63,957 nucleotides of DNA from a virus. Shown one piece after another: positions 1-63,957 of the stretch. Positions within the stretch are counted from its first letter, which is position 1. Every line of letters begins with the position of its first letter. Made by a program: the position numbers and the translations under genes. Below the pieces are notes generated by a model that was not told where the DNA came from, did no database searches, and saw only the letters and a list, made by a program, of their open reading frames with translations. The DNA is taken from positions 1-63,957 of IMG/VR virus record IMGVR_UViG_3300028840_000655. One strand, written 5' to 3'.

Positions 1-144
1 AGGAAGCCGTCCTCGCGTGGCTCGGCTCATCGTGGGCGGGGCGCGCTCTCAACCCGGCGCTCTCGTCCTACACGACCGGCGACGACTCAGAGTCCTACTC
101 GGTCTCGTCGGCGGAACTCGCAGGCACGGCTCCGCCGGACGCAG
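1..144. repeat. Left copy of the 144-bp terminal direct repeat
   Basis: Bases 1-144 are identical to 63814-63957. The connector gene continues in frame from one copy through the other, so this is the overlap of a circular or circularly permuted molecule rather than two real copies. A true terminal repeat of a linear genome is the alternative. Confidence 0.95.
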
Positions 145-194
145 CGCGGACCCTGTCGCGCTACTGGCGCAGGGTCCGCAACGGGGTCGTCTAG
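1..194 (+). CDS. Head-tail connector, C-terminal end (continues from the right end)
   Basis: This is the 3' end of the gene that starts at 63177. Joining base 63813 to base 1 keeps the frame (codons start at position 3 here) and the stop is TAG at 192-194. The whole protein is 276 aa. This part carries the last 64 or so residues, which are serine-rich and then end in an arginine-rich helix-like stretch (SRYWRRVRN). It is partial only because the circle was cut here. Its role is given under the right-end entry. Confidence 0.8.
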   Translation, partial: EAVLAWLGSSWAGRALNPALSSYTTGDDSESYSVSSAELAGTAPPDAARTLSRYWRRVRNGVV

Positions 195-197
195 GTG

Positions 198-491
198 CTA
201 GGCGCGGAGGTAGTGCGTGGGGTCGTCGAAGATGCGCTCGACGCTCGCGATGACGGCGTCGAAGCCGCGCTCTTCGGGGTACACGCGATGCGAGTGGGGA
301 CGACCGTCGCAGTCGAAGCAACGCGGGTACTCGTCCGGGTCGAAGGACGAGCCGTAGAACGTGTGACCCGTGTTGTATCCGATGGTCTCGCCGAGATTGG
401 GCGAAGGGCGGTCTCCGCAGAGCGGGCAATGGTCGATGGCGGAACCCGGCTCGATGTCGGTCACGGTCGCGCCACAAGTGCAGATGAACAT
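198..491 (-). CDS. Small zinc-binding protein
   Basis: A 97-aa protein whose N-terminus carries two cysteine pairs (CTC at residues 4-6 and CPLC at 22-25) and later CFDC (58-61), the pattern of a rubredoxin-like or zinc-ribbon fold. It starts behind an ACGAACGGAGAC box. It follows the gene at 510-848 on the same strand and is probably cotranscribed from the operator-bearing promoter at 855-883. These two genes run against the flanking structural genes, which marks them as an inserted island. I do not recognise a specific family. Confidence 0.65.
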   Translation of the reverse strand: MFICTCGATVTDIEPGSAIDHCPLCGDRPSPNLGETIGYNTGHTFYGSSFDPDEYPRCFDCDGRPHSHRVYPEERGFDAVIASVERIFDDPTHYLRA

Positions 492-509
492 TCGTCGTCT
501 CCGTTCGTA

Positions 510-848
510 CTAGGCGTTGGGGAGAGCCGTGACGATGTCGACGCGCATCGCGTCGGCGGTCTCCGGCTGGTTGTCGCGGCGGAGCATCAAGGTCACGACG
601 CGGCGGTCGCGGATGATGACCCAGACCTGATTGCCGTTGCTCTCGGTGCGAGCGTAGAAGTCCTCGTTCGTCGAGCCGACATGCTCAGGGAGCGTGGTCA
701 ACTTGACGGCGACGGAGCGACCGGCGGGGCACTTCGAGGCGATGGCGGCGGAAGCGGCGAGAACCTTGCGACCGCTCAGACCGGCGGCGGCGATGCGGGT
801 CATCGCTCGTTCGGTTGCGTGGTTCGTGGGGGCGTTCGTCGTTTCCAT
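510..848 (-). CDS. Hypothetical protein, possibly leaderless
   Basis: A 112-aa protein, basic and alanine-rich at the N-terminus (residues 10-50), with a beta-rich C-terminal half around VWVIIRDRRVVTLML. I chose the ATG at 846-848 because the -10 hexamer of promoter P1 ends only 6 bases upstream, so the transcript would begin at or next to the start codon and no Shine-Dalgarno is needed. An in-frame extension to 920 would include the promoter itself and is unlikely. No family recognised. Confidence 0.55.
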   Translation of the reverse strand: METTNAPTNHATERAMTRIAAAGLSGRKVLAASAAIASKCPAGRSVAVKLTTLPEHVGSTNEDFYARTESNGNQVWVIIRDRRVVTLMLRRDNQPETADAMRVDIVTALPNA

Positions 849-854
849 GACCGT

Positions 855-883
855 AATGTATACCCTAGCGTAGACGATGTCAA
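855..883 (-). promoter_or_regulatory. Promoter P1 with embedded operator
   Basis: On the minus strand TTGACA (878-883), a 17-base spacer, then TACATT (855-860). A shifted TATACA at 857-862 with a 15-base spacer is the alternative. The spacer holds CTACGCTAGGGTAT, a diverged copy of the palindrome found in ten other promoters. It drives 848-510 and then 491-198. Confidence 0.7.
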
Positions 884-903
884 GCATATTCTCGCCCGTA
901 GTG

Positions 904-917
904 TTGACACCTGTCAC
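904..917 (+). promoter_or_regulatory. Conserved upstream element TTGACACCTGTCAC
   Basis: This 14-mer recurs exactly, reverse-complemented, at 24541-24554 just upstream of promoter P4. Related forms precede P9 and P10. Here it lies between the divergent genes at 848 and 962. No good -10 follows at the right distance, so it may be a protein-binding site rather than a -35. Confidence 0.45.
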
Positions 918-961
918 CATCCTACGGTGTCAGATGCGGCGTTGTCAGGGGGCAGTTTGCG

Positions 962-1297
962 ATGAGCATCGAAGGTCGACTCAAGGACGTCATCGCCATC
1001 GAGCGGAAGACGGCAGGCGCGCAGAACGCGTACGGCGTCGCGGCGGAGACGTGGTCGACGCTGGCCGTCGTCAAGGCGTGGTATCAGCCATCGAGCCGGA
1101 AGGAAGGCGTCGAGGACACGTCGGGCGGCTCGCTCCGCGAGGACGGCACGTTCTACATGCTCGACACGGACATCGTCCAGAGCGACCGCATCCGGTACAA
1201 CGGCGAGGTCTACCGCATCACGGACGTCCATGACCCGGCGGGACGGCGAAGCGACCGCCATCTCGAAGTCATGACCAGCATCACGAGGGTCGTGTGA
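962..1297 (+). CDS. Head completion / head-tail adaptor protein
   Basis: A 111-aa protein of the size and layout of SPP1 gp16/HK97 gp7-type head-closure proteins: basic N-terminus, a W-Y-rich central strand (VVKAWYQPSS), and a C-terminal RIRYNGEVYRITDV stretch typical of the family's beta-barrel. It lies in the expected place between the connector and the HK97 gp10-like gene and its stop overlaps the next start (GTGATG). It would seal the connector and gate DNA. The assignment rests on synteny plus this pattern. Confidence 0.65.
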   Translation: MSIEGRLKDVIAIERKTAGAQNAYGVAAETWSTLAVVKAWYQPSSRKEGVEDTSGGSLREDGTFYMLDTDIVQSDRIRYNGEVYRITDVHDPAGRRSDRHLEVMTSITRVV

Positions 1298-1785
1298 TGG
1301 CGGAGCAAGTCGAAGTCGAAATCGACGAGAAGCAATGGCAACTGTTCCGCAAGGCCATCGCGCGCGGGTTCTTCCTCGCAGCGTCGTTCGTCGAGGGCGA
1401 GGCGAAGGCTCTCACGCCGGTCTACGGCGACCCGGACCAAGGCGGCATCTACAAGACTCGCGCTCCCGGCTCGAAGCCTATCGGCGGCACGCTCCGGCGG
1501 TCCATCCATACGGTCGTCTACATCGACGGAGCGCGGCAGTTCGCGGGTTCGGCACAGCAGAACTCCGGGTCTGACCAGAACCGCGAAGCCGTCCCGAAGT
1601 ACAGCACGGGGCGCGGCATCGAGGCGTTCGTGGGAACCAACGTGTTCTACGCGTTGTTCGTCCACGACGGGACTGTCAAGATGACGGAGCGTCCGTTCCT
1701 CCGAACGGCGTTCGACAACTCATCGGACCAGTTGGTCCGGTACATCGCGGAGGGGTTCCGACAGACGTTCGGGACGAACCCATAG
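1297..1785 (+). CDS. HK97 gp10-like tail completion protein
   Basis: A 162-aa protein. The C-terminal half has the signature of the HK97 gp10 family: YALFVHDGT, then RPFLRTAF near the end, which places it at the tail-side face of the neck. The N-terminal helix and the RTGTLRRSI-like segment (IGGTLRRSIH) also fit. I chose the ATG at 1297, which overlaps the upstream stop; an in-frame GTG sits one codon earlier. Confidence 0.75.
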   Translation: MAEQVEVEIDEKQWQLFRKAIARGFFLAASFVEGEAKALTPVYGDPDQGGIYKTRAPGSKPIGGTLRRSIHTVVYIDGARQFAGSAQQNSGSDQNREAVPKYSTGRGIEAFVGTNVFYALFVHDGTVKMTERPFLRTAFDNSSDQLVRYIAEGFRQTFGTNP

Positions 1786-1799
1786 AGCGGAGGGCATCA

Positions 1800-2072
1800 A
1801 TGCCATACATCGCGAAGAACACGACGGGCGGCGACATCGCCATCCGGACAGAAGAGGGCAAGCGCATCGTCGCGGACGGGGAGGTCTTGACGGACATCTC
1901 GAAGAGCATTGCGATGCAGGCGCGGAGTCGCGGGTTCGAGGTCGAGTGGGTCCAGAACCCCGAAGACATCGCTCCGCAAGTGGCCGACGTCATCAAGGCG
2001 AAGGAAGAGGTCGTCGAGGCGAAGGACGAGAAGCCGAAGCGGAAGGCGACCGTCACGGTCAGCGAGGACTAG
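1800..2072 (+). CDS. Small neck/tail-region protein with charged tail
   Basis: A 90-aa protein with a compact N-terminal part (residues 1-60) and a lysine/glutamate-rich, probably disordered C-terminus. It resembles the other small 'recombination-site' type proteins here, such as the one at 57091, which has the same plan. It abuts the tail terminator gene with no gap. Function unknown, presumably structural by position. Confidence 0.6.
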   Translation: MPYIAKNTTGGDIAIRTEEGKRIVADGEVLTDISKSIAMQARSRGFEVEWVQNPEDIAPQVADVIKAKEEVVEAKDEKPKRKATVTVSED

Positions 2073-2492
2073 ATGAACGACCCGTTCGGGACAATCCTGC
2101 TCGCCATCCGCAACGACGCGACGGTCGCGGGCATCGTCGGGGACACGTCGGCGAAGGTCACGTCGAAAGCGGCGCAACCTCCGTCCGTCCGTCTCCGCAA
2201 TCAGGGCACGTCCCGGACGCCGTTCGGACCCAACTCGAACCGGGTCGGGGTCCATCTCTTCCGTGCCATCGCGCAATGCTACGGATTGGAGGACGACCCG
2301 AACGGAGAACTCATCGCGTCGCAACTCGCGCGGGCTGTCGCCGATGCAATCCACGGCATCGGGGCGGTCAGGGGAACGGGAACCAACCTCATCCTCCGGG
2401 CGTGGACGCCGGACATCAACGAGATTGTGCGTGACCCGGACACGGATTGGCCTTACCATACGGTTCGGATAGAGGCTTACGCGGCGGACTAA
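2073..2492 (+). CDS. Tail terminator-like protein
   Basis: A 139-aa protein between the gp10-like gene and the major tail protein, the usual place of the tail terminator (lambda gpU/HK97 gp9 type). The length is right for that family. The sequence has an N-terminal helix, a central histidine-containing strand and a C-terminal beta segment (HTVRIEAYAAD) that fits the fold. The call rests mainly on synteny. It would cap the tail tube and join it to the head. Confidence 0.55.
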   Translation: MNDPFGTILLAIRNDATVAGIVGDTSAKVTSKAAQPPSVRLRNQGTSRTPFGPNSNRVGVHLFRAIAQCYGLEDDPNGELIASQLARAVADAIHGIGAVRGTGTNLILRAWTPDINEIVRDPDTDWPYHTVRIEAYAAD

Positions 2493-2552
2493 TCCGCTAC
2501 GTCAGAGCGGTCCGGGTCATACGGGTTCGGACAGAGCGAAAGGAATAGGGAC

Positions 2553-3359
2553 ATGGGCGTCACGGTTCTCGCAGAGAACTACATCATCGGGCCAGCGAGC
2601 ATCCTGTACAGGGACGTAGCGGCGACTGGCGACTGGACGGACCTCGGAGCGACGCTTGACGACGCAGTCATGCGTATCGTCTCGGAGTGGTTCGTCCCTG
2701 ACAACATCACGGGTCTCAAGGCTCCCGTCGTCGGGCTTGACGTGCAGCGTCGTCTGAACGCGGAGTTCGAGTTCACGCTTCCCGACTTCGTCGGCGGGAA
2801 CATGGAGGTCGTCTTCCCCGGCGCACGCGTCACAGCGGCGGTCTTCAACGACACGGTCTCGACCCCGTTCACGTCGACCATCGCGGTCGCAGACGTCGAG
2901 GCGGGCGCGCAGAGCATCGAAGTCCTCGCGGTCACGAACCTCGCGGTCGGCGACTACATCCGCATCGGCTCCGGCGCGGGCGTCCTCGTCGAGTATCGTC
3001 AGGTCACGAACATCGCGGCGAACGTCATCTCGTTCCGCGACCCCCTGCTCTTCCCTCACGCCATCGGCGAGGACGCGGTCGAGACGGACGGCGACTACCG
3101 CTCGGTCTACGAGGCGTCGCTGTACTCGCGGATGCCCACGTCCGCCTACAAGGAATGGGCGATGCGGATGAGCAATGGCAACGGCTACAGCGAACTCCGG
3201 CTCCCTCGCGGTCTCTCGACCACGGAGACGGCGGAGGTCACGGTCGGCGACAACTCGCTCTCCGGTATCCGGGTCATGGTCAGCGGGCGCGGCGATGGGC
3301 CGAACCCCAACACGTCGCCTTACCAACTCATCATCAACGAGTCCCCCGGTCCGGCCTAA
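2553..3359 (+). CDS. Major tail (tube) protein
   Basis: A 268-aa protein just upstream of the tail chaperone pair, the standard place of the tail tube subunit. It is beta-rich. Residues about 110-165 form an inserted module (IEVLAVTNLAVGDYIRIG, then a strand ending FRDPLLFPHAIGE) of a type seen as an Ig-like or beta insertion in many phage structural proteins, and the same module appears in the connector at 63177. A start behind AAAGGAATAGGG is credible. Confidence 0.7.
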   Translation: MGVTVLAENYIIGPASILYRDVAATGDWTDLGATLDDAVMRIVSEWFVPDNITGLKAPVVGLDVQRRLNAEFEFTLPDFVGGNMEVVFPGARVTAAVFNDTVSTPFTSTIAVADVEAGAQSIEVLAVTNLAVGDYIRIGSGAGVLVEYRQVTNIAANVISFRDPLLFPHAIGEDAVETDGDYRSVYEASLYSRMPTSAYKEWAMRMSNGNGYSELRLPRGLSTTETAEVTVGDNSLSGIRVMVSGRGDGPNPNTSPYQLIINESPGPA

Positions 3360-3362
3360 TCC

Positions 3363-3947
3363 GTGACCATCGAGGTTCGGACGGAGAACGATGCGGAAGC
3401 CGGTATCGTTCAAGTTCGGATGGGCGGGGAGTGGTTCTCGCTCCCCGTCCTGACAATCGAACAGTCCGAAGAATGGCAGGCGGGTGTTGGTGCGGAGATT
3501 GCGTCGCTCGACGACGGGCTGGACCCGGAGCAGGAAGCGGCGGAGTCAATCACCACAGTCCTGAGACAAGGTTCTCTCGCGATGCGGCGCATCGTCGTCG
3601 CGTACGACCGGACCGAAGTGCTAGGCGGGGAGGGAAGCATCCGTCAGCACATGACACAGCGGGAACTATGGGAGGCGACCGAGCGCATTCTCGATGCAGA
3701 GTTCCCTTTCGACACGACGGCAAAGCGTTCGGTGGCCGAGATGTTTGGGCTACCGCTAAGAGCGTTGGAGATAGTGACGCAGGCAGTAACGGAGGAAGCG
3801 TCACGACGGGCGAAATATCCGAATGGTGTCTCGCCTATTGGGGCATCTCCTACACCGTCATCCGACGCGAATGGACGCGAGAACAACTCGCAATCCGCTG
3901 GACCTACGGACAGCGGCGCATCAAGGAAGAGACGCAGGCGAACCTAA
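3363..3947 (+). CDS. Tail assembly chaperone, short form (G-like)
   Basis: A 194-aa acidic protein directly before the tape measure gene, the position of the lambda G protein. It is helical from about residue 30 to 150. The last 45 residues are rich in Ser, Asn and Arg and look like out-of-frame sequence, suggesting that much of the functional product leaves this frame earlier. A long -1 frame (3710-4147) supplies the extension seen in G-T fusions. Confidence 0.65.
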   Translation: MTIEVRTENDAEAGIVQVRMGGEWFSLPVLTIEQSEEWQAGVGAEIASLDDGLDPEQEAAESITTVLRQGSLAMRRIVVAYDRTEVLGGEGSIRQHMTQRELWEATERILDAEFPFDTTAKRSVAEMFGLPLRALEIVTQAVTEEASRRAKYPNGVSPIGASPTPSSDANGRENNSQSAGPTDSGASRKRRRRT

Positions 3948-4147
3948 TCAATCAGGAGGTCGCAACCATGCACGGCGTAGCGCGCGTCATGGTCAAGGAC
4001 TACGGTCAGAAGCGACATCGGGATGTCATGCGCCTGCTCCGCTCCAACGAACGCACGAAGCCGAAGGTCGACTACTCGAAGGAATGGCAGCGGCTCGTTC
4101 ACGACTCCGAGACGAAGTTCGGGGTCAAGGTCCAAAGGGTCAACTAG
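3710..4147 (+). CDS. Tail assembly chaperone, -1 frameshift extension (T-like)
   Basis: This frame lacks an ATG or GTG before its conserved part (EISEWCLAYWGISYTVIRRE) and lies -1 relative to the upstream chaperone, as in lambda gpG/gpGT. A heptamer of the form X XXY YYZ, CCCTTTC, lies in the correct phase at 3704-3710, which gives the start used here. A slip further downstream near 3803-3815 would retain more of the upstream frame, so the exact point is uncertain. The extension ends one base before the tape measure ATG. The fused product would bring tube subunits to the tape measure. Confidence 0.55.
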   Translation, partial: RHDGKAFGGRDVWATAKSVGDSDAGSNGGSVTTGEISEWCLAYWGISYTVIRREWTREQLAIRWTYGQRRIKEETQANLINQEVATMHGVARVMVKDYGQKRHRDVMRLLRSNERTKPKVDYSKEWQRLVHDSETKFGVKVQRVN

Positions 4148-7075
4148 ATGGCATCACTAGGCGACGTCTTCCTTCGACTGCGGTCTGACGACAGTCAGTA
4201 CCGGAAGGAAGTCGTCGAGCAGGGCAAACAAGCGGGCACGAAGGCGGGCGACGCAGCCGGGGAGACGATGTCGCAGCGCATCGGCTCGCAGTTGAAGAAG
4301 CATTCGACGCTCATCGCCACGTCGGCAGGCGCGGCGTTGGGCACGTTCGTCGCGGGCGCGGCTCAGGACTTCGCGAAGTTCGAGCAGCAGATGAACGAGG
4401 TCCGGACCCTGCTCCCGGACATCACGGACTCCGCGTTCAAGGACATGCAGAACGACGTCAAGGACTTCTCGAACGAGTTTGGGAAGTTGCCGGAGGACGT
4501 CATCCCGGCGCTCTATCAGTCCATCTCGGCAGGCGTCGAGCAGGGCAACGTCTTCGACTTCCTCGAAGTGGCGAACCAAGCGGCGGTCGGCGGCGTCACG
4601 GACTTGGAGACGGCGGTCGACGGTCTCACGTCGGCGACGAACGCGTGGGGCACAGAGAACCTGTCCGCAGAGCAAGCGGCGGACTCGATGTTCACGGCGG
4701 TCAGGCTCGGCAAGACGACCTTCGGCGAACTGTCGGACTTCATGTTCCAAGTGGGACCGCTCGCAGCGGCGCTCGGCGTGGACTTCGACGAGGTCAACGC
4801 AGCCATCGCGACCCTGACGGCGCAGGGCACTCCGACACGCGTCGCCACGACGCAGATGAAGCAAGCGCTCTCGGACCTGTCGCGCGAAGGCTCGAAGACG
4901 GACAAGGCATTCAAGGACATCGCGGGGCAGTCGTTCCCCGCGTTCATCGAGCAAGGCGGCGGACTCGAAGGTGCGCTCATCCTCATCGAAGAGGCAGCGG
5001 CGAAGAACGGCAAGACGATGCTCGACCTGTTCGGCTCCATCGAGGGCGGGCAGGCCATCCTCGGTCTGACGGGCGAGAACTTCGAGTCGTTCGGCGAGAA
5101 CCTTGACGAGTTCGAGAACAAGACGGGCGCGGCAACCAAGGCGTTCGAGACGATGGACCAAGGCGTGCAGGCGACGGCGAACCGCATCGCGGCGCGGCTC
5201 AAGACGTTCGCAATCGGCATCGGCGAGTACCTTGCGCCTGTCGGTCCCATCCTGACGGCGTTCGGTCCGACCATCGGCAAGGCTCTCGGCGGGGCGTTCG
5301 GCGCAGGCTTCGGCTTCCTCGTGACTCGCATCCCCGCTCTCATGGCTCCGGTGTTGGCGAAGATAACGGCGACCGTCACAGCGTCGGCGTTCGGTCAGAC
5401 GTTGCTCAACAACATGGGGCACCCGTCGTTCCTCAATCGTCTCCGTGGTCTCGGCGGCGGTTGGGGCAAGGCACTCGGCATCGGCGCGGTCGCTGTCCTC
5501 GGCACCATCATCGCGGCGGAACTGGCGAAACTCAACGAGGTCATCGCGGCGAACCGTGAGCAGCAGCAGGCAATCACGGCGGCGCAACAGGAGATGCTCG
5601 ACGAGGGGCTGTCGCGCGAAGAGGCGCAGGAGCAGTTGGACAACCTCCGCTCGGTGCGCGAAGGACTCGAAGGCGCGGCGGGCGCGGTGTACGACCTGTC
5701 GGCGGCGACCGAAGGCATCGCGGGCGTCGGCAACCTCATGGACTTCCTCGCAGGCGGCGAGGACGTCGCGACGTTCAACCAAGACCGCATCCGGGCGCTC
5801 GAAGAATATCTCGCGTCCGACCTTCCGGAGACCTTGCAGGGGTCGGCGAAGGAAGGCGGCGAGAAGGTCGCAGAAGCCGTCGCGGAGGGCGTCGAAGAGC
5901 AGGAAGAGAACATCGCGGCAATCACCGAAGACCTCATCGCGCGAGGCATCCTTGCTCCGCTCGAAGACGGGACTCCGGCGGTCACGCAGACGCTCGACGA
6001 AATCCTCGAAGACGGCGCGCGTGCCATCGAGGCGGGGGAGCGTCGCCTGACGGACGTCTTCGCTGGACTCGGCGAGGACGGCGCGATTGCGATGCGCGAT
6101 GCCATCCGGGGCAAGACGCCAATCGCCGAAGCGTTCGAGTCGTTCCCCGAAGAGATGCGGACGGCGATGGCCGACCTCGTCCCCGTCGTCAAGGAACAGA
6201 TGAGGACGGCTCGACGCGAGGCGCGGCACGAAGCATCGCTCATGGGCGTCTCGTTCCGCGAGGGCATCAAGCAATCGAAGAGCGTCGTCAAGAATGCGAT
6301 GGAAGACCTCAAGTGGGCGATGCTCAACCCCATCAAGGGCGTCAAGGCGGTCATGAAGATTGAGGGCGCGTTGCAGTCGAAGCAACTCCGCAACGGTCTT
6401 CGCTCAGGCGACCCGTTCATCCGGGCGCAGGCTCTCCGGACGCGCGCTCAGTTGGTCGAAGAGTGGGAAGCGATGACCGGCGAGGCGTGGGACCACGGCA
6501 AGTCGACGTCTGAGAACATCGGCAAGGGCATCAAGGCGCGACGGCGTCAGGCTCGACGCGAGGCACGCAAGACGAAGAACGCGGTCACGGAAGAGACGGC
6601 GGCGGCGGCGGAGCAGCAGGAAGAGACCGGCGTCTCCATCGTCGACAACCTCATCTCTGGCATCCGCTCGATGATGGAGAACTTGCGGAACATCGCGGGG
6701 CGCATCGGCGAAATCATCTCGAACAACACGAAGCCGGGGTCGCCGACGAAGGAAGGTCCGCTCTCGAAGGAAGGCGGTCTCGAAGTATGGGGTCGCGCAC
6801 TCGCGGAAGACTTCGGGAAGGGTCTCTCGTCTGGCCGTTGGGACGCAGCATCGGCGCTCGGTCTGCGCTCGTTCAACCAGCGGAGCGCGGACCTGTCGAC
6901 AGCGGCGACCATGCGTCCCGGCGACAGGCCGGGGGGCGACACGACCATCAACCTCGAAACACACGGACTTCCCATGCGGGCTAAGACACCGCAGGAGGTC
7001 GCACAGCAACTCCGGCGGGCGGCGCGCATGGGCGTCATCACTCCGAAGCGACCACGGGGGGTCTTCGCAGAATGA
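4148..7075 (+). CDS. Tape measure protein
   Basis: A 975-aa protein of the TIGR01760 phage tail tape measure type. The N-terminal 60 residues are helical (GDVFLRLRSDDSQYRKE), followed by a glycine/alanine hydrophobic stretch and the conserved TP901-type core (FEQQMNEVRTLLPDI ... AQGTPTRVATTQMKQAL) to about residue 330. Hydrophobic segments lie near 365-400 and 440-460. Long charged helices follow, and the C-terminus (KPGSPTKEGPLSKEGGLE) carries the common 'SPSK' type element. Using about 1.5 angstrom per residue, the tail would be near 145 nm. It overlaps the next gene by 4 bases. Confidence 0.9.
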   Translation: MASLGDVFLRLRSDDSQYRKEVVEQGKQAGTKAGDAAGETMSQRIGSQLKKHSTLIATSAGAALGTFVAGAAQDFAKFEQQMNEVRTLLPDITDSAFKDMQNDVKDFSNEFGKLPEDVIPALYQSISAGVEQGNVFDFLEVANQAAVGGVTDLETAVDGLTSATNAWGTENLSAEQAADSMFTAVRLGKTTFGELSDFMFQVGPLAAALGVDFDEVNAAIATLTAQGTPTRVATTQMKQALSDLSREGSKTDKAFKDIAGQSFPAFIEQGGGLEGALILIEEAAAKNGKTMLDLFGSIEGGQAILGLTGENFESFGENLDEFENKTGAATKAFETMDQGVQATANRIAARLKTFAIGIGEYLAPVGPILTAFGPTIGKALGGAFGAGFGFLVTRIPALMAPVLAKITATVTASAFGQTLLNNMGHPSFLNRLRGLGGGWGKALGIGAVAVLGTIIAAELAKLNEVIAANREQQQAITAAQQEMLDEGLSREEAQEQLDNLRSVREGLEGAAGAVYDLSAATEGIAGVGNLMDFLAGGEDVATFNQDRIRALEEYLASDLPETLQGSAKEGGEKVAEAVAEGVEEQEENIAAITEDLIARGILAPLEDGTPAVTQTLDEILEDGARAIEAGERRLTDVFAGLGEDGAIAMRDAIRGKTPIAEAFESFPEEMRTAMADLVPVVKEQMRTARREARHEASLMGVSFREGIKQSKSVVKNAMEDLKWAMLNPIKGVKAVMKIEGALQSKQLRNGLRSGDPFIRAQALRTRAQLVEEWEAMTGEAWDHGKSTSENIGKGIKARRRQARREARKTKNAVTEETAAAAEQQEETGVSIVDNLISGIRSMMENLRNIAGRIGEIISNNTKPGSPTKEGPLSKEGGLEVWGRALAEDFGKGLSSGRWDAASALGLRSFNQRSADLSTAATMRPGDRPGGDTTINLETHGLPMRAKTPQEVAQQLRRAARMGVITPKRPRGVFAE

Positions 7076-7548
7076 CGTCACCGGCAATCGGCGGTCTTCA
7101 TCTCCCGGTGTTGGAGTGGAACTCGAACGCGCTACAGGCGACGTCGTCGGGCGAGATTGTCCTTGCGACATGGGTCGTCCGGGGTCTCGACGATACGTGG
7201 GAGGTTCGCGGCGAGGACACGGTCATCCCGTCCGCTCATGGGCGCACGGCGCGCGACCGCAAGCGCGACTACCTCATCATCGAGGTCAACGGCTTCGTGA
7301 CCGGGCAGGGCGCGTCTCCGGCGCTCCAACTGGCAGACGTCCGCTCTCGCATCCAAACCCTCCGGGGCGTCTTCGACCCGACGCAGTCACCGGGCGACCT
7401 CGTCGTCCGCTACGAGGACGGGGACAACGGCACCATCTCGTGTCGTCCGGTCAACCTCATCTGGTTCGAGTATCCGGACCCGGTCTACCGTCCGTTCTCC
7501 GGCGAGTTCATGGCGGTCGGGGCGGATTGGGTCAAGGCGACGCCGTAG
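7072..7548 (+). CDS. Distal tail-like minor tail protein
   Basis: A 158-aa beta-rich protein directly after the tape measure, in the place of the distal tail protein (Dit/HK97 gp17 type). The pattern TWVVRGLDDTWEVRGEDTVIP followed by a stretch ending VEVNGFVTGQG is like other actinophage minor tail proteins of this position. It ends by abutting the next ATG. Assignment is by synteny and fold guess. Confidence 0.55.
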   Translation: MTSPAIGGLHLPVLEWNSNALQATSSGEIVLATWVVRGLDDTWEVRGEDTVIPSAHGRTARDRKRDYLIIEVNGFVTGQGASPALQLADVRSRIQTLRGVFDPTQSPGDLVVRYEDGDNGTISCRPVNLIWFEYPDPVYRPFSGEFMAVGADWVKATP

Positions 7549-10500
7549 ATGGCTTCTCTCGTCTTCAACGTCCACTCCCGCTCGAACCCCAATGCGGCAC
7601 CGTTGGGGACGCTCACGGACGTCTCAGACAAGCAACTCGGCATCGAGGACAACGCGGTCGGCAACGGCGGGTTCAACATCCATCCGGACTCGGCGCAGAT
7701 TGGCCTAATCACGAACGGCAACTACGTCAAGGCGTACCGGGACAGCGTCTCGGCGGCGAACCTTCTCGGCGGGTTCTGGATTGAGTCAGGCGGCGATACG
7801 TTGCTCGCGGACACGGAAGCGGGCGGGCAGAACTGGCAGCGCGGCGGGCGCGGTCCCATCGCCATTCTCGAAGAGGCTATCGTCTGGCACAAGGCGACCT
7901 CCGGGACAGAGAAGAACATCGAGCGGGCGAAGAACCGTTGGGTCTGGAAGAACGCTCACCCGGCGCGCGTCCTCGTGCGGTTGCTCGAAGAGGCGAAGGC
8001 ACGGAACACGCTCCCCGGCGTGTCGTGGGACTTCTCTCGCACGCGTGACAGCGACAACGTCAAGTGGTCATCTGCCAACTTCGACAGGTTCGAGGTTCCC
8101 ATCGGCGCGAACTTGCTCGACGTCGTCGGCGTCCTTCGGGACAACGACCTGTGGGTCTACATGGACGCGAACCTCGTTCTCCATGCGTACGACAACGAGA
8201 AGGACAACGACCTGTCGGGGAGCATCGACATCGAGGAAGGTGTCAACATCCGGGAGACCAGCGAGCGGACCATCGCAGGCTCGACGGCGCGCTCCCACGT
8301 CCTCGTGCAAGGGAACAACGAAGACGAGAAGTCGCGCTACGCGTACGCGGGCGACGCGACCGTCCGGTCTCAGATTGGGCGACGCAAGGAAGGCTACTTC
8401 GAGTATCCGCGAACGTCGACGAAGGCCATCCTCCGGCGTGTGGCGCGGCGCAAGATACGGAAGTGGAAGAAACAGTTTGACGGTCCGTTCACGCTCGGCG
8501 TCATCGACACGGTCGGTCAGGTTCCGGGCATCGACTTCACGGTCGGCGACGAGGTCAACGTCAACATTCCCGGCGCGTACAACAACTCGACGGAGCGCGT
8601 CATCGGCATCACGTTCGTCGAGCGCGACAACGGCGAGTACGACAGCATCGTCGACTTCGGAGACTTCGCGCACGACGCGAACGGGAACTACATGGGCGGC
8701 GACTCGTCCGGCTTGAACCCGTGCGGTTGCGGCGGGAAGAAACCGGGCGGCGGGTTCGGCGGCGGCGGCGGCGGGACACCGCCACCATCGGTCCCCGGCA
8801 CGACCCCCGTCCGCGAGGGCACGTACTTCCTCGATGACTTCAACCGCACGTCGAGCGACGTCGGCTATCAGTTCGAGGTCGGCACGTCCATCCCGACCGA
8901 ACCGCTCTACGGCATCTCCGCTCTGACGAAGCAACTCCACGAAATCCCGGTCCCGTCCGGCGGGGCTGTGGATGACGTCAAGTTCATCTTCTCGGACTTC
9001 ACGTCGCAGAACGACGGCTTGACGCCAAGCATCTCGTACTCTCCGCTCGTCGGCTACGCGCCACGCGTCCTCGGTCAGTCGGAGACGAAGGTCGCGGACG
9101 CGCTGGCAGATGACATCGACATCGCCATCCCGGACGGCGCTCGCGAGGGCGACATCCTGCTCGTGTGGATTGTTCACTACCGGGGGACGGTCGGCGGCGA
9201 CTACGGCGCTCCCGGCAACTATTGGGATTGGTCGCCAGCAGACTCGGCCTACGTCAACTCCGGTTCGTCTCACGGCGGAACGCCTGCCGGTTACGCGACG
9301 ATGGTCGGCATCCGTCTCGATGCGACGAACATGGCGGCGCTCGGCATCACCGGGTTGCAGGACGACACGGTCAACACGGGCGACGCAAGCAACGCGGCGA
9401 GCGCTCGGCAGGACCAGTCATGGGCTATCGCGTGGCTCGTGCGAGACGTCGCGGACATGGTCACGGACGGCATCTACGGATGGAACGGCTCCCCGACCAC
9501 GAGCGCGCTCATCGGCTCGCTCAACCCGACGTCCGGATGGTTCGACTACAACAGCGGGGACATGACCCTGTTCTTCTCGGCGGCGGCGGCGGACGGAGCC
9601 ATCTCCGGCGAACACAACGAGTACAACGAACTCTACTCGGACACCGAACTCAACATCGACGGCGCAGGCAACGACGCGGGCACCATCGTCTCGGCTCGTT
9701 GGGACGACGCGACCACGCAGGCACCTACGCCGAACCGGACGTTCCCCGGTTCCCTACAGGTGCAGACCATCTTCGCCCTTCGCGCGGGTCCGGGATGGAC
9801 CGGGTTCGAGGGGCACACGAACATCTCGCACGCTCCCACGATGCACCGCTTCCGGACGCTCGACGGGAGCGAGCCGGACGTCGACTACGTCCACGTCTTG
9901 TTGAATGAACCAGCGGCGGTCGGATACGACAAGGAAGCCAACGTCGGCTACGCGACGGGACTGCTCATCAACCCCGGCAGTTACATCGAGGGGACCGACC
10001 TGTTGCACGGCGGGACGGACCAACCGTACTTCCCGGACATGGTCGGTCCTTCGCCGGACAACGGAGACTTCGTCTACTTCGGCTATGTGTCGGTCGGCGG
10101 CGCGGGAGACGAGTTCCTGAACGGCGACATCGGGACGTGGGACTTCACGACGCTCGACTTCTCAGGCTCGCCGAACGGGTTTCAGACGGTCAAGTTGGTC
10201 GGCACTCGCGAAGACGACCTCAATCCGCACGGTCTCTTCGCGTACAGGAGTTCGAGCAATCAGTTCGAGTTCAACTTCATCACGCGTTGGGCTGTCTCCG
10301 CTTCGACGAACGCCACGGACGAGGACACGTCGACCATCTCGACCGGGGCGAACGGCGGCGGGTTGTTGGAGAACAACTATGTCCTCAACAGCGACGGCGG
10401 ACTCGGCACCATCCTGACGAGCGGTCAGAACGGCGGTTCACCGTGGCCGGGGGGCAACCCGTGGTCGTTCCTGACAGGGCCGGTCGGCGACCTGACAGAG

Positions 10501-11298
10501 TTCGGGTTGGATGGAGACTATCTGTTCGCTCAGGGGGACAACACGGTCGGCGGCGGCTTCGCGTCGTTCTACGTGTTCGGCGATGAGCGGGTCTTGCCAT
10601 TCTCGGCGGACTCGTGGGAGATGGAACTCCGGTATCGGCAGACGGGCAAGACGCTTCCATCATTGGACGGGACGCTTCACCGATTGAGCGGGTCTTGGCA
10701 GTATCCGTACATGTCCTTCTCGGTCGAGTTCGGTTCATCTACACCGAACGGCGTCAAGGTCCAGTCCGGCGTCTCCCCGGCGACGAATGACATCCTGACG
10801 AAGACGGTCGCTGGCACGGGCAACTGGGGTCGCGTCAAGTGGCGCAAGGAAGGTCTCCGTCACTTCCTCAAGGAATGGGCCGAGAGCGGGTCGGAACCGT
10901 CTTGGCAAGTGGCCGACGACATCCTCCCGTCCGCGCTCGACGAGTCGGCGGAGACGTACGACTCTCAGGACCGCTTCACGCTCGACTTCATCGTCGGTTG
11001 CTCCGGCGTCGCAGACGTCCGCCTAGAGGTCGATTGGGTCAAGGTCACGACGGTCGCGGAGGGCGGCTCGCTCGTCATCGAGAAGTTGGTCGCGCGCGGC
11101 GACGGCTCGACAACCAAGTTCTTCCTCGGCTCGTCCTTCAAGGAAGGAACGCTCATCGTCGCGGTCGACGGGAACCGTACGACCCCTGTCGAATGGGACG
11201 CCGAAGAGGGATGGTTCCGGCTGGACCGGGCACCGTACGGCGACCCGGCAGACGAGACGGGGTCTAGCCTCGTCACGGCGAACTACGAGAAGGCGTAG
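7549..11298 (+). CDS. Large minor tail protein (tail-tip, Gp37/Tal-like N-terminus)
   Basis: A 1249-aa protein. Residues 1-385 look like the ReqiPepy6 Gp37-like/tail-associated family of siphophage tips: an early SDKQLGIEDNAVGNGGF segment, then IERAKNRWVWKNAHPARVL and a late EVNVNIPGAYN element. A cysteine/glycine-rich linker follows (CGCGGKK then GGGFGGGGGG, residues about 390-410). Residues 430-1249 are beta-rich with lectin- or carbohydrate-binding-like stretches, possibly receptor or cell-wall binding. It probably forms the central tip together with the fibre encoded next. Confidence 0.65.
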   Translation: MASLVFNVHSRSNPNAAPLGTLTDVSDKQLGIEDNAVGNGGFNIHPDSAQIGLITNGNYVKAYRDSVSAANLLGGFWIESGGDTLLADTEAGGQNWQRGGRGPIAILEEAIVWHKATSGTEKNIERAKNRWVWKNAHPARVLVRLLEEAKARNTLPGVSWDFSRTRDSDNVKWSSANFDRFEVPIGANLLDVVGVLRDNDLWVYMDANLVLHAYDNEKDNDLSGSIDIEEGVNIRETSERTIAGSTARSHVLVQGNNEDEKSRYAYAGDATVRSQIGRRKEGYFEYPRTSTKAILRRVARRKIRKWKKQFDGPFTLGVIDTVGQVPGIDFTVGDEVNVNIPGAYNNSTERVIGITFVERDNGEYDSIVDFGDFAHDANGNYMGGDSSGLNPCGCGGKKPGGGFGGGGGGTPPPSVPGTTPVREGTYFLDDFNRTSSDVGYQFEVGTSIPTEPLYGISALTKQLHEIPVPSGGAVDDVKFIFSDFTSQNDGLTPSISYSPLVGYAPRVLGQSETKVADALADDIDIAIPDGAREGDILLVWIVHYRGTVGGDYGAPGNYWDWSPADSAYVNSGSSHGGTPAGYATMVGIRLDATNMAALGITGLQDDTVNTGDASNAASARQDQSWAIAWLVRDVADMVTDGIYGWNGSPTTSALIGSLNPTSGWFDYNSGDMTLFFSAAAADGAISGEHNEYNELYSDTELNIDGAGNDAGTIVSARWDDATTQAPTPNRTFPGSLQVQTIFALRAGPGWTGFEGHTNISHAPTMHRFRTLDGSEPDVDYVHVLLNEPAAVGYDKEANVGYATGLLINPGSYIEGTDLLHGGTDQPYFPDMVGPSPDNGDFVYFGYVSVGGAGDEFLNGDIGTWDFTTLDFSGSPNGFQTVKLVGTREDDLNPHGLFAYRSSSNQFEFNFITRWAVSASTNATDEDTSTISTGANGGGLLENNYVLNSDGGLGTILTSGQNGGSPWPGGNPWSFLTGPVGDLTEFGLDGDYLFAQGDNTVGGGFASFYVFGDERVLPFSADSWEMELRYRQTGKTLPSLDGTLHRLSGSWQYPYMSFSVEFGSSTPNGVKVQSGVSPATNDILTKTVAGTGNWGRVKWRKEGLRHFLKEWAESGSEPSWQVADDILPSALDESAETYDSQDRFTLDFIVGCSGVADVRLEVDWVKVTTVAEGGSLVIEKLVARGDGSTTKFFLGSSFKEGTLIVAVDGNRTTPVEWDAEEGWFRLDRAPYGDPADETGSSLVTANYEKA

Positions 11299-11301
11299 GC
11301 C

Positions 11302-14300
11302 ATGACGGACGCATACGACATCACATGGGCGGCAGGCTCGACCGTTGGCGGGCGGCGGAAGAACAAGTGGGACGCGACGGTCGCTCCGACTGCCGCAGAC
11401 GACTCGGCGGACGGCTTCGAGATTGGCTCCCTGTGGGTCGACGTCAACAACGACGACGTCTACATGTGCGTCAACGACACAGCGGCGGCGGCGGTCTGGC
11501 GTCATCTGAACGCGGGCGTCTCTGACCACGGCGGATTGACGGGACTCGGCGACGACGACCATCCGCAGTACATCAAGGACTCGGAGTTCACGGCGACCGG
11601 CGATGTCCTCGTCGGGACCGGGGCGGGGACGTTCGTCGCGCGCCAGAACAACGACAACGCATCGACGGCTCCGACCGCATCCGACGACAACACGGCGGGC
11701 TACGCCATCGGTTCTCGTTGGCTCGACACGACGAACGACAAGGAATACGTCGCGACCGACGTCTCGACCGGCGCGGCTACGTGGGTCGACCTGACGACCG
11801 GGGCGGGCGGCGGCGCTCCCACGGACGCCGATTACCTCGTGGGCACGGCGAACGGCTCCCTGTCGGCAGAGATTGTGGTCGGCACCACTCCCGGAGGGGA
11901 ACTCGGCGGGACATGGGCTTCCCCCACGGTCGACAGCGTCCACTCAGGCAGCGCTCACCACTCGCAGAGCCACGTTCTCGACGGAGGGGACCACACGGTA
12001 TCCGGACTGACGCCGGGGCACGTCCTGACGGCTCTGACGGCGTCGACGTTCGGCTTCGCAGCGGCTCCGGCGGGAACCCCGGCTTCGACGGTCACGGACG
12101 AGACGACCTTCGGCATCTCCCCGGCGGTCGGCACGGACTCAGAGTACGCGCGGCAGGACCACACGCACGGCTCTCCCACGAACCCCGTAACGGCCCATGA
12201 GGCGGCGGGAGACCCGCATCCGGGGTATCTGACGCCTGCGGAGGGGAACGCGGCGTACGAGCCGTTGGGCGCGGTCTCGACGCACGAGGGACTGTCCGAC
12301 CCGCACACGGGCTATCGGTTGGAGAGCGCGGACCACTCGCACGCATCGACGGGACTCGAAGGCGGACTCGTTTCGCATGACGTCCTGACGAACGTCTCGG
12401 CGGACGACCATCACAACCAAGCGCACGCGTTCGACGGCGCGGACCACACGGGCTTGACCATCACGTCCCTCGCGACGGGAGACTTGCTCCGGTACAGCGG
12501 GACGGCATGGGTCAACTATCCGGACTCGAACTACGCGGCGAGCGGTCACACGCACGCCTACGCGCCAGACGACGCGGACTATCTCGTCGGCACGGCGAAC
12601 GGCGGGTTGTCGGCGGAGATTGTCGTCGGCACGGCACCGGGCGGCGAACTCGGCGGCACATGGGCGAGTCCAACGGTCGACACGACGCACGCAGGCTCGG
12701 CGCACCACAGCGAGTCTCACGTCGTCAACTCCACGGGTCCACACGCGGAGAGCGGTCTGACCATCGGTCACGTCCTCCGGGCGTCGGCGGCGGACGCGTT
12801 CTCGTTCGCGGCGTTGCAGGCGTCGGACATTCCGGCGCTCGACTACGCGCCATCCGACGTCGACTATCTCGTGGGGACCGCGTCAGGCGGTCTCTCCGCT
12901 GAGATTGTGGTCGGAACGGCACCGGGGGGCGAACTGGGAGGAACGTGGGCGTCTCCGACCGTTGACAGCGTCCACAGCGGAAGCGCGCATCACGCGCAGA
13001 GCCACGTCCTCGCGACAGGCACGGCGCTCGGACCGGACCACACAATCAGCGGCGCGGCGGCGGGCGAAGTCCTCCGGGCGCTGTCGGCGACGACGGCAGC
13101 GTTCGACGTCCTGCAACATGGCGACCTTGGCGGCGTCGGCACGGACGACCATCACAGCCAGAGCCACGACCACAGCGCAGCGGGCGACGGGACGACGCTC
13201 TCCCCGGCGACGCTCAACCTCCCGTCGACCACGACTCCCGCGCAGACGACGGAGGGTCAGGTCGTATGGGACAGCGACGGCGACTTCCTGACGGTCGGCG
13301 ACGGCACAGGGCGCAAGGACTTCGGGTATCTCGGCACGACGAACCCGGTCACACAGAACTACTCTGACGCAGCGGCTCCGGGTTCCTCCGTCGAAGTCGC
13401 GCGCATCGACCACGTCCACGGGATGCCAGCGGCAGGAAGCGGCGCACCCGATGACGCGGATTATCTGGTCGGCACGTCCAATGCGGGCTTGTCCGCAGAG
13501 ATTGTCGTTGGGACAACCCCCGGCGGCGAACTCGGCGGGACTTGGGCGTCGCCGACCGTTGACTCGGTCCACTCCGGTTCGGCGCACCACGCGCAGAGCC
13601 ACGACCACAGCAGCGCGTCGGACGGAAGCACGCTCGACCCGGCTATCCTGCTCTTGCCACCCGGACCGTTGCTCACGAGCGGCACGAACGGTCAGTTGCT
13701 CAACGACGGGACCGGCGTCCTGACGTTGGCAGACGGCAGTCTCTCAGGCGGCTACAAGCACTATCCGTTCCTGAACAGCACGCCTAGCACGCAAGCGTTC
13801 GGCGACAGCGCGGACGCGGGCACGCCAGCGACAGCGGGCTTCGCGAGTGCGGACCACAAGCACGCGTTCCCCGCGCAGTCAGCCATCGACCACGGGTCCA
13901 TCACGGGACTCGGCGACGACGACCACACGCAGTACCTTCTCGTGTCCGGCACGCGCGCCATGTCGGGCAATCTCGACGTCGGCGGCAACAGCATCATCTC
14001 GTCCTCCGGCTTCCCGGCTCTCGGCGAATGGGGACTCGACGCCGGTCACGGTTGGTCGGTCTACGCGTCCTACATCTCGCAGCAGTTCGGCTCGGCGGCT
14101 CCGGCGGTCGGTCCGTACATGGACGCGTACCGCTACGGGGCGAGCGGCGTGGTCGCTCCGAGCGATGCTCGCATCTGGCAAGTCGAAGGCTACGTGTACG
14201 ACGGCACGTCCAGCCTCGACACGGCGACCATCATCTTCCGCGTGGACGGAGCCATCGCGACGGATGACGCTCCGACCGACATCATCTTCGCGACCGGCAT

Positions 14301-17300
14301 CGGCGTCGGCGGCGCAGGCGGCGACGGATGGGACGAGCGTTGGCGCATCGCCAGCGATGGCGACCTCGAACCGATGTCAGACAGCGCGTACGACATCGGG
14401 ACGTCGGCAATCAGGGTCGCGACGGGCTACGCGGACATCTGGGATGGCGCACAGGTTCACACGCCGCACCTGACGCAAGTCGTCGTATCAGACACGCTCT
14501 TCCCGCTCTTCGAGGCGCGCAGCGCGGACGCTGGACCGGGCGCGAAGGACGACAACGACGTTCTCTTCCGCCACGACATCTACGGTCACGACGGGACGGG
14601 TTACATCATCGGCGCGCAGATGACGGCGCGCGTCGACGGCACGGTCGGCACGAACGTCATGCCGTCCGAGATGGTCTTCGGCATCAACACAGGCGGCGCG
14701 GCTATCTCGGAAGAGGTCACGTTCCGTCCAGACTCGACCGGATGGGCCGATGCGACCATCGCTCCGGGCGTCAACTACGGCGTCTCGCTCGGCGATGCGA
14801 CGCATCAATGGGGACAGGCGTGGCTCTACGAGGGTCAAATCGGGGAACTCTACGTTTCCGCTATCTCGGAGTTCCGGTCCAACCTCGATGTCTACAAGCA
14901 AGCCGACTTCGGCACCGGGGCGTTGCAGTTCTACCGGGCACGAGACAACGCGGGCAGCGAAGAACTCGTGCAGAACAACGACACCCTCGCGTCCATCTAC
15001 ATGGCGGGATACGACGGCGACCAGTATCTCGGCGCAGCCGAAATCAGGGCCGACGTCGACGGCACGGCGGCGGACAACGTCATGTACGGCGAACTCATCT
15101 TCTCGACGAACAACGGCGGGACAGCAGCGACCGACCGTTGGCGCATCTCGGCGGCGGGCAACCTCGAACCGATGCTGGCGTTCACGACGGTCGGGGCGTG
15201 GGACGAGCCGGTCGGGGACTTCTATGCGGAATACACATATACCCTGCGCTCGGCGTTCGGCGCGAGCATCGAGTATTACCAGACGGCGGACAACGTCGAC
15301 AACGACTTTCTCGGCTTCCTGTCGATGCACGGGCAGACGACGGGCGGCGGCTTCTCGCAGGGCGCGCTCATCTTCACCCGCGTCGACGGAACGGTGTCGG
15401 CTGGCGTCCTGCCGACCGAAATCGTCTTCTCGAACAATCTCGGTTCCGGGACGAGCGCGACGAACATCTGGCGGTTCGCTCCATCTGGCGCGTTCGAGCC
15501 GATGGCGGACTCGCTTTACAACATCGGCACGGCGAGCGTCCGTCCGGCGACCATCTACGCGGACAACCTCAACTCGGCAGGTGACATCACAATCGGCGCG
15601 GACGTTATCACCGAAGCCGAATGGACCGACCTGACGGACGGCGGCGAGACGACGTTGCACACGCATCCGGGCGGGGGCAGCGGCGCTCCGGTCGGAGCGG
15701 ACTATCTCGTGGGGACAGCAGACGGCACCCTGACGAACGAGATTGTCGTGGGCACGTCTCCCGGCGGAGAACTTGGCGGGACGTGGGCATCTCCGACCAT
15801 CGACACGACGCACAGCGGTTCATCTCACGCGAACATTCCGACGCAGACGGGCGCGCTCAACATGGGCACGAACGACATCACCGGAGTCGGCGACATCACG
15901 ATGGTCGGCGACATCGACGGCGAGGGCTTCGGTCCGTACTTCCACCATCCGACGACACGCGTCGGCATCACGCTCGAACGAGAGTCGACCGTCGTCGCAG
16001 ACGGCGAGGTCGGCAACTTGCTCTTCTACGGCAACGGCTGGCCGATGGGAGCCATCCGGGGCTACGCTCGTGTCAACGCTCCGGCGTCCGGCGACTCTCC
16101 CGGCGCGCTCGTGTTCGAGACCACGCCGGACGGCTCGTCGACGTCGGTCCAGCGCTGGCAGATTGACCATACCGGCGCTTGGCTTCCCATCACCGACTCG
16201 ACCGTCGACATCGGGTCATCTTCGGTCAGGGTCGCGACGGGCTACTTCGACAACCTGAACTCCGCTGGCGACATCACCATCGGCGCGCAGACCATCTCGG
16301 CGGCGGATTGGCTCGACCTGACGGACGGCGGGGCGACGACGCTCCACTCGCACGCGGGCGGCGGCGGCGCTCCGACGACGGTCGACTATCTCGTCGGCAC
16401 AGCGGACGGGACGCTCTCGAACGAGATTGTCGTGGGCACGACGCCGAACGGCGAACTCGGCGGGACGTGGGGAGCCATCACGGTCGACGCGACGCATTCC
16501 GGTTCGTCTCACGCGGCGCTCCCGACGCAGACGGCGACGCTCGACATGGGCGGCAACGACATCATCTCGGACGGCGTCACCGCTGGCGCTCTCGGCGAGT
16601 GGGGCACGGACACAGGCCATTCGTGGGCTGTCTACGCGTCATACATCTCCATGCAGGGCAACTATGCGGCACCGGGCGTCTCGCCTTACATGGACTCGTA
16701 CCGCTACGGGACCGCTGGCGCGACGGTCGCGGACGACTACTTCCTGTGGCAAGTCGAGAACTACGGATACGACGGGACGTCCAGCATCGACGGCGCAACC
16801 ATCTTCTCGCGCATCGACGGAACGGTCTCGACGGGCGTTCTCCCGACCGAGATTGTGTTCGGGACGAGCCTGACGAACGGATGGGTCGAGCGCTGGCGTA
16901 TCTCCCCGGCGGGCGACTTCGCTCCGATAACGGCTGGCGCACCCGGCGCAGGCTACGCCGTGGGCGAGTGGGCGTTGCCGGTCCGGGACGTCTACGTCGG
17001 CGACTTCATCGCGCTCAGGGCGGAGCGAGATACCGGGCCGAACAACATCGAGTTCTATCGTGGTCGAGCGAGCGGGACCATCGTCGCGGACGACGACATC
17101 CTCGGCTACATCGGGTTCTACGCCAACGACGGCGCAGAAGGCGGCGTCATGGGGGCGCGCATCGCGGCAGTCGTCGACGAGGCGACCCCGGCGAACGATG
17201 ACGTCCCGACCGAACTCGTCTTCTCGACGACCAACGCAGGCACGGTCCCGACCGACCGTTGGCGCATCTCCCCGGCAGGGGCGCTCTCTCCCATCGCGGA

Positions 17301-19314
17301 CTCGACGTACGACATCGGCGAGTCGTCCTTCGCGGGCAACAAGCACGTCAACGCGCTCTACGTCGACACCATCTATGTGACGGACATCACGAAGGATGCA
17401 ATCAACGGGGCGGTCGACTCAATCACGGTCAACACGCTCTCGTCGTCGTCGTCCTCGTTCATCGACATCCTGTCGGCAAGCGGCATCTACTTCGGGACGA
17501 ACGGCGTCGGCACCACGTACAACTACGAGTTCCTTGGCGGCAACGCGGACATGCGGGGTCCGTCCGGGTCGGAACTGTCGCTCTACCGCGACGACCCGAC
17601 GACGCTCGACACGAACCAACTCGGAGCCATCTACTTCGGCGGATGGGACACGGGTTCGACGGAACGCCGGACGGCGAGCATCCGGGCGAACGCGGCGCAG
17701 GACTTCGGTCTCAACACGAACCTCGGAACCGAACTGACGTTCGCGGTCACGCTGACAGGCGGCAACACGCCTACGGACGTGTGGCAAATCGAGGCGGACG
17801 GCGACCTCATGCCGTTGCTCAACGCCACGTACGACATCGGCTCGTTCTCGCAGAAGCCAGCGGCGGTCTACGGCGTCCTCGGTTCGTTCACGAGCCTCGA
17901 TGTCTACGAGACGGGCGGAGGGACAGCGGGCTTCGACTTCGGTCGAACGGACCTGACGACCGACGCAGAGACGCTTGCAATCATCAACTTCCGTGGCTCA
18001 GACGACGGTTCTGGGGTACAGGTCGGCGCGACCATGTACGCGCGGGCGACGGAGGACTGGACGTCGACGGCGCACGGCACGTCTATCTCGTTCCAAACGA
18101 CGCCGAACGGCGGGACGTCGCAGTTCACACGCTGGCGCATCGACCAGAACGGCGCGCTCTGGCCGTTCACCGACTCGCTCTATGACATCGGGCTGTCGAC
18201 CAACCGGGTCAACCAAATCTACACGGACGGCATCGACACGGGCGGCAACATCGTCCCGGAGACGGCGGGCGGTCCGAGCATCGGCGCGTGGACTAACGAG
18301 TTCAACACGTTCTACTCGAACTACCACGAACTCGCGGTCCGCGACAACGTCTCGTTCCCGCAAGAGAAGTTGAACCGGACGCGCGCGTCATCCGCCATCG
18401 TGCAGGACGGCGATTGGCTCGGTCGCATCCTGTTCACCGGGCGGGACACGACGACGCAGCGCGACGCGGCAGCCATCCGGGCGGCGGTCGACGGGACACC
18501 GGGCGCGTCGGACATGCCGGGAGAACTCGTCTTCTCGACGACGCCGGACGGCTCCGCGACGTTGACCGACCGATGGCGCATCTCGGCGCAGGGTCACTTG
18601 GAGTCGGCGACGGCGGCGAACTACGGCATCTACGGCAAGCCGCCGAACGTCGTCACCTACACGTCGGGGTCTGGCAACTGGACGAAGCCGACCAACCCGA
18701 CACCGACCTACATCGTGGTCGAAGTTCAGGGCGGCGGAGGCGGCGGCGGAGGGTCGCAGGCGACGTCGACGAGCGAGGCCGGGTCCGGCGGCGGCGGCGG
18801 CGGCGGCGGGTACGCGCGCAAGGTGTACTCGGCATCCGACCTGTCCGGGGCGTCATCCTTCGCGTACGCTGTCGGTTCCGGCGGCGGCGGCGGCTCAGGC
18901 AACACCAACGGGTCGGACGGCAGCGCATCGACTTTCACCGTTGGCGGGACGGCGTTGACGGGCAGCGGCGGCGGCGGCGGGACTGCCGGGGCAGCCGGGG
19001 TAGGGTTCACCATCGACAGCGGCGGCGGCAGCGGTGCAGCATCTAACGGCGACGTCAACATCGGCGGCGGTCCCGGTCACAACGGCATCCGCGTGTCGCT
19101 TCCCGGCGTCTCGGCGGCGACCGCAATCCAAGGTCACGGCGGCGACTCACAGTTGGGCGGCGGCGGGCGGCGCGACCCGACCGGCGGCGGCTTCGGTGGC
19201 TCAGGCTACGGCTCCGGTGGCGCGGGCGGTTGGGGCAACCAGAGCAGCGCAGCGACCGATGGCGGAGACGGCAAGGACGGCATCGTCATCATCACGGAGT
19301 TCTACGGTCCATGA
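11302..19314 (+). CDS. Giant repeat-built tail fibre with glycine-rich tip
   Basis: A 2670-aa protein. It contains six copies of a roughly 50-residue unit (consensus DADYLVGTANG then LSAEIVVGT, GGELGGTWASPTVD and an HSGSAHH end), then about nine repeats of a second type ending YDIGTSSVRVATGY or close variants after a RWRISPAGDLEPM lead-in. His-Asp collagen-like stretches such as DHSHAS and DDHHNQ punctuate the first third and could bind metal in a trimeric shaft. The last 180 residues are a glycine-rich domain (GGGGGGGG runs) of the kind that forms polyglycine-II receptor-binding tips. No S74 chaperone domain is visible. It is the best candidate for host recognition. Confidence 0.8.
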   Translation: MTDAYDITWAAGSTVGGRRKNKWDATVAPTAADDSADGFEIGSLWVDVNNDDVYMCVNDTAAAAVWRHLNAGVSDHGGLTGLGDDDHPQYIKDSEFTATGDVLVGTGAGTFVARQNNDNASTAPTASDDNTAGYAIGSRWLDTTNDKEYVATDVSTGAATWVDLTTGAGGGAPTDADYLVGTANGSLSAEIVVGTTPGGELGGTWASPTVDSVHSGSAHHSQSHVLDGGDHTVSGLTPGHVLTALTASTFGFAAAPAGTPASTVTDETTFGISPAVGTDSEYARQDHTHGSPTNPVTAHEAAGDPHPGYLTPAEGNAAYEPLGAVSTHEGLSDPHTGYRLESADHSHASTGLEGGLVSHDVLTNVSADDHHNQAHAFDGADHTGLTITSLATGDLLRYSGTAWVNYPDSNYAASGHTHAYAPDDADYLVGTANGGLSAEIVVGTAPGGELGGTWASPTVDTTHAGSAHHSESHVVNSTGPHAESGLTIGHVLRASAADAFSFAALQASDIPALDYAPSDVDYLVGTASGGLSAEIVVGTAPGGELGGTWASPTVDSVHSGSAHHAQSHVLATGTALGPDHTISGAAAGEVLRALSATTAAFDVLQHGDLGGVGTDDHHSQSHDHSAAGDGTTLSPATLNLPSTTTPAQTTEGQVVWDSDGDFLTVGDGTGRKDFGYLGTTNPVTQNYSDAAAPGSSVEVARIDHVHGMPAAGSGAPDDADYLVGTSNAGLSAEIVVGTTPGGELGGTWASPTVDSVHSGSAHHAQSHDHSSASDGSTLDPAILLLPPGPLLTSGTNGQLLNDGTGVLTLADGSLSGGYKHYPFLNSTPSTQAFGDSADAGTPATAGFASADHKHAFPAQSAIDHGSITGLGDDDHTQYLLVSGTRAMSGNLDVGGNSIISSSGFPALGEWGLDAGHGWSVYASYISQQFGSAAPAVGPYMDAYRYGASGVVAPSDARIWQVEGYVYDGTSSLDTATIIFRVDGAIATDDAPTDIIFATGIGVGGAGGDGWDERWRIASDGDLEPMSDSAYDIGTSAIRVATGYADIWDGAQVHTPHLTQVVVSDTLFPLFEARSADAGPGAKDDNDVLFRHDIYGHDGTGYIIGAQMTARVDGTVGTNVMPSEMVFGINTGGAAISEEVTFRPDSTGWADATIAPGVNYGVSLGDATHQWGQAWLYEGQIGELYVSAISEFRSNLDVYKQADFGTGALQFYRARDNAGSEELVQNNDTLASIYMAGYDGDQYLGAAEIRADVDGTAADNVMYGELIFSTNNGGTAATDRWRISAAGNLEPMLAFTTVGAWDEPVGDFYAEYTYTLRSAFGASIEYYQTADNVDNDFLGFLSMHGQTTGGGFSQGALIFTRVDGTVSAGVLPTEIVFSNNLGSGTSATNIWRFAPSGAFEPMADSLYNIGTASVRPATIYADNLNSAGDITIGADVITEAEWTDLTDGGETTLHTHPGGGSGAPVGADYLVGTADGTLTNEIVVGTSPGGELGGTWASPTIDTTHSGSSHANIPTQTGALNMGTNDITGVGDITMVGDIDGEGFGPYFHHPTTRVGITLERESTVVADGEVGNLLFYGNGWPMGAIRGYARVNAPASGDSPGALVFETTPDGSSTSVQRWQIDHTGAWLPITDSTVDIGSSSVRVATGYFDNLNSAGDITIGAQTISAADWLDLTDGGATTLHSHAGGGGAPTTVDYLVGTADGTLSNEIVVGTTPNGELGGTWGAITVDATHSGSSHAALPTQTATLDMGGNDIISDGVTAGALGEWGTDTGHSWAVYASYISMQGNYAAPGVSPYMDSYRYGTAGATVADDYFLWQVENYGYDGTSSIDGATIFSRIDGTVSTGVLPTEIVFGTSLTNGWVERWRISPAGDFAPITAGAPGAGYAVGEWALPVRDVYVGDFIALRAERDTGPNNIEFYRGRASGTIVADDDILGYIGFYANDGAEGGVMGARIAAVVDEATPANDDVPTELVFSTTNAGTVPTDRWRISPAGALSPIADSTYDIGESSFAGNKHVNALYVDTIYVTDITKDAINGAVDSITVNTLSSSSSSFIDILSASGIYFGTNGVGTTYNYEFLGGNADMRGPSGSELSLYRDDPTTLDTNQLGAIYFGGWDTGSTERRTASIRANAAQDFGLNTNLGTELTFAVTLTGGNTPTDVWQIEADGDLMPLLNATYDIGSFSQKPAAVYGVLGSFTSLDVYETGGGTAGFDFGRTDLTTDAETLAIINFRGSDDGSGVQVGATMYARATEDWTSTAHGTSISFQTTPNGGTSQFTRWRIDQNGALWPFTDSLYDIGLSTNRVNQIYTDGIDTGGNIVPETAGGPSIGAWTNEFNTFYSNYHELAVRDNVSFPQEKLNRTRASSAIVQDGDWLGRILFTGRDTTTQRDAAAIRAAVDGTPGASDMPGELVFSTTPDGSATLTDRWRISAQGHLESATAANYGIYGKPPNVVTYTSGSGNWTKPTNPTPTYIVVEVQGGGGGGGGSQATSTSEAGSGGGGGGGGYARKVYSASDLSGASSFAYAVGSGGGGGSGNTNGSDGSASTFTVGGTALTGSGGGGGTAGAAGVGFTIDSGGGSGAASNGDVNIGGGPGHNGIRVSLPGVSAATAIQGHGGDSQLGGGGRRDPTGGGFGGSGYGSGGAGGWGNQSSAATDGGDGKDGIVIITEFYGP
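11824..16530 (+). repeat. Six in-gene repeats of the fibre unit DADYLVGT...HSGSAHH
   Basis: Copies begin at 11824, 12571, 12856, 13453, 15694 and 16378, each about 150 bp. The first four are close to each other; the last two form a diverged pair (TNEIVVGT/SNEIVVGT and GSSHA endings). The nucleotide similarity makes them likely sites for recombination and repeat-number change. Confidence 0.8.
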
Positions 19315-19748
19315 CACGCATCGAGTTCCCGGTCAAGTTCTGGCAGCGCATCCGTCGAGCGTGGCTCGGCGATGCCTACATGGACGAGTTCTTCGGCACG
19401 GCGAGAGAGCAGCATTCGGAGGTGCAGGCGACCCCTGACCGGCGCGTTCCCGACCGCGAGGGATACGACCGCGTCAACGACATCCGGCTCGACCCGGACA
19501 ACGAGACGAAGGTCTGGGAGTGGGACGTCGACCTCGACGCCGGGGAGCAGGCGGAGTGGGACGCGATGTTCGCGGCGGTCACGGCGGGCGGCGACGGGTC
19601 GGTCCCCTCGTTCGCTGCAATCGAAGCGATGGTCTCGACGATGTCCGCGTACCGGGACAGCACGCCGGGGACGACGACCCCCGCGCAGATGGACGCGACG
19701 CTCCGCGCCATCATCGACTACATCCGCTATCTCGAAGCGCGCGTCTAG
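19311..19748 (+). CDS. Small protein at the end of the tail operon
   Basis: A 145-aa protein whose ATG overlaps the stop of the fibre gene (ATGA), so it is translationally coupled to it. The N-terminus is basic and amphipathic (FPVKFWQRIRRAWLG) and the C-terminal half is helical (residues 95-145). It ends the rightward late operon and meets the leftward operon tail to tail, overlapping by 4 bases. It could be a fibre assembly factor or a small tail component; nothing decides this. Confidence 0.6.
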   Translation: MTRIEFPVKFWQRIRRAWLGDAYMDEFFGTAREQHSEVQATPDRRVPDREGYDRVNDIRLDPDNETKVWEWDVDLDAGEQAEWDAMFAAVTAGGDGSVPSFAAIEAMVSTMSAYRDSTPGTTTPAQMDATLRAIIDYIRYLEARV

Positions 19749-19972
19749 GGCATCCGCGCTCGGATGTCGGCTAGGTTCTTCTCGTCCTCGGTCATCAACG
19801 CGCCGAACGGGACGACGGCGGGTCCGCTCCCTTCGAGGACGACCTTCACGAACGGTCCCTCCGCGTTCCCCATGAACACGCCGAACTCCCCCGCGCCTAT
19901 CTGGCGCATCGTTCCGCGCTCGTCGAAGTCGGACGTGTCGGTCTTGACGTAGACGGTCTCTCCGCGTCTCAC
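19745..19972 (-). CDS. Hypothetical small protein
   Basis: A 75-aa protein with a beta-rich core (ETVYVKTDTSDFDERGTM, then FGVFMGNAEGPFVKVVLE) reminiscent of a small SH3-like barrel, and a short C-terminal helix. It overlaps the gene upstream by 4 bases, so the two are coupled. It is the last gene of the leftward early operon. Family not recognised. Confidence 0.55.
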   Translation of the reverse strand: MRRGETVYVKTDTSDFDERGTMRQIGAGEFGVFMGNAEGPFVKVVLEGSGPAVVPFGALMTEDEKNLADIRARMP

Positions 19973-20196
19973 AGGTACTCCGGTCGCGGCTCAGGCTTCG
20001 GATAGTGTCGCCAGACCGAGAAGACGGACTCTTCGGTCTCGCACTTCGGGCATTGCGGGCTGTGGGGGGTCGACCATCCTGACGCGCAGATGCCGCAGGC
20101 GGCTCGGACCTCGACGAGTTCTTCGCGGCACCATCGGCAGATGATGTCGGCGGACCCGAAGGTCTGGACGATTGGTCTCGGTTCGTGGTCTCTCAT
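19969..20196 (-). CDS. Zinc-ribbon protein
   Basis: A 75-aa protein with three cysteine pairs: CRWC (20-23), CGIC (34-37) and CPKC (49-52), consistent with one or two zinc ribbons. A GAGGAACGA Shine-Dalgarno precedes the ATG. It is coupled to the gene at 19745. Many small proteins of this genome carry such pairs. A role in protein or nucleic-acid binding is likely but unspecified. Confidence 0.6.
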   Translation of the reverse strand: MRDHEPRPIVQTFGSADIICRWCREELVEVRAACGICASGWSTPHSPQCPKCETEESVFSVWRHYPKPEPRPEYL

Positions 20197-20292
20197 TCGT
20201 TCCTCAGACGCTCTCAGACGGACGGAGAGCGGAGATTGTACCGGGAACGGACACCGGGTCGTCTCCGCTCTTCTCGTCCGTCAGGGGCCGTT

Positions 20293-20667
20293 CTACGCGG
20301 TCGAGCGCTTCAAGCGCGCGATGCTGGCGGCGCGGGCTTCGTCGTCCATCTCTTCCCAACGTCGACGGGCGGCTTCGCCACGGGCACGCCGGACGAGGCT
20401 CGCTCGCTGGCGATACATCGCGGACGTGACCTTCGGCGGGAGCAGGACTCGCGTCGAGCCGTCCGCGCTTACCGTCTGGACGAGCGCGTAGTTCCCGGCG
20501 TCTGCCCAACCGACCTTCGAGTCGATGGTGAATGTCTGGACGACATGGGTCACGGTCATCAACCCGTCGTTCGTCGTGACGGTCGACGGGCGGCTCTTGC
20601 GAACCCCCGGCAACCCGTCAATCTCGGCGAGCCATCGGTCGATGACGTCCATGCGGTCTTCTCTCAT
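20293..20667 (-). CDS. Hypothetical protein
   Basis: A 124-aa protein. The N-terminal half is beta-rich (VTTNDGLMTVTHVVQTFTI); the C-terminal third is a basic helix (YRQRASLVRRARGEAARRRW) that could bind nucleic acid. A CACGGAGACC box precedes the ATG at 20665-20667; a second in-frame ATG lies five codons in. An unassigned gap of about 95 bp with a TACAAT hexamer separates it from the zinc-ribbon gene. Unknown function. Confidence 0.55.
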   Translation of the reverse strand: MREDRMDVIDRWLAEIDGLPGVRKSRPSTVTTNDGLMTVTHVVQTFTIDSKVGWADAGNYALVQTVSADGSTRVLLPPKVTSAMYRQRASLVRRARGEAARRRWEEMDDEARAASIARLKRSTA

Positions 20668-20787
20668 GTGGGTCTCCGTGCGTGCTATGGGTTCGGGGGA
20701 GACGTCCGTAGGTGTGTTCGGGATGTCTCCCCTCGCGGAGCGGCAACCGTGCTAGGTGACTACCGCTCCGGTCCTTCTATCGTGGGG

Positions 20788-21156
20788 CTACCGATAGGCG
20801 ACCTCCGTCCTGCGGGTCCGGCGAGTGTACCGGCGGGGGGAGCGGCGGACCGGCTCGAAGCGGTCCCCGCGTGCGAAGTAGGCGTTGTCGACGAAGATGT
20901 CGACCATCTCGTCGATGGCGGCGTCTTCCATCGCGTCGAAGGCGAGGTCGGCGGCGAGGCCGACGTTGTTCGGGCGCATCTCGCGGAGCAGGCTTTCGAG
21001 GGCGGCGGCGGCGAAGATGCTCTCACCGTCGAACCACTCGTTGCGGACCTGAACCTCGTTCCAACGCTCGTTCTCTTCGGGCGTCAGGGTCGGGACGGTC
21101 TCGCTCAGGTAGGCGATTGCGTCCGCGTAGTCCTTGGCGATTGCGTCGTTGTTCAT
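20788..21156 (-). CDS. Hypothetical protein, first gene behind P2
   Basis: A 122-aa protein, acidic and helical through residue 95 (AIAKDYADAIAYLSETVP, then ALESLLREMRP), with a strongly basic last 20 residues (RRSPRRYTRRTRRTE). It starts behind CACGAACGGAGACC and is served by operator-bearing promoter P2. The gap to the next gene downstream (20668-20787) holds a GGGAGAC...GTCTCCC inverted repeat. Unknown function. Confidence 0.6.
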   Translation of the reverse strand: MNNDAIAKDYADAIAYLSETVPTLTPEENERWNEVQVRNEWFDGESIFAAAALESLLREMRPNNVGLAADLAFDAMEDAAIDEMVDIFVDNAYFARGDRFEPVRRSPRRYTRRTRRTEVAYR

Positions 21157-21193
21157 TCGTGGTCTCCGTTCGTGTGTCTGATTGACTGACGTC

Positions 21194-21222
21194 AGGATAG
21201 CCTACGCTGGCGTAGATGTCAA
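21194..21222 (-). promoter_or_regulatory. Promoter P2 with embedded operator
   Basis: Minus strand TTGACA (21217-21222), 17-base spacer, TATCCT (21194-21199). The spacer contains CTACGCTGGCGTAG (21202-21215), a palindrome with one mismatch. Upstream (to 21242) is a GATTGAGCGG block shared with P5 and with the promoter at 29298. Confidence 0.8.
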
Positions 21223-21241
21223 CTACACCTAACCGCTCAAT

Positions 21242-21535
21242 CTACCGGGACAGGATGGCGACCCGGTTCGCGTGGATGTCGAGCGCGGCGGCGGCGGCGA
21301 CGGCGGGATAGCCGACCGTCTCGGACGTCCCGAACCCCTTGCGCTTCGAGCCGTACTGAACGGCGAACCGGGCGCTCCCGGTGCGGTCCTGCTCAGGCCA
21401 CAGGGACGAGTGTCCGATGCGGAGGGTCCGGACCGTGTTGCCGGACTTGTCGGACGACCACGTCACGGTCTTCCCGGAGAGCAGCGCTTCGAGGGCGGCT
21501 TCGGTGCCGACGTTGATGGAGTAGCAGCGGGTCAT
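21242..21535 (-). CDS. Hypothetical protein
   Basis: A 97-aa protein. I took the ATG at 21533-21535 because it overlaps the stop of the upstream gene. The frame stays open much further upstream, but that part runs through the neighbouring genes. The middle is beta-rich (SGKTVTWSSDKSGNTVRTLRIG) and the C-terminus is an alanine-rich helix. Unknown function. Confidence 0.55.
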   Translation of the reverse strand: MTRCYSINVGTEAALEALLSGKTVTWSSDKSGNTVRTLRIGHSSLWPEQDRTGSARFAVQYGSKRKGFGTSETVGYPAVAAAAALDIHANRVAILSR

Positions 21536-21729
21536 CGTACGACCTCCCAGTTCTCGGTCTCGGGGTAGTTGCCGGTTCCGGCGTAGTAGCCGCCGGGGGT
21601 CAGCCAGTCGATGCCGACCGTGCGGGTCGCGTAGTTCGGGCGGGGGTCGCTGGCGACCTCGCGGATGCGGCGGGGTCCGACGCGGACCTTGTCGCCCTTG
21701 CGGAGTTGGTTCGTCTGGACGGTCATCAT
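21532..21729 (-). CDS. Hypothetical small protein
   Basis: A 65-aa protein behind a CACGAACGGAGAC box with two adjacent ATG codons. It begins TNQLRKGDKVRVGPRRIREV, which suggests a small beta-barrel (KOW/SH3-like) that could bind nucleic acid, and ends in an acidic-aromatic stretch. It is coupled to 21242-21535 by a 4-base overlap. Unknown function. Confidence 0.55.
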   Translation of the reverse strand: MMTVQTNQLRKGDKVRVGPRRIREVASDPRPNYATRTVGIDWLTPGGYYAGTGNYPETENWEVVR

Positions 21730-21762
21730 GTCTCTGTCTCCGTTCGTGGGCCGGGGGACCGC

Positions 21763-21999
21763 TTACGCGGTCCACTCCCCGGCGATGATGCGCTGGCGCT
21801 TGACGTTGACGGCGATGTCGAGAAGGCGGGTCAGGCGGAAGACCTGACGAGAAGCGGCGTTCGCCTGACGGCGGTTGCCCATCGCGATGTTCATGCCGCC
21901 AATCTCGGAGGCGTTGTAGAGCATCGACTGTAGGGTCGGGATGTAGTCGGCGAGTTCGGCGTCCGTCATGCCCTTGATGTAGGGGTCGCGGTTCGTCAT
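21763..21999 (-). CDS. Hypothetical small helical protein, first gene behind P3
   Basis: A 78-aa protein, helical throughout, with a basic C-terminal half (GNRRQANAASRQVFRLTRLL). It starts behind CACGAACGGAGACCACGAG and is the first gene after operator-bearing promoter P3. The residue pattern (TDAELADYIPTLQSML) fits a small alpha-helical bundle. Unknown function. Confidence 0.55.
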   Translation of the reverse strand: MTNRDPYIKGMTDAELADYIPTLQSMLYNASEIGGMNIAMGNRRQANAASRQVFRLTRLLDIAVNVKRQRIIAGEWTA

Positions 22000-22041
22000 C
22001 TCGTGGTCTCCGTTCGTGTGTGTGTCTGATTGACAAGTCGA

Positions 22042-22070
22042 AGACTACAGGACGTCTACGCTAGCGTCAA
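22042..22070 (-). promoter_or_regulatory. Promoter P3 with embedded operator
   Basis: Minus strand TTGACG (22065-22070), 17-base spacer, TAGTCT (22042-22047). The palindrome copy CGCTAGCG with flanks lies at 22056-22069, overlapping the -35. GATTAGGGG directly upstream matches the upstream block of P7, P9 and P10. Confidence 0.8.
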
Positions 22071-22083
22071 CCCCTAATCTGCC

Positions 22084-22197
22084 TCATCCGTTGACAGCGC
22101 GCACCACGGCGAAGATTGCGAAGCCGACCACGAGCCACGATGCCCACAGCGCGAGCAGGCACCCGGCGCGGTCCCATTCCTCCTGCTCTTCGTTCAT
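22084..22197 (-). CDS. Small single-span membrane protein
   Basis: A 37-aa protein: a charged N-terminus (NEEQEEWDRAG) and one hydrophobic segment (residues 13-33, CLLALWASWLVVGFAIFAVV). Its ATG overlaps the stop of 22194-22415, so it is coupled to that gene. It ends just upstream of P3. It could be an inner-membrane peptide acting early in infection; function unknown. Confidence 0.5.
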   Translation of the reverse strand: MNEEQEEWDRAGCLLALWASWLVVGFAIFAVVRAVNG

Positions 22198-22415
22198 CGG
22201 TCGGCGTAGTGGTCCCCGCCGCACTTCTCGCAGCGGGGTCCGGTGTACAGCGGCGGGTCCGGGCGGAAGTCGAACTCGTCGAACTCGACCTTCTCGCGAC
22301 TGACGCGGATGCCGATGCCGTAGCCGATGTCGCCGAGCCGGAAGAGCAGGCGACCGATGGCACGGCGGACGGGGTTCGGCTCCGGGACGAACCGGAACTT
22401 GACGTCGGGCTTCAT
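22194..22415 (-). CDS. Hypothetical protein with C-terminal zinc knuckle
   Basis: A 73-aa protein, basic in the middle, ending GPRCEKCGGDHYADR, where CxxC plus a following His could hold a metal. I took the ATG at 22413-22415, two bases from the stop of the upstream gene. It is the middle gene of a tight three-gene run (22418, 22194, 22084). Unknown function. Confidence 0.5.
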   Translation of the reverse strand: MKPDVKFRFVPEPNPVRRAIGRLLFRLGDIGYGIGIRVSREKVEFDEFDFRPDPPLYTGPRCEKCGGDHYADR

Positions 22416-22417
22416 GA

Positions 22418-23461
22418 CTACTTGCTCCAATCGAAGATGCGCGTCTTGCGCGGGATGAGTGGCTTGTCTGTCGGTCCCTTGACGTAGGGCGAGATGTAGA
22501 CCTGACGATGCACACCGAGCGACGGGAACCATTGGTTCCGCCAATGTCCTCCGACGAGCCATCGGTGCGACCATTCGACGGGTCGAGGGTCGCTGTCGTC
22601 CGCTGTGGGCGTCGTGGGGCGACGGAGACGGACGATGACGACGTTCCGCTCCGGGAACTCGTATCGCTTGCAGCGACGCCGTACGGGGCGCGCAGGGCGT
22701 CCGGGCGCGTGCGTGACGATGGTCTGCTGTAGCAGGCGGAAGAGGACTTGGACGTCATGCGTCATCGGCGTCCCTTGGATGTCGCTCCCCTCGTACTTCG
22801 GCGGCGGGTCGTCGAAGAGCCACGGGTAGATGCCGTCGACGATGAGGTCGCCACGGCGCACGCCTTCGCCTTCGCCGTAGCGGCGCATGACGGTCGGCGT
22901 CTGGTATGCGCTCCCGTTGTCGTACGCGTCGATGTCCCCGGTCTTGTGCAGCATGTACAGGATGATGCCCCTCCGCCGGGTGACGGTCTTCGGGTTCGCC
23001 TTCTCGGCGTCGCTCATGAACCGGGGGTCTTTCGTGTACGGACCTTCGACGTCGACTTCGAGCGGCGACCACAGGAACGCGCGATGCACGATGGTCTGAC
23101 CGTGGACGTCCTCGATGCCGTGCGGGCGCGTCAGGTAGACGAACCCGGCGGCGGTCAGGATGTCCTGCTCGTGTAGCGGCTCTTCGACGAAGTCGGCGCA
23201 GGCGGCTTCCCACAGGGTTTGCATGTCCGGCGAGACGTGGATTGGCTCCGCGTTGAAGAGCGCGTCCGGGACGTACTCGGTCCCCTGTGCGACGAAGCCG
23301 TCGTTCGGGCGTCCCTTGTCTCGCTGCGATTGTGCCCAGCCGTTGAGGTAGCGTCGACCCCTGTCGCTTGTCGCGAAGAGGTATGCTTCGAGTTGTGCAT
23401 CGAGGGCGTCTTCCCAGCGGGCAGACGTCGAGCGATGCGCGCGAATGGTCTCGATGGTCAT
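22418..23461 (-). CDS. Conserved hypothetical protein (actinobacterial/actinophage type)
   Basis: A 347-aa protein and the largest gene of the leftward region. The C-terminal third reads HRWLVGGHWRNQWFPSLG and then YVKGPTDKPLIPR, a pattern I recall from hypothetical proteins widespread in actinobacterial chromosomes and phages. This is one reason for the host inference. The middle part contains tryptophan-rich and proline-rich segments and no catalytic motif I know. It starts behind CACGAACGGAGAC. Biochemical function unknown. Confidence 0.65.
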   Translation of the reverse strand: MTIETIRAHRSTSARWEDALDAQLEAYLFATSDRGRRYLNGWAQSQRDKGRPNDGFVAQGTEYVPDALFNAEPIHVSPDMQTLWEAACADFVEEPLHEQDILTAAGFVYLTRPHGIEDVHGQTIVHRAFLWSPLEVDVEGPYTKDPRFMSDAEKANPKTVTRRRGIILYMLHKTGDIDAYDNGSAYQTPTVMRRYGEGEGVRRGDLIVDGIYPWLFDDPPPKYEGSDIQGTPMTHDVQVLFRLLQQTIVTHAPGRPARPVRRRCKRYEFPERNVVIVRLRRPTTPTADDSDPRPVEWSHRWLVGGHWRNQWFPSLGVHRQVYISPYVKGPTDKPLIPRKTRIFDWSK

Positions 23462-23541
23462 GTCGTCTCCGTTCGTGTGGGGAGGGAAGGGACGGACCCG
23501 CCGGGGAGGGAGTTAGCGGGTCCGTCTCCGTTCATCCTAGC

Positions 23542-23916
23542 CTACTTGTAGACCGCCATCGGGAGCGACTTGTCGACGTTGATGCCGTCGACCTTGAGGA
23601 TGTAGCCGGGGCGGTCGAAGCACGCGGCGTCCCAATCGACGATGCCGACGACGACGTAGCGTCCCTTCTGCGCGCCTGTCTGGTCGTGGTAGAACTCGGC
23701 GGCGTAGCCGACCTCGTCCGGAACCCACTTGCGGTCGTCACCCCAACCTTCGGCGTGGACCGTGCGACCCGCGCTCATGATGGCGAGGCTCGGCTTGCTC
23801 TTGCCGGGGCGGGCGACGAGGTAGATGGTCCCGTCCGTCCAACCGTACTCGTTGGTCTCGTACGGGTTCGAGGGGTTGATGCGTCCTGCGGGGAGGATGG
23901 CGTTGCCGTGGTACAT
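23542..23916 (-). CDS. Hypothetical protein
   Basis: A 124-aa beta-rich protein (GTIYLVARPGKSKPSLAIM, then GRYVVVGIVDWDAACFD). I took the ATG at 23914-23916 because it follows a CGAACGGAGACAC box; the frame is open further upstream into the next gene. The 80-bp gap to the gene at 23461 holds a GGGTCCGTCCC-type inverted repeat. Unknown function. Confidence 0.55.
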   Translation of the reverse strand: MYHGNAILPAGRINPSNPYETNEYGWTDGTIYLVARPGKSKPSLAIMSAGRTVHAEGWGDDRKWVPDEVGYAAEFYHDQTGAQKGRYVVVGIVDWDAACFDRPGYILKVDGINVDKSLPMAVYK

Positions 23917-23941
23917 GTCGTGTCTCCGTTCGTTCGTTGGT

Positions 23942-24214
23942 CTAGCCGATGGTCTGCCGACCGGAGCCGATGCAGTTCGCGACCTTGACGGCGGCGAGTT
24001 CACCGTTCTCCGGAGCGTCCGCGTAGAACGCTTCGCGGGTGTAGGCGACGACGAAAGCGTCCTTGCTCCCTGCCTTCGCGACGAAGTCGTTGACGGTCCA
24101 CTCGACCGGGTCGAGGTCGATGTCGTGGTTGTGGTCGAACTTGCGCGTGTGGGCGCAACCCGGCTTGTGCAGTTCGTTCTGGCCGAAGTTCGAGTTTGCG
24201 ACGGTCGTCTTCAT
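23942..24214 (-). CDS. Hypothetical protein with His/Asp-rich segment
   Basis: A 90-aa protein behind a CACGAACGGAGACC box. The segment GCAHTRKFDHNHDIDLDP (residues 19-36) is rich in His, Asp and Cys and could bind metal; the rest is a mixed alpha/beta stretch. It lies second in the P4 operon. Unknown function. Confidence 0.5.
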   Translation of the reverse strand: MKTTVANSNFGQNELHKPGCAHTRKFDHNHDIDLDPVEWTVNDFVAKAGSKDAFVVAYTREAFYADAPENGELAAVKVANCIGSGRQTIG

Positions 24215-24244
24215 CGGGGTCTCCGTTCGTGGGGGACGGTCGCC

Positions 24245-24454
24245 CTAGCGGGCGACGACGTCCGGATGCGAGATTGCCATTGCCGCGCGGTCGCGGGAGA
24301 TGGGGAGCCAGCGCTGCGCGCGACCCCAGTAGTGGAACTTGACCGTGTTGTTCGGGTAGATGGAGCGGCGGATGACGACCGGGGCGACGAAGCCGTCAGG
24401 CTTGCAGTTCTCGAAGGCTTCGGTGTAGACGGTGTTCGGTCGGCGGTCGGTCAT
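24245..24454 (-). CDS. Hypothetical protein, first gene behind P4
   Basis: A 69-aa basic protein (PVVIRRSIYPNNTVKFHYWG, then RAQRWLPISRDRAAM). It starts behind ACGAACGGAGACACG and is the first gene transcribed from operator-bearing promoter P4. Unknown function. Confidence 0.55.
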   Translation of the reverse strand: MTDRRPNTVYTEAFENCKPDGFVAPVVIRRSIYPNNTVKFHYWGRAQRWLPISRDRAAMAISHPDVVAR

Positions 24455-24490
24455 CTGTCGTGTCTCCGTTCGTGATTGGTTGATGACCGT

Positions 24491-24520
24491 AGGTTACTAC
24501 GTGAGCGTAGACGGCGTCAA
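24491..24520 (-). promoter_or_regulatory. Promoter P4 with embedded operator
   Basis: Minus strand TTGACG (24515-24520), 18-base spacer, TAACCT (24491-24496). The palindrome copy at 24497-24510 is CTACGTGAGCGTAG. Upstream, 24541-24554 holds the exact TTGACACCTGTCAC element also seen at 904. Confidence 0.75.
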
Positions 24521-24539
24521 GGGGTAATCGAGGCGAAGT

Positions 24540-25205
24540 GGTGACAGGTGTCAACGTCGGGTCCGGTTGCAGCGTGTCCCGGCGAAGAACCTTGCGTTCA
24601 CCCCGACGAGGGTTGGAACCCCGCCATCGAGTGCGACTCCACGCGTTCTGCTCGACAGGTTCTTGCTCCGGGGACGCCGGGGCGGGGCGGTTGGTCGGAC
24701 TCCCGAATACGGCTTGCGCCATCGGCTCCGGGTCCGACCTCATCGCGGTCCTGCTACCTGTGGGGGGTCTCCGCTGCCAATCGGGGCGGATGCGTTCCCA
24801 CGTCGCGGTGTCCGCGATGCTGTCTGGAAGAGAACCCCCGCCGAGAGCCGACTTCCTGTCGTCTTCGGTCCCTAATCAGCAATGCCCTTCGTCCGAACCG
24901 AGCCGGTAGTTCTGTCGATGCTGGCGACTCTCTGACCCGATGCCGGGGGAGCGGTCGTCGCTTGCCTTGCGACTTGCGGTCTCCCGTCTGTCGAGTTTCG
25001 AGTCGGCGTCTCCGTCGAACCCCTGCGGCTTCCTTGTTTGCTCGTCCCTTGCGGCGGCGAGTAGTGACTACTCCGGGGCACCCTCCCGGTCGTCCCTAGT
25101 TTCGACGTCGCTCACGTTGGCGGCGTGTCCGTAGTTCGACTCCCGGCGGGGGGTCTCTTCCGTCTGCTGGTCCGCGCTTTCGGCGCTCGCCGTTCTCTGT
25201 TGCAC
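24540..25205. other. About 650-bp stretch without a credible gene
   Basis: It lies downstream of leftward promoter P5 and upstream of P4. The open frames on either strand have compositions unlike the real genes here (Arg/Pro/Ser-rich, no start-associated box). Several GGTTC/GAACC sequences recur (for example near 24616, 24831, 24895 and 25018) and one (24600-24640) can fold a T-arm-like hairpin, but I could not complete a tRNA cloverleaf. It may encode one or more structured RNAs or be a decayed tRNA cluster. Confidence 0.45.
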
Positions 25206-25208
25206 GTA

Positions 25209-25238
25209 GTATGCGCCTACTCTGGCGTAGACGTCAAC
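25209..25238 (-). promoter_or_regulatory. Promoter P5 with embedded operator
   Basis: Minus strand TTGACG (25233-25238), 18-base spacer, CATACT (25209-25214). The palindrome copy CTACTCTGGCGTAG lies at 25218-25231. The GATTGAGCGGATTGG block lies upstream at 25247-25268, inside the end of the preceding gene. The first credible protein gene downstream is beyond P4, so its transcript would be mainly non-coding. Confidence 0.7.
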
Positions 25239-25542
25239 CCCCTCTAACTACACCAATCCGCTCAATCTCACGAGGGGGGTCGTCGAAGTCGTCGAACTTG
25301 AGCGAGATGGTCGCTTGCATCCGGACCGGACCTTCGTGTCGCATCATGCGCGCGTAGATGCGCGCGCCGATGAACGTCTCGAACGTGTCGAACAACCCGG
25401 TCAGGGCTTCGGACGAGAACGAGATGCCTTCGGCGCTCTCGATGCCTGCGACGCGCGGGTCGACGTCGCGGACGATGGAGAACGTCATCGCATCGTGGTC
25501 CCCGGCGGCGAGTTCGTCGAAGAGGTCGCGGTCAGACGACAT
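25234..25542 (-). CDS. Hypothetical acidic protein
   Basis: A 102-aa acidic protein (LFDELAAGDHDAM, later LKFDDFDDPPREIERIG). I took the ATG at 25540-25542, which follows GAGGAAG and overlaps the end of the upstream gene. The charge and size recall small phage DNA-mimic or inhibitor proteins, but that is only a resemblance. Its last codons overlap the -35 region of promoter P5. Confidence 0.55.
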   Translation of the reverse strand: MSSDRDLFDELAAGDHDAMTFSIVRDVDPRVAGIESAEGISFSSEALTGLFDTFETFIGARIYARMMRHEGPVRMQATISLKFDDFDDPPREIERIGVVRGG

Positions 25543-25822
25543 CGGGTCTTCCTCCGTCCTTGTCGGCGTACTGCCATTGCAGGGTCTCCGGGAGCGTGTC
25601 CGTCCCCGCCATCGCTTCTTGTACGCCGGAGAGCGAGGCGAAGTGGATGTCGTCTTGTCCGTCGAAGCGGACGCGCCTGACGACGAGACCACGACGCCAC
25701 AGGGACTCGACGGTCTCTGGCGTGCAGCCGATGGCGGCGACGAGTTGTCGTTCCGTGCGCGCGGGCACGTACGCGAGGAACCGGATGAGGCGGCGGTCCT
25801 GTTCGGTCAGGTCGTACTTCAT
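25532..25822 (-). CDS. Winged-helix DNA-binding protein
   Basis: A 96-aa protein. Residues 5-55 read LTEQDRRLIRFLAYVP, RTERQLVAAIG, TPETVESLWRRGLVVRR, that is helix, helix, recognition helix and start of a wing, like MarR/ArsR-type or phage winged-helix regulators. It is one of four small DNA-binding candidates in the leftward region and could act on the repeated operator. The ATG overlaps the stop of the zinc-ribbon gene upstream. Confidence 0.6.
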   Translation of the reverse strand: MKYDLTEQDRRLIRFLAYVPARTERQLVAAIGCTPETVESLWRRGLVVRRVRFDGQDDIHFASLSGVQEAMAGTDTLPETLQWQYADKDGGRPDVV

Positions 25823-25965
25823 CGGCGGCGTCTCGCGGTCTCGGTCACGACGTACGAGCGCAAGGCGCGCAAGGCGGACCAACACGGCTTGCACAGGTAG
25901 CGTCCTTCGGGCAGGAAGACGACGGCGGGCGCTTCGCCACAGTCGGCGCACGGACGCTCACTCAT
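25819..25965 (-). CDS. Small zinc-ribbon protein
   Basis: A 48-aa protein with CADC (6-9) and CKPC (25-28) spaced as a zinc ribbon, followed by a basic helix (LRALRSYVVTETARRRR). Stop and start codons overlap both neighbours, so three genes (25965, 25822, 25542) are translationally linked. It is too short to be found by a length filter but the context and cysteine spacing support it. Confidence 0.55.
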   Translation of the reverse strand: MSERPCADCGEAPAVVFLPEGRYLCKPCWSALRALRSYVVTETARRRR

Positions 25966-26137
25966 CGCTCGCCACGCGGACGCGTCGGGCTTCGTCGTAC
26001 CGGCGGAGTTCGGCGGGCTGGACGAACCAGTCGCGTCCGCGCTTCGTGGCCTTCAACTTGCCCTTGTGGACTTGCTGTCGCAGCGTCGCGGGGTTCACCC
26101 CCAACTTCGCGGCGGCTTCACTCAGGGTCAGCGGCAT
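25958..26137 (-). CDS. MerR/excisionase-type helix-turn-helix protein
   Basis: A 59-aa protein with the compact HTH_17 pattern: LTLSEAAAKLGVNPATLRQQ, then VHKGKLKATKRGRDWFVQPAEL. This fold is used by excisionases and small phage regulators. The ATG at 26135-26137 follows CGGAGAG; an upstream extension would read through the neighbour. With no integrase in the genome an excisionase role is unlikely, so a regulator or terminase-like accessory role is preferred. Confidence 0.75.
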   Translation of the reverse strand: MPLTLSEAAAKLGVNPATLRQQVHKGKLKATKRGRDWFVQPAELRRYDEARRVRVASDE

Positions 26138-26393
26138 CGCTCTCTCCGTTCTTGAGGTAGCCGAGCCGGAGGTCTTCGAGCCGGTCCTGCGCCATGCGGA
26201 AGCGTCGGGCTTCCATCCGCAGTTGGTCGACAGCCGTCCGGAGGGCGGGGGACAGGGCGCGGTTCGCATCGCGCGCCGGATTGGTCTCGTCGTTGAGCAG
26301 CGTGTCCGCTGCCGCGTCGAGTGTCACGCTCTCGGCGTGTAGGGCGGTCTCCGCCATGCGGAGCGCTTCGTCCGTGGATGGTCGGTTGCTCAT
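26118..26393 (-). CDS. Hypothetical helical protein
   Basis: A 91-aa protein that is alpha-helical almost throughout (EALRMAETALHAESVTLDAA, then QLRMEARRFRMAQDRLEDLR), suggesting a coiled coil. It overlaps the HTH gene by 20 bases at its 3' end and the next upstream gene by 4 bases. Unknown function. Confidence 0.55.
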   Translation of the reverse strand: MSNRPSTDEALRMAETALHAESVTLDAAADTLLNDETNPARDANRALSPALRTAVDQLRMEARRFRMAQDRLEDLRLGYLKNGESDAADPE

Positions 26394-26746
26394 TCGACTG
26401 CTTCCTCGATGGCGTTCGCGAGGGCGCGGAGCCGACCCGCCTTCGCGTGTGTTTGGAACTCCCGACTCGGCTGTCGGAACATGTCGTTCGCCTTCCGGTC
26501 AAGACCGGCGGCGGCGGACATGAGAGCGTCGGCGATGGCCGACAGGTCTCGCGCGTCAAGTTCGACGACGAGGCGGACGGGGTCGACGACCGCGCCGGTC
26601 GACAGGACCGGGACGCCGTCGATGGCCGTGACGCGGACCGTCGTCGCGTAGTGTTCGGGCTGGACGCATTCGGGGTAATCGAAGAGGCTCGAAGCCTCGT
26701 GGACGTTGACTTCGTGTCCGCAGGACAGCGTCGCTGTGACTGTCAT
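26390..26746 (-). CDS. Hypothetical protein
   Basis: A 118-aa protein: a beta-rich N-terminal half with CGHE at residues 9-12, then a helical C-terminal half (LSAIADALMSAAAGLDRKAN). It starts behind a CACGGAGACC box and is coupled to 26118-26393. Unknown function. Confidence 0.55.
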   Translation of the reverse strand: MTVTATLSCGHEVNVHEASSLFDYPECVQPEHYATTVRVTAIDGVPVLSTGAVVDPVRLVVELDARDLSAIADALMSAAAGLDRKANDMFRQPSREFQTHAKAGRLRALANAIEEAVE

Positions 26747-26772
26747 CTCGTGGTCTCCGTGTGTGGCTCCGG

Positions 26773-27000
26773 CTAGACAGCCGGAGCGTCCTTGATGACG
26801 GCGAGTTCGTCGCCGAACTGGAAGCCTGCCGAGCGCGAGACGCGCTTCTGGAAGTCGAAGCGGACCTCCGCGAGACCGCCACGCGCGCCGCTCGTGTCGA
26901 TGACACGGGTCACGACGCCTTCGTGTCCGGTCGGCAGATGCCGGACGCGCGCGCCGCGCTGGACGCGAGTGTCGAGAAGCGAGTAGTTGGGGTTGGTCAT
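26773..27000 (-). CDS. Hypothetical protein, small beta-barrel
   Basis: A 75-aa basic protein whose sequence (GARVRHLPTGHEGVVTRVID, then EVRFDFQKRVSR) is typical of a KOW/SH3-like barrel. It starts behind a GGGAGACC variant of the start-associated box. It is coupled by 4 bases to the gene at 26997. Possible nucleic-acid binding. Confidence 0.55.
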   Translation of the reverse strand: MTNPNYSLLDTRVQRGARVRHLPTGHEGVVTRVIDTSGARGGLAEVRFDFQKRVSRSAGFQFGDELAVIKDAPAV

Positions 27001-27155
27001 CGGGGGTCTCCCTTCGTGATGCGCTCCGCCTTCGCTTCGGCGGACCGCTGGTTGACGATGCTCTGGATGAGCAGCGCGCGCTTGTTGTTGACCTTCATGC
27101 CGTAGCGCTTGTTCTGGCGCTTGCGGTCTCGTGTGTCAGCGTGTCGGTCGGTCAT
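26997..27155 (-). CDS. Small basic protein, first gene behind P6
   Basis: A 52-aa, very basic protein (DRHADTRDRKRQNKRYGMKV), probably nucleic-acid binding. It starts behind CACGAACGGAGACC and is the first gene after operator-bearing promoter P6, heading the leftward operon that contains the HTH, zinc-ribbon and winged-helix genes. Confidence 0.55.
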   Translation of the reverse strand: MTDRHADTRDRKRQNKRYGMKVNNKRALLIQSIVNQRSAEAKAERITKGDPR

Positions 27156-27188
27156 CGTTTGGTCTCCGTTCGTGGTGGCGATATGGGA

Positions 27189-27217
27189 ACCATACGCTAG
27201 CGTAGACATGGCGTCAA
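27189..27217 (-). promoter_or_regulatory. Promoter P6 with embedded operator
   Basis: Minus strand TTGACG (27212-27217), 17-base spacer, TATGGT (27189-27194). The palindrome copy TACGCTAGCGTAG lies at 27193-27205, overlapping the -10. Confidence 0.75.
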
Positions 27218-27375
27218 GACCTAATCCGTGGTACTTGTTGCGGCAAGGCACCATGACCGTCGTGCTACCATGCGTTCCACGCGCCGCAGCCGGGGTCGGT
27301 GCGCCGCGACATCCGGAGTCGAGAAACCGTCCGGGCGCGCAACCCGGAACCCCGGCGATAACACGGAGGGAACTC

Positions 27376-27678
27376 GTGCCAGAACGCATCCCGGTCGCCG
27401 TGACGACCCCCAACCCGCAGGGCGGCACGGTCACGCAGACCGTCTCATTCCAAGGCATCCCGCAGGCGAACGACATCATCCGCGTCGGTCAGCGGACGTG
27501 GATGGTCGCGCGCGTCAACTGGACGCCGGTCCGCGAGCCGTGGGAGATTGGCGTCGAACTCGTCCTGTCTCCGCTCGACGCTCCGCAGCCGCAGCCGCAG
27601 CCGCAGCCACACGCGCATGAAGAGGACGAGGCTCCGACCACGCGCAAGACGCGGCGGAAGACAGCGAAGGCGAACTAG
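27376..27678 (+). CDS. Hypothetical protein with PQ-repeat tail
   Basis: A 100-aa protein starting at a GTG six bases after GGAGGG. Residues 1-70 are beta-rich (VAVTTPNPQGGTVTQTVSFQ, then TWMVARVNWTPV); then four Pro-Gln repeats and a basic tail (TRKTRRKTAKAN). It is the only rightward gene between two leftward operons. It overlaps the gene on the other strand by four bases at its 3' end. The frame is open further upstream but without a start-associated box. Unknown function. Confidence 0.5.
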   Translation: MPERIPVAVTTPNPQGGTVTQTVSFQGIPQANDIIRVGQRTWMVARVNWTPVREPWEIGVELVLSPLDAPQPQPQPQPHAHEEDEAPTTRKTRRKTAKAN

Positions 27679-28064
27679 ATGCGGTAGACGTTCTCGCCGT
27701 GTGCGAGTAGCGTCAGGACGCGACGACCGACCGGCTCCCAGACCTTCGGGTCGACGGAGCCGGTCGTTTGCGCTGCGCCGATGGCGTCGTTGAGGTCGGT
27801 CGCCAGACCTCCGACGTTCTCGCTGTAGGACTTGAGGAACGAGGCGCGCTCCGACCGCGTCAGATGCTCCGGCACCGGCTCCAACTCCGCGAGCCATTCC
27901 AACTCGACCCCGACCCACGTCGCGAGGCGTTCGACGGCGGGACCGATGTTGCGGCTCTTCCCGTCCGCTCCGTCGAGTAGGTCGCCACGGATGGCGAAGA
28001 GGGTCTTCGTCGACCATCCGACGTGCGTCTTGATGCTGCCCTTCGTCCAGACCTTCGGCGTCAT
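27675..28064 (-). CDS. Possible DNA-binding regulator
   Basis: A 129-aa protein whose ATG overlaps the stop of the winged-helix gene (ATGA), so the two are made together. The first half (IKTHVGWSTKTLFAIRGD, then VERLATWVGVELEWLAELE) resembles the end of a Cro/C1-type HTH domain, where 'LA..LGV...WL' is common. The match is weak. Its linkage to a winged-helix gene and to the 28581-28630 operators makes it a candidate switch component. An ATG three codons upstream (28073) is possible. Confidence 0.5.
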   Translation of the reverse strand: MTPKVWTKGSIKTHVGWSTKTLFAIRGDLLDGADGKSRNIGPAVERLATWVGVELEWLAELEPVPEHLTRSERASFLKSYSENVGGLATDLNDAIGAAQTTGSVDPKVWEPVGRRVLTLLAHGENVYRI

Positions 28065-28492
28065 CGCTGCCATCGCTCTCGCAGTTCCTCCCACGCTCTC
28101 ATCCCGTCGACCGCTGGCGTCAATGTTCGGACCGCATCTACGGGAGAACTCTTACAGGATGAACTGTTAGACGTGATTGCGGGGCGAACATTCACCGGAC
28201 GACGCCGGTTCTGGACGTCGGGAGCGAGGACGAACCGGGTCCATCCGTAGCGTCCGCGCTTCGTGGTCAGGCGACCGAAGCCGATGCGGGCGAAGAACCG
28301 GAGGACGTCGTTCAGGCGGGACAGGGAGTAGCCGACGATGCGGGCGACCGTGCGTTGGTCGAACTTCCGACCCCCGGCGACGGTCAGGAGTAGCGCGTGT
28401 TCTCGCGCTGTCAGATGCCACTCGCGGTCCATGTTTGCCGCGTAGACGGTCACGACGCCGGGGTCGCCGAGACGGGGGATGCCGTAGGTCAT
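28061..28492 (-). CDS. Winged-helix transcriptional regulator (candidate repressor)
   Basis: A 143-aa protein. Residues 18-75 read EWHLTAREHALLLTVAGG, DQRTVARIVGYSLSRLNDVLR, then FARIGFGRLTTKRGRYG, a typical winged helix with a basic wing. I chose the ATG behind AAGGAGCAAC. It is transcribed away from 28742, and the intergenic region has two palindromic sites (28581-28630), a layout expected of an autoregulated switch. A promoter (TTGCGT ... TAGGCT, about 28548-28577) can be drawn. Best candidate for a master regulator; it may instead act only locally. Confidence 0.65.
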   Translation of the reverse strand: MTYGIPRLGDPGVVTVYAANMDREWHLTAREHALLLTVAGGRKFDQRTVARIVGYSLSRLNDVLRFFARIGFGRLTTKRGRYGWTRFVLAPDVQNRRRPVNVRPAITSNSSSCKSSPVDAVRTLTPAVDGMRAWEELRERWQR

Positions 28493-28580
28493 GTTGCTCC
28501 TTGCGATGCGGTAGACCGTCACGCGAGGTCGGGTCTCTTGGGACGTCGGAGCCTACACCGTCGACGCTGGCGAACGCAAC

Positions 28581-28630
28581 TCGACTACATGTTGTGGTCG
28601 CTCGACGCTTGCACCACTACATGTTGTGGT
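28581..28630. promoter_or_regulatory. Two palindromic operator sites in a divergent region
   Basis: The 18-mer at 28613-28630, ACCACTACATGTTGTGGT, is an inverted repeat with one mismatched pair. Its right 15 bases recur exactly at 28584-28598, 32 bp away (about three helical turns). The right copy sits between a TTGCAC (28609-28614) and a TATACG (28630-28635) on the plus strand. This palindrome differs from the one in P1-P11. Confidence 0.7.
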
Positions 28631-28741
28631 ATACGCTGGCAGAGACTCCTGCGATAGCGGGACTGTCACGCGCGGGCATAAGAGGCATCGGACTGTGGTC
28701 ACAGGGTCCGGTGCCTTGCTCGTTGCAGGGAGGAACGAGCG

Positions 28742-28951
28742 ATGGAGTATCGCGGACGACTCGTCGAGTGCGACGTCTGCGGCGCTCTCCGTGAGCGGCG
28801 CGACATCGGTCCGACGATGACATACGACCCGGAGACGAAGTACACGGCGGTCATGCGCTGTCGCGACCGCTCGGCGTGCGAGGCGCGCGCGTCATCCCCC
28901 GAAGACGATGGTCGCGTGCGCGTGCGCCGGGGTATCCTCGTCATCGCATAG
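28742..28951 (+). CDS. Small zinc-binding protein
   Basis: A 69-aa protein with CDVC (10-13) and two later cysteines (CRDRSAC), so four possible zinc ligands, and an arginine-rich C-terminus. It starts after GGGAGGAACGAG and is the first gene right of the divergent operator region. Unknown function; position suggests early expression or regulation. Confidence 0.6.
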   Translation: MEYRGRLVECDVCGALRERRDIGPTMTYDPETKYTAVMRCRDRSACEARASSPEDDGRVRVRRGILVIA

Positions 28952-28971
28952 CACGCACGGAGGAACCCGTC

Positions 28972-29193
28972 ATGCCAGACCATGACGTCGAGATGCACCC
29001 GATGAGAGCGCACTCAGGGGGAGTCACCGTCCGCATGGATTGGGGCGGCGGCTTCTGCGACACGGTCGGTTGGCACGTCATCCCTGAGAAGAACGACCTC
29101 GTCGAATGCGGCGACACGCTCTACAAGGTCCAGACGCGACGCTTCGACTCCGACGAGCCGAACGTCATCGTCCTCATCCTCGAAGCGCTCTAA
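28972..29193 (+). CDS. Hypothetical protein
   Basis: A 73-aa protein with a beta-rich sequence (GGVTVRMDWGGGFCDTVGWH, then DTLYKVQTRRFD). It begins after CACGGAGGAACCC, 20 bases downstream of the previous gene, and is probably cotranscribed with it. Unknown function. Confidence 0.55.
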   Translation: MPDHDVEMHPMRAHSGGVTVRMDWGGGFCDTVGWHVIPEKNDLVECGDTLYKVQTRRFDSDEPNVIVLILEAL

Positions 29194-29198
29194 CCCGT

Positions 29199-29268
29199 CA
29201 AACCCGGTGCGATATTGAACGCTTAGGCGTGCAAGCGTCCAAACCCGGTGCGATATTGAACGCTTAGG
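29199..29268. repeat. Two 29-bp direct repeats
   Basis: The repeat CAAACCCGGTGCGATATTGA plus ACGCTTAGG occurs at 29199-29227 and 29240-29268, 41 bp apart (about four helical turns), between the gene at 29193 and the promoter at 29298. The core is richer in A and T than the surroundings. Candidate iterons or binding sites. Confidence 0.8.
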
Positions 29269-29277
29269 ATGTCGCGC

Positions 29278-29327
29278 GATTGGGCGGATTGGTGTAGTTG
29301 ACACGTTCTTGACAGCCGTGCTAATGT
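29278..29327 (+). promoter_or_regulatory. Strong promoter of the DUF932 gene
   Basis: TTGACA (29298-29303), 18-base spacer, TAATGT (29322-29327). A GATTGGGCGGATTGGTGTAG block (29278-29297) abuts the -35 and is shared with P2 and P5. A second TTGACA lies at 29309. It has no copy of the palindromic operator, unlike P1-P11. Confidence 0.75.
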
Positions 29328-29437
29328 GCATGGCACAAGGCAGCGCGGACCGCCAAGCGAACTCCCCGCAAGGGGACAGCAGAAGGGTCCGGGGGACTAA
29401 CCTCCGGACTCCCCGCACAGCACGAAGGGAGACCAGA
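29328..29437 (+). promoter_or_regulatory. Structured 5' leader
   Basis: About 100 bases from the likely start of transcription to the DUF932 ATG. It can fold CCCC-GCAA-GGGG (29363-29374) and a second hairpin with GTCCGG/CCGGAC arms (about 29388-29410), both GC-rich, ending in a GAAGGGAGACC start box. Such a leader could control translation or stabilise an abundant early mRNA. Confidence 0.5.
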
Positions 29438-30490
29438 ATGACGGTCATCTCACCCGAACGAGTCGCAGTCGCGCAGACTGAGGACCGTTCCCTCCCGTGG
29501 ATTGGTCACGGCGAGAACATCACTCAGGTCGACGGTCTCATGACCGCACAGGAAGTCATCGACGCAGCCGGTCTCGGCTGGACGACCCGCAAGGTCTCGC
29601 TCATGACGCAGGAACACGTCCCGGTCCCCGGCAAGTTCGCCGTGGTCCGCGAGGACAACGGGTTCCCGCTCGGCGTGGTCGGCGAGAAGTACGTCGAGGT
29701 TTGGAACGAGGACGCCTTCGACTTCGCGAACGGCATCGTCGCCAGCGACGGCAACCAGTTCGTCGCAGGCGGACAGGTCGACGACGGTCGTCAGGTCTTC
29801 CTCGTCATCGACCTCGGCGCGGTCGAGCCAATCACCATCGAGGGCGACCCCGGCTTCAAGACGTACCTCATCATCCGGACGTCGCACGACGGCTCGTGCG
29901 CGCTGTCGGGCATGGTGACGCCGGTCCGTCTCCGCTGCCGGAACATGCTCAACCTCGCCATCTCGCAGGCAATCAGCCGGTTCAGCATCCGGCACAGCGG
30001 CAACATCGAGAGCAAGATGACCGCTGCTCGCAACGCTCTCGGCATCTCGGTCGACTACATGCGCCGGTTCGAGATTGTCGCCAACTCCCTCATCGACACG
30101 AAGGTCTCGGACGACCGCGCAGAAGCCATCTTCCGCGACGCCTTCTCGATGAAGGACTCCATCGAAGAGAAGGGCGAAGACTCCGACCGCTACGTCAACC
30201 ACGCAGCGACGCGGACCTTCGACCGCTACATCGACGCTCCCGACCTCGCGCACATCCGGGGCACCGGCTGGGGCGTGGTCAACGCGGTCGCCGAGTTCAT
30301 CGACCACGACCGCACCTACGGCAAGGGCGCGGACCGCAACGCTCTCGACGTCAAGACCACGTCGGTCCTGTGGGGTCAGGGCGCGAACATCCTCAATCGC
30401 ACTCTCGCTCTCGTCGACCCGGTACTCGCCGACCGGCGGGTCGCGCGGCAGGCGGACAAGTTCCGCAACCGCGTCGAGGTCGTCGCCTAG
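29438..30490 (+). CDS. DUF932/TIGR03299-type phage-plasmid protein
   Basis: A 350-aa protein of the DUF932 family (TIGR03299, phage/plasmid-like). The core PVPGKFAVVREDNGFPLGVVG ends one recognised block; further on lie a LIIRTSHDGSCALSGMVTPVRLRCRNM stretch and a HSGNIESKM element that are conserved in the family, which is common in actinophages. Role unknown; abundant early expression is suggested by the strong promoter, structured leader and paired terminators that isolate this gene as its own unit. No catalytic motif visible. Confidence 0.8.
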   Translation: MTVISPERVAVAQTEDRSLPWIGHGENITQVDGLMTAQEVIDAAGLGWTTRKVSLMTQEHVPVPGKFAVVREDNGFPLGVVGEKYVEVWNEDAFDFANGIVASDGNQFVAGGQVDDGRQVFLVIDLGAVEPITIEGDPGFKTYLIIRTSHDGSCALSGMVTPVRLRCRNMLNLAISQAISRFSIRHSGNIESKMTAARNALGISVDYMRRFEIVANSLIDTKVSDDRAEAIFRDAFSMKDSIEEKGEDSDRYVNHAATRTFDRYIDAPDLAHIRGTGWGVVNAVAEFIDHDRTYGKGADRNALDVKTTSVLWGQGANILNRTLALVDPVLADRRVARQADKFRNRVEVVA

Positions 30491-30502
30491 CGCTTACACC
30501 GA

Positions 30503-30585
30503 GCCGGGGGGTTCCGGACTCCTCCTTCCCCCCGGCACCATTCGTGGGCAACGGCACCCCCGGCGGTCTTCGGACTAGCCGGGGG
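30503..30585 (+). terminator. Tandem hairpins after the DUF932 gene
   Basis: GCCGGGGGG (30503-30511) pairs with CCCCCCGGC (30528-30536); then CCCCCGGC (30557-30564) pairs with GCCGGGGG (30578-30585). No U-tract follows either. The four arms can also pair crosswise, which allows alternative folds. Most likely a double terminator. Confidence 0.6.
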
Positions 30586-30623
30586 GCTGTTGCGTGTGGT
30601 CAACACGGCGTCGCGATTGGGGG

Positions 30624-30652
30624 TTGACGCGTCTACGCTGGCGTAGTAATCT
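30624..30652 (+). promoter_or_regulatory. Promoter P7 with embedded operator
   Basis: TTGACG (30624-30629), 17-base spacer, TAATCT (30647-30652). The spacer is almost filled by CTACGCTGGCGTAG (30633-30646). GATTGGGGG abuts the -35 on the left. Confidence 0.85.
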
Positions 30653-30693
30653 GACGATGTCATCAAGACACACACACACGAACGGAGACCCAA

Positions 30694-31056
30694 ATGAGCC
30701 TCGACTACACCCCCACTCGCAGCAATCACAGCATCAAGCGCGGCACCCGCTTCGCTCTCACCTTCTACAAGACGGACGGCTCCATTCAATGCACTTGGAC
30801 CGGACGCAAGTCGAGCAACGTCAAGGGTCGCCCCGGCGTCATCAAGGTCGTCGGCGAGTACGTCGACTGGAAGGGCGGCATCTACGTCGACCTCAACAAC
30901 CTCAACCGCCAGTTCATGAGCATCACCCCCATCTCGAAGACCCGTCCCGCGTTCTACATCGACGAGGCGCGCGAGGTCCGCGAGGTCGAGAACCACGGCA
31001 CCTACCGCGTCTTCGAGATGCGGAAGCCGGGAGACTTCCTCCCGGAGCGTCAGTAG
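30694..31056 (+). CDS. Hypothetical protein, first gene behind P7
   Basis: A 120-aa basic beta-rich protein (TRFALTFYKTDGSIQCTWTG, then RPGVIKVVGEYVDWKGGIYV). It begins behind CACGAACGGAGACCC. Unknown function; it heads a three-gene run with the genes at 31114 and 31338. Confidence 0.6.
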   Translation: MSLDYTPTRSNHSIKRGTRFALTFYKTDGSIQCTWTGRKSSNVKGRPGVIKVVGEYVDWKGGIYVDLNNLNRQFMSITPISKTRPAFYIDEAREVREVENHGTYRVFEMRKPGDFLPERQ

Positions 31057-31113
31057 TCACGAAGGTAGTCACCGGGGGGTCGCCAGACCCCCCACAACGA
31101 ACGGAGAGCCACG

Positions 31114-31335
31114 ATGAAGCGACCAGTCGACACGATGACCATTACCGGACCAGTCGGGTCTCGCGTGGTCTCTGGCACCGGCACGTACGTCGACGGCTCC
31201 GTCTACTTCGGCTCCGCCGAGTTCGAGGCCGAGCGCGGCGAGACCTTCGCCGAGTTCATGGTCCGGATGGAGACCGAGCCTGCTCCCGCCGGGGAGCCTG
31301 CGGAGTTCTTCACCACAGTCAGGAAGGGGCGCTAG
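31114..31335 (+). CDS. Hypothetical small protein
   Basis: A 73-aa protein: basic N-terminus, a Thr/Gly/Val-rich middle (GSRVVSGTGTYVDGSVYFGS) and an acidic-proline C-terminus. It starts behind an ACGAACGGAGAGCC variant of the start-associated box. Unknown function. Confidence 0.55.
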   Translation: MKRPVDTMTITGPVGSRVVSGTGTYVDGSVYFGSAEFEAERGETFAEFMVRMETEPAPAGEPAEFFTTVRKGR

Positions 31336-31337
31336 TC

Positions 31338-31520
31338 ATGGCCGAACGTCTCTGTCGCAAGGCGAAGTGCATCGACCTCGCGGGAGGTCCGGGTCTCGTC
31401 GCGCATTACGTGAGCGAGTGTCCGTACCGCAAGCCGTCGTGGTGCCGTCGCGAGGCGTGCGTCGACTTGGCGATGGGTCAGACGACGCATCGGGCGGGCG
31501 AGTGCCGGAGGGCGTGGTGA
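31338..31520 (+). CDS. Small protein with two tandem Cys-His-Cys units
   Basis: A 60-aa basic protein made of two related units: CIDLAGGPGLVAHYVSEC and CVDLAMGQTTHRAGEC, each Cx(9-11)Hx(4)C and each preceded by a basic R-(K/E)-A segment. It looks like a duplicated zinc-binding motif. It is coupled closely to 31114-31335 (2-base gap). Function unknown; nucleic-acid binding is plausible. Confidence 0.6.
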   Translation: MAERLCRKAKCIDLAGGPGLVAHYVSECPYRKPSWCRREACVDLAMGQTTHRAGECRRAW

Positions 31521-31555
31521 TGTGCGCGCTGTCAACACTTCGGCGCTCTTGGGGG

Positions 31556-31583
31556 TTGACGCTAGCGTAGATGCTGCTATGCT
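31556..31583 (+). promoter_or_regulatory. Promoter P8 with embedded operator
   Basis: TTGACG (31556-31561), 16-base spacer, TATGCT (31578-31583). The operator copy TGACGCTAGCGTAG (31557-31570) overlaps the -35. TTGGGGG abuts it upstream. Confidence 0.8.
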
Positions 31584-31623
31584 GGACGCAGTCCAATCGG
31601 ACGACACGAACGGAGACCAACCG

Positions 31624-31857
31624 ATGAAGCGCTACACCCTCCCCGACGAGAACGACCGCAACTACGCCGCCTACTTCTCGCTCATCCCCGACACCGACGA
31701 GTTCATCGGCGAGTGCGAATACTGCGACGGCTACATCGTCCGCGATTACGGCGGCGAGGTCGTGGCCTGCTCGTTCGGTATCGGTTGCTCGACCGACGAG
31801 CCTTGGAGCATCCGGTCCCGTTGGGACTCGCTCAAGGCGGAAGGTCTGCTCCGATGA
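31624..31857 (+). CDS. Hypothetical protein with cysteine pair
   Basis: A 77-aa acidic protein with CEYC (31-34) and further cysteines at about 49 and 55, so a zinc site is possible. It starts behind CACGAACGGAGACCAACC. It overlaps the next gene by 4 bases. Unknown function. Confidence 0.55.
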   Translation: MKRYTLPDENDRNYAAYFSLIPDTDEFIGECEYCDGYIVRDYGGEVVACSFGIGCSTDEPWSIRSRWDSLKAEGLLR

Positions 31858-32120
31858 ACGCGCTCAACACGCGCCAGCGGGCGCACGACTGGCGAACGGC
31901 GGACATCACGTCCGCCATCGCGGAAGAGGCGCAGGAGCGCGCCAGCGAGCCGGAGGGGCATTCCTTCCTCGTCCTGACCGACGACGACGCAGTCGCTCGC
32001 GAGGTCGCTCCGCTCATGGCGCAGCGGCTCTACCCGGACCGCTCGTTCGGCGAGGTCATCCACAGCGAGCCGGTCACGTACGACGGTCCTGCCATCGAGG
32101 TCGTTCTGCGGGTTCGTTGA
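31854..32120 (+). CDS. Hypothetical protein
   Basis: An 88-aa mixed alpha/beta protein (ITSAIAEEAQERASEPEG, then HSFLVLTDDDAVAREVAPLM) coupled by ATGA overlap to the upstream gene. Unknown function. Confidence 0.5.
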   Translation: MNALNTRQRAHDWRTADITSAIAEEAQERASEPEGHSFLVLTDDDAVAREVAPLMAQRLYPDRSFGEVIHSEPVTYDGPAIEVVLRVR

Positions 32121-32150
32121 CAGCAGTCACCATTCCGCGTCGATTGGGGG

Positions 32151-32180
32151 TTGACGCTAGCGTAGACGATGCGCTACGAT
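32151..32180 (+). promoter_or_regulatory. Promoter P9 with embedded operator
   Basis: TTGACG (32151-32156), 18-base spacer, TACGAT (32175-32180). Operator copy TGACGCTAGCGTAG (32152-32165) overlaps the -35. A TTGACAGCAGTCACC upstream element (from 32117) and GATTGGGGG precede it. Confidence 0.85.
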
Positions 32181-32220
32181 GACATCGTCATCAAGACACA
32201 CACGAACGGAGACCGAAGCA

Positions 32221-32430
32221 ATGACCGACCGAACCGCTGAGAACATCGCCGCTCTCATCTTCGAGGCCGACGACCTCGTCGACATCGACCCTGAGACCGC
32301 CCGCGAGTACCTTCGCATCGCGACCCCCGTCTTCCCGAAGGTGCAGGACGCCATCGTCCGCAACGGTCTCGCCAAGATGCACGCTCAGGTCGCGAACCGC
32401 ATCGCCGACCGGCTTGGCATCAACGCCTAA
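32221..32430 (+). CDS. Hypothetical acidic helical protein
   Basis: A 69-aa protein, helical (NIAALIFEADDLVDIDPETA, then KVQDAIVRNGLAKM). It starts behind CACGAACGGAGACCGAAGC and is the first gene after P9. Unknown function. Confidence 0.6.
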   Translation: MTDRTAENIAALIFEADDLVDIDPETAREYLRIATPVFPKVQDAIVRNGLAKMHAQVANRIADRLGINA

Positions 32431-32461
32431 TCCCACAGCCACACGAACGGAGACCACGAAC

Positions 32462-32635
32462 ATGACCGCCATCTCAGTCTCGACCACGGACATCGACCTC
32501 GTCGCTCTCGACGAGGCGTGGGAAGACCACGTCGACAACCACTCGTTCGCGGACGGCACAGCCGACCCGAAGTCCTGCGCCTACTGCGCTACGGACGTCG
32601 AGGACGGCTCGTGGACCGACGCATTCGTCCAGTAG
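32462..32635 (+). CDS. Small acidic protein with cysteine pair
   Basis: A 57-aa acidic protein ending PKSCAYCATDVEDG, a CxxC that may bind zinc. It has its own CACGAACGGAGACC box although it lies 31 bases after the previous stop, which suggests that each gene carries the box independently of operon position. Unknown function. Confidence 0.55.
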   Translation: MTAISVSTTDIDLVALDEAWEDHVDNHSFADGTADPKSCAYCATDVEDGSWTDAFVQ

Positions 32636-32644
32636 GGGAACGAC

Positions 32645-32962
32645 ATGCAGAAGTACATCAAGCGCTACACCTACCCGAAGCCGGGGGACATCGGCTACGT
32701 CTACGGCATCAAGGGGAACGAGGTCCGGTGCATCGTCCTCCGGGTCGGCAAGTTCGGGCCGAACCGCATCGCGGAGGTCTACTCGCTCGAAGGCGACTCG
32801 TGGGTCGCGATGGAGTTCGCCGGGGACATCATGCCGGAGCGCTCCGATGAGCAGCAGGCACGATGGAAGGCCGACAAGTCGTGGGGGACGTGGGCACGCT
32901 TCGAGCAGGCTCCCGACCACATGCAGGCGCGTCACGGCGTCGTCAAGTCAAGCCACTACTAA
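32645..32962 (+). CDS. Hypothetical protein
   Basis: A 105-aa basic protein: beta-rich first half (GDIGYVYGIKGNEVRCIVLR) and helical second half rich in tryptophan and charged residues. A GGGGAACGAC Shine-Dalgarno precedes it rather than the box. Unknown function. Confidence 0.55.
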   Translation: MQKYIKRYTYPKPGDIGYVYGIKGNEVRCIVLRVGKFGPNRIAEVYSLEGDSWVAMEFAGDIMPERSDEQQARWKADKSWGTWARFEQAPDHMQARHGVVKSSHY

Positions 32963-32990
32963 TCGCAACGAACGAAACGGAGACCGAACC

Positions 32991-33620
32991 ATGAACATCC
33001 GATGCACGTCCCGCGTCATGCCCTTGGGTTCCATCCGGGGCCATGCGTGCGGCAAGCCTGCGAAGTGGGCAATCAAGACCGCGACCAACGTCGAAGGCGT
33101 CGAGTGGGAACCCGCGTGCGGGACACACAAGGGCGTCTACGTCAGGCGCGCCTACAAGGACGCCAGCGTCGCGCAACTCGTCGAGGGCGCGGACGGTCCC
33201 GAAGCCGTCCTCTTCGACGAAGGCATCGCCGTCGAGAACGACATCATCGCGCAACTCGACCGGGCACGGTTCGTCCGCATGAAGGAAGCGGAAGCGCAGG
33301 CGAAAGCGCGGCGGGCCGAGACCGAGAAGCACGAGACGCAGCGCATCGAGCGCGCGTGGAACGAGTCCCGTGTTCTGTGGACCGTCACAGAAGACGTTGA
33401 CTACAAGGGCGACCCAATCTACGAGGTCAAGCCGTTGGGCGACGTTCCGTTCGTCCACGGCTCGACGGTCGGCGTCACCACGAAGGAAGGCGAACCGCCG
33501 GAGGTCCGCGTCCTTGGCTCACTCGCTCCGCAGACGGCGGCTCAGGCGCGCGCGATGGCTCGTGCGTTCCTCGCAATCGCCGATGACATGGACGCGATGA
33601 CGCGCGCCAACTCGCGTTAG
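32991..33620 (+). CDS. Hypothetical protein with N-terminal zinc site and coiled coil
   Basis: A 209-aa protein. Residues 1-50 contain three cysteines and a His (CTSRVM, HACGKPAKW, EPACGTHKG) consistent with a zinc finger. Residues 95-130 form a charged coiled coil (MKEAEAQAKARRAETEKHE). The C-terminus is helical and alanine-rich. It begins behind a CGAAACGGAGACC box. Unknown function. Confidence 0.6.
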   Translation: MNIRCTSRVMPLGSIRGHACGKPAKWAIKTATNVEGVEWEPACGTHKGVYVRRAYKDASVAQLVEGADGPEAVLFDEGIAVENDIIAQLDRARFVRMKEAEAQAKARRAETEKHETQRIERAWNESRVLWTVTEDVDYKGDPIYEVKPLGDVPFVHGSTVGVTTKEGEPPEVRVLGSLAPQTAAQARAMARAFLAIADDMDAMTRANSR

Positions 33621-33633
33621 ATGTCGCGTTCGC

Positions 33634-33662
33634 TTGACGTGGTTGTCGCGTTGCCCTACTGT
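33634..33662 (+). promoter_or_regulatory. Promoter without operator
   Basis: TTGACG (33634-33639), 17-base spacer, TACTGT (33657-33662), 49 bases before the ATG at 33712. It lacks the palindromic operator, so it is probably regulated differently from P7-P9. Confidence 0.65.
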
Positions 33663-33711
33663 ACGGGTTAGACGCGGCGACCACGTCGCGCGACACGGGA
33701 GACCATCGGGA

Positions 33712-33927
33712 ATGTCCGACAAGCCTCTTCAACTGACCGTCACCATCGCGCTCAAGCGCGGCTATGACACGGTCGCTTCCAACACGCTCACGGCTTCCGC
33801 CGAGACAGACGCCCGTCTCGTCGGGATGCACGTCGAGAAGACGGTCGACAGCCTACGCTCAGACGCGGAGACGTTCGCCACAACGACGGACCCGGTCTCT
33901 GAGACCGTAGTCAACGTCGCCGACTAG
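33712..33927 (+). CDS. Hypothetical small protein
   Basis: A 71-aa protein (KPLQLTVTIALKRGYDTVAS, then acidic helix). It starts after CACGGGAGACCATCGGG. It stands between its own promoter and a pair of hairpins, so it may be expressed as a single-gene unit ahead of the recombination operon. Unknown function. Confidence 0.55.
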   Translation: MSDKPLQLTVTIALKRGYDTVASNTLTASAETDARLVGMHVEKTVDSLRSDAETFATTTDPVSETVVNVAD

Positions 33928-33946
33928 GCCGGGGTCCGTGCGGGGC

Positions 33947-34019
33947 ACCCTCGTCCGCGAGGGTCAAACCCTTGCTCCGCGTTCGGGAGACGAGTCGCCT
34001 GTCCGCACTCGTCTCCCGG
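33947..34019 (+). terminator. Two hairpins before the recombination genes
   Basis: ACCCTCG-TCCG-CGAGGGT (33947-33964) and an 11-bp perfect stem GGGAGACGAGT (33985-33995)/ACTCGTCTCCC (34007-34017). No U-tract follows, so they may be a terminator of the upstream gene or a leader structure of the exonuclease mRNA, whose ATG is only 18 bases further on. Confidence 0.5.
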
Positions 34020-34035
34020 ACCCCCGGACATCACC

Positions 34036-34947
34036 ATGACACTCGACCGCTCGACCTACATCGGGTCATCTGACGCGGCGCGTATCGCCGGACTCTCGCC
34101 GTGGGGTTCCCCGCTCTCCGTGTGGATGGAGAAGACGGGGTTCATCGAGCCGAAAGACGAGACGCTTCGCATGTGGCTCGGCTCGAAACTCGAACCTATC
34201 CTGCTCGAACTCTTCGAGCAGAAGACCGGCAAGTCCCCGGCGCGCTATCCGCAGGACGCTCCCCCGATACTCCATCCGAAGTACCCGTTCATCGGTTGCC
34301 ATCCGGACGCCGACTACCTCGAACTCAAGACCACGGAGTTCGCTCGCGATTGGGGCGAGGACGGCTCCGTCGTCACGCTCGACGCGATGACGATACCGCT
34401 CCACTACTTCATCCAGACGCAGCACATCATGGCGTGCATGGAGTGGCCGACCATCGACGTCGCGGTCCTCATCGGGCACAAGGACTTCCGCCGGTACGAG
34501 GTTCCCGCGAACCCGACCGTCATCGACCAACTCATCCGCACCGAAGTCGCGTTCTGGACCGACCACGTCGAGACCGGCGTGGCACCGGAGCAGGACGACA
34601 TCGAGAGCCGGAAGGCGTATCTCCGCAAGCGCTTCCCCGCTCCCATCGCCGACATGCGCGCGGCGACCCCCGAAGACCTACAAGCGCTCGAAGAGTGGCG
34701 TCTGGCGAAGGCCGAACTCAAGTCGGCAGAGCAGCGCGCCGAACAGGCAGCGAACCGCATCAAGTCCCGCATCGGAGACAACGCGGGCATCATCGGCGAG
34801 GCGACATGGACGACGACCCGGCGCAAGGGTCTCGACATGACCGCTCTCCGTGAGCAGATGACGGCGGCAGGCATGGGGTTCATCCTCGATGCTTGCTCGA
34901 CCGAGACCGAATACCGCACGCTCCGAGACAAGGGAGGGAAGCGTTGA
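34036..34947 (+). CDS. YqaJ-type recombination exonuclease
   Basis: A 303-aa protein with the motifs of the YqaJ/lambda exo family: IGSSDAARIAGLSPWGSP at the N-terminus, GSKLEPILLELFEQKTG, HPDAD (residues about 93-97), LELKTTEF as the catalytic E-x-K, and IQTQHIMACM. It would resect double-strand DNA 5' to 3' to give single strands for the RecT annealase encoded next, with which it is coupled. This pair forms a RecET/Red-like recombination system. Confidence 0.88.
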   Translation: MTLDRSTYIGSSDAARIAGLSPWGSPLSVWMEKTGFIEPKDETLRMWLGSKLEPILLELFEQKTGKSPARYPQDAPPILHPKYPFIGCHPDADYLELKTTEFARDWGEDGSVVTLDAMTIPLHYFIQTQHIMACMEWPTIDVAVLIGHKDFRRYEVPANPTVIDQLIRTEVAFWTDHVETGVAPEQDDIESRKAYLRKRFPAPIADMRAATPEDLQALEEWRLAKAELKSAEQRAEQAANRIKSRIGDNAGIIGEATWTTTRRKGLDMTALREQMTAAGMGFILDACSTETEYRTLRDKGGKR

Positions 34948-35945
34948 GCAAGTCGTCAGCCGTCGTCAAGCGGGAGCAAGACCCGAAGGCGGCATACGCC
35001 AACATCGAGGGGCTGGTCTGGCAACGGCAGGAAGCCATCGTCAAGACGCTCCCGTCGACCATCGAGCCGGAACAGTTCATCAACGTCGCTTTGCAAGCCG
35101 TCACGCGGACGCCGAAGTTGCTCGCCTGCTCTCCGGCTTCCATCGTCAAGGCTCTCCGCGACGCGGCGGAAGTCGGACTCGTTCCGTCCGGTCTCATGGG
35201 CAGCGCGTATCTGGTCCCGTATTGGAACTCAGGCGCGGGCACGTACGAGGCTCAGTTCCAAGCGGGCTACCGTGGACTCATCGACCTCGCGCGTCGCTCC
35301 GGCGAAGTGCGGCTCATCGAAGCGCATGTCGTCCGTGAGCGCGACGACTTCGCGTTCGCCTACGGGACCGAAGGGTTCATCCGCCACGTCCCCTACATCA
35401 ACCTGACCAACGAGAAGGACGGCGAGGGCGTGTTGCTCGACGGCGGCGACTACGTCGCGGCATACGCTCGTGCGGTCCTGACGTCCGGCGAAGAGCAGTT
35501 CGAGGTCATGTCGCGGGCGGAGGTCGAGGCTATCCGCAAGCGCTCGAAGGCAGCGGACTCCGGTCCGTGGATGACCGACTACGCCGAGATGATGCGGAAG
35601 ACTCCGACCCGGAAGTTGCTCAAGTACCTCCCCCTGTCCGCGTCCGCGCTCACACGCGCGCTCGAAATCGAAGACGCGGCGGAGTCGCACGCGTCACGCG
35701 TGCCACAGAAGGCGCAGACGGTCTCTTCGCAGGCTCGCCATCAACTCGCGGCGTCTCTCGGCGTCTCAGACGAGCCACAAGCCACGGAGAGCGACGCTAG
35801 CGTAGAAGACGATGCAGAAGCCATCCCGTTGCCGGTCGAGGCGCAGGGGACGTTCTGTGGCGTCGTGACCGACACCGGGACGTGCATCAAGTCTCCGGGG
35901 CATGAGGGCGACCACACGGCTCCCGAAGCGGCACCGTTCGCGTGA
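34944..35945 (+). CDS. recT: RecT-family single-strand annealing protein with zinc-like tail
   Basis: A 333-aa protein starting at TTG inside the stop of the exonuclease gene (TTGA), behind GGGAGGG. Residues 65-220 match RecT: CSPASIVKALRDAAEVGLVP, then AYLVPYWNS, QFQAGYRGLIDLARRSG and a MRKTPTRKLLKYLPLS segment. The last 30 residues (FCGVVTDTGTCIKSPGHEGDH) form a Cx7CxxxxxHxxxH-like tail that RecT proteins usually lack and that recalls zinc tails of actinobacterial proteins. The coding sequence contains a solitary copy of the regulon operator (35793-35806). Confidence 0.88.
   Translation: MSKSSAVVKREQDPKAAYANIEGLVWQRQEAIVKTLPSTIEPEQFINVALQAVTRTPKLLACSPASIVKALRDAAEVGLVPSGLMGSAYLVPYWNSGAGTYEAQFQAGYRGLIDLARRSGEVRLIEAHVVRERDDFAFAYGTEGFIRHVPYINLTNEKDGEGVLLDGGDYVAAYARAVLTSGEEQFEVMSRAEVEAIRKRSKAADSGPWMTDYAEMMRKTPTRKLLKYLPLSASALTRALEIEDAAESHASRVPQKAQTVSSQARHQLAASLGVSDEPQATESDASVEDDAEAIPLPVEAQGTFCGVVTDTGTCIKSPGHEGDHTAPEAAPFA
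35793..35806. promoter_or_regulatory. Solitary operator copy inside recT
   Basis: GACGCTAGCGTAGA matches the operator of P8 and P9 but has no promoter around it (no -10 at the right distance). It could act as a transcription roadblock (stoperator-like) or be chance similarity within coding sequence. Confidence 0.45.
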
Positions 35946-36142
35946 GCCGGGGCGAAGGCGGCGGGCGGAAGCGCGGCGTCGGCAAGTGGGAGGGCAACCC
36001 GCAACGTGTCGGGACTGGTCTCGGACCGCTCAAGCCGTCCGCCAACGGACCACAGTCGATGCACAAGGGCATGGGCGCATCGAAGGCATGGTGCTACAGG
36101 TGCGACAGCGAGCATCGTTGGGAACAGGAGTGCTACGCGTAA
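35942..36142 (+). CDS. Small basic protein with C-terminal cysteine pair
   Basis: A 66-aa protein starting at GTG four bases inside the end of recT. It is glycine- and lysine-rich, with WCYRCDSEH (50-58) near the end, a possible zinc site. It overlaps the next gene by one base. Unknown function. Confidence 0.55.
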   Translation: MSRGEGGGRKRGVGKWEGNPQRVGTGLGPLKPSANGPQSMHKGMGASKAWCYRCDSEHRWEQECYA

Positions 36143-36306
36143 TGGGGGACCGTGGATTGTGCGACGTCTGTCGCGGAACTGGCACCCGAACGAAGTGGGT
36201 CGACGGTTCGGGCTACGTCGAAGTCAGATGCTACGCGTGTCACGGCACGGGTCGCTGGCATCGCTCAGACGAGCGGTGGCCTTACCAACAGAAGCCGAGC
36301 AGATAG
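36142..36306 (+). CDS. DnaJ-like zinc-finger peptide
   Basis: A 54-aa protein with CDVCRGTGTR (7-16) and CYACHGTGRW (30-39), two repeats of the CxxCxGxG motif of the DnaJ central domain, a fold also used in small phage proteins to bind unfolded segments or nucleic acid. It sits in the run of small proteins between recT and the resolvase. No J domain is present. Confidence 0.65.
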   Translation: MGDRGLCDVCRGTGTRTKWVDGSGYVEVRCYACHGTGRWHRSDERWPYQQKPSR

Positions 36307-36314
36307 GGGAGAAC

Positions 36315-36581
36315 ATGACGACCGCGCTCCGGAACCCGGACATCACCATGCAGCCAATCGACGAGGTCGGGACCATCCTCGTCTACGAGACCGTCCCACG
36401 CGTCACGCGCGTCGGCGAGAAAGCCGTCATGCGGAAGCGCTTGTGGGGCGTCATCATCCCGGTCCCCGGCGGCTTGTTCCAAGCCACGGACCCGGATGGC
36501 AACGACGTCGGCGACGCACAAGAGTCCTTGACGCTCGCGGTCGACATCCTCTTCGAGCCGGTCAGGTCATCGTCCCGATGA
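36315..36581 (+). CDS. Hypothetical protein
   Basis: An 88-aa beta-rich protein (GTILVYETVPRVTRVGEKAV, then RLWGVIIPVPGGLFQA) behind AGGGGAGAAC. It overlaps the next gene by 4 bases. Unknown function; presumably recombination or replication accessory by position. Confidence 0.5.
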   Translation: MTTALRNPDITMQPIDEVGTILVYETVPRVTRVGEKAVMRKRLWGVIIPVPGGLFQATDPDGNDVGDAQESLTLAVDILFEPVRSSSR

Positions 36582-36868
36582 GCGACGAACGGGAAGCGGT
36601 GTTGATGGGCGTTCGCTCAGGGTTCAGCGTCAAGACCCGGCGTCCGTTCGTCGAGGTCGCGTTCGGCGACACGAGCATCGAGATACCAGTCAAGGACGCG
36701 CTCGAACTCGCGTGGTCTATCGTCTTCGCGGCGACGGCTGGCATCTCCGAAGCGGCAGGCATCGAAGCGGCGGGCGGCGAGAAGTTGACGACCGACGAGG
36801 TCGGCGAACTGCTCAACAACCTCGCGGCGGCGCGGATGAGGGTCAACGAGGTCGAAGACCTCCCATGA
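36578..36868 (+). CDS. Hypothetical protein
   Basis: A 96-aa protein: beta-strands at the start (GVRSGFSVKTRRPFVEVAFG) and an alanine-rich helix region with an acidic C-terminus. Coupled by 4-base overlaps at both ends. Unknown function. Confidence 0.5.
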   Translation: MSDEREAVLMGVRSGFSVKTRRPFVEVAFGDTSIEIPVKDALELAWSIVFAATAGISEAAGIEAAGGEKLTTDEVGELLNNLAAARMRVNEVEDLP

Positions 36869-37191
36869 CCGGCGTCGTCGAGGCGTTGCGATGGGAGGTC
36901 TACTCGCTCGACGACGGGAAGTGCATCGCGGCAGTCATCGACCCGCACGCCGGACCGTGTTACGACCGATGGGGCAAGGTCATCGACTCCGCTCCCCGCA
37001 TCGCGTTCGAGGACTGCGAGATGGACTTCGTCCGGCTCGGCGCGTACGGTCCCCGGCACACGCTCCCCGAAGACCACGTCATCTTGTGTCCGGGGCACCA
37101 TCGCGGGACCGGACCGTCTCGCGGCTACCAATGGGCGACGTCCCATCGGGCGCACGAGCGGGCGTGGATTGAGCAAGGGAGGAAGTGGTGA
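36865..37191 (+). CDS. Zinc-binding, HNH-like protein
   Basis: A 108-aa protein with paired Cys/His residues: CYDRWGKV, FEDCEMDF, then HVILCPGHHRGTGPSRG (about 72-88) and HRAHERAWI near the end. This layout resembles small HNH-type endonucleases of phages, but the central Asn-His core is not clear. It ends overlapping the next start. HNH nuclease activity is therefore only a possibility. Confidence 0.5.
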   Translation: MTGVVEALRWEVYSLDDGKCIAAVIDPHAGPCYDRWGKVIDSAPRIAFEDCEMDFVRLGAYGPRHTLPEDHVILCPGHHRGTGPSRGYQWATSHRAHERAWIEQGRKW

Positions 37192-37427
37192 TGGCGCATG
37201 ACGGAGCCATCAAGTGCGTGTGGTGCAAGGACCGTCCCGGCGGTTGCATGTTGTGTCTGACGCCGAAGGAAGCCGCCGAGACGAGCAAGGCGAGCGAGAA
37301 CATCGACGTCGTTCAGCGTCGCTCTGACGAGGCGTCGCGCAACATCGCAGCCATGCCGGAGGAACCTGAGAAGGTCGAGCGTTACTACCCGCGCAGCGCG
37401 TGGGATGTCACCGACCCGGACGAGTAA
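37191..37427 (+). CDS. Small zinc-finger protein
   Basis: A 78-aa protein with CVWCKDRPGGCMLC (9-22), two close cysteine pairs, followed by an acidic, helical tail. I took the ATG at 37191, eight bases after GGAGG, rather than the GTG codons before it. Function unknown. Confidence 0.55.
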   Translation: MAHDGAIKCVWCKDRPGGCMLCLTPKEAAETSKASENIDVVQRRSDEASRNIAAMPEEPEKVERYYPRSAWDVTDPDE

Positions 37428-37441
37428 CGGAGGGAACGGAG

Positions 37442-37786
37442 ATGATGGAGATGCCGATGTTCGACTTCGGCGACCGGCGGCGACGCAGCATCCAGCAGCG
37501 GTTCGACGAGTGGGTCGAGACGGAGGACGGGCAAGAGGTCTACCAGAACTGTCTCGAACGCGTGTGGCGGCTCAGGCGGCGCGGTTGGCGGTTCTTCGGG
37601 ATGAAGGCGATATGGGAAGCCGCACGGTATGACCGGGCGCTACAGGTCGGTCCGGACGCGGAGGGGTTCAAGTTGTCCAACGACTTCCATGCTCGGATGG
37701 CGCGCTACATCCTAGACAGGAACCCGGAACTCATGACGTGCAACGATGGCGCTCCGTTCTTCCATCTCCGGGAACTCCGGGCATGA
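37442..37786 (+). CDS. Conserved phage hypothetical protein
   Basis: A 114-aa basic, helical protein (SIQQRFDEWVETEDGQEVYQ, then MKAIWEAARYDRA and SNDFHARMARYILDRNPEL). Proteins of this layout recur in many phages next to recombination or replication genes and resolvases, but no biochemical role is known to me. It begins after GGAGGGAACGGAG and is coupled to the next gene. Confidence 0.6.
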   Translation: MMEMPMFDFGDRRRRSIQQRFDEWVETEDGQEVYQNCLERVWRLRRRGWRFFGMKAIWEAARYDRALQVGPDAEGFKLSNDFHARMARYILDRNPELMTCNDGAPFFHLRELRA

Positions 37787-38106
37787 CGAAGCCGACGTAC
37801 GCGAGGACGAACTGCCGGTTCTGCGGCGGGACCGTGTCGGTCCTGACAGCCGACCCGACATCTGACATGCGGGCGCACATGCTGTCAGTCGAGCATCGAC
37901 GCGCCATGCAGCCGCAGACGGTCGTCAAGCGCGTTGACCGGACGCCGTATCCGGAGCCGGACTCCCCCTACGCCGAGCAGGGTCCGATGAAGACCTTGCT
38001 CCGGGGAGCCGTCTGTCAGGGATGCCGCCAGAAGGTCGACGTCGTCCGCTATCTCGACGGGGTTCATTCCGTTCACCCCAACGGTTCGCTTGCATGTCGC
38101 GACTAG
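37783..38106 (+). CDS. Zinc-finger protein with two metal sites
   Basis: A 107-aa protein. Residues 11-38 read CRFCGGTV ... HMLSVEHRRAM, a CxxC...H...H finger; a second CQGC (78-81) with later Cys and His may form another. Basic overall. Likely nucleic-acid binding; unknown role. Confidence 0.6.
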   Translation: MTKPTYARTNCRFCGGTVSVLTADPTSDMRAHMLSVEHRRAMQPQTVVKRVDRTPYPEPDSPYAEQGPMKTLLRGAVCQGCRQKVDVVRYLDGVHSVHPNGSLACRD

Positions 38107-38283
38107 ATGAGGCAGGCTAGGCGCGTCATCGGATTGGATGGTGACAACGTGAGCAGGCGTGCTAATCGGGATAACAACAGCACGCTAGGGCTAATGACCC
38201 GTCGCAGCAGACCCGCAAGGTCGCTCCGGTCGGTCTCCACCCGTATATCGCGTCCCGACACACAACACGAAGGGAGACCACAC
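38107..38283. other. 177-bp gap without a credible gene
   Basis: An open frame runs through from 38107, but its codons lack the normal composition. It holds no clear promoter; a CACGAAGGGAGACC box just before 38284 ends it. Possible mRNA leader. Confidence 0.4.
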
Positions 38284-38496
38284 ATGGACACATTCAACCG
38301 GCTACTCGACGCAGCGCTCTCCGTGCAGCGGTACAACCGACGCACAGGGCGCGTCGAGCCATTAGGCGAGGTCAAGGTCGTCTTCCGGCGGAAGACCGGG
38401 CAATGGCTCGTCTCCGTGGGCAAGTTCTCGTCCGCTCGTCCAGACATCGACGAAGCGATGGAGGACGTCATCGCTCGCATCGAGCGCGAGGCATGA
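38284..38496 (+). CDS. Hypothetical small basic protein
   Basis: A 70-aa protein (LLDAALSVQRYNRRTGRVEP, then VVFRRKTGQWLVSVG). It starts behind CACGAAGGGAGACC. It overlaps the next gene by 4 bases. Unknown function. Confidence 0.55.
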   Translation: MDTFNRLLDAALSVQRYNRRTGRVEPLGEVKVVFRRKTGQWLVSVGKFSSARPDIDEAMEDVIARIEREA

Positions 38497-38639
38497 CACG
38501 ATGCGCGTGCGGGCGCAAGGGCAAGTATCGGTTCACCGTCATCGAGACCCGCGAGTCGTTCGTCCTATGCGGGACGTGCGCCTATCCGCGACTCGGCAAG
38601 CGCTGGTCGCACGAGTTCGAGGTCTCGGTCGTCAAGTGA
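38493..38639 (+). CDS. Small zinc-ribbon protein
   Basis: A 48-aa protein with CACG (4-7) and CGTC (26-29), a minimal zinc ribbon, in a basic context. Stop/start overlaps link it to both neighbours. Unknown function. Confidence 0.55.
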   Translation: MTRCACGRKGKYRFTVIETRESFVLCGTCAYPRLGKRWSHEFEVSVVK

Positions 38640-38815
38640 GCAAGGCGCAACGCCGGGACCACGCTCCCGACCCCGACCACAAGCCGCAACCCGTGTTCTG
38701 TCTCGTATGCGACGAAGAACTCAAGTCCGTCTATGACGCGAGGAAGCGGCGGCGCTACTGGCGACATCTCCGGCGACCTCGCGTTGCACAACCCGTCTCG
38801 AACACGAAGGGATGA
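38636..38815 (+). CDS. Small basic zinc-binding protein
   Basis: A 59-aa protein starting at GTG within the previous stop. It has CLVC (22-25) and a His-rich, Arg-rich C-terminus (RKRRRYWRHLRRPRV), so a zinc-stabilised nucleic-acid binder is plausible. Third of three coupled small genes ahead of the resolvase. Confidence 0.5.
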   Translation: MSKAQRRDHAPDPDHKPQPVFCLVCDEELKSVYDARKRRRYWRHLRRPRVAQPVSNTKG

Positions 38816-38822
38816 GCAACGG

Positions 38823-39305
38823 ATGAGGCTCGTCGCAATCGACCCCGGACCAATCGAAAGCGCGTGCGTGTGGTTCAACGACGGCGACGTCTACGCACAC
38901 GACATCTGGCCGAATGACGAACTGCTCGGCACGCTCGCAGTCTCGCAATGGGTCGGCGAGTCGGACGCGGTCGTCATCGAGCAAATCAAGTCCTACGGCA
39001 AGTCGGTCGGCGAGGACGTCTTCGAGACGGTTTGGTGGACCGGGCGGTTCTTCGACCGGGCGGCGGGGCGGTTCATCCGGACCGAGATGGTCCCCCGTCG
39101 CAACGTCAAGATGTACCTGTGCAACTCGATGTCCGCGAAGGACAGCGACATCCGGCAACGGCTCATCGACATCTACGGCGGAACCGGAGGGCGGGAGAAA
39201 GCCATCGGGCGCAAGGCGTCTCCCGGTCCGCTCTACGGCATCAAGCGGGACGAGTGGCAAGCGCTCGCGCTCGCAGTCACGTTCAACGACACGGAGGTCT
39301 CATGA
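38823..39305 (+). CDS. RuvC-like Holliday junction resolvase
   Basis: A 160-aa protein with an RNase H-fold resolvase pattern: AIDPGP (Asp7) on strand 1, VVIEQIK (Glu53), and a C-terminal KRDEWQALALAVTFND with the last acidic residues. It would cut branched DNA from recombination or before packaging. It overlaps the endolysin start (ATGA). Confidence 0.78.
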   Translation: MRLVAIDPGPIESACVWFNDGDVYAHDIWPNDELLGTLAVSQWVGESDAVVIEQIKSYGKSVGEDVFETVWWTGRFFDRAAGRFIRTEMVPRRNVKMYLCNSMSAKDSDIRQRLIDIYGGTGGREKAIGRKASPGPLYGIKRDEWQALALAVTFNDTEVS

Positions 39306-39964
39306 ACATTCTCGGCATCGACTTGAACGCGTGGCGTCCCAACGTCACGGAAGACGAGTTCGACAAGTTGCACGGTCTCGGCTGTCGGTTCATCGGCGTC
39401 CGGGTCTCGGCGAACAACGAGGCGGATTGGACCGCAGAGAAGTTCGTCGACATGGCGCGCGCTCGTGGTTGGGTCACGTTCGGCTACCACTACCTGTCCG
39501 CAGACAAGGGCGACTCGAACCTACAGAACGGCTACGAGCAGGGGAGGGTCTACGCCGAAGCGGCGTCCGCTCTCGACCTCGATGGGCACTTCCTTGACGT
39601 CGAAGACGGCGACACGCAATGGGCCGACGTCGTCGCAGCCGTCGAGCGTATGCGCGCGGGCACGGGCGAGGCCATCGGACTCTACAGCCGCCGGTCGTTC
39701 TTCGAGCCGAAGTTCGGCGAGCGCGATGACATCTTCGACTTCGAGTGGATGGCCGACTACCGCGAAGCACCGAACGGCGTGTGGTTGGCGAAGTGGGAAG
39801 AGTTCGCGGCGGAAGCCGAGAGCGACGAAGCGCTCTGGCAGTTCTCCGACGAACTCAAGTGGCGATACGACAAGGCGGACGGAACGAAAGCGACCCGAAG
39901 CGTAGACGGCAACCTCTTCGCAGGGTCTCAGGTCGACCTCTTGTACTACCTCAAGGGGCGATAG
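39302..39964 (+). CDS. GH25 endolysin (muramidase)
   Basis: A 220-aa protein that is a single glycoside hydrolase family 25 domain: GIDLN with Asp7 at the start, GYHYLSAD on a middle strand, and FLDVED with the catalytic Asp99/Glu101 pair, later IGLYSRRSF and LWQFSDE. It would cleave the glycan of the host wall. There is no separate wall-binding domain and no signal peptide, so it needs a holin or other release route. Confidence 0.88.
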   Translation: MNILGIDLNAWRPNVTEDEFDKLHGLGCRFIGVRVSANNEADWTAEKFVDMARARGWVTFGYHYLSADKGDSNLQNGYEQGRVYAEAASALDLDGHFLDVEDGDTQWADVVAAVERMRAGTGEAIGLYSRRSFFEPKFGERDDIFDFEWMADYREAPNGVWLAKWEEFAAEAESDEALWQFSDELKWRYDKADGTKATRSVDGNLFAGSQVDLLYYLKGR

Positions 39965-39999
39965 TCACCATTCATCATCCGAGCAGAAGGGAAGGGAAC

Positions 40000-40707
40000 A
40001 TGAAGCGCACAGCGCTAATCATGGGTCTGCTCGTCGCGCTAATCGCGGCGGGAAGCGCTCCGGTCACGGCGACGAAGCCGAACCCGGAACACAAGGTCAT
40101 CGTCTGTCACGCGACGGCGGACTTCATCAAGGGCGAGCGAAAGTACGTTCGCGTCAACGTCGACATCGCATCGAGCGGCTACGTTCAGGGAGGTCATCAC
40201 GACCTCGATGACCCGGACACGCTCGGCGCGAAGCACGCACGCGGCGGCGACATCATCCCGCCGTATCAGTACGGGGACTTCGCCTATCCGGGCCAGAACT
40301 GGACGAGCGAGGGTCAGGCCATCTGGTCGAACGGTTGCGTCGTTCCTCCCCCTCCCCCGCCTGTCGTCCCGCCGGAGCCTCCGAAGCGCGTCGTCTTCGC
40401 TCCCCGCGCGTCGTCCGTCGTGTGCGGCGACCCCCGCGTCAAGGCGTGGCTCGACAACCGGCGCTCGAACGTCGCAGCGCAGTACCGCATCCGGTTCGTC
40501 CGGGCGAAGGACGGTCAGGTCCGCGTGGACTACCGGACCGTCGCTCCGAAGGCGATGAAGGTCTGGGGCTGGCGTTGGGTCAAGGGCGGCGGAACCTACT
40601 TCTCGGTCAAGGTCCGCAAGGCCGGGACCGACAACGGATGGCGGACGCTCATCGGCAAGCGCATCTATCAGGGCGCTCCGTGGGGCACCGGAAGGTGCAT
40701 CAAGTAG
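40000..40707 (+). CDS. Secreted protein with CHAT/DIIPPY domain
   Basis: A 235-aa protein with a clear signal peptide (MKRTALIMGLLVALIAAGSAP, cleavage near residue 25). The next 85 residues read VIVCHATADF, GGHHD and GDIIPPYQYG, a pattern common in secreted actinobacterial proteins of unknown role. A proline bridge (PPPPPPVVPPEPP, about 110-125) leads to a basic C-terminal domain with Cys near both ends. A GAAGGGAAC Shine-Dalgarno supports the start. By position just after the endolysin it may act in lysis or in altering the cell surface. Confidence 0.7.
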   Translation: MKRTALIMGLLVALIAAGSAPVTATKPNPEHKVIVCHATADFIKGERKYVRVNVDIASSGYVQGGHHDLDDPDTLGAKHARGGDIIPPYQYGDFAYPGQNWTSEGQAIWSNGCVVPPPPPPVVPPEPPKRVVFAPRASSVVCGDPRVKAWLDNRRSNVAAQYRIRFVRAKDGQVRVDYRTVAPKAMKVWGWRWVKGGGTYFSVKVRKAGTDNGWRTLIGKRIYQGAPWGTGRCIK

Positions 40708-40759
40708 CCGCCACTAGACACTAACCATATCGGGGCGTAACATCGTCCCCTCAAAGAGA

Positions 40760-40826
40760 CCCCTCCGAAGGGGTGGACCGCCGGTACTGTCCGACTGCTC
40801 AAGGACAGCATCGGCGGTCCTTCTGT
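40760..40826 (+). terminator. Strong terminator (tandem hairpins)
   Basis: A short hairpin ACCCCT-TCCG-like (40760-40774) is followed by a long stem: GGACCGCCG (40775-40783) with CGGCGGTCC (40812-40820), and inside it CTGTCC (40787-40792) with GGACAG (40803-40808). TTCTGTTT follows. It is the clearest intrinsic terminator of the genome and separates the early/recombination/lysis region from the packaging genes. Confidence 0.85.
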
Positions 40827-40855
40827 TTGCAGTCATACGTACTTTCACGTAGGGT
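40827..40855 (+). promoter_or_regulatory. Promoter for the packaging/late region
   Basis: TTGCAG (40827-40832), 17-base spacer, TAGGGT (40850-40855). It lies right after the strong terminator. No operator palindrome is present. Confidence 0.55.
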
Positions 40856-40907
40856 TCAGCCAAGCCTGCTCGACTACATCACCCCATACCTTCGGAGGGT
40901 CATCGCA

Positions 40908-41189
40908 TTGGGCGAACTGTCTGACGCTGTCCTTAGCACCGTCGTCGAGAAGGGACCGAAGTGTTCGGTCGCGTTGTTCATTGAGCAGCATCCGGGAGCG
41001 AGTGACGACCTCGCGTCGTTGCTCCGGATGAACAGCGTCCCGGCGACGCTCATCTGCAACAACATCAACTCCATCTTCGGCGTCGAAATCAACCCCGACA
41101 TCATGCGGCGGCACCGTCGCGCTGTGACCGGGTCTCAAATCGGCGACAAGTGCGCCTGTCAGCCGCTACCCGCCAAGGGCAAGGGCTAG
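40908..41189 (+). CDS. Small HTH-like protein ending in Cys-x-Cys
   Basis: A 93-aa protein starting at TTG nine bases after GGAGG; the frame is open further upstream through the terminator, which is unlikely to be coding. Its end (IMRRHRRAVTGSQIGDKCAC) recalls small phage proteins placed before the terminase, with an RHRxxxCxC end after a helix-turn-helix. The first half is helical. It may bind DNA and regulate late genes; that is inference. Confidence 0.55.
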   Translation: MGELSDAVLSTVVEKGPKCSVALFIEQHPGASDDLASLLRMNSVPATLICNNINSIFGVEINPDIMRRHRRAVTGSQIGDKCACQPLPAKGKG

Positions 41190-41195
41190 CGGACG

Positions 41196-42176
41196 ATGGG
41201 GGAACTCAAAGACCGGGTCGACGAGGTCAGGGCCGACCTCGCAGGCAAAGACCCCCGGTGGCTCAGGCTCGAAGACATGGTCGCCGAACTCGCGGGCGAG
41301 GGGTACGACTTCTCGGTCCTCGATGGCAACGTCATCGTCGGCAACCCGGACCGGACGCACGAGTACCATGCGGACGTTCTGCCGAAGGGCAGGGCGTCGC
41401 TCGCAGTCATCTCCGACACGCACTTCGGCTCGACATACGAGCAGTTGACGGCGCTCCGGCAGTTCATCGCCGAAGCCGACGACCACAACGACGGCGACGG
41501 CGTCGACGCCATTCTCCACGCGGGGGACTTGACGCAGGGCACGCCGAAAGCGCATCGCGGCATGGAACACGAGGTTCATCTGCGGTCGGTCGACGGGCAG
41601 GCGGGCTACACGGCGGAGGTTCTGCCGCGCTCGCGTCACGGCACGCCGTACTACGTCATCACGGGCAATCACGACGATTGGTGGCTCAACGAGTCAGGCG
41701 CGAACGTCGTCCGCATGGTCTCCAACCGACGCGACGATGTCCGCTACATCGGGCAGGACGCGTGCTACTTCACCCTCAAGGGCGAGGAAGCCGACCTCCG
41801 GACCTATCTCGTCCACCCGGACGGCGGGCAGTCGTACGCGAAGTCGTACAAGCCGCAGAAGTTGACCGAAGCAATCCCCATCGACAGCCGGACCCAACTC
41901 GCCATCATCGGGCACTACCACACGTTCGGCGTGTTCGAGGTCCAGAAGACCATCACCATCATGCAACCATGCTTCCAAGGGCAGTATCCGTGGATGGTCC
42001 GCAAGTCCTTGTACCCGACCATCGGTGGCATCATCATCGACATCGAGTTCGACGAAGGGGCGGTCTCTCGGTTCGACTGGTCCCTTCGCAAGTACCCGGA
42101 ACTGACGGAGGACTATGACCGCGAAGCATCCGCTCGCTGGCAGCGACCCGGCGGCGTTCTGCCGGAGGACGGCTAG
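41196..42176 (+). CDS. Metallophosphoesterase
   Basis: A 326-aa calcineurin-like phosphoesterase: ISDTHFGS (Asp74, His76), HAGDLTQG (Asp111), ITGNHDDWW (Asn158, His159), and a late GHYHTFG. All metal ligands of the family are present. The substrate cannot be told; phage members include DNA and nucleotide phosphatases. It lies between the terminator and the lysis/terminase genes. Confidence 0.82.
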   Translation: MGELKDRVDEVRADLAGKDPRWLRLEDMVAELAGEGYDFSVLDGNVIVGNPDRTHEYHADVLPKGRASLAVISDTHFGSTYEQLTALRQFIAEADDHNDGDGVDAILHAGDLTQGTPKAHRGMEHEVHLRSVDGQAGYTAEVLPRSRHGTPYYVITGNHDDWWLNESGANVVRMVSNRRDDVRYIGQDACYFTLKGEEADLRTYLVHPDGGQSYAKSYKPQKLTEAIPIDSRTQLAIIGHYHTFGVFEVQKTITIMQPCFQGQYPWMVRKSLYPTIGGIIIDIEFDEGAVSRFDWSLRKYPELTEDYDREASARWQRPGGVLPEDG

Positions 42177-42304
42177 TGTTGTGCGGCGTCCTCCGCATCG
42201 GTCCGTCGTTCACATTGGTCGCGGTCGCGGTCGGGTTGCTCGTGTCGAACGGTGGCGCTCTGACCGTCTGCGCGGTGCGTTCCGTGTGTCATGTGTGCAT
42301 CTAA
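42176..42304 (+). CDS. Very small membrane peptide
   Basis: A 42-aa peptide starting at GTG, which overlaps the previous stop (TAGTG) and follows GGAGG by seven bases. Residues 12-28 are hydrophobic (SFTLVAVAVGLLVSNGG) and the C-terminus has three cysteines. It could be a holin-like or other lysis peptide. Support is the Shine-Dalgarno and the hydrophobic segment only. Confidence 0.4.
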   Translation: MLCGVLRIGPSFTLVAVAVGLLVSNGGALTVCAVRSVCHVCI

Positions 42305-42353
42305 CAAGGAATACGTATCGTGAACGTGCGCTATGCTCAGGCAGACTCGTGTC

Positions 42354-42716
42354 ATGACGAGCGAGCAAAGCGTGAACGGCAACGGGAGACCAACTTGGCA
42401 GGACATCCGGTCGGTCGAGGCGGCTCTACGTGTCGAGTGGGAGGGCGACCTTCGCGCTCTCCGTGTCGAGTGGTCCGATGACGTCAAGCGCATCGAGAAG
42501 CAAATCGACGAAGCCATACAGCGCGACCGAGAGCGCTGCGCGGCGTCGCTCACAGCCATGATGGAAGACGTCAAGGCTCTCAAGGCGCACCAACGGGAGA
42601 CCGAGCAGTTCCACGACCGCCTACGGGGCGCGTGGATGCTCATCGTCTTCCTCATCGGGAGCAATCTGGCACTCGTACTTCTGACGTTGCTCGGATTGGT
42701 CGTCGCACTCAGGTAG
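42354..42716 (+). CDS. Coiled-coil membrane protein
   Basis: A 120-aa protein: a charged coiled coil (residues 25-85) and one C-terminal membrane span (WMLIVFLIGSNLALVLLTLL). I prefer the ATG at 42354; the frame opens at 42333 with another ATG. The plan fits holin/antiholin-type or membrane-anchored lysis accessory proteins. No strong Shine-Dalgarno is visible. Confidence 0.55.
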   Translation: MTSEQSVNGNGRPTWQDIRSVEAALRVEWEGDLRALRVEWSDDVKRIEKQIDEAIQRDRERCAASLTAMMEDVKALKAHQRETEQFHDRLRGAWMLIVFLIGSNLALVLLTLLGLVVALR

Positions 42717-42736
42717 GAACCCAACAGGGAGGGCAT

Positions 42737-43483
42737 ATGGCGACAGCCGCACAGCGTCGACGCCGACACGTCAAGCGCATCCTCGCGCGACGGAACCGCT
42801 ATCAGTTCGGGCAACCGGCATCGACGACCAATCTGGTCGGCGGCGGGTCGTTCGCCTGTACCGATACGTGCATCCAACTCATCGTGTGGATGGCGAAGGG
42901 CAAGAAAGTCACGCTCAACGACGTCAGGCGTCGCTCAGGCGGTCCGAAGGGTTCGAGCCGGTTCACGCCGGGGATGCGCGGTCTGGTCCCGTCAGAAGCG
43001 CTCAGGGCGCTCCGTTCGTACGGACTCGACTACGAACTCCGCTCACTCGGCGCGAGGGACTTGCTCCGCATCGCGCGCAATCGCGGTCCCGTCATCATCG
43101 CCGAGCAGTATTGGGCGCACCCGCAATGGAAGGGCTACCGCTACGCCGGTCGCACGCTCCGGGGCTGGTCGACCTCGCACGCAGGCAAGCGCATCCGCGT
43201 CGGGTTCGCTCGACCCCGGACCCGCGCTGGTCTGACGCAATGGAACTTCCGGGGCAACCATGCGGTCTTGCTCGCATCGGCGTTCGTCGCCGGTCTCGAC
43301 AACGTCGAGCAGAGCATCGGTCTCGTCCGTGACCCGAACCACAACTCGTCGGTCCGACCGGAGCGTCCGAAGTGGGACGTCGTCACGCCACAGCAGTTGA
43401 ACCGCATGTCGAACTCCATCCGCAACGCGTACTACGGGCGGCGACTCGCCTACGTGCCGAAGAGGAAGGTCATCAACGCATGA
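42737..43483 (+). CDS. Papain-like/C39-like cysteine peptidase
   Basis: A 248-aa basic protein with a possible catalytic Cys41 in FACTDTCIQ followed by a helix (Cys45 is the alternative), a His175 in GNHAVLLA and an Asp199 in VRDPNH, the order of a papain/C39-type triad. It could cleave peptide bonds in the cell wall or process phage proteins. It starts after AGGGAGGG. It overlaps the next gene by 4 bases. The triad is inferred from pattern only. Confidence 0.6.
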   Translation: MATAAQRRRRHVKRILARRNRYQFGQPASTTNLVGGGSFACTDTCIQLIVWMAKGKKVTLNDVRRRSGGPKGSSRFTPGMRGLVPSEALRALRSYGLDYELRSLGARDLLRIARNRGPVIIAEQYWAHPQWKGYRYAGRTLRGWSTSHAGKRIRVGFARPRTRAGLTQWNFRGNHAVLLASAFVAGLDNVEQSIGLVRDPNHNSSVRPERPKWDVVTPQQLNRMSNSIRNAYYGRRLAYVPKRKVINA

Positions 43484-43701
43484 ACAACCCGGACTATCTG
43501 CCACGAGACGACGACTTCCTGACGGACGTCCCGCCGGAGGACGAGCCGGTCGCAGGCGAGGCGACAGAGAACGAGGTCGACGAACGCGACGAGGATACGG
43601 CGGACGTCATCCCGGCGACGGACGAGGAAGAGGGATACGACGAGGACGACCCAGCGGTCGACCACGCCATCTACGGCGACCCAGAGTCAACGGAGGGATA
43701 G
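43480..43701 (+). CDS. Very acidic small protein
   Basis: A 73-aa protein with Asp and Glu making up over a third of residues and no hydrophobic core, probably disordered. The gene is coupled upstream by ATGA overlap. It might be a scaffold or DNA-mimic-like protein; unknown. Confidence 0.55.
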   Translation: MNNPDYLPRDDDFLTDVPPEDEPVAGEATENEVDERDEDTADVIPATDEEEGYDEDDPAVDHAIYGDPESTEG

Positions 43702-43706
43702 GGAAC

Positions 43707-43991
43707 ATGGACGGCATCAAGGACGCACTCAAGCGGCTCTTCCGCGAATACCAACTCATCTCCGGAGCCATCATCGCAACGCTCGCAGTAGCGGTCGCGA
43801 TGGATTGGGTCACAATCACCGACGAGCAATGGCCCATCGTCCTGTCCGCCATCGTGGCGTGGTTGCTCGTCCTCCGCTTCCTGTCGACTCCGGTATCCGA
43901 CCCGGTCCTCCGTCCCGGCACGATGGTCAACGTCGACTCGTCATGGCCGACGTCGGTCGTCGCGGCGCTCGAAGAGGACGACGAGGCATGA
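43707..43991 (+). CDS. Holin-like protein
   Basis: A 94-aa protein with two membrane spans (LISGAIIATLAVAVAMDWV and IVLSAIVAWLLVLRFL) separated by a short loop with an acidic turn, and a charged tail. Size, two spans and position near the endolysin and terminase fit a class II holin. The start follows GGAGGGATAGGG. Confidence 0.65.
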   Translation: MDGIKDALKRLFREYQLISGAIIATLAVAVAMDWVTITDEQWPIVLSAIVAWLLVLRFLSTPVSDPVLRPGTMVNVDSSWPTSVVAALEEDDEA

Positions 43992-44203
43992 CCGGCGTCG
44001 ACGACCCGTATCTCGAAGAGACGGCGCGTCTCCGGGGGAACCGACAACAGGAATGGCTCGACGAAGAGTTCGGGGAGCGCATCGAAGGCTATCTCGGCAC
44101 GGTCCATTGGTATGACGACCCCGGCACCGTCTCGCTGGTCCTCATCTTCGCTGTCGTACTCGGCGGTCTCGTGGGTTTGCTCGTAGGGGTAATCGTCCGC
44201 TAG
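43988..44203 (+). CDS. Single-span membrane protein
   Basis: A 71-aa protein with a charged N-terminus and a C-terminal hydrophobic span (VSLVLIFAVVLGGLVGLLVG). Its ATG overlaps the stop of the holin-like gene, so it is coupled and may be a second holin/antiholin partner. Its own stop codon TAG forms part of the -10 of the terminase promoter. Confidence 0.6.
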   Translation: MTGVDDPYLEETARLRGNRQQEWLDEEFGERIEGYLGTVHWYDDPGTVSLVLIFAVVLGGLVGLLVGVIVR

Positions 44204-44206
44204 AGT
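44177..44206 (+). promoter_or_regulatory. Promoter of the terminase operon, leaderless layout
   Basis: TTGCTC (44177-44182), 18-base spacer, TAGAGT (44201-44206). The ATG of terS begins at 44213, six bases after the -10, and there is no Shine-Dalgarno, so the mRNA probably starts at the initiation codon. Confidence 0.6.
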
Positions 44207-44212
44207 CCGTTC

Positions 44213-44731
44213 ATGCGGATTGTCAACCCCGGCGAAGGCGACATCATCACCGAGCCGGAGCGCGAAGAGTGGGAACAAGAGGTCTACGATGTCGTCCCGA
44301 CGCCACCTAGAAAGCGTGGCAAGGGGCAGGGTCGTCCCTCGAAGCGTACGCCGGAGCGAGCGGTCGTCATCATCGCTGCGCTGCGCGAAGGTAGTACCCG
44401 CGAAGGTGCAGGAGCGGTAGCGGGCATCTCGGCGCGACGTCTCAACGAGTGGTATCGCGACAACGAAGACTTCCTCGAACTGGTCGAGAAGGCGGAGCGG
44501 TTCGCACAAGCCGACATGCTCAAGGGCATCCGTCGCGCAGGGCGAGACCAATGGCAGGCTCTCGCGTGGTTGCTCGAACGCCGATGGCCGGAGCAGTTCG
44601 CGAAGCGCGAGAAGACGGACGTCGTCATCGAGGTCAGGTCGTACGTGCAGCAGTTGGCAGAGAAGCATGGCGTCGATGAGTCGGAGGTCATGGCGCGGCT
44701 CGCAGCGGTCGCAGCGTCGAGGCAGGGCTAA
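44213..44731 (+). CDS. Terminase small subunit
   Basis: A 172-aa protein directly before the large terminase. It contains a DNA-binding helix-turn-helix: AALREGSTREGAGAVAGIS, RRLNEWYRDNEDFLELVEKA. A helical region for oligomerisation and a C-terminal part follow. It recognises phage DNA for packaging. The start appears leaderless. Its TAA abuts the GTG of terL. Confidence 0.78.
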   Translation: MRIVNPGEGDIITEPEREEWEQEVYDVVPTPPRKRGKGQGRPSKRTPERAVVIIAALREGSTREGAGAVAGISARRLNEWYRDNEDFLELVEKAERFAQADMLKGIRRAGRDQWQALAWLLERRWPEQFAKREKTDVVIEVRSYVQQLAEKHGVDESEVMARLAAVAASRQG

Positions 44732-46282
44732 GTGAGCATCGCAGCCGCTCCGAAGTTCCCGTCGAACTGGCAGGACATCGCGGACGGCATCGTCGTCGAC
44801 CTCGAACTCGAAGCGGAAGCCGCGAAGGAACGCGAGAGCAAGGTCGCAGCCGTCCGGGAGGACGTGCGTGAGTTCGCGAAGTACGTGTGGCTCAACGACC
44901 CGAACCGGGGACCAATCCCCTTCGACATGTGGGACTGGCAGTTGGGTCTGCTCGACCTGTGGGCGAACGAACCGGCGGTGTGCGTCCTCAAGGCGCGGCA
45001 GTTGGGCGTCTCGTGGCTCGTGGCTGTCTACGTCGTCTGGCGCGGTCTCTTCAACCACGGGCAACGCATCCTGCTCGTCTCCATCGGGCAGCGCGAAGCC
45101 GACAAGTTGTTGGAGAAATGCAAGTTCATCATCGACATGCTCCCCGATTGGCTCAAGCCGCCGGTCGGGACGTACGTCGACAACGTCACGCGGCTCCGGT
45201 TCGACCTCGTCGACAGCGAAATCGAGTCCCTGCCAGCATCCGGCGGCGTCGGTCGCTCCCGGTCGGCATCGCTCGTCGTCCTTGACGAACACGCGTGGCA
45301 GGCGCGCGACCGCGAAATCTGGACCGCCATCAAGGCGACCGTCGAGCATGGCTCCATCATCTCCATCTCGACAGCCAACGGACTCGGTCCGCTCCACACG
45401 CGCATCTACAAGTCGGCGAAGCAAGACAAGGGCCGGTTCATCCCCGTCTTCATCCCGTGGTCTGCCGACCCCCGGCGCAACGAGACGTGGTACGAGGCAG
45501 AGCGCGAAGAGTACGAACTGGCCGGACAGGGCGATGAGTTCGTGCAGGAGTACCCGGCGAACGACGAAGAGGCATTCATCGTCACCGGCTCCCCGGTGTT
45601 CAGCGCTCCCGTCCTCTTGGCGTTGCCGCAGGAAGCCGTAGAACCAACGGAGCCGGGACTGTGGGTCTACCGCAGGCCGGAACCCGGCGCGCGCTACGCC
45701 ATCGGCTGTGACACGTCTGAGGGCGTCGCAGGCGGCGACTGGTCGAGTGCGACCGTCCTCAAGTTGGAGCAGGCCGAGACGGACGCTGGTCTGCCAACGT
45801 ACCGGGCCGAACAGGTCGCGCAGTTGCGGGGCCGATGGGAGCCGGAGGTCTACGCGAAGAAAGTCGATGCGCTGGCGCGGTACTACGCGAAGGCGACGGA
45901 GCGGAAGCGCGGCACCATGCACCACGTACAGGTCGGGGTCGAGCGCAACAACCACGGACACGCGGTTCTCGTCGTCCTACGTCAACTCAACCCGCAGGAA
46001 GACCCGTACACGCTCACGGCATGGGGCGGCAAGGTCGGATGGCTCACGAACAAGCAAACGCGTCCCATCATCCTTGACACGTTCGCCGGGGCGGTCCGGG
46101 CGGGGGACATCGCGATACACGACCCCGGCACCATCTCGCAGATGTCGACGTTCAGCCAAACCGCAAGCGGCGGCGAGGCGCAGAGCGGCTACCATGACGA
46201 CGACGTCCTCGCAGCAGCGATAGCGTTCGTCCATGCGAGGCGCGCGTTCGGCGTCACCGTCGAGATGCGGAAGCGGGAGTAG
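44732..46282 (+). CDS. Terminase large subunit
   Basis: A 516-aa TerL starting at GTG. ATPase motifs: KARQLGVS (87-94, Walker A-like) and LVVLDE (181-186, Walker B with catalytic Glu), then SIISISTANG coupling motif. The C-terminal RNase H-fold nuclease has GCDTSEG with Asp327, VERNNHG, and HDDDVLAAA near the end. It cuts and pumps DNA into the procapsid. Complete and intact. Confidence 0.93.
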   Translation: MSIAAAPKFPSNWQDIADGIVVDLELEAEAAKERESKVAAVREDVREFAKYVWLNDPNRGPIPFDMWDWQLGLLDLWANEPAVCVLKARQLGVSWLVAVYVVWRGLFNHGQRILLVSIGQREADKLLEKCKFIIDMLPDWLKPPVGTYVDNVTRLRFDLVDSEIESLPASGGVGRSRSASLVVLDEHAWQARDREIWTAIKATVEHGSIISISTANGLGPLHTRIYKSAKQDKGRFIPVFIPWSADPRRNETWYEAEREEYELAGQGDEFVQEYPANDEEAFIVTGSPVFSAPVLLALPQEAVEPTEPGLWVYRRPEPGARYAIGCDTSEGVAGGDWSSATVLKLEQAETDAGLPTYRAEQVAQLRGRWEPEVYAKKVDALARYYAKATERKRGTMHHVQVGVERNNHGHAVLVVLRQLNPQEDPYTLTAWGGKVGWLTNKQTRPIILDTFAGAVRAGDIAIHDPGTISQMSTFSQTASGGEAQSGYHDDDVLAAAIAFVHARRAFGVTVEMRKRE

Positions 46283-46321
46283 ACGCATCGTCTACGCTAC
46301 GGGAATGTACAGGGGCGTCAG

Positions 46322-47947
46322 ATGACAGAGAAGAGCAAGGGACCGCTCATCACGAAGGCGTGGGTCTTCGACGGACCGGGCGGGGTTCGCATCGCGAAGG
46401 CGGAAGCCGACAGCCAGCAGTTGCCGGACGACCCGTTCAACTACAGGCCGGACTCGACATCCAGCGGTCTCATCCGTCCGCCGATGTCGATGGATGGGTT
46501 CGCGGCGCTACTCGGCGGACCGTACGGTTCAGGCAACACGCTCCACGCTCGATGCGTGGCGCAGAAGGCGTCTGACGTCGTCGGGCGCGGCATCGAACTC
46601 CGTGCCATCGAGGACGAGGACGAGAACGAAGAGGGCGCACAGGGCGCGCAGGCCGAAGAGGACCGATACAACGCTTGGCTCGAAGGCGTCGAAGACGACG
46701 CGCAGCAGGAGTGGTCGTTCAAGGAACTCCTGACGAACGTCTGGTCCGACTACGAGAGCATCGGTTGGGGCGTCATGGAGTCAGGACGCAATCTCGGCAC
46801 CGGACTCCCCGATGGGCTGTGGCACGTCCCCGCTCACACGATGCGCGCACACAGCGACCACGTCCGCTTCGCGCAGACGCGCGGCGACAAGTTGGTCTGG
46901 TTCAAGCGCTTCGGCATCGAGGGGGATGTCGACAAGACGGACGGCGAGTGGTATCCGGAGGGGCTTCCCCCGGAGCGGCGCGGCAACGAGGTCATCGTCA
47001 TCCGCAACTACACGCCGATGTCGTCGTACTACGGACTCCCCGACATGGTCCCGGCGCTCGGCGCGTTCGCGGGCTGGTCGGCACAGCAGCAGTTCAACGT
47101 CAGGTTCTTCGACAACCAAGCCGTTCCGAGCATGGCCGTCGTCATCGAGGGCGCGGAACTGTCCGACGAGGTCGAGGCGACCATCTATGACCACTTCGAG
47201 CGCATCAAGGGCGACCCGTCTCGCACCATCGTCATCCCAATCCCCGGCATCCCCGGCATCGCCGAGCAGTTCCAACCGAAGTTGCGCTTCGAGAAGTTGT
47301 CGACCGAAATCAAGGACGCGTCGTTCCGCATGTACCGGCAGGACATCGCGTTGGAGACGTGCATCGCGCACGGCGTTCCCCCGTACCGCATCGGCTGGCC
47401 CATCGTCGGCAGTCTCGGCGGCTCCACGGCGGAAGAGATGACGCAAATCTACAACGACAGCATCGTCCAGCCGAGACAAGAGACCATCGAGAAGCGTCTC
47501 AAGCGGACCATCCTCGGACCCAACGGTCTCGACATCACGTCGTACGAACTCAAGGTCAACGAACTCGACGTCAGGAACGAGATGCGGGACTTGGAGAAGT
47601 CGCAGAAGATGTACGAACTCGGCATGTCGACCCCGAACGACGCTATCCGGTTCTTCGGGATGGACGAGCGCGAGGACGAGGGCGGCGACGAGTACATCAA
47701 GGTTCCGCTCGCAGCGAACAAGGGCACGACTTCGACCCCGGACGAGTCACCGATGCCAGCGTTCGGCGCTCCCCCTCCGCCACCTACGGCAGAGCCGGAG
47801 GACAACCCGTTCGTCGAAGAGGCGGTCGCGAAGTATTGGCGCGACCAACTCCGGGACATCACGGACCTCAAGGAACGCGTCGCGAAGGCTCTCGGAGACG
47901 ACCTGACGGCTCTCGAAGAGGAAGACCCGGTTCGAGCGCTGGCGTAG
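46322..47947 (+). CDS. Portal protein
   Basis: A 541-aa protein following terL after 39 bases (with AGGGG before the ATG). Features of portals: a segment GFAALLGGPYGSGNTLHARC, GWGVMESGRN, IRNYTPMSSYYGLPDM, and a C-terminal helical crown (SYELKVNELDVRNEMRD). The clearest match is with PBSX/SPP1-like actinophage portals. The end is acidic and proline-rich. It forms the DNA entry ring. Confidence 0.88.
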   Translation: MTEKSKGPLITKAWVFDGPGGVRIAKAEADSQQLPDDPFNYRPDSTSSGLIRPPMSMDGFAALLGGPYGSGNTLHARCVAQKASDVVGRGIELRAIEDEDENEEGAQGAQAEEDRYNAWLEGVEDDAQQEWSFKELLTNVWSDYESIGWGVMESGRNLGTGLPDGLWHVPAHTMRAHSDHVRFAQTRGDKLVWFKRFGIEGDVDKTDGEWYPEGLPPERRGNEVIVIRNYTPMSSYYGLPDMVPALGAFAGWSAQQQFNVRFFDNQAVPSMAVVIEGAELSDEVEATIYDHFERIKGDPSRTIVIPIPGIPGIAEQFQPKLRFEKLSTEIKDASFRMYRQDIALETCIAHGVPPYRIGWPIVGSLGGSTAEEMTQIYNDSIVQPRQETIEKRLKRTILGPNGLDITSYELKVNELDVRNEMRDLEKSQKMYELGMSTPNDAIRFFGMDEREDEGGDEYIKVPLAANKGTTSTPDESPMPAFGAPPPPPTAEPEDNPFVEEAVAKYWRDQLRDITDLKERVAKALGDDLTALEEEDPVRALA

Positions 47948-47956
47948 TCTGGCGTC

Positions 47957-50900
47957 ATGCCCTACGCCAGCGTCGCAGAACTCCCGGCGAGCGTCCGGCG
48001 TCGTCTGACGGCGCGGTGCGCTCGCGTGTGGATGCGTGCGTTCAACGCGGAGTACGCGAAGAGCGGAAGCGACGCGAAGGCCATGATTGCGGCGAACGTC
48101 GCAGCACGGAACTGTCAGCGCACCATCGCGAAGTTGCTCGACGACCTCGAACTCGCAGCGTCGCGGCGCGTGGTCAAACAGCAGACGGCACCGTCACGCA
48201 AGGCGCGCGACGACTTGCAGCAGCGCATCCTTCACGAGTGGATTGACGCACTCAGGGCGTACTACGTCGGGTTCGCAGAGCGCATCGGCGTCGAGATTGA
48301 CACGACGCTCCCTCCGAACCAACGGCAAGGGCGCATGGTCAACCCGGAGCGGGACCGGCGGAACTTCAAGGTCACGAAGCGCAAGACGTTCATCGGACTC
48401 CCGACGCGGGCACCGTTCGACCTTCCGATTGACTGGCAGAACGAAGCGAACATGCTCGCGGACGTCATGGGCGAGCAGTACGTCAAGTGGCTCAACGCCG
48501 GGACGGCGCGGGCGGCGACGGACATCGCGCTCGTCAACGCGGACGTCAACGCTATCCGGGGCATCGCCGGGTCGCTCCAACTCGGCGACTACGAAACCTC
48601 TATCCGACAGGAACTCGCGAACCGCGTCGTCCGCATCACGGAGGTCCAGCGCACCGTCCTCCGCGACACGGTCCAGCGTGGCATCGAGGCGGGGCTGTCG
48701 ACGAAAGAGATTGCTCGCGGGGCGCGCGTAGGCGGGCGGGTCTATCCGGGCATCAAGGGCAGGGTCGACGAGTTCTACCGCAACCGCTCGCGGGTCATCG
48801 CGCTCACGGAGTCGGCGAACGCGTACAACCTCGGACAGTTGGAGGGCTACTCGCGCTCCGGCGTCGTTCAGGAGGTCCGCATCTTCGACGGTCTCGATTG
48901 CGGTTGGACGAACCACGACGACCCCGACAAGGCGAACGGCACGACGCGCACGTTGCAGCAGGCGGCGGCACAGCCGACGTCGCATCCGAACTGTCAGCGC
49001 TCATGGGCACCCGTCCCGCTCGCTCAGACGCAGGGCGTAGGCCGCACAGCGACGCAGACATCGGGCATCTCGACGAAGCCGCCTACATCGACCCCGACTC
49101 CCCCTCCGCCACAGGCGCGCGTCGGCGTCCCCGGTTCGCGTTGGGCACAGGCATCGTTCGACGACGTCGAGCGGGCGATGCTTCCCGAAGTCGCTCCGGG
49201 TCAGGCCGAATGGGGATGGACGCAGATTGACGACATCACCCGGCTCCCGCGCGACCCGAACGGCAACGTCATGTCGCGGCTCTACATCGACAAGCCGACT
49301 CAGGCGCGGGCGCGCGAAATCATGCGTGAGCGCTACGGCATCCAAGACGTCACGTTCGACGCAGTCACGAAGTCGCAGTACACCATCGACGACGTCCGCG
49401 ACGTCATGCTCGCGTTGGAGGACTACCGCGACCTCGGCGTCGGCTTCGACGACCTCGTCATCAACTTCACGAAGAACAAGGGCGGCGGCGCGCTCGCGGA
49501 CTTCCGGACGTACAACGGCACGGCGGGCGAACTCAACTTCCATCTCTCGCTCGCTCGGCGCGCTCGGTTGGGCAACACGGTCCACGACGGGCAGTACACG
49601 GGCTTCCGCTCGACGGCACAGCACGAACTAGGGCACGCGCTCGACGACCGGACGATGTCGACGTTCTCCGGGCGGTTCCGGTGGAATGCCGATTGGGCGA
49701 GGGCGACAGCGTCTCAGGCGGACAACGACGAATGGCGCATCATCCACAACTCGTCGCGCGGCGTGGGCGGCGGCAAGGACGCAGCGCAACAGGTCAAGGC
49801 ATACCAGAGCCGTCTCGCGGACCTTGACGACGAGATTGCGCGCAGGACGCAGTCGCTCGCGGAACGGCAGGCGCGGTTCGCTCGTGCGACGGACCCGACC
49901 GACATCCAGTTGCAGCGTCGCTCCATCCAACTCGAACAGTCGCAGTTGGCGCAGGCGAAGAACTCGAAGGCTCAATACGAGCGGTTGCTTCGGCGGCTAC
50001 AGGACGACATCGACAGCGGAGCCGAAGCGTTCCCCACGAACTACGCGCAGACGGCGGCGGGCAAGGGCAACCCGTTCGCGGAGGACTTCGCGGACACGGC
50101 GCGCGGCTACTTGCAGAACCCGACAGAGTTCAAGCGGCTCTACCCGCGACGCGCAGCGCACTTCGAGAAGATGTTGGAGCGGGCGCGCTCCCTGCCGAAG
50201 AACTACGCGGACGACGTCCCTCTTCCGAAGAACACAGCGCTCTATCAGCAGCAGGAAGCGGCGAAGAAAGCGCAGCGAGCGGCGAGGGCGAAGGCGAAGC
50301 GAGACGCGGCGAAGGAAGCGGCGAGGCGCGAGGCAGAGCGCAAGGCGCAGGAAGAGGCGGCGCGCAAGGCGCGCGAAGAGGCGGCTCGTCTCGAAGCCGA
50401 ACGCAGGGCGCGCGAGGAAGCGGCACGGCGCGCACGCGAAGAGGCGGCTCGACGGGCAGCGGCGGCGGACGACGTCTACAGGCCGAACCCCGGCATCACC
50501 AATCGCTCGGATTGGGCGGGCATCGTCGACGAGGGCGCAGAGCATTACCGGACGACGAGGGCGCTCGGCGGCGACCCCGGCAATCAGACGATGGCGGCGA
50601 TGAACGCGCGGCTCGGCACGGATGGCGCTCCGCGTGTCGTGGACTCGGTCGACGACCTCGTTCGGGCGGGCTGGCGCGAGACCTATCGTGGGACGTCATC
50701 CGCGACGTTCAACGACTCGTTCCGCTCAGGCGCGTTCTTCCCCGGCAAGGGCATCTACGGCGACGGCACCTACACGGCGGCGGCGCAGTCGTCAGGCAGC
50801 GCGCTCCGGGGCGGCGGTCCACGCATCGCAGCGGGCTACGCGACGGACTACGGGAAGGTCATGCGGATGGCGCTTCACCCGCGCGCGAAGGTCATCTCGT

Positions 50901-51265
50901 ACGACGACGCGTGGCAGGGCATGGTCGAAGGCGAGAAGCGGTGGCGCGAGGCGAGGGGCATCTTCCTTGACCGGGAGGGGCGAGGGTACTTCTACAAGCG
51001 CATCGACCCGGCGAGCGGGCGCGAACTGTCGTTCCCATCTGCGGGAGACGACATCTCGGCGTGGACGCGCGTCCCGGAAGAGGTCTTGGCGGAAGCCAAA
51101 GAGTTCGAGGACTACGGACAATGGGCGCTCGCCAACGGCTATGACGCCATCATCGCCGACCACGGGACGACGGGCGTCCACGACTACATCGTCATCCTCA
51201 ACCGCACGGCGGTCGCGGTCGAGAAGGTCGACAGGTTCCCCGACGAGTTCAACCCCATCCTGTAG
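47957..51265 (+). CDS. MuF head protein fused to metalloprotease-like and ADP-ribosyltransferase-like domains
   Basis: A 1102-aa protein directly after the portal. Residues 1-50 resemble ChaB (SVAELPASVRRRLTARC). Residues 190-350 are a MuF-type minor head domain (TESANAYNLGQLEGYSRSG, then CGW ... HPNCQRSW). A region with HELGH at about 556-560 suggests a zinc metalloprotease-like fold. Residues 620-840 are long helices ending in Ala/Arg/Glu-rich repeats. The last 200 residues (YRGTSS near 908, PGKGIYGDGTYT, then DYIVILNRTA) resemble an ADP-ribosyltransferase. MuF fusions with toxin domains are known as 'MuF polymorphic toxins'. It could be packed in the head and injected. Catalytic residues are inferred. 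Confidence 0.75.
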   Translation: MPYASVAELPASVRRRLTARCARVWMRAFNAEYAKSGSDAKAMIAANVAARNCQRTIAKLLDDLELAASRRVVKQQTAPSRKARDDLQQRILHEWIDALRAYYVGFAERIGVEIDTTLPPNQRQGRMVNPERDRRNFKVTKRKTFIGLPTRAPFDLPIDWQNEANMLADVMGEQYVKWLNAGTARAATDIALVNADVNAIRGIAGSLQLGDYETSIRQELANRVVRITEVQRTVLRDTVQRGIEAGLSTKEIARGARVGGRVYPGIKGRVDEFYRNRSRVIALTESANAYNLGQLEGYSRSGVVQEVRIFDGLDCGWTNHDDPDKANGTTRTLQQAAAQPTSHPNCQRSWAPVPLAQTQGVGRTATQTSGISTKPPTSTPTPPPPQARVGVPGSRWAQASFDDVERAMLPEVAPGQAEWGWTQIDDITRLPRDPNGNVMSRLYIDKPTQARAREIMRERYGIQDVTFDAVTKSQYTIDDVRDVMLALEDYRDLGVGFDDLVINFTKNKGGGALADFRTYNGTAGELNFHLSLARRARLGNTVHDGQYTGFRSTAQHELGHALDDRTMSTFSGRFRWNADWARATASQADNDEWRIIHNSSRGVGGGKDAAQQVKAYQSRLADLDDEIARRTQSLAERQARFARATDPTDIQLQRRSIQLEQSQLAQAKNSKAQYERLLRRLQDDIDSGAEAFPTNYAQTAAGKGNPFAEDFADTARGYLQNPTEFKRLYPRRAAHFEKMLERARSLPKNYADDVPLPKNTALYQQQEAAKKAQRAARAKAKRDAAKEAARREAERKAQEEAARKAREEAARLEAERRAREEAARRAREEAARRAAAADDVYRPNPGITNRSDWAGIVDEGAEHYRTTRALGGDPGNQTMAAMNARLGTDGAPRVVDSVDDLVRAGWRETYRGTSSATFNDSFRSGAFFPGKGIYGDGTYTAAAQSSGSALRGGGPRIAAGYATDYGKVMRMALHPRAKVISYDDAWQGMVEGEKRWREARGIFLDREGRGYFYKRIDPASGRELSFPSAGDDISAWTRVPEEVLAEAKEFEDYGQWALANGYDAIIADHGTTGVHDYIVILNRTAVAVEKVDRFPDEFNPIL

Positions 51266-51301
51266 TGGTGACAGCGCGCACCATCCGGCGAAGATTGGGG
51301 G

Positions 51302-51330
51302 TTGACGTCTACGCGAACGTAGTCCACTAT
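51302..51330 (+). promoter_or_regulatory. Promoter P10 with embedded operator
   Basis: TTGACG (51302-51307), 17-base spacer, CACTAT (51325-51330, weak). Operator copy CTACGCGAACGTAG lies at 51309-51322. GATTGGGG and a GTGACAGCGCGCACC element lie upstream. Confidence 0.7.
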
Positions 51331-51372
51331 CAGGACATCAAGCCAAACGGCTAGCACGAACGGAGACCCGCA

Positions 51373-51870
51373 ATGCAGACCATCACCATCAAGACCGCTC
51401 TCATCACCAACTTCCGCGACAGCAGCGGCATGATGTTCGACCCCTCGTTCGGCGAGATGATGCTCATGGACCGCACGCAGGGTCCGGACGTCACCATCGC
51501 CGTCGACGAGACGCAGGACGAAGCCGCCACCATCGCCGAGAAGGTGTGGGTCGTCGGCAACCGCATGGCGCGCGACGCCAACGGCACGGCATGGCCGAGC
51601 AACGTCCGCTCGATGAGCATGGGCGACGCGGTCGTCTTCGAGTATTGGGGCGAGACCTTCATCGCCATCGCCAAGGACTTCGGCTTCCACGTCGAGTTCA
51701 TCAACCCGCTCTTCGTCGACAAGGTCGCCGCTCCCCGGAGCGAGCAGGGCGAGTTCGGTCCGTGGGCCGACGCCAGCGACGAGGTCGTGGCCGGTCTGAC
51801 GGAGCGCGAGTCCGCTGTCGAGTTCGAGACCGCCCGCATCCAGAGCGACCCGTACGGTCTCATGAGGTAG
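51373..51870 (+). CDS. Hypothetical protein, first gene behind P10
   Basis: A 165-aa acidic protein (SSGMMFDPSFGEMMLMDRT, then EKVWVVGNRMARDANGTAWP). It starts behind CACGAACGGAGACCCG. It lies alone between P10 and P11, inserted between the head protein and the protease. Unknown function. Confidence 0.6.
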   Translation: MQTITIKTALITNFRDSSGMMFDPSFGEMMLMDRTQGPDVTIAVDETQDEAATIAEKVWVVGNRMARDANGTAWPSNVRSMSMGDAVVFEYWGETFIAIAKDFGFHVEFINPLFVDKVAAPRSEQGEFGPWADASDEVVAGLTERESAVEFETARIQSDPYGLMR

Positions 51871-51894
51871 GTCGAAGAAGTGCGGTTAGGGGGG

Positions 51895-51930
51895 TTGACG
51901 CCCCCCGCCGCATCGACTACTCTGGCGTAG
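51895..51930 (+). promoter_or_regulatory. Promoter P11 with embedded operator
   Basis: TTGACG (51895-51900), 17-base spacer, TACTCT (51918-51923). Operator copy CTACTCTGGCGTAG (51917-51930) covers the -10, so a bound protein would block it. Confidence 0.8.
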
Positions 51931-51961
51931 ACATCGCAACCACACACGAACGGAGACCACG

Positions 51962-52384
51962 ATGCAGAAGCAAGTCACCCTCAACATCCAGAAGGACACC
52001 GGCTCCAACTGGACGTTCCGCTCCACGGACGCGAACGGCGAGACGACCGTTTGGGACATCGACGTCCGCATCGCCAACGAGCATGACAGCACGTACGACG
52101 TCAACGGGCGTCAGGCGACCGTCAAGTTGTACGTTCAGGTCTGCCAGCAGGACGTCGAGCGTCCCGCGTTCATCTCGACTCGCGGCACCCTCGTCATCAA
52201 CCGTCTCCACGACGGCGAGATGTTCGACTGCGAAGCGACCCTCGACTTCGGCAAGTTCGAGACCATCGGCGAGACGGCAGTCATCGGCAAGACCCGCCGG
52301 GGCACGGCAGAAGCGTTCGCTTCACAGGTCGCTCAGGACTTCGTCGCGAAGATGCGGCGCGACCGGAAGGCGGTCGCCAAGTGA
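51962..52384 (+). CDS. Hypothetical protein, first gene behind P11
   Basis: A 140-aa beta-rich protein (TGSNWTFRSTDANGETTVWD, then QATVKLYVQVCQQDVERP) with a basic helical end (RRGTAEAFASQ, RDRKAVAK). It starts behind CACGAACGGAGACC. It overlaps the next start by 4 bases. Unknown function. Confidence 0.6.
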   Translation: MQKQVTLNIQKDTGSNWTFRSTDANGETTVWDIDVRIANEHDSTYDVNGRQATVKLYVQVCQQDVERPAFISTRGTLVINRLHDGEMFDCEATLDFGKFETIGETAVIGKTRRGTAEAFASQVAQDFVAKMRRDRKAVAK

Positions 52385-52722
52385 GCGGGAACGAAGTCAC
52401 GAACCGCTACCTCAAGGTCACGCGGGACGAAGTCGGCGAGTTCATCGTCGGCTCGACCGTCACCTACGGCGGACATGACGACTGTCGGCATCAAGCCGGG
52501 ACGTGTCCCCACGAGCGGACCTTCTCAGGCTATCCGGTCCACGTTTGGCAGGGAGACCGCTTCGACGGCTCCGGCGAGATGATGACGTTCGTCTCGTACA
52601 TCCTCATCAACGACGAGCATCCGGAAGTCGGCGAACACGGCGACCTCGTCGCCATCCCCGTCGAGTCCATCATCAAGACCGTCACCTACAAGGTCGGCGC
52701 ACGCAAGGGAGACCAGTCATGA
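52381..52722 (+). CDS. Hypothetical protein with Cys/His segment
   Basis: A 113-aa protein starting at GTG. CRHQAGTCPHERTF (35-48) places two Cys and two His close together, a possible zinc site. The rest is beta-rich. Coupled to both neighbours. Unknown function. Confidence 0.55.
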   Translation: MSGNEVTNRYLKVTRDEVGEFIVGSTVTYGGHDDCRHQAGTCPHERTFSGYPVHVWQGDRFDGSGEMMTFVSYILINDEHPEVGEHGDLVAIPVESIIKTVTYKVGARKGDQS

Positions 52723-53237
52723 CCCGGACCATCACGCTCGACAAGGCGAAGACCATGTCGAACACAGTCGAGAACCTTCGCGAAGGCGACATCCTCGCGA
52801 CCGTCCACGAGGACTTCGCGGTCCTGTTCCTCGTCGTCAAGGTCAAGCCGGGACGCAACCAGTTCGGCGACGAGTGGGTCGAACTGACCACGACGGCGCA
52901 GCACAACGGCGTCACGCGCATGGTCACGTACTCGAAGGGCGAGCGCGTCACGATGGCGTGCGATTGCGGCAAGGGCCACTTCTGCCCGCAGTTCGGCTCG
53001 GCGTTCTCTGACGGCTCCCGCTCCGTCGACGTCAAGCGCTCCGGTTCCATCAAGGTCGCCGTCACCCTGACCATCGAGGTCGACCCGGAGACGTACGCCG
53101 GAACGTACGGCGTCGCTCCCGAAGAGGCGGTCTCGGACGCACGGCGGTTCGTCAAGGACAGCATGACCCCGACGATGCTCAACGCGGCAGGCATCTTCGC
53201 CAGCGACAGCGGCATCGAAGTCGTGCGGTCGCGGTAG
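52719..53237 (+). CDS. Hypothetical protein
   Basis: A 172-aa protein: N-terminal beta region (GDILATVHEDFAVLFLVVKV), a CDCGKGHFCPQF segment (about 79-90) that may bind metal, and a C-terminal part with IKVAVTLTIEVDPETYAG. The ATG overlaps the upstream stop. Unknown function. Confidence 0.55.
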   Translation: MTRTITLDKAKTMSNTVENLREGDILATVHEDFAVLFLVVKVKPGRNQFGDEWVELTTTAQHNGVTRMVTYSKGERVTMACDCGKGHFCPQFGSAFSDGSRSVDVKRSGSIKVAVTLTIEVDPETYAGTYGVAPEEAVSDARRFVKDSMTPTMLNAAGIFASDSGIEVVRSR

Positions 53238-53246
53238 GATGGCGTC

Positions 53247-53465
53247 ATGCCCATCACGTCAGAGCAGAGTCAGGCGATAGCCGCTCTGCTCGACCAACAT
53301 CTCGACCTCGACGCGACGCCGGTCCTCAACACGGCGGAGCGCGTCGACCTTCGCGAACGGCTACACGCCAGTCGCGGCGGCGGCGAGTGGGACGCTCTCA
53401 CGCTTCGAGAGCGCAGGCTTGCCAACGCGGAACTCCGCAGACTCCGCCGTATCAGCAGGGGATGA
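53247..53465 (+). CDS. Hypothetical small helical protein, possibly leaderless
   Basis: A 72-aa protein, helical and arginine-rich at the end (LRERLHASRGGGEW, then RRLANAELRRLRRI). The ATG lies six bases after TAGGAT with no Shine-Dalgarno, like the start of the gene at 47957 (same GGCGTCATGCCC context). No -35 is visible. Unknown function. Confidence 0.5.
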   Translation: MPITSEQSQAIAALLDQHLDLDATPVLNTAERVDLRERLHASRGGGEWDALTLRERRLANAELRRLRRISRG

Positions 53466-53467
53466 CG

Positions 53468-53809
53468 ATGGGGCGCTACGTGGTAGGGGTCGACGGCGGC
53501 ACAGCCGAAGTCGAGAGCGACGGCACCATCGTCGCTGTCTCCGACCGGCGGCTCGGCAACCGGCTCCGGCGGAACCTCGCGCTCACGGCGGTCATCCGCG
53601 AAGTCACCGGGACCATCGGCGAGGCGACCGAAGAGGACGCGGCTATCTTCGAGCGCATCCGGGAGTACCGTCCCGGACACCCGATGCACGTCTTCGCGAC
53701 GCTCTTCCTCATGGACGCAGACTTCGTCATCCCGACAGACGACATCGAGCGCGTCCGGGCGGCGGGATACAACGTCTCAGACGAAGGACTGCTCGTTTCG
53801 TCTGATTGA
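53468..53809 (+). CDS. Hypothetical protein
   Basis: A 113-aa protein. I took the ATG at 53468, six bases after AGGGG, over the one at 53462. It begins GRYVVGVDGGTAEVESDG and continues as mixed alpha/beta with a helical acidic middle. A ribokinase/actin-like start is superficially suggested by GVDGGTAEV, but the protein is too small. Unknown function. Confidence 0.55.
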   Translation: MGRYVVGVDGGTAEVESDGTIVAVSDRRLGNRLRRNLALTAVIREVTGTIGEATEEDAAIFERIREYRPGHPMHVFATLFLMDADFVIPTDDIERVRAAGYNVSDEGLLVSSD

Positions 53810-53836
53810 CACGACGCCTACGGACGCGCATATAAT
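53806..53836 (+). promoter_or_regulatory. Promoter of the capsid operon, leaderless layout
   Basis: TTGACA (53806-53811) and a perfect TATAAT (53831-53836) with a 19-base spacer. The GTG of the protease gene starts at 53843, six bases after the -10, with no Shine-Dalgarno. The -35 overlaps the end of the upstream gene. Confidence 0.7.
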
Positions 53837-53842
53837 CGACGC

Positions 53843-54256
53843 GTGGCGGACGTCGTCTCGCGTGACGACTCATTCGAGGTAGCCGTCCCAATCGCAAAGC
53901 GCGATAGGGCACGGCAGATTGCCTATGGCGTCGTACTCGAACCCCGCGACGCGTCGAACCCGGACCTACAGGGCGACTGGCACTCGGCAGAAGACGTCGA
54001 GAAGGCCGCTCACCGCTTCCTTGCTCACGTCGCCAACGGCGAGGGTTTCGGCGACCACATGCACGACCGACAGACGAAGGCGGGATACCCGGTCGAGTCC
54101 TTCATCGCCCCTGTGGACTTCACGTTGGGCGACCAGTTGGTCAAGCGCGGTTCGTGGGTCATGGGAATGCACTACCCGGACCCGAACATCTGGAAGGGCA
54201 TCGTTGACGGGCGCTACTCGGCGTTCTCCGTTGGCGGCTACGGACGGAGGGTCTAA
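53843..54256 (+). CDS. XkdF-type prohead protease
   Basis: A 137-aa protein matching XkdF-type capsid maturation proteases: YGVVLEPRDASNPDLQGDWHSAEDVEKAAHRF at residues 28-59, then HMHDRQ, VESFIAPVDF, VKRGSWVMGMHYPDP and FSVGGYGRRV. GTG start, probably leaderless. The stop TAA is followed at once and in the same frame by the ATG of the next gene, whose first residues complete the XkdF 'VSLVDKGAN' motif; so this looks like a family member split by one stop codon. Confidence 0.78.
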   Translation: MADVVSRDDSFEVAVPIAKRDRARQIAYGVVLEPRDASNPDLQGDWHSAEDVEKAAHRFLAHVANGEGFGDHMHDRQTKAGYPVESFIAPVDFTLGDQLVKRGSWVMGMHYPDPNIWKGIVDGRYSAFSVGGYGRRV

Positions 54257-55174
54257 ATGCCACGTCTCGTCGACATGGACATCGACACCGTCTCCCTCGT
54301 GGACAAGGGCGCGAACAATCGAAGGTTCGCCGTCCTCAAGCGCGCGTCAGTCCGTGGGCCGATGGTCTCCGCGCCTGACGACGCTCAATCGACGGAGAGC
54401 GGCGATAACGTGTCAGATGACACAGAACCAGAGTCGGGCGTTCGCGCGGCTCTGGGGAAGATTGCGGACGCTCTGGGGCTGTCTGACGAAGGACGCGAGT
54501 TCGTGGGCTTCGTCGACAACCACGGACAGCCGCTTACGGCAGAGACCGTCACGAAGGCGGTCGACTCATACCGGGACTTCGTCCTCGACGCTCTCAAGGT
54601 CGAGAAGGCGGGGCGGAAGATTAGCGGCGCTCGGATGACGCAGTTGAAGAACGCGATGAGCGTTCTCGGCGACCTCATCAACGGCGTCGAAGAGGGGTAT
54701 TGGACCCCGCCGAACATCGAGAAGGGACACGAGGTAGACGACATGAACGAGCAGGAACTCCGCGAACTCGTCGCGAAGACCGTGAGCGATACCTTCACGG
54801 CGGCGTTCGCCGACGACGGCGCGGGCACGCAGGCCATCGCGAAGGCGGTCGCGGGCGTGCAGAAGTCAGACGAGGCTCCCGCAGAGAGCAAGGAAGAGGC
54901 TCCGGCGGCTCCCGTCGAGACTGCGGCTCCGGCTCCGGCGGCGACCGAGACGTCCGCGCAGGAACTCGCCGACGCCATCTCCAAGCGTCTCGACGAGTTC
55001 GGCACGACTCAGGGTCAGGTCATCGAGGCGGTCGCGAAGGTCGCCGAGCGTCTTGACAACCTCGAAGGCGGCGCGCGCCAGAGCGGCGGAGCCATCGAGA
55101 AGGGCGAGAAGCCGAAGACCATCACCAAGCGCGAGAAGGGCGACATGTCGTCCCTCCACGGCATCCTCGGATAA
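54257..55174 (+). CDS. Capsid scaffold-like protein with XkdF C-terminal motif
   Basis: A 305-aa acidic protein beginning MDIDTVSLVDKGANNRRFAV, the last motif of XkdF-type proteases, then a long helical region with Ala/Pro/Glu-rich linker (EEAPAAPVETAAPAPAA) typical of scaffolds. It is in frame with the protease upstream, separated only by TAA, and has its own Shine-Dalgarno (GGAGGGTCTAA). It probably guides procapsid assembly. Confidence 0.7.
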   Translation: MPRLVDMDIDTVSLVDKGANNRRFAVLKRASVRGPMVSAPDDAQSTESGDNVSDDTEPESGVRAALGKIADALGLSDEGREFVGFVDNHGQPLTAETVTKAVDSYRDFVLDALKVEKAGRKISGARMTQLKNAMSVLGDLINGVEEGYWTPPNIEKGHEVDDMNEQELRELVAKTVSDTFTAAFADDGAGTQAIAKAVAGVQKSDEAPAESKEEAPAAPVETAAPAPAATETSAQELADAISKRLDEFGTTQGQVIEAVAKVAERLDNLEGGARQSGGAIEKGEKPKTITKREKGDMSSLHGILG

Positions 55175-55186
55175 GGGAGCGCGAAC

Positions 55187-55570
55187 ATGACCATCCCCGC
55201 ATCCGGCAAGTGGTCGCCAGACGGCAGGGCGTACGACTACGGGTCGGCGCTCGGCGTCAACCTCGACGCTTCGGCGTCGAAGGCGGGCGGCGTCCTCGCG
55301 GTCCCGGTCACGGCGCATTACGTCGCCTTGACGACGGGCGGCGCGGAAGCGCTCACCCTCGCGGACGGCGTACCGGGCCAGACCATCACCATCGCTCTCG
55401 TCTCTGACGGCGGCGACGGCACCCTGACCCCGGCGACGGCGTCAGGCTTCACGAGCATCGTCTTCGCTGACGCAGGCGACGTCGCGGCTCTCAAGTTCAT
55501 CGACTCGACCGTGGGTTGGGTCATCCTCGGCACGGCGGGCGTCCTTGCTCCGCCAGTCACCGTCGCCTAG
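55187..55570 (+). CDS. Head decoration-like protein
   Basis: A 127-aa beta-rich protein rich in Ala, Gly, Thr and Val (SGKWSPDGRAYDYGSALGVN, then GQTITIALVSDGGDGTL). It lies between scaffold and major capsid protein, where decoration or cement proteins usually are. The beta-solenoid-like composition fits. Assignment by position. Confidence 0.5.
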   Translation: MTIPASGKWSPDGRAYDYGSALGVNLDASASKAGGVLAVPVTAHYVALTTGGAEALTLADGVPGQTITIALVSDGGDGTLTPATASGFTSIVFADAGDVAALKFIDSTVGWVILGTAGVLAPPVTVA

Positions 55571-55588
55571 AGCGAAGGGAGATAGAAC

Positions 55589-56026
55589 ATGGCAGGCAAG
55601 ACCCTTACTCGTCCGTACGACGAGAAGAACGCAGGCGCGGTGTCGGTCGCGGAAGCGCGCATCGACTTCGCAGCCGCCGATGCGCGCGTATACCTCGCGT
55701 CGCTCCCGGCGGGGGCAATCATCCTCCGAGCGTGGTTCGACATCGAGACCTCGTTCGACAGCGGCACGAGCGACGAACTCAACATGGGTTGGGGCGACGT
55801 CGGCGCGGCTACGTCTGACGACATCATCGACGCGGTCGACGGCACCGGCTCCGGCATTCAGGGCGAGGTCGGTCCTCTCCCGGTCGGCACCCTTGCAGCG
55901 GCACAGGACATCTACCTGTATCACCTGACCGGGGGCACGGCTCCCACGGCGGGTTCCGCGAAGGGTTACATCCTCTTCGCCCGCGCAGCGGACAACGGCG
56001 AGAGCAACGGCTTCTACGGCGCGTAG
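55589..56026 (+). CDS. Head decoration/stabilising protein candidate
   Basis: A 145-aa protein (ARVYLASLPAGAIILRAWFD, then DIYLYHLTGGTAPTAGSAKG). It starts after GAAGGGAGATAG. It lies directly before the major capsid gene and is probably a capsid cement. Assignment by position and composition. Confidence 0.5.
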   Translation: MAGKTLTRPYDEKNAGAVSVAEARIDFAAADARVYLASLPAGAIILRAWFDIETSFDSGTSDELNMGWGDVGAATSDDIIDAVDGTGSGIQGEVGPLPVGTLAAAQDIYLYHLTGGTAPTAGSAKGYILFARAADNGESNGFYGA

Positions 56027-56054
56027 GGCTGGACTGAGAGAAGGGACACAGACA

Positions 56055-57008
56055 ATGACCATGACCGGAGACGAACTGCTCCGCAAGGCAGCGGGGACCA
56101 TCACGGTTCCCGGCAACTTCATCGCGGCGTCGGGACTGCTCCTGCCAGAGCAGGCCGACGCGTTCCTCGATGCTGTATACGACGCGACTCCGTTCGCTGC
56201 GCTACAGCGTGTCGAGCGTCGTCGCTCCAAGAGCGGCACCATCGCGAAGATTGGCATCGGCTCGCGCCTGCTCCGTCCGAAGACGACGGGCGTAGACGAC
56301 GCCACTCTCAGCCGTCCGGACTTCTCGGACGTCGGCTACCAGACGGTCGCTTCGCGGCTCGACTGGGAGATTGACGAAGAGACGTTCGAGGAGAACATCG
56401 AAGGCGCGGGCTTCGAGGACCATGTCCTCCGGCTCATGACCGACCAAGTCGGGCGCGACCTCGAAGACCTCCACTTCAACGGCGACCCGACCGACGTCTC
56501 GGCGGACGCGGTCTTCCTCAACCAGAACGCCGGTTGGCTCTACCAGTTGGAGACCGGCGGCATCGCGCATCGCGTGGACGGCTCCGCCATCTCCGCAGGC
56601 GCGGTCGAGAAGGGTCACTTCTTCGCTGCCATCGAGGCGATGCCGGACAAGTATCTGCAACAGGGCCGAGCGCGGTGGATGGCTTCCCCGACCACATGGG
56701 CGCGTTACGTCGAGTACCTGACCGACCGGGCGACCGGCGCAGGCGACAGCGCTCTCATCAACGGTCAGGTTCCGTCAATCGCGGGCATCAACGGCGTGTC
56801 CATCCCGGTCATGCCGAACGACCGCATCCTTCTCGCGGACCCGCAGAACTTCATCGTCGTGAACACCAAGGACATCCGTGTTCGCCGAACGACTGAGGGT
56901 CGCGAGGCCATCCGCGCCGACAAGCGCTTCTACGCAATCTTCCTTGACGACGATTGCATGATTGAAGAGCAGGACGGCGTCGTGGACGTCTACGGTCTCA
57001 CCGCCTAA
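56055..57008 (+). CDS. Major capsid protein (HK97 fold)
   Basis: A 317-aa protein. The HK97-fold pattern includes an N-arm (LLLPEQADAFLDAVYDAT), a middle spine-helix region (LEDLHFNGDPTD) and the A-domain (ADPQNFIVVNTKDIRVRRT, FLDDDCMIEEQDGVVDVYG). It resembles capsid proteins that lack a long N-terminal delta domain and use a separate scaffold, which is consistent with the upstream gene. It would be the most abundant phage protein. Confidence 0.85.
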   Translation: MTMTGDELLRKAAGTITVPGNFIAASGLLLPEQADAFLDAVYDATPFAALQRVERRRSKSGTIAKIGIGSRLLRPKTTGVDDATLSRPDFSDVGYQTVASRLDWEIDEETFEENIEGAGFEDHVLRLMTDQVGRDLEDLHFNGDPTDVSADAVFLNQNAGWLYQLETGGIAHRVDGSAISAGAVEKGHFFAAIEAMPDKYLQQGRARWMASPTTWARYVEYLTDRATGAGDSALINGQVPSIAGINGVSIPVMPNDRILLADPQNFIVVNTKDIRVRRTTEGREAIRADKRFYAIFLDDDCMIEEQDGVVDVYGLTA

Positions 57009-57024
57009 GACATCCATCTAGAAG

Positions 57025-57063
57025 GCGGGTCGAGCGGTGGCGGGACAGGGCCGCTCGACCCGC
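57025..57063 (+). terminator. Hairpin after the major capsid gene
   Basis: Perfect 13-bp stem GCGGGTCGAGCGG (57025-57037) with CCGCTCGACCCGC (57051-57063). No U-run follows, so it may limit read-through or protect the abundant capsid mRNA 3' end rather than fully terminate. Confidence 0.6.
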
Positions 57064-57090
57064 TAACTTCATCCGGGGAGACGAGGGACC

Positions 57091-57459
57091 ATGTACGTCC
57101 GATTGAACAACCAGACGAAGGGTTCGCTGACCACACAGTTGCCTAGCGGCGCGAAGGTCAGCATCACTCCGGCAGGCATCGAACTGTCCGACGAAGACGC
57201 GGCGTGGCTCATCGGGCGCTACGCGAACGTCGTCGAGTATGTCGTCGACACGTTGACCGACGAGCGTCCTGTTTCGCTGCCAGAGCCAGAAGCGCAGCCA
57301 GAGCCGGAGCCTGCTCCGACCCCGACTTCCGTACAGCCGGAGACCACGACAGAAGACAGCGGCTCCGGGGCAATCTCCGTCGCCGAACTTACCGAAGGCG
57401 GAAGGAAGGGCGCGACGAAGTCGAGCAAGTCGTCCGGACGCCGAACCAAGCGCACTTAG
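57091..57459 (+). CDS. Small head-region protein with Pro/Glu linker
   Basis: A 122-aa protein: a compact N-terminal part (residues 1-60, VRLNNQTKGSLTTQLPSGAKV) and a long Glu/Pro/Thr-rich linker ending in a basic SSKSSGRRTKRT tail. The plan is the same as that of the protein at 1800-2072. Function unknown, structural by position. Confidence 0.55.
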   Translation: MYVRLNNQTKGSLTTQLPSGAKVSITPAGIELSDEDAAWLIGRYANVVEYVVDTLTDERPVSLPEPEAQPEPEPAPTPTSVQPETTTEDSGSGAISVAELTEGGRKGATKSSKSSGRRTKRT

Positions 57460-57473
57460 AACGGAGCGGCTAG

Positions 57474-59375
57474 ATGGCGATTGGCGACGACTTCTCGATT
57501 GCGGCGAACGGCGACATCCGCCACGTCTCCGGGTCGACGAACTACTCCGTCTTGGAGATGCACCGTTGGTTGCAGGGTCTCGCTGACAACGAGGACTCGG
57601 CAGGCAACGACTACATGGACATCACTCGGTTCACGCCGAGCGAGCGTTCGACCGACAACATCATCACGCTTCTCGACTACAGCGGCATCTCGGGTCCGAC
57701 ATACAACCTCGACGACACAGCCATCGAGTTCCTGTACGACGGCAGCATCGAGCAGAGCGGCGGCGACACGCGCTACGCCGGTCTCGTGGTCGTGGGCGCG
57801 GTCGAGACGGGCACCGAACTGCAAATCTGGCAGGACGAGGCAATCCTGACGAGCCATTGGTCGACAGGGAAGAACCCCGACGCAGGCGCGTCCATCCTCA
57901 ACCGCGTCCTCATCAAGACGCGCGAGGGCGGCGCGAACATCGACGGCGGTCGCATCATCGTGTGGGCGAGGGAACTCGGCGACACGTACGGCGAGTTCGC
58001 TGTGACGATGGGTCTCGGCAACAACACGGCGGCTATCTTCACGTCGACCGACCTCAACAACCAGACGGCAGAAGCCACCATCGCGACATGGTCTGACGTG
58101 ACGAACACCGAAGGCTATCAGTTGTACGACATCTCGGACGATGGAGCGGACGAGGCGTGGTACAGCCGATGGGACTACGGCACGCGCTCGGCGGCACAGG
58201 TCTACGAGCGAACGAAGTGGCTACAGCGACGCGGCACGGCTTCGACCTTGCACGCGATGAGCGGCGCGCTCTTCCGTGGCATCACGCATCAATGGAACTT
58301 CGACGGTCAGACGACGAACTTCACGGAGAACAACATCGTCGTTTGGGGCGTCTACATCACGTTCACGGGTCAGACGACGAACTTCACGCTCGGCGAGTAC
58401 CTGTCGTTCAGCGGCGGCGCGTACGGCAAACTCATCATGGTCAACGACGCAGGCGCGACCGGCGAGATGGTCGTCATGGTGCAGAACGCGGGGTCCATCA
58501 CGACTTCCGAGACCATCACGGGTCTCACGTCAGGCGGCGACGGCACGGTCGGCACCGTCACGGACAACACACAGACGGGCGGTTCGGCTCGCATCCTTGC
58601 GGTCGACGACAACGGCGCGACCGGAACCATGTGGGTCCAGTTGCTTTCGGGCACGGCTCCCGGCGACAACTACGTCCTCTACGAGCGAGGCTCGGCGGCG
58701 ACCGACCACGGCGCGGTGCAGGGCACCGTCTCGACCATCACGGTCTCGCCAGAGTTCATCGGCACCTACACCGGCTCCGCATTCATCGGAGCGCGAGGCA
58801 TCGGCGTCGAACCGACTGACGGCATCGCAGCCGACCAGTTCTTCGAGTTGACGACCGGCGCACTCGTGCAGCCGCCGAACAACCAGACGTTCACCGTGTT
58901 CGGTCTCGTGGTCGGGGACCGCGTCCTCGTCACGAACAACAACGCGGGCGCTCCGGACTTCGCGCAGTTGACGTTGAACACGACGCTCTCCGGGGCGACT
59001 GTGGGCAGCGTCATCGTCGACGAGGCAATCCCCGCAGACACTCCGTCTTCGGGTTGGCTCCGCGTCGAGACGGACGCAGGGCGCTATCAGCATTGCGTCT
59101 ACACGTCATGGGCGACGTCGACGTTCACCATCTCGCCGACTGAGGACTTCTCAGGCGACAACGCGACGGCTGGCAACGGCGTCATGATTGGCTACATCGA
59201 CAAGGCGGCGACAGCCGTCGAAGAGTCGTGGACCGGCACCTACCAGTCGGACCGCACGATGTTCGTGCGAGTGCGCGAGGGAACGTCGGGCACGCCAATC
59301 AAGACCTTCGAGACGACAGCGGTCTTCGGTTCCGGTGGCGGTTCGGCTACAGCCATCCGAACGGACGACTACTAG
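57474..59375 (+). CDS. Large beta-rich structural protein
   Basis: A 633-aa protein. The first 260 residues read as a helical/mixed domain (YSVLEMHRWLQGLADNEDS and later ARELGDTYGEFAVTM); the middle has two related beta modules (KLIMVNDAGATGEM and ARILAVDDNGATGTM, about 85 residues apart), suggesting a duplicated fold. It lies between capsid protein and connector, an unusual place for so large a protein. It could be a head fibre or decoration. No Walker or catalytic motif. Confidence 0.55.
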   Translation: MAIGDDFSIAANGDIRHVSGSTNYSVLEMHRWLQGLADNEDSAGNDYMDITRFTPSERSTDNIITLLDYSGISGPTYNLDDTAIEFLYDGSIEQSGGDTRYAGLVVVGAVETGTELQIWQDEAILTSHWSTGKNPDAGASILNRVLIKTREGGANIDGGRIIVWARELGDTYGEFAVTMGLGNNTAAIFTSTDLNNQTAEATIATWSDVTNTEGYQLYDISDDGADEAWYSRWDYGTRSAAQVYERTKWLQRRGTASTLHAMSGALFRGITHQWNFDGQTTNFTENNIVVWGVYITFTGQTTNFTLGEYLSFSGGAYGKLIMVNDAGATGEMVVMVQNAGSITTSETITGLTSGGDGTVGTVTDNTQTGGSARILAVDDNGATGTMWVQLLSGTAPGDNYVLYERGSAATDHGAVQGTVSTITVSPEFIGTYTGSAFIGARGIGVEPTDGIAADQFFELTTGALVQPPNNQTFTVFGLVVGDRVLVTNNNAGAPDFAQLTLNTTLSGATVGSVIVDEAIPADTPSSGWLRVETDAGRYQHCVYTSWATSTFTISPTEDFSGDNATAGNGVMIGYIDKAATAVEESWTGTYQSDRTMFVRVREGTSGTPIKTFETTAVFGSGGGSATAIRTDDY

Positions 59376-59400
59376 CGGGCGGGGTCCACTCCCCGATGAG

Positions 59401-59441
59401 AGCAACGACGGTCCGGCCCAGTATCCGGACCGTCGCTTGCT
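59401..59441 (+). terminator. Hairpin between the two large structural genes
   Basis: CGACGGTCCGG (59406-59416) pairs with CCGGACCGTCG (59425-59435), extended outward by AGCAA/TTGCT with one bulge. There is no strong U-tract. Possibly an mRNA-stabilising or partly terminating hairpin. Confidence 0.6.
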
Positions 59442-59455
59442 ACACGGAGGTCTAG

Positions 59456-61300
59456 ATGGCAGCGTCCACATGGAACCTCGCGAACACGACAGACATCATG
59501 CTCGAACCGTCGACGGACGGGAACTTCACGGCGTTCGGCGGCGGTCCTGCGGGTCTCAACAACGAGACCGACTACTTCATCCAAGGGTCGGAGTGCGAGT
59601 CGAAGAACGCATGGGCGAGCGCGTATCGCGGGATGATGCACGACGAGGGCGCGGACCTTCCCATCGGGACCGACGAGGTCGCGATGATATGGACCATCTA
59701 TCACGTTCCGAACGCGCTCACCGACAACGCCGGAGCGGGCGAGACCGGGCACGTCATCCGCGCAGGCTCGGCGGTCGACGCGAACTACTACTACTTCAAG
59801 GTCGGCGACAACCTGACGTTGCTCTTCGAGACGTGGGTTCCGTGGGTCGTCAACTGGGATAACTCGCTCGAAAGCGGCACGGTCGGGACGCCAACGGCGA
59901 CCATCGACCATATCGGCGCGGGATGGGACGTCTCCGCGAACGGTCCGACGAAGGGTTCTCCGGCGGGCATCGACTGTATCCGCGAAGGTCGGTTCGAGTT
60001 GCAGTACCGCGACGGCGACGCGACACCGAATGGGCCGAACACGTTTGCGCTCGCGGAAGCGTTCTCCAACGATAACTCGCGCCGATGGGGCGTCTTGGAG
60101 TTCATCGCAGGCACGTACCGGATGCAGGGATACCACTCGTTCGGCGACGCGTCGAACCCGGTCTACTTCCAAGACTCGGACGTCGTCCTCTTCATCCGCG
60201 ACACGCCATACGCTCCGGCGGGCTTCAACCGCATCGAAATCGAGAACGCGTCGACCGACGTCGATTGGGACAACATCATCATCACGGCGTTGGGGACGCA
60301 GTCACCGGGGACGTTCGTCGTCACGTCCGGCGCATTCGACGCGGTCAACTGCCAGTTCATCGGCATGGGGACGTTCGACTTCCTGTCAAGTTCGAGTGCG
60401 ACCGCATGTGTGTTCGCGGGCACGGCTCAGGTCACGGCTCCGGGGACCGACCTGTCGGGGTCGCAGTTCGTCGAGCCTACGGTCGCGGCAGATACGGCGG
60501 CGGTCGTGTGGGATACAGCGACCGACACGGACGGACTGCTCGACAACACGTCGTTCGTCTCGCACCCGACCACGGCGCACCACGCCATCGAGTTCTCGAC
60601 CTTCGCGACCTCGTTCGACCTCGTCGGCATCGCGTTCTCAGGCTTCGGGGCCGAAGGCGCGAACGACGCAGCGCTCTACTTCCCGGACACCGGCTCGGAC
60701 CGGGCATGGGTCGTCAACCTCATCGGTTGCACCGGGACAATCAACTTCAAGAAGGTCAGGGCGGGCGACACGGTCTCGCTCGTCATCGACCCGGTCACGC
60801 TCGCCATCACGGTCGAGAACTCGGCAGGGACAGCCATCTCCGGCGCGCGGGTCATCGCGGAGGTCACGTCGGCGGCGGGCGGATGGCCCTATCAGGAGTC
60901 CATCTCCATCGTCCAGACGGCAGGCACGGCGACCGCGACGCACACGGCGCACGGGCTGTCGACGAACGATTGGGTCGTCATCCGTGGGGCGACGCAAGAG
61001 GAATACAACGGGGTCCATCAAATCACGGTCACGGGCGTCAACACGTACACGTTCAGCGTCGACAGCGGTGCGACGTCCCCGGCGACCGGCTCCCCGACCG
61101 CGACCTTCGCTGTCATCCAAGGCACGACCAACGTCTCCGGCTTCATCTCGGCGACCTACTCGTACACGGCGAACCAACCCGTACGAGTCAGGACGCGCAG
61201 CGCGACGACTCCCCCGTACTACAAGCCGGACGTCCGGACCGTTACCATCGACAGCGGAAGCGGTGCGAGTCAGACCATCGCGCTCATCACGGACCAGTAG
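59456..61300 (+). CDS. Large beta-rich structural protein with FCCH-like insert
   Basis: A 614-aa protein. The middle contains beta-helix-like runs (IIITALGTQSPGTFVVTSGA, GMGTFDFLSSSSATACVFAG). Residues about 490-555 read ATATHTAHGLSTNDWVVIRG, then EEYNGVHQITVTG, a module like the FCCH-type domain found in phage structural proteins. Not recognised as a tail protein; with the protein before it, it may form a head-associated appendage. Confidence 0.55.
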   Translation: MAASTWNLANTTDIMLEPSTDGNFTAFGGGPAGLNNETDYFIQGSECESKNAWASAYRGMMHDEGADLPIGTDEVAMIWTIYHVPNALTDNAGAGETGHVIRAGSAVDANYYYFKVGDNLTLLFETWVPWVVNWDNSLESGTVGTPTATIDHIGAGWDVSANGPTKGSPAGIDCIREGRFELQYRDGDATPNGPNTFALAEAFSNDNSRRWGVLEFIAGTYRMQGYHSFGDASNPVYFQDSDVVLFIRDTPYAPAGFNRIEIENASTDVDWDNIIITALGTQSPGTFVVTSGAFDAVNCQFIGMGTFDFLSSSSATACVFAGTAQVTAPGTDLSGSQFVEPTVAADTAAVVWDTATDTDGLLDNTSFVSHPTTAHHAIEFSTFATSFDLVGIAFSGFGAEGANDAALYFPDTGSDRAWVVNLIGCTGTINFKKVRAGDTVSLVIDPVTLAITVENSAGTAISGARVIAEVTSAAGGWPYQESISIVQTAGTATATHTAHGLSTNDWVVIRGATQEEYNGVHQITVTGVNTYTFSVDSGATSPATGSPTATFAVIQGTTNVSGFISATYSYTANQPVRVRTRSATTPPYYKPDVRTVTIDSGSGASQTIALITDQ

Positions 61301-61310
61301 GGGAGTGGCA

Positions 61311-61769
61311 ATGCACGAGTACAAGGCGAACCGCGCACCGATTGACAGCGACAAGGCGGCGTGTCTCGATTGCGGCAAGCCGCCGAGCGACAGCGAACAT
61401 TCGACCGTCACCGTGACGCCACCCGGCGACAAGGTCGTCATCCCCGGCAACCCGCCGGAGACAAGGGCGCGCGTCGTTCACATGGAAGACCTCCGCAGGC
61501 CGGACGGCACGGCTCCGAAGAACAACGGCGAACTCATCTCCGTCATGAACGCGAACGCGCTCGCGCAGGACAACGCGGACCTCCGCAATCAGGTCTCGGA
61601 ACTCAAGGCCATGCTCGCGAAGGTCAACCTCGTCTTGACGAGCATCCAGAAACAGCAGCAGGCGATGAGCGTCACCATCGCGCAGACACACGGCGCGACG
61701 CAGGACACGAAGACTCGTCTCATGGCGCACATGCGCGACGAGCATGGTCTCCCGTGGCTTGGAGAGTAG
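61311..61769 (+). CDS. Coiled-coil protein with N-terminal zinc pair
   Basis: A 152-aa protein with CLDCGKPPS (18-26), a proline-rich stretch, then a long coiled coil (NALAQDNADLRNQVSELKAM). An oligomeric assembly factor or spacer is suggested. It starts after AGGGGAGTGGCA. Unknown function. Confidence 0.55.
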   Translation: MHEYKANRAPIDSDKAACLDCGKPPSDSEHSTVTVTPPGDKVVIPGNPPETRARVVHMEDLRRPDGTAPKNNGELISVMNANALAQDNADLRNQVSELKAMLAKVNLVLTSIQKQQQAMSVTIAQTHGATQDTKTRLMAHMRDEHGLPWLGE

Positions 61770-61779
61770 AAGGTGATGG

Positions 61780-62391
61780 ATGGCGACGGCGATTGATTGG
61801 GGGACGCGGGTTCTCACTATTCCGAAGGCCGACCTGACGCCTGTATCGGGCGAACTCTACGAACTCGACACGGAAGCGTGGCGGCTCGAACTCAAGGCTC
61901 TCGAAACGAGCGAGGACGGCATCGTCTTCCCTGACATCCACAGGAACCCGGTCGACTCAGGCATCGTCATCGCGGGCGTGCAGTACGCGCGCTTCATCGA
62001 AATCATCAACGGCTTCAAGGTCGAGTTCCAAGTCGACGGGTTGGTCTCACCGGATGACCACTACTCCGTCACGCTCGTCGGCTCGAACAACAACATCTTC
62101 GACGAGGGCGTCATCGTCAGGAACTCGGTCGGCGTGAACTCGCAGAACTCAGCGGGTCTCATCAAGGACACGAACGCGGACCTCGCGGCGGACGTGTGGG
62201 CGTATCAGATTACGCCGGGGTTCAACGTCGCGGACCTCGTTCGGGGCATCGCGGCGGCGAACCTCGCGAAGTTGTCCGGGGCGGGCGGTTCGACCATCAT
62301 CATCCGCGACGTCGACGACACGAAGGACGCCATCACGGCGAGCGTCGACGCGGACGGGAACCGCATCTCCCTCGTTCTAGACCTGTCGTGA
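61780..62391 (+). CDS. Conserved phage structural protein
   Basis: A 203-aa protein of a family often seen in tailed phages near head-tail genes: SGELYELDTEAWRLELKALE, then GVQYARFIEIINGFKVEFQV and SVTLVGSNNNIFDEGVI, NSQNSAGLI. The family's role is not known to me. Its place before the connector agrees with a head or neck component. Confidence 0.65.
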   Translation: MATAIDWGTRVLTIPKADLTPVSGELYELDTEAWRLELKALETSEDGIVFPDIHRNPVDSGIVIAGVQYARFIEIINGFKVEFQVDGLVSPDDHYSVTLVGSNNNIFDEGVIVRNSVGVNSQNSAGLIKDTNADLAADVWAYQITPGFNVADLVRGIAAANLAKLSGAGGSTIIIRDVDDTKDAITASVDADGNRISLVLDLS

Positions 62392-62392
62392 C

Positions 62393-62821
62393 ATGTTCGC
62401 ACCGCGCTACTTCACCGAACGCTACTGGACCGGGCGCTACTGGCCGCCGGGGGGTGACATCGTCATCGCTCCGCATTACGGCATCGTCACCGTTCGCGAC
62501 GAGCGGTCGGTCGGCGTGGTCGCGGCACCGGAGCGCGAAGCGTTCATCTCAAGCGACGTCCGGACGGTCTCTGTCGACGCTCGACGGGTTCGGTCTGTAT
62601 ATCTGGCGTCCTCGGACCCGCGTATCGTGGCTGTCGCGGCGCAGGACGGACGGAGAGCGGCGTTTGCGTGGCAGGGGAGGAATGTATCGGTCCAGCCGCA
62701 ATCTTCCCGCACAGGGCGTCTGGCGGCGTCTGACGGTCGCAGGGCTTCCGTCAGTTCGACAGGACGACGTAGCATGGTCTCGACGCGCGGGCGGCGGGCG
62801 ACGGTAACGGAGACGACATGA
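62393..62821 (+). CDS. Small arginine-rich structural-region protein
   Basis: A 142-aa protein starting FAPRYFTERYWTGRYWPPGG, a motif common in small proteins that follow the family of the preceding gene, then about 100 residues of a low-complexity Arg/Ser/Val repeat (VRTVSVDARRVRSVYLASS). The start lies one base after the previous stop. Function unknown. Confidence 0.55.
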   Translation: MFAPRYFTERYWTGRYWPPGGDIVIAPHYGIVTVRDERSVGVVAAPEREAFISSDVRTVSVDARRVRSVYLASSDPRIVAVAAQDGRRAAFAWQGRNVSVQPQSSRTGRLAASDGRRASVSSTGRRSMVSTRGRRATVTETT

Positions 62822-63180
62822 GCGACCTCGAACTCATCTACGGCGAAGACAAGACCCTTGACGTACAGGTCACGGACGAGACGGGCGTTCCCGGCACCGT
62901 CGACATCTCGTCGTCGGAGTTCTGGTTCGTCGTCAAGGCCGATTGGCTCGACTCGGACTCGGCGGCGTTGCTCACGAAGACGGTCGGCTCCGGCATCGCC
63001 ATCGCAGACGGACCGAACGGGCAGGCGACCATCGCCATCGCAGACACGGACTTCGCGGCGTTCGACAACGAGCCACGGCAGTACGTGTGGGGTCTCGCGG
63101 AGCGTAACGGCGGGACCGTCTACCGGCTCGACCGGGGGACCATGCTCATCTCACCGGCAGTCCTAGAGGTTCTGACATGA
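62818..63180 (+). CDS. Structural protein with BppU-N-like domain
   Basis: A 120-aa protein (LELIYGEDKTLDVQVTDETG, then SEFWFVVKADWL and ATIAIADTDFAAFD ... YVWGLAERNG) that resembles the small N-terminal domain of baseplate proteins such as BppU. It overlaps its neighbours by 4 bases on each side. Probably an adaptor in the neck or tail. Confidence 0.55.
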   Translation: MSDLELIYGEDKTLDVQVTDETGVPGTVDISSSEFWFVVKADWLDSDSAALLTKTVGSGIAIADGPNGQATIAIADTDFAAFDNEPRQYVWGLAERNGGTVYRLDRGTMLISPAVLEVLT

Positions 63181-63957
63181 CGCTCGTCACGCTACAGGCG
63201 GCGCTCGACCGGGTCGGCGTCGAACACGATACGGACGACGCGGCGCGCGTCCTGCTCTTGCTCCGCGCCATCTCCGCAGAGACCGAGCAGAAGGCAGGCC
63301 GGACGTGGTCGGCGACGGACTCGTACGTCAACGAGGTCATCGACTCGAAGGGCGTGTCGTCGGTCATCCTGTCGTCCGTCCCGGTCTCGGACCTCCTGTC
63401 GGTCAACACGGTCTACGGCGACGGCGAGGACGGCGTCATCGACTATCCGAGCCGTGTCGTGTGGGACGGCGTCACGTCGTACGCGACGGGTCTCGCGGCT
63501 CCGGTCGCCATCGGGGACACGAACGTCAAGGTCGACGACGTCGCGGACATCGAGGTCGGACATCACATCCTCATCTCGGACGACGAGGTCCGCTACGTCA
63601 CGGCGGTCGGCACGGCGGGCGCAGGCGGCACGGGCGTCGACTTCATGCCAGCGGCGCGCTTCGCGAACTCGGCAGGCAGCATCTATCACGTCGCCGGGGC
63701 GGACGCGTGGGTTCTCGACGACCCGCGACGCGGCAAGGTCTACGTCAGGGAGGGGCGGCGCTTGCTTCGCTTCATCTACCGCGTAGCAGCGGAGACGGTC
63801 CCGTACGACTTGCAGGAAGCCGTCCTCGCGTGGCTCGGCTCATCGTGGGCGGGGCGCGCTCTCAACCCGGCGCTCTCGTCCTACACGACCGGCGACGACT
63901 CAGAGTCCTACTCGGTCTCGTCGGCGGAACTCGCAGGCACGGCTCCGCCGGACGCAG
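63177..63957 (+). CDS. Head-tail connector (N-terminal part; continues at base 1)
   Basis: A gp6-like connector: the start (TLQAALDRVGVEHDTDDAAR, then LRAISAETEQKAGRTW) is the helical signature of HK97 gp6/SPP1 gp15-type proteins. Residues about 95-175 are an insert (IGDTNVKVDDVADIEVGHHI) similar to the one in the major tail protein. The gene passes the right end and ends at 194, 276 aa in all. It joins the portal to the head-completion protein. Confidence 0.75.
   Translation, partial: MTLVTLQAALDRVGVEHDTDDAARVLLLLRAISAETEQKAGRTWSATDSYVNEVIDSKGVSSVILSSVPVSDLLSVNTVYGDGEDGVIDYPSRVVWDGVTSYATGLAAPVAIGDTNVKVDDVADIEVGHHILISDDEVRYVTAVGTAGAGGTGVDFMPAARFANSAGSIYHVAGADAWVLDDPRRGKVYVREGRRLLRFIYRVAAETVPYDLQEAVLAWLGSSWAGRALNPALSSYTTGDDSESYSVSSAELAGTAPPDA
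63814..63957. repeat. Right copy of the 144-bp terminal direct repeat
   Basis: Identical to 1-144; lies inside the connector gene. Evidence that the sequence is a closed circle or a circularly permuted genome. Confidence 0.95.

What the first reader, a model, noticed from the sequence alone, without database searches (positions are those of the whole stretch)
47957..51265. MuF head protein carrying a metalloprotease-like motif and an ADP-ribosyltransferase-like C-terminus
A 1102-aa protein after the portal combines a ChaB-like start, a MuF domain, HELGH (a metal-binding HExxH), long helices and a C-terminal region with YRGTSS, GKGIYGDGTYT and DYIVILNRTA. In MuF polymorphic toxins the head protein carries an effector. 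Such a protein, packed in the capsid, could enter the cell with the DNA and modify host targets (compare T4 Alt). Having two possible enzymatic domains in one head protein is unusual.
Basis: partly seen in the sequence, partly recalled or inferred. Interest (0 to 1): 0.75.

Follow-up and report, generated by a model that had tools for sequence, protein, structure and literature searches.

The report
Phage head protein with two enzymes
A bacterial virus carries, fused to a protein of its head, a likely protein-cutting domain and a likely NAD-using (ADP-ribosyltransferase-fold) domain, probably injected with the DNA to reprogram the host; the general design is known, but this NAD-using domain belongs to a widespread group that the main family libraries do not name.

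Summary
The 1102-aa ORF is intact, follows terminase and portal, and has a weak ChaB-like start, a divergent MuF-type head domain, HELGH and the C-terminal motifs. (1) The C-terminal domain is unnamed in Pfam and NCBIfam, but 30 aligned sequences, mostly phage head proteins, share R911, GxGIYGNGTY (Y939), A958/Y961 and NR1082-1083. AlphaFold2 (pLDDT 81) gives an ADP-ribosyltransferase (ART) fold; the top PDB matches are all ART-superfamily enzymes, and a profile comparison links it to phage ART-PolyVal domains, with R911 replacing the usual His. The catalytic-acid position is D1076 here but acidic in only 18 of 30. (2) HELGH plus a downstream Glu helix matches metallopeptidase regions of large phage proteins (hhalign 96%), though the predicted fold was low-confidence. 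Best model: a virion-packaged MuF-peptidase-ART effector, in logic like T4 Alt, MuF toxins (Bxa) and polyvalent proteins. Packaging, injection, activity and target are inferred. Two enzymes in one head protein is not unprecedented: cyanophage PSS2's carries a zeta-toxin kinase, an apparent canonical ART and this domain. The novelty is the unnamed ART family with an R-Y-(D) signature on several head scaffolds. New variant of a known kind.

The parts
47957..51265 (+). MuF-type minor head protein with metallopeptidase-like and ART-like domains (1102 aa)
   Evidence: ORF; PHROG head morphogenesis 2.8e-11; full-length homologue L005, 53% identity
47981..48097 (+). ChaB-like N-terminus (residues 9-47)
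   Evidence: Pfam ChaB 7e-4, below cut-off
48596..49018 (+). MuF-type head-morphogenesis domain (residues 214-354), ending near HPNC
   Evidence: phrog_2468 / phrog_37388; Pfam MuF 4e-4, sub-threshold; about 78% identical in L005
49136..50230 (+). zincin-like metallopeptidase region (residues 394-758), with a predicted helical-hairpin insert (about 605-690)
   Evidence: HELGH plus C-terminal Glu helix; hhalign to phage HExxH proteins 96%, 3.7e-9; AF2 low confidence
49622..49636 (+). HELGH (residues 556-560), predicted zinc site
50078..50086 (+). A-E709-D, predicted third zinc ligand, in the helix AEDFADTARGYLQNP
   Evidence: alignment; conserved in L005
50237..50470 (+). charged K/E/A/R-rich coil (residues 761-838) linking peptidase and ART
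   Evidence: sequence; 60% identical in L005
50564..51262 (+). ART-fold domain (about residues 870-1102)
   Evidence: AF2 pLDDT 81; Foldseek/VIA ART folds; ART-PolyVal
50684..50692 (+). motif I YRG; R911 invariant (30/30), in place of the H of H-Y-E ARTs
50744..50773 (+). motif II GKGIYGDGTY; Y939 invariant (30/30)
51182..51205 (+). motif III DYIVILNR; D1076 (acidic in 18/30), N1082 and R1083 (29/30 each, one row cut off)
46322..47947 (+). portal protein
   Evidence: Pfam Phage_portal 6e-20; 76% identical in L005
51373..51870 (+). downstream conserved 165-aa gene of unknown function (possible immunity candidate, not shown)
   Evidence: conserved in L005; no Pfam or PHROG match

Best explanation
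This is a phage head protein built as MuF scaffold, metallopeptidase, coil and ART. The MuF part would place the protein at the portal or inside the capsid (inferred from homology to SPP1 gp7-type proteins). It would leave with the DNA (inferred). The zincin-like domain would then cut the polypeptide to free the ART domain or cleave a host protein (inferred). The ART-fold domain would bind NAD+ with the help of R911, Y939 and Y961 and, with D1076 as the likely motif-III acid, transfer ADP-ribose to a host macromolecule, most probably a protein, to favour infection, in the manner of T4 Alt (inferred). Shown here: the ORF, its genomic place, the domain order, the conserved residues, the predicted ART fold, the profile link to ART-PolyVal and the sequence link of the HExxH region to phage metallopeptidase-like regions.
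For: Place between portal and head maturation protease/capsid genes. PHROG head morphogenesis. In 28 full-length homologues: Phage_Mu_F in 12, min_cap2 in 2, portal in 1, many head PHROGs. AF2 of the C-terminus: pLDDT 81, pTM 0.79. Foldseek and VIA lists are ExoA/cholix/diphtheria/PARP/ParT/RES, i.e. one fold, apart from one phage ejectosome chain among the 50 VIA rows. BFVD ART-PolyVal 2.4e-5. hhalign with ART-PolyVal-type domains scores 34.2 against a maximum of 19.1 in 200 shuffles, aligning R911 with the H of HGT and the GTYTA region with GLFFT. MPTase: HELGHALD conserved, Glu helix 3.7e-9. Portal and MuF are 76-78% identical to L005, the effector domains only 37-40%, as expected for fast-evolving effectors on a stable scaffold. 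Literature precedent: Bxa, a MuF-ART with shown antibacterial ART activity (PMC11699363).
Against: Foldseek E-values to PDB are weak (best 4.5e-3) and VIA Z is about 7, under the level of 8 that the tool's note gives as possibly only a common arrangement; the case rests on the list being almost entirely one fold plus the profile link. The motif-III acid is not conserved across the family (18/30), so some members, and perhaps this one, may not be classical transferases. The MPTase model is poor. There is no virion or enzyme data. No Macro or ADP-ribosylhydrolase gene and no integrase or resolvase was found, so the setting of a classical temperate MuF toxin with enzymatic immunity is not reproduced.
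Confidence: 0.55

Rival explanations
1. The ART-fold domain is an NAD+ hydrolase or phosphorylase (RES-like R-Y signature) that depletes NAD+ or makes an NAD-derived toxin or anti-defence signal, rather than a macromolecule transferase.
For: Arg in motif I followed by Tyr, as described for RES (PMC9503650); RES-Xre, ParT and MbcT appear among the fold matches; motif-III acid missing in 12 of 30 aligned sequences.
Against: The profile link tested is to ART-PolyVal, thought to be transferases (PMC5512222); the motif-III position is acidic in this protein; ARTs with NADase activity are described as under-represented in viruses (PMC9503650). RES families were not compared by profile here.
Confidence: 0.22
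2. MuF polymorphic toxin of a temperate phage: the ART poisons non-lysogen competitors and an adjacent small gene gives immunity.
For: MuF-ART architecture as in Bxa with adjacent immunity genes (PMC11699363); conserved small genes follow at 51373-51870 and 51962-52384; a relative lies in a Paractinoplanes genome; stand-alone relatives in actinobacterial genomes and a Nocardia plasmid.
Against: No integrase, resolvase, Macro or ADP-ribosylhydrolase found in the window, though the record may be a fragment; the gene that follows matches no family.
Confidence: 0.13
3. The C-terminal extension is a non-catalytic ART-fold or structural domain (DNA binding, portal plug, pilot), and HELGH serves only head maturation or is a remnant.
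For: Variable motif-III acid; a cyanophage A4 pre-ejectosome chain shares Z 7 with the model.
Against: R911, Y939, Y961 and the surrounding glycines are essentially invariant across scaffolds as different as MuF, min_cap2 and portal fusions, hard to explain by a structural role tied to one head type; the domain also occurs outside head proteins.
Confidence: 0.1

Closest known systems
ART-PolyVal / Tox-ART-HYD2 clade (Pfam PF18760; N4-like virion RNAP and polyvalent proteins, PMC5512222)
   Same: ART fold, phage virion-associated proteins, motif order, acid near the start of the last core strand
   Different: Arg instead of His in motif I, long GxGIYGNGTY signature, near-invariant NR after the last strand; the Pfam model matches only 4 of 30 members, best E 0.0048
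MuF polymorphic toxins, especially Bxa (PMC5576092, PMC11699363)
   Same: MuF head domain with a C-terminal ART; head morphogenesis locus
   Different: Additional metallopeptidase; the ART part does not match ADPrib_exo_Tox; no ADP-ribosylhydrolase or integrase found in the record
Cyanophage PSS2 minor head protein ACT65592 (phrog_16619)
   Same: MuF protein carrying the same C-terminal ART-like domain (GKGIYGNGTY)
   Different: Zeta-toxin kinase and, by eye, an RSE-type ART in place of the metallopeptidase
Zincin-like metallopeptidases (MPTase) of phage polyvalent proteins
   Same: HELGHALD and a downstream Glu helix of the pattern AExxAxxxRxYLxNP
   Different: Long predicted helical insert between the two; carried on a MuF-type protein
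Phage T4 Alt
   Same: Proposed logic: head-packaged ART injected with DNA
   Different: Alt belongs to the Alt/VIP2 ARTs (literature, PMC9503650); not compared directly here

Membership tests
ART superfamily | ART fold | tested here: met
   AF2 pLDDT 81; Foldseek and VIA lists dominated by ART enzymes, although E 4.5e-3 and Z about 7 are modest; profile link
ART superfamily | NAD-dependent transferase activity | not testable with these tools
   needs an assay
H-Y-E / H-Y-D ART clade incl. ART-PolyVal | His in motif I | tested here: not met
   R911 in 30/30 aligned sequences; hhalign places R911 on the His
H-Y-E / H-Y-D ART clade incl. ART-PolyVal | Tyr in motif II | tested here: met
   Y939 30/30
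H-Y-E / H-Y-D ART clade incl. ART-PolyVal | Acid at the start of the last core strand | tested here: inconclusive
   D1076 at strand start in the model, acidic in 18/30 only; residue equivalence not checked on superposed coordinates
ART-PolyVal (PF18760) | Match above the Pfam cut-off | tested here: not met
   none for the window protein; 4/30 members weak, best 0.0048
ADPrib_exo_Tox (PF03496) / VIP2-type | Match to the model | tested here: not met
   no match for the window protein or the aligned family
RES NAD-phosphorylase toxins | RES-type R-Y active site and fold | tested here: inconclusive
   RES chains among fold matches; no Pfam RES match at E<=1; no profile comparison made
MuF polymorphic toxin | N-terminal MuF domain | tested here: inconclusive
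   Pfam sub-threshold, E 4e-4; PHROG head morphogenesis 2.8e-11
MuF polymorphic toxin | C-terminal toxin/effector domain | tested here: met
   ART fold; toxicity itself not testable
MuF polymorphic toxin | Temperate phage | tested here: inconclusive
   no integrase or resolvase in the record, which may be incomplete
MuF polymorphic toxin | Adjacent immunity gene | tested here: inconclusive
   no Macro or ADP-ribosylhydrolase; small unknown genes follow
Zincin-like metallopeptidase | HExxH plus downstream Glu helix | tested here: met
Zincin-like metallopeptidase | Zincin fold | tested here: inconclusive
   AF2 pLDDT 60; fold search filled by the helical insert
Polyvalent protein | Several effector domains in one injected protein | tested here: inconclusive
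   MPTase and ART by sequence and fold; presence in the virion and injection not testable here

The most novel reading that the evidence does not exclude
A distinct, so far unnamed ART family with an R-Y-(D) signature and an invariant GxGIYGNGTY...NR core is a mobile effector cassette plugged into different phage head proteins (MuF, min_cap2, portal-MuF fusions), released by a linked metallopeptidase in some phages, and using NAD chemistry different from known H-Y-E and R-S-E ARTs.
Probability: 0.3. Interest if true: 0.68.

Novelty: new variant of a known kind. Interest (0 to 1): 0.5.

Why it matters
Head-packaged effectors are a poorly charted layer of phage attack. This gives a searchable profile for an ART group that Pfam and NCBIfam do not name, found in cyanophage, actinobacterial and metagenomic phages, with clear residues to test. 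The pair of a peptidase and an ART on one head protein makes the release-after-injection idea proposed for polyvalent proteins testable on one polypeptide.

Tried and rejected
Direct searches of viral contigs with the single ART and peptidase regions found nothing, and tblastn found only PSS2 and one Nocardia plasmid; the family appeared only after an alignment-based search. Pfam, NCBIfam and PHROG scans do not name the C-terminus beyond phrog_16619, which is the PSS2 protein itself. PDB sequence searches gave nothing significant. AF2 of the peptidase region (two sequences) was poor and its fold searches were filled by coiled-coil matches; no conclusion drawn. Searches for the peptidase region in 395 actinobacterial genomes and for ART-PolyVal in 247 were empty, without a positive control, so they show nothing. 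Three attempts to find more full-length homologues gave only L005. The canonical ADPrib_exo_Tox reading was rejected: no model match. A classical temperate MuF toxin with ADP-ribosylhydrolase immunity was down-weighted. The first hhalign run with another column rule scored lower (22 against a shuffle maximum of 21), so the ART-PolyVal link depends on gap-column handling; the value quoted uses the tool's own setting, with controls run at that setting.

Full report
Observation. The window is a 63,957-base virus record, 65% G+C. The ORF 47957-51265 is intact, 1102 aa, and follows terminase (44732-46282) and portal (46322-47947, Pfam 6e-20). It precedes an XkdF-like protease (53843-54256, Pfam 5e-25), a head maturation protease-like gene (54257-55174) and a virion structural/major head protein gene (56055-57008, phrog_1623 3e-80). 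It is therefore in a head-assembly cluster. HExxH would occur 0.009 times by composition and is conserved in a homologue, so it is not chance.

N-terminus. Residues 9-47 look like ChaB (7e-4, below cut-off). Residues 214-354 match head-morphogenesis PHROG 2468 (2.8e-11) and phrog_37388 (8.6e-20), and Pfam MuF only sub-threshold (4e-4). The label 'MuF-type' is therefore a reasonable but divergent assignment.

C-terminus, sequence. Pfam and NCBIfam do not name it. tblastn linked it to the C-terminal domain of the cyanophage PSS2 minor head protein (28%, E 0.02) and a stand-alone 335-aa Nocardia plasmid protein (28%, 2e-4). An alignment of the three retrieved 40 viral loci and one Paractinoplanes locus. 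In 30 aligned sequences R911, G930, G932, G935, G937, Y939, A958 and G1061 are invariant; Y961, N1082 and R1083 are 29/30 (N and R are missing only where one row is cut off). The position of D1076 is D in 16, E in 2 and other residues in 12.

C-terminus, fold. AlphaFold2 on this alignment gave pLDDT 81 and pTM 0.79. Foldseek against PDB returned a list made of ART-superfamily enzymes (exotoxin A type, cholix, diphtheria, PARPs, ParT, RES, MbcT; best E 4.5e-3). VIA-align gave Z about 7 for the same group and for one chain of a cyanophage A4 pre-ejectosome. The individual scores are modest; the consistency is the evidence. BFVD included an ART-PolyVal-annotated phage protein at 2.4e-5. As an independent test, an alignment of ART-PolyVal-type domains from N4-like virion RNA polymerases was compared by hhalign: score 34.2, E 1.5e-4, probability 51%, against a maximum of 19.1 in 200 column shuffles; with another column rule the margin was small. 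It pairs YRGTS with YHGTG (R911 on the His), GTYTA with GLFFT and AAGYA with ARDYA. The third motif was not covered by that alignment; by eye, GYDAIIA...HDYIVIL resembles YDGIIL..GTEAMVIV, and from general knowledge of PARP and diphtheria toxin the D would sit where their catalytic Glu does. In the model D1076 is the first residue of that strand. Residue equivalence could not be checked on superposed coordinates.

Peptidase. The homologue L005 (1066 aa) has the same architecture and conserves HELGHALD and the AED helix. A DNA pattern for HELGHALDxR found 14 other viral stretches besides L005. Several encode large phage proteins, and a segment after HExxH, which was not part of the pattern, matches the window's Glu helix with probability 96%, E 3.7e-9, score 67.8 against a shuffle maximum of 26.7. 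One of the stretches, L072, looks by eye like another head-type protein with HExxH. The AF2 model of the window's region was poor (pLDDT 60) and its fold searches are uninformative.

Architecture and evolution. Against L005, portal is 76% and MuF 78% identical, while peptidase (37-40%) and ART (40%) diverge. Of 28 full-length homologues, 12 match Phage_Mu_F, 2 min_cap2, 1 portal (L006, which also has 2H and MuF), and many match head PHROGs. L016 adds a RelA/SpoT-like domain (0.003, below cut-off). PSS2 has zeta toxin (1e-21) and, by eye, an RSE-type ART. So the domain occurs on head proteins with varied partners, the pattern of polymorphic or polyvalent effectors.

Mechanism. Precedents are T4 Alt and MuF fusions (PMC5512222; PMC9503650), MuF toxins (PMC5576092: 20% metallopeptidase, 14% putative ART among 191), and Bxa, a MuF-ART with demonstrated antibacterial ADP-ribosylation and two immunity proteins (PMC11699363). 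The most likely reading is a packaged, injected protein whose peptidase frees the ART or cuts a host protein, and whose ART modifies a host target. An NADase reading (RES-like R-Y; PMC9503650) is the main rival. No integrase, resolvase, Macro or ADP-ribosylhydrolase was found in the record, which leans away from a lysogen-competition toxin, but the record may be incomplete.

Verdict. Observation confirmed. It is a new variant of the MuF/polyvalent head-effector kind, with a so far unnamed ART family as its main interest.

Noticed in passing
L049 (genome G115, contig C82, 54880-55422, minus strand): The same ART-like domain lies inside a stop-to-stop open frame of 20,955 aa in an actinobacterial genome, next to PP2C-like and NUDIX-like stretches (by eye): a giant polytoxin-like protein.
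   Followed up: partly
L006:3092-7543: One protein fuses portal, 2'-5' RNA ligase (2H) and MuF domains with the ART-like domain.
   Followed up: partly
L016:5192-7600: MuF protein with a RelA/SpoT-like domain followed by the ART-like domain.
   Followed up: partly
L002:2341-6840: Cyanophage PSS2 minor head protein carries MuF, zeta toxin, an apparent canonical ART and this domain in 1499 aa.
   Followed up: partly
L008, L040: Short ART-like proteins or partial ORFs on contigs of 327 kb and 277 kb, i.e. jumbo-phage size.
   Followed up: no
L072: Another apparent head protein (CxxC, HPHC) with HEFGHALD and a downstream Glu helix, then Rho_N-like repeats and a further C-terminal domain.
   Followed up: no
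L004:8258-8752: An ADPrib_exo_Tox gene (Pfam 5e-12) lies about 3 kb from the stand-alone relative on a Nocardia plasmid.
   Followed up: no
window 46322-52384 vs L005: Portal and MuF are about 77% identical while the effector domains are about 40%; the following gene is 61-66% and the next 34% identical.
   Followed up: yes
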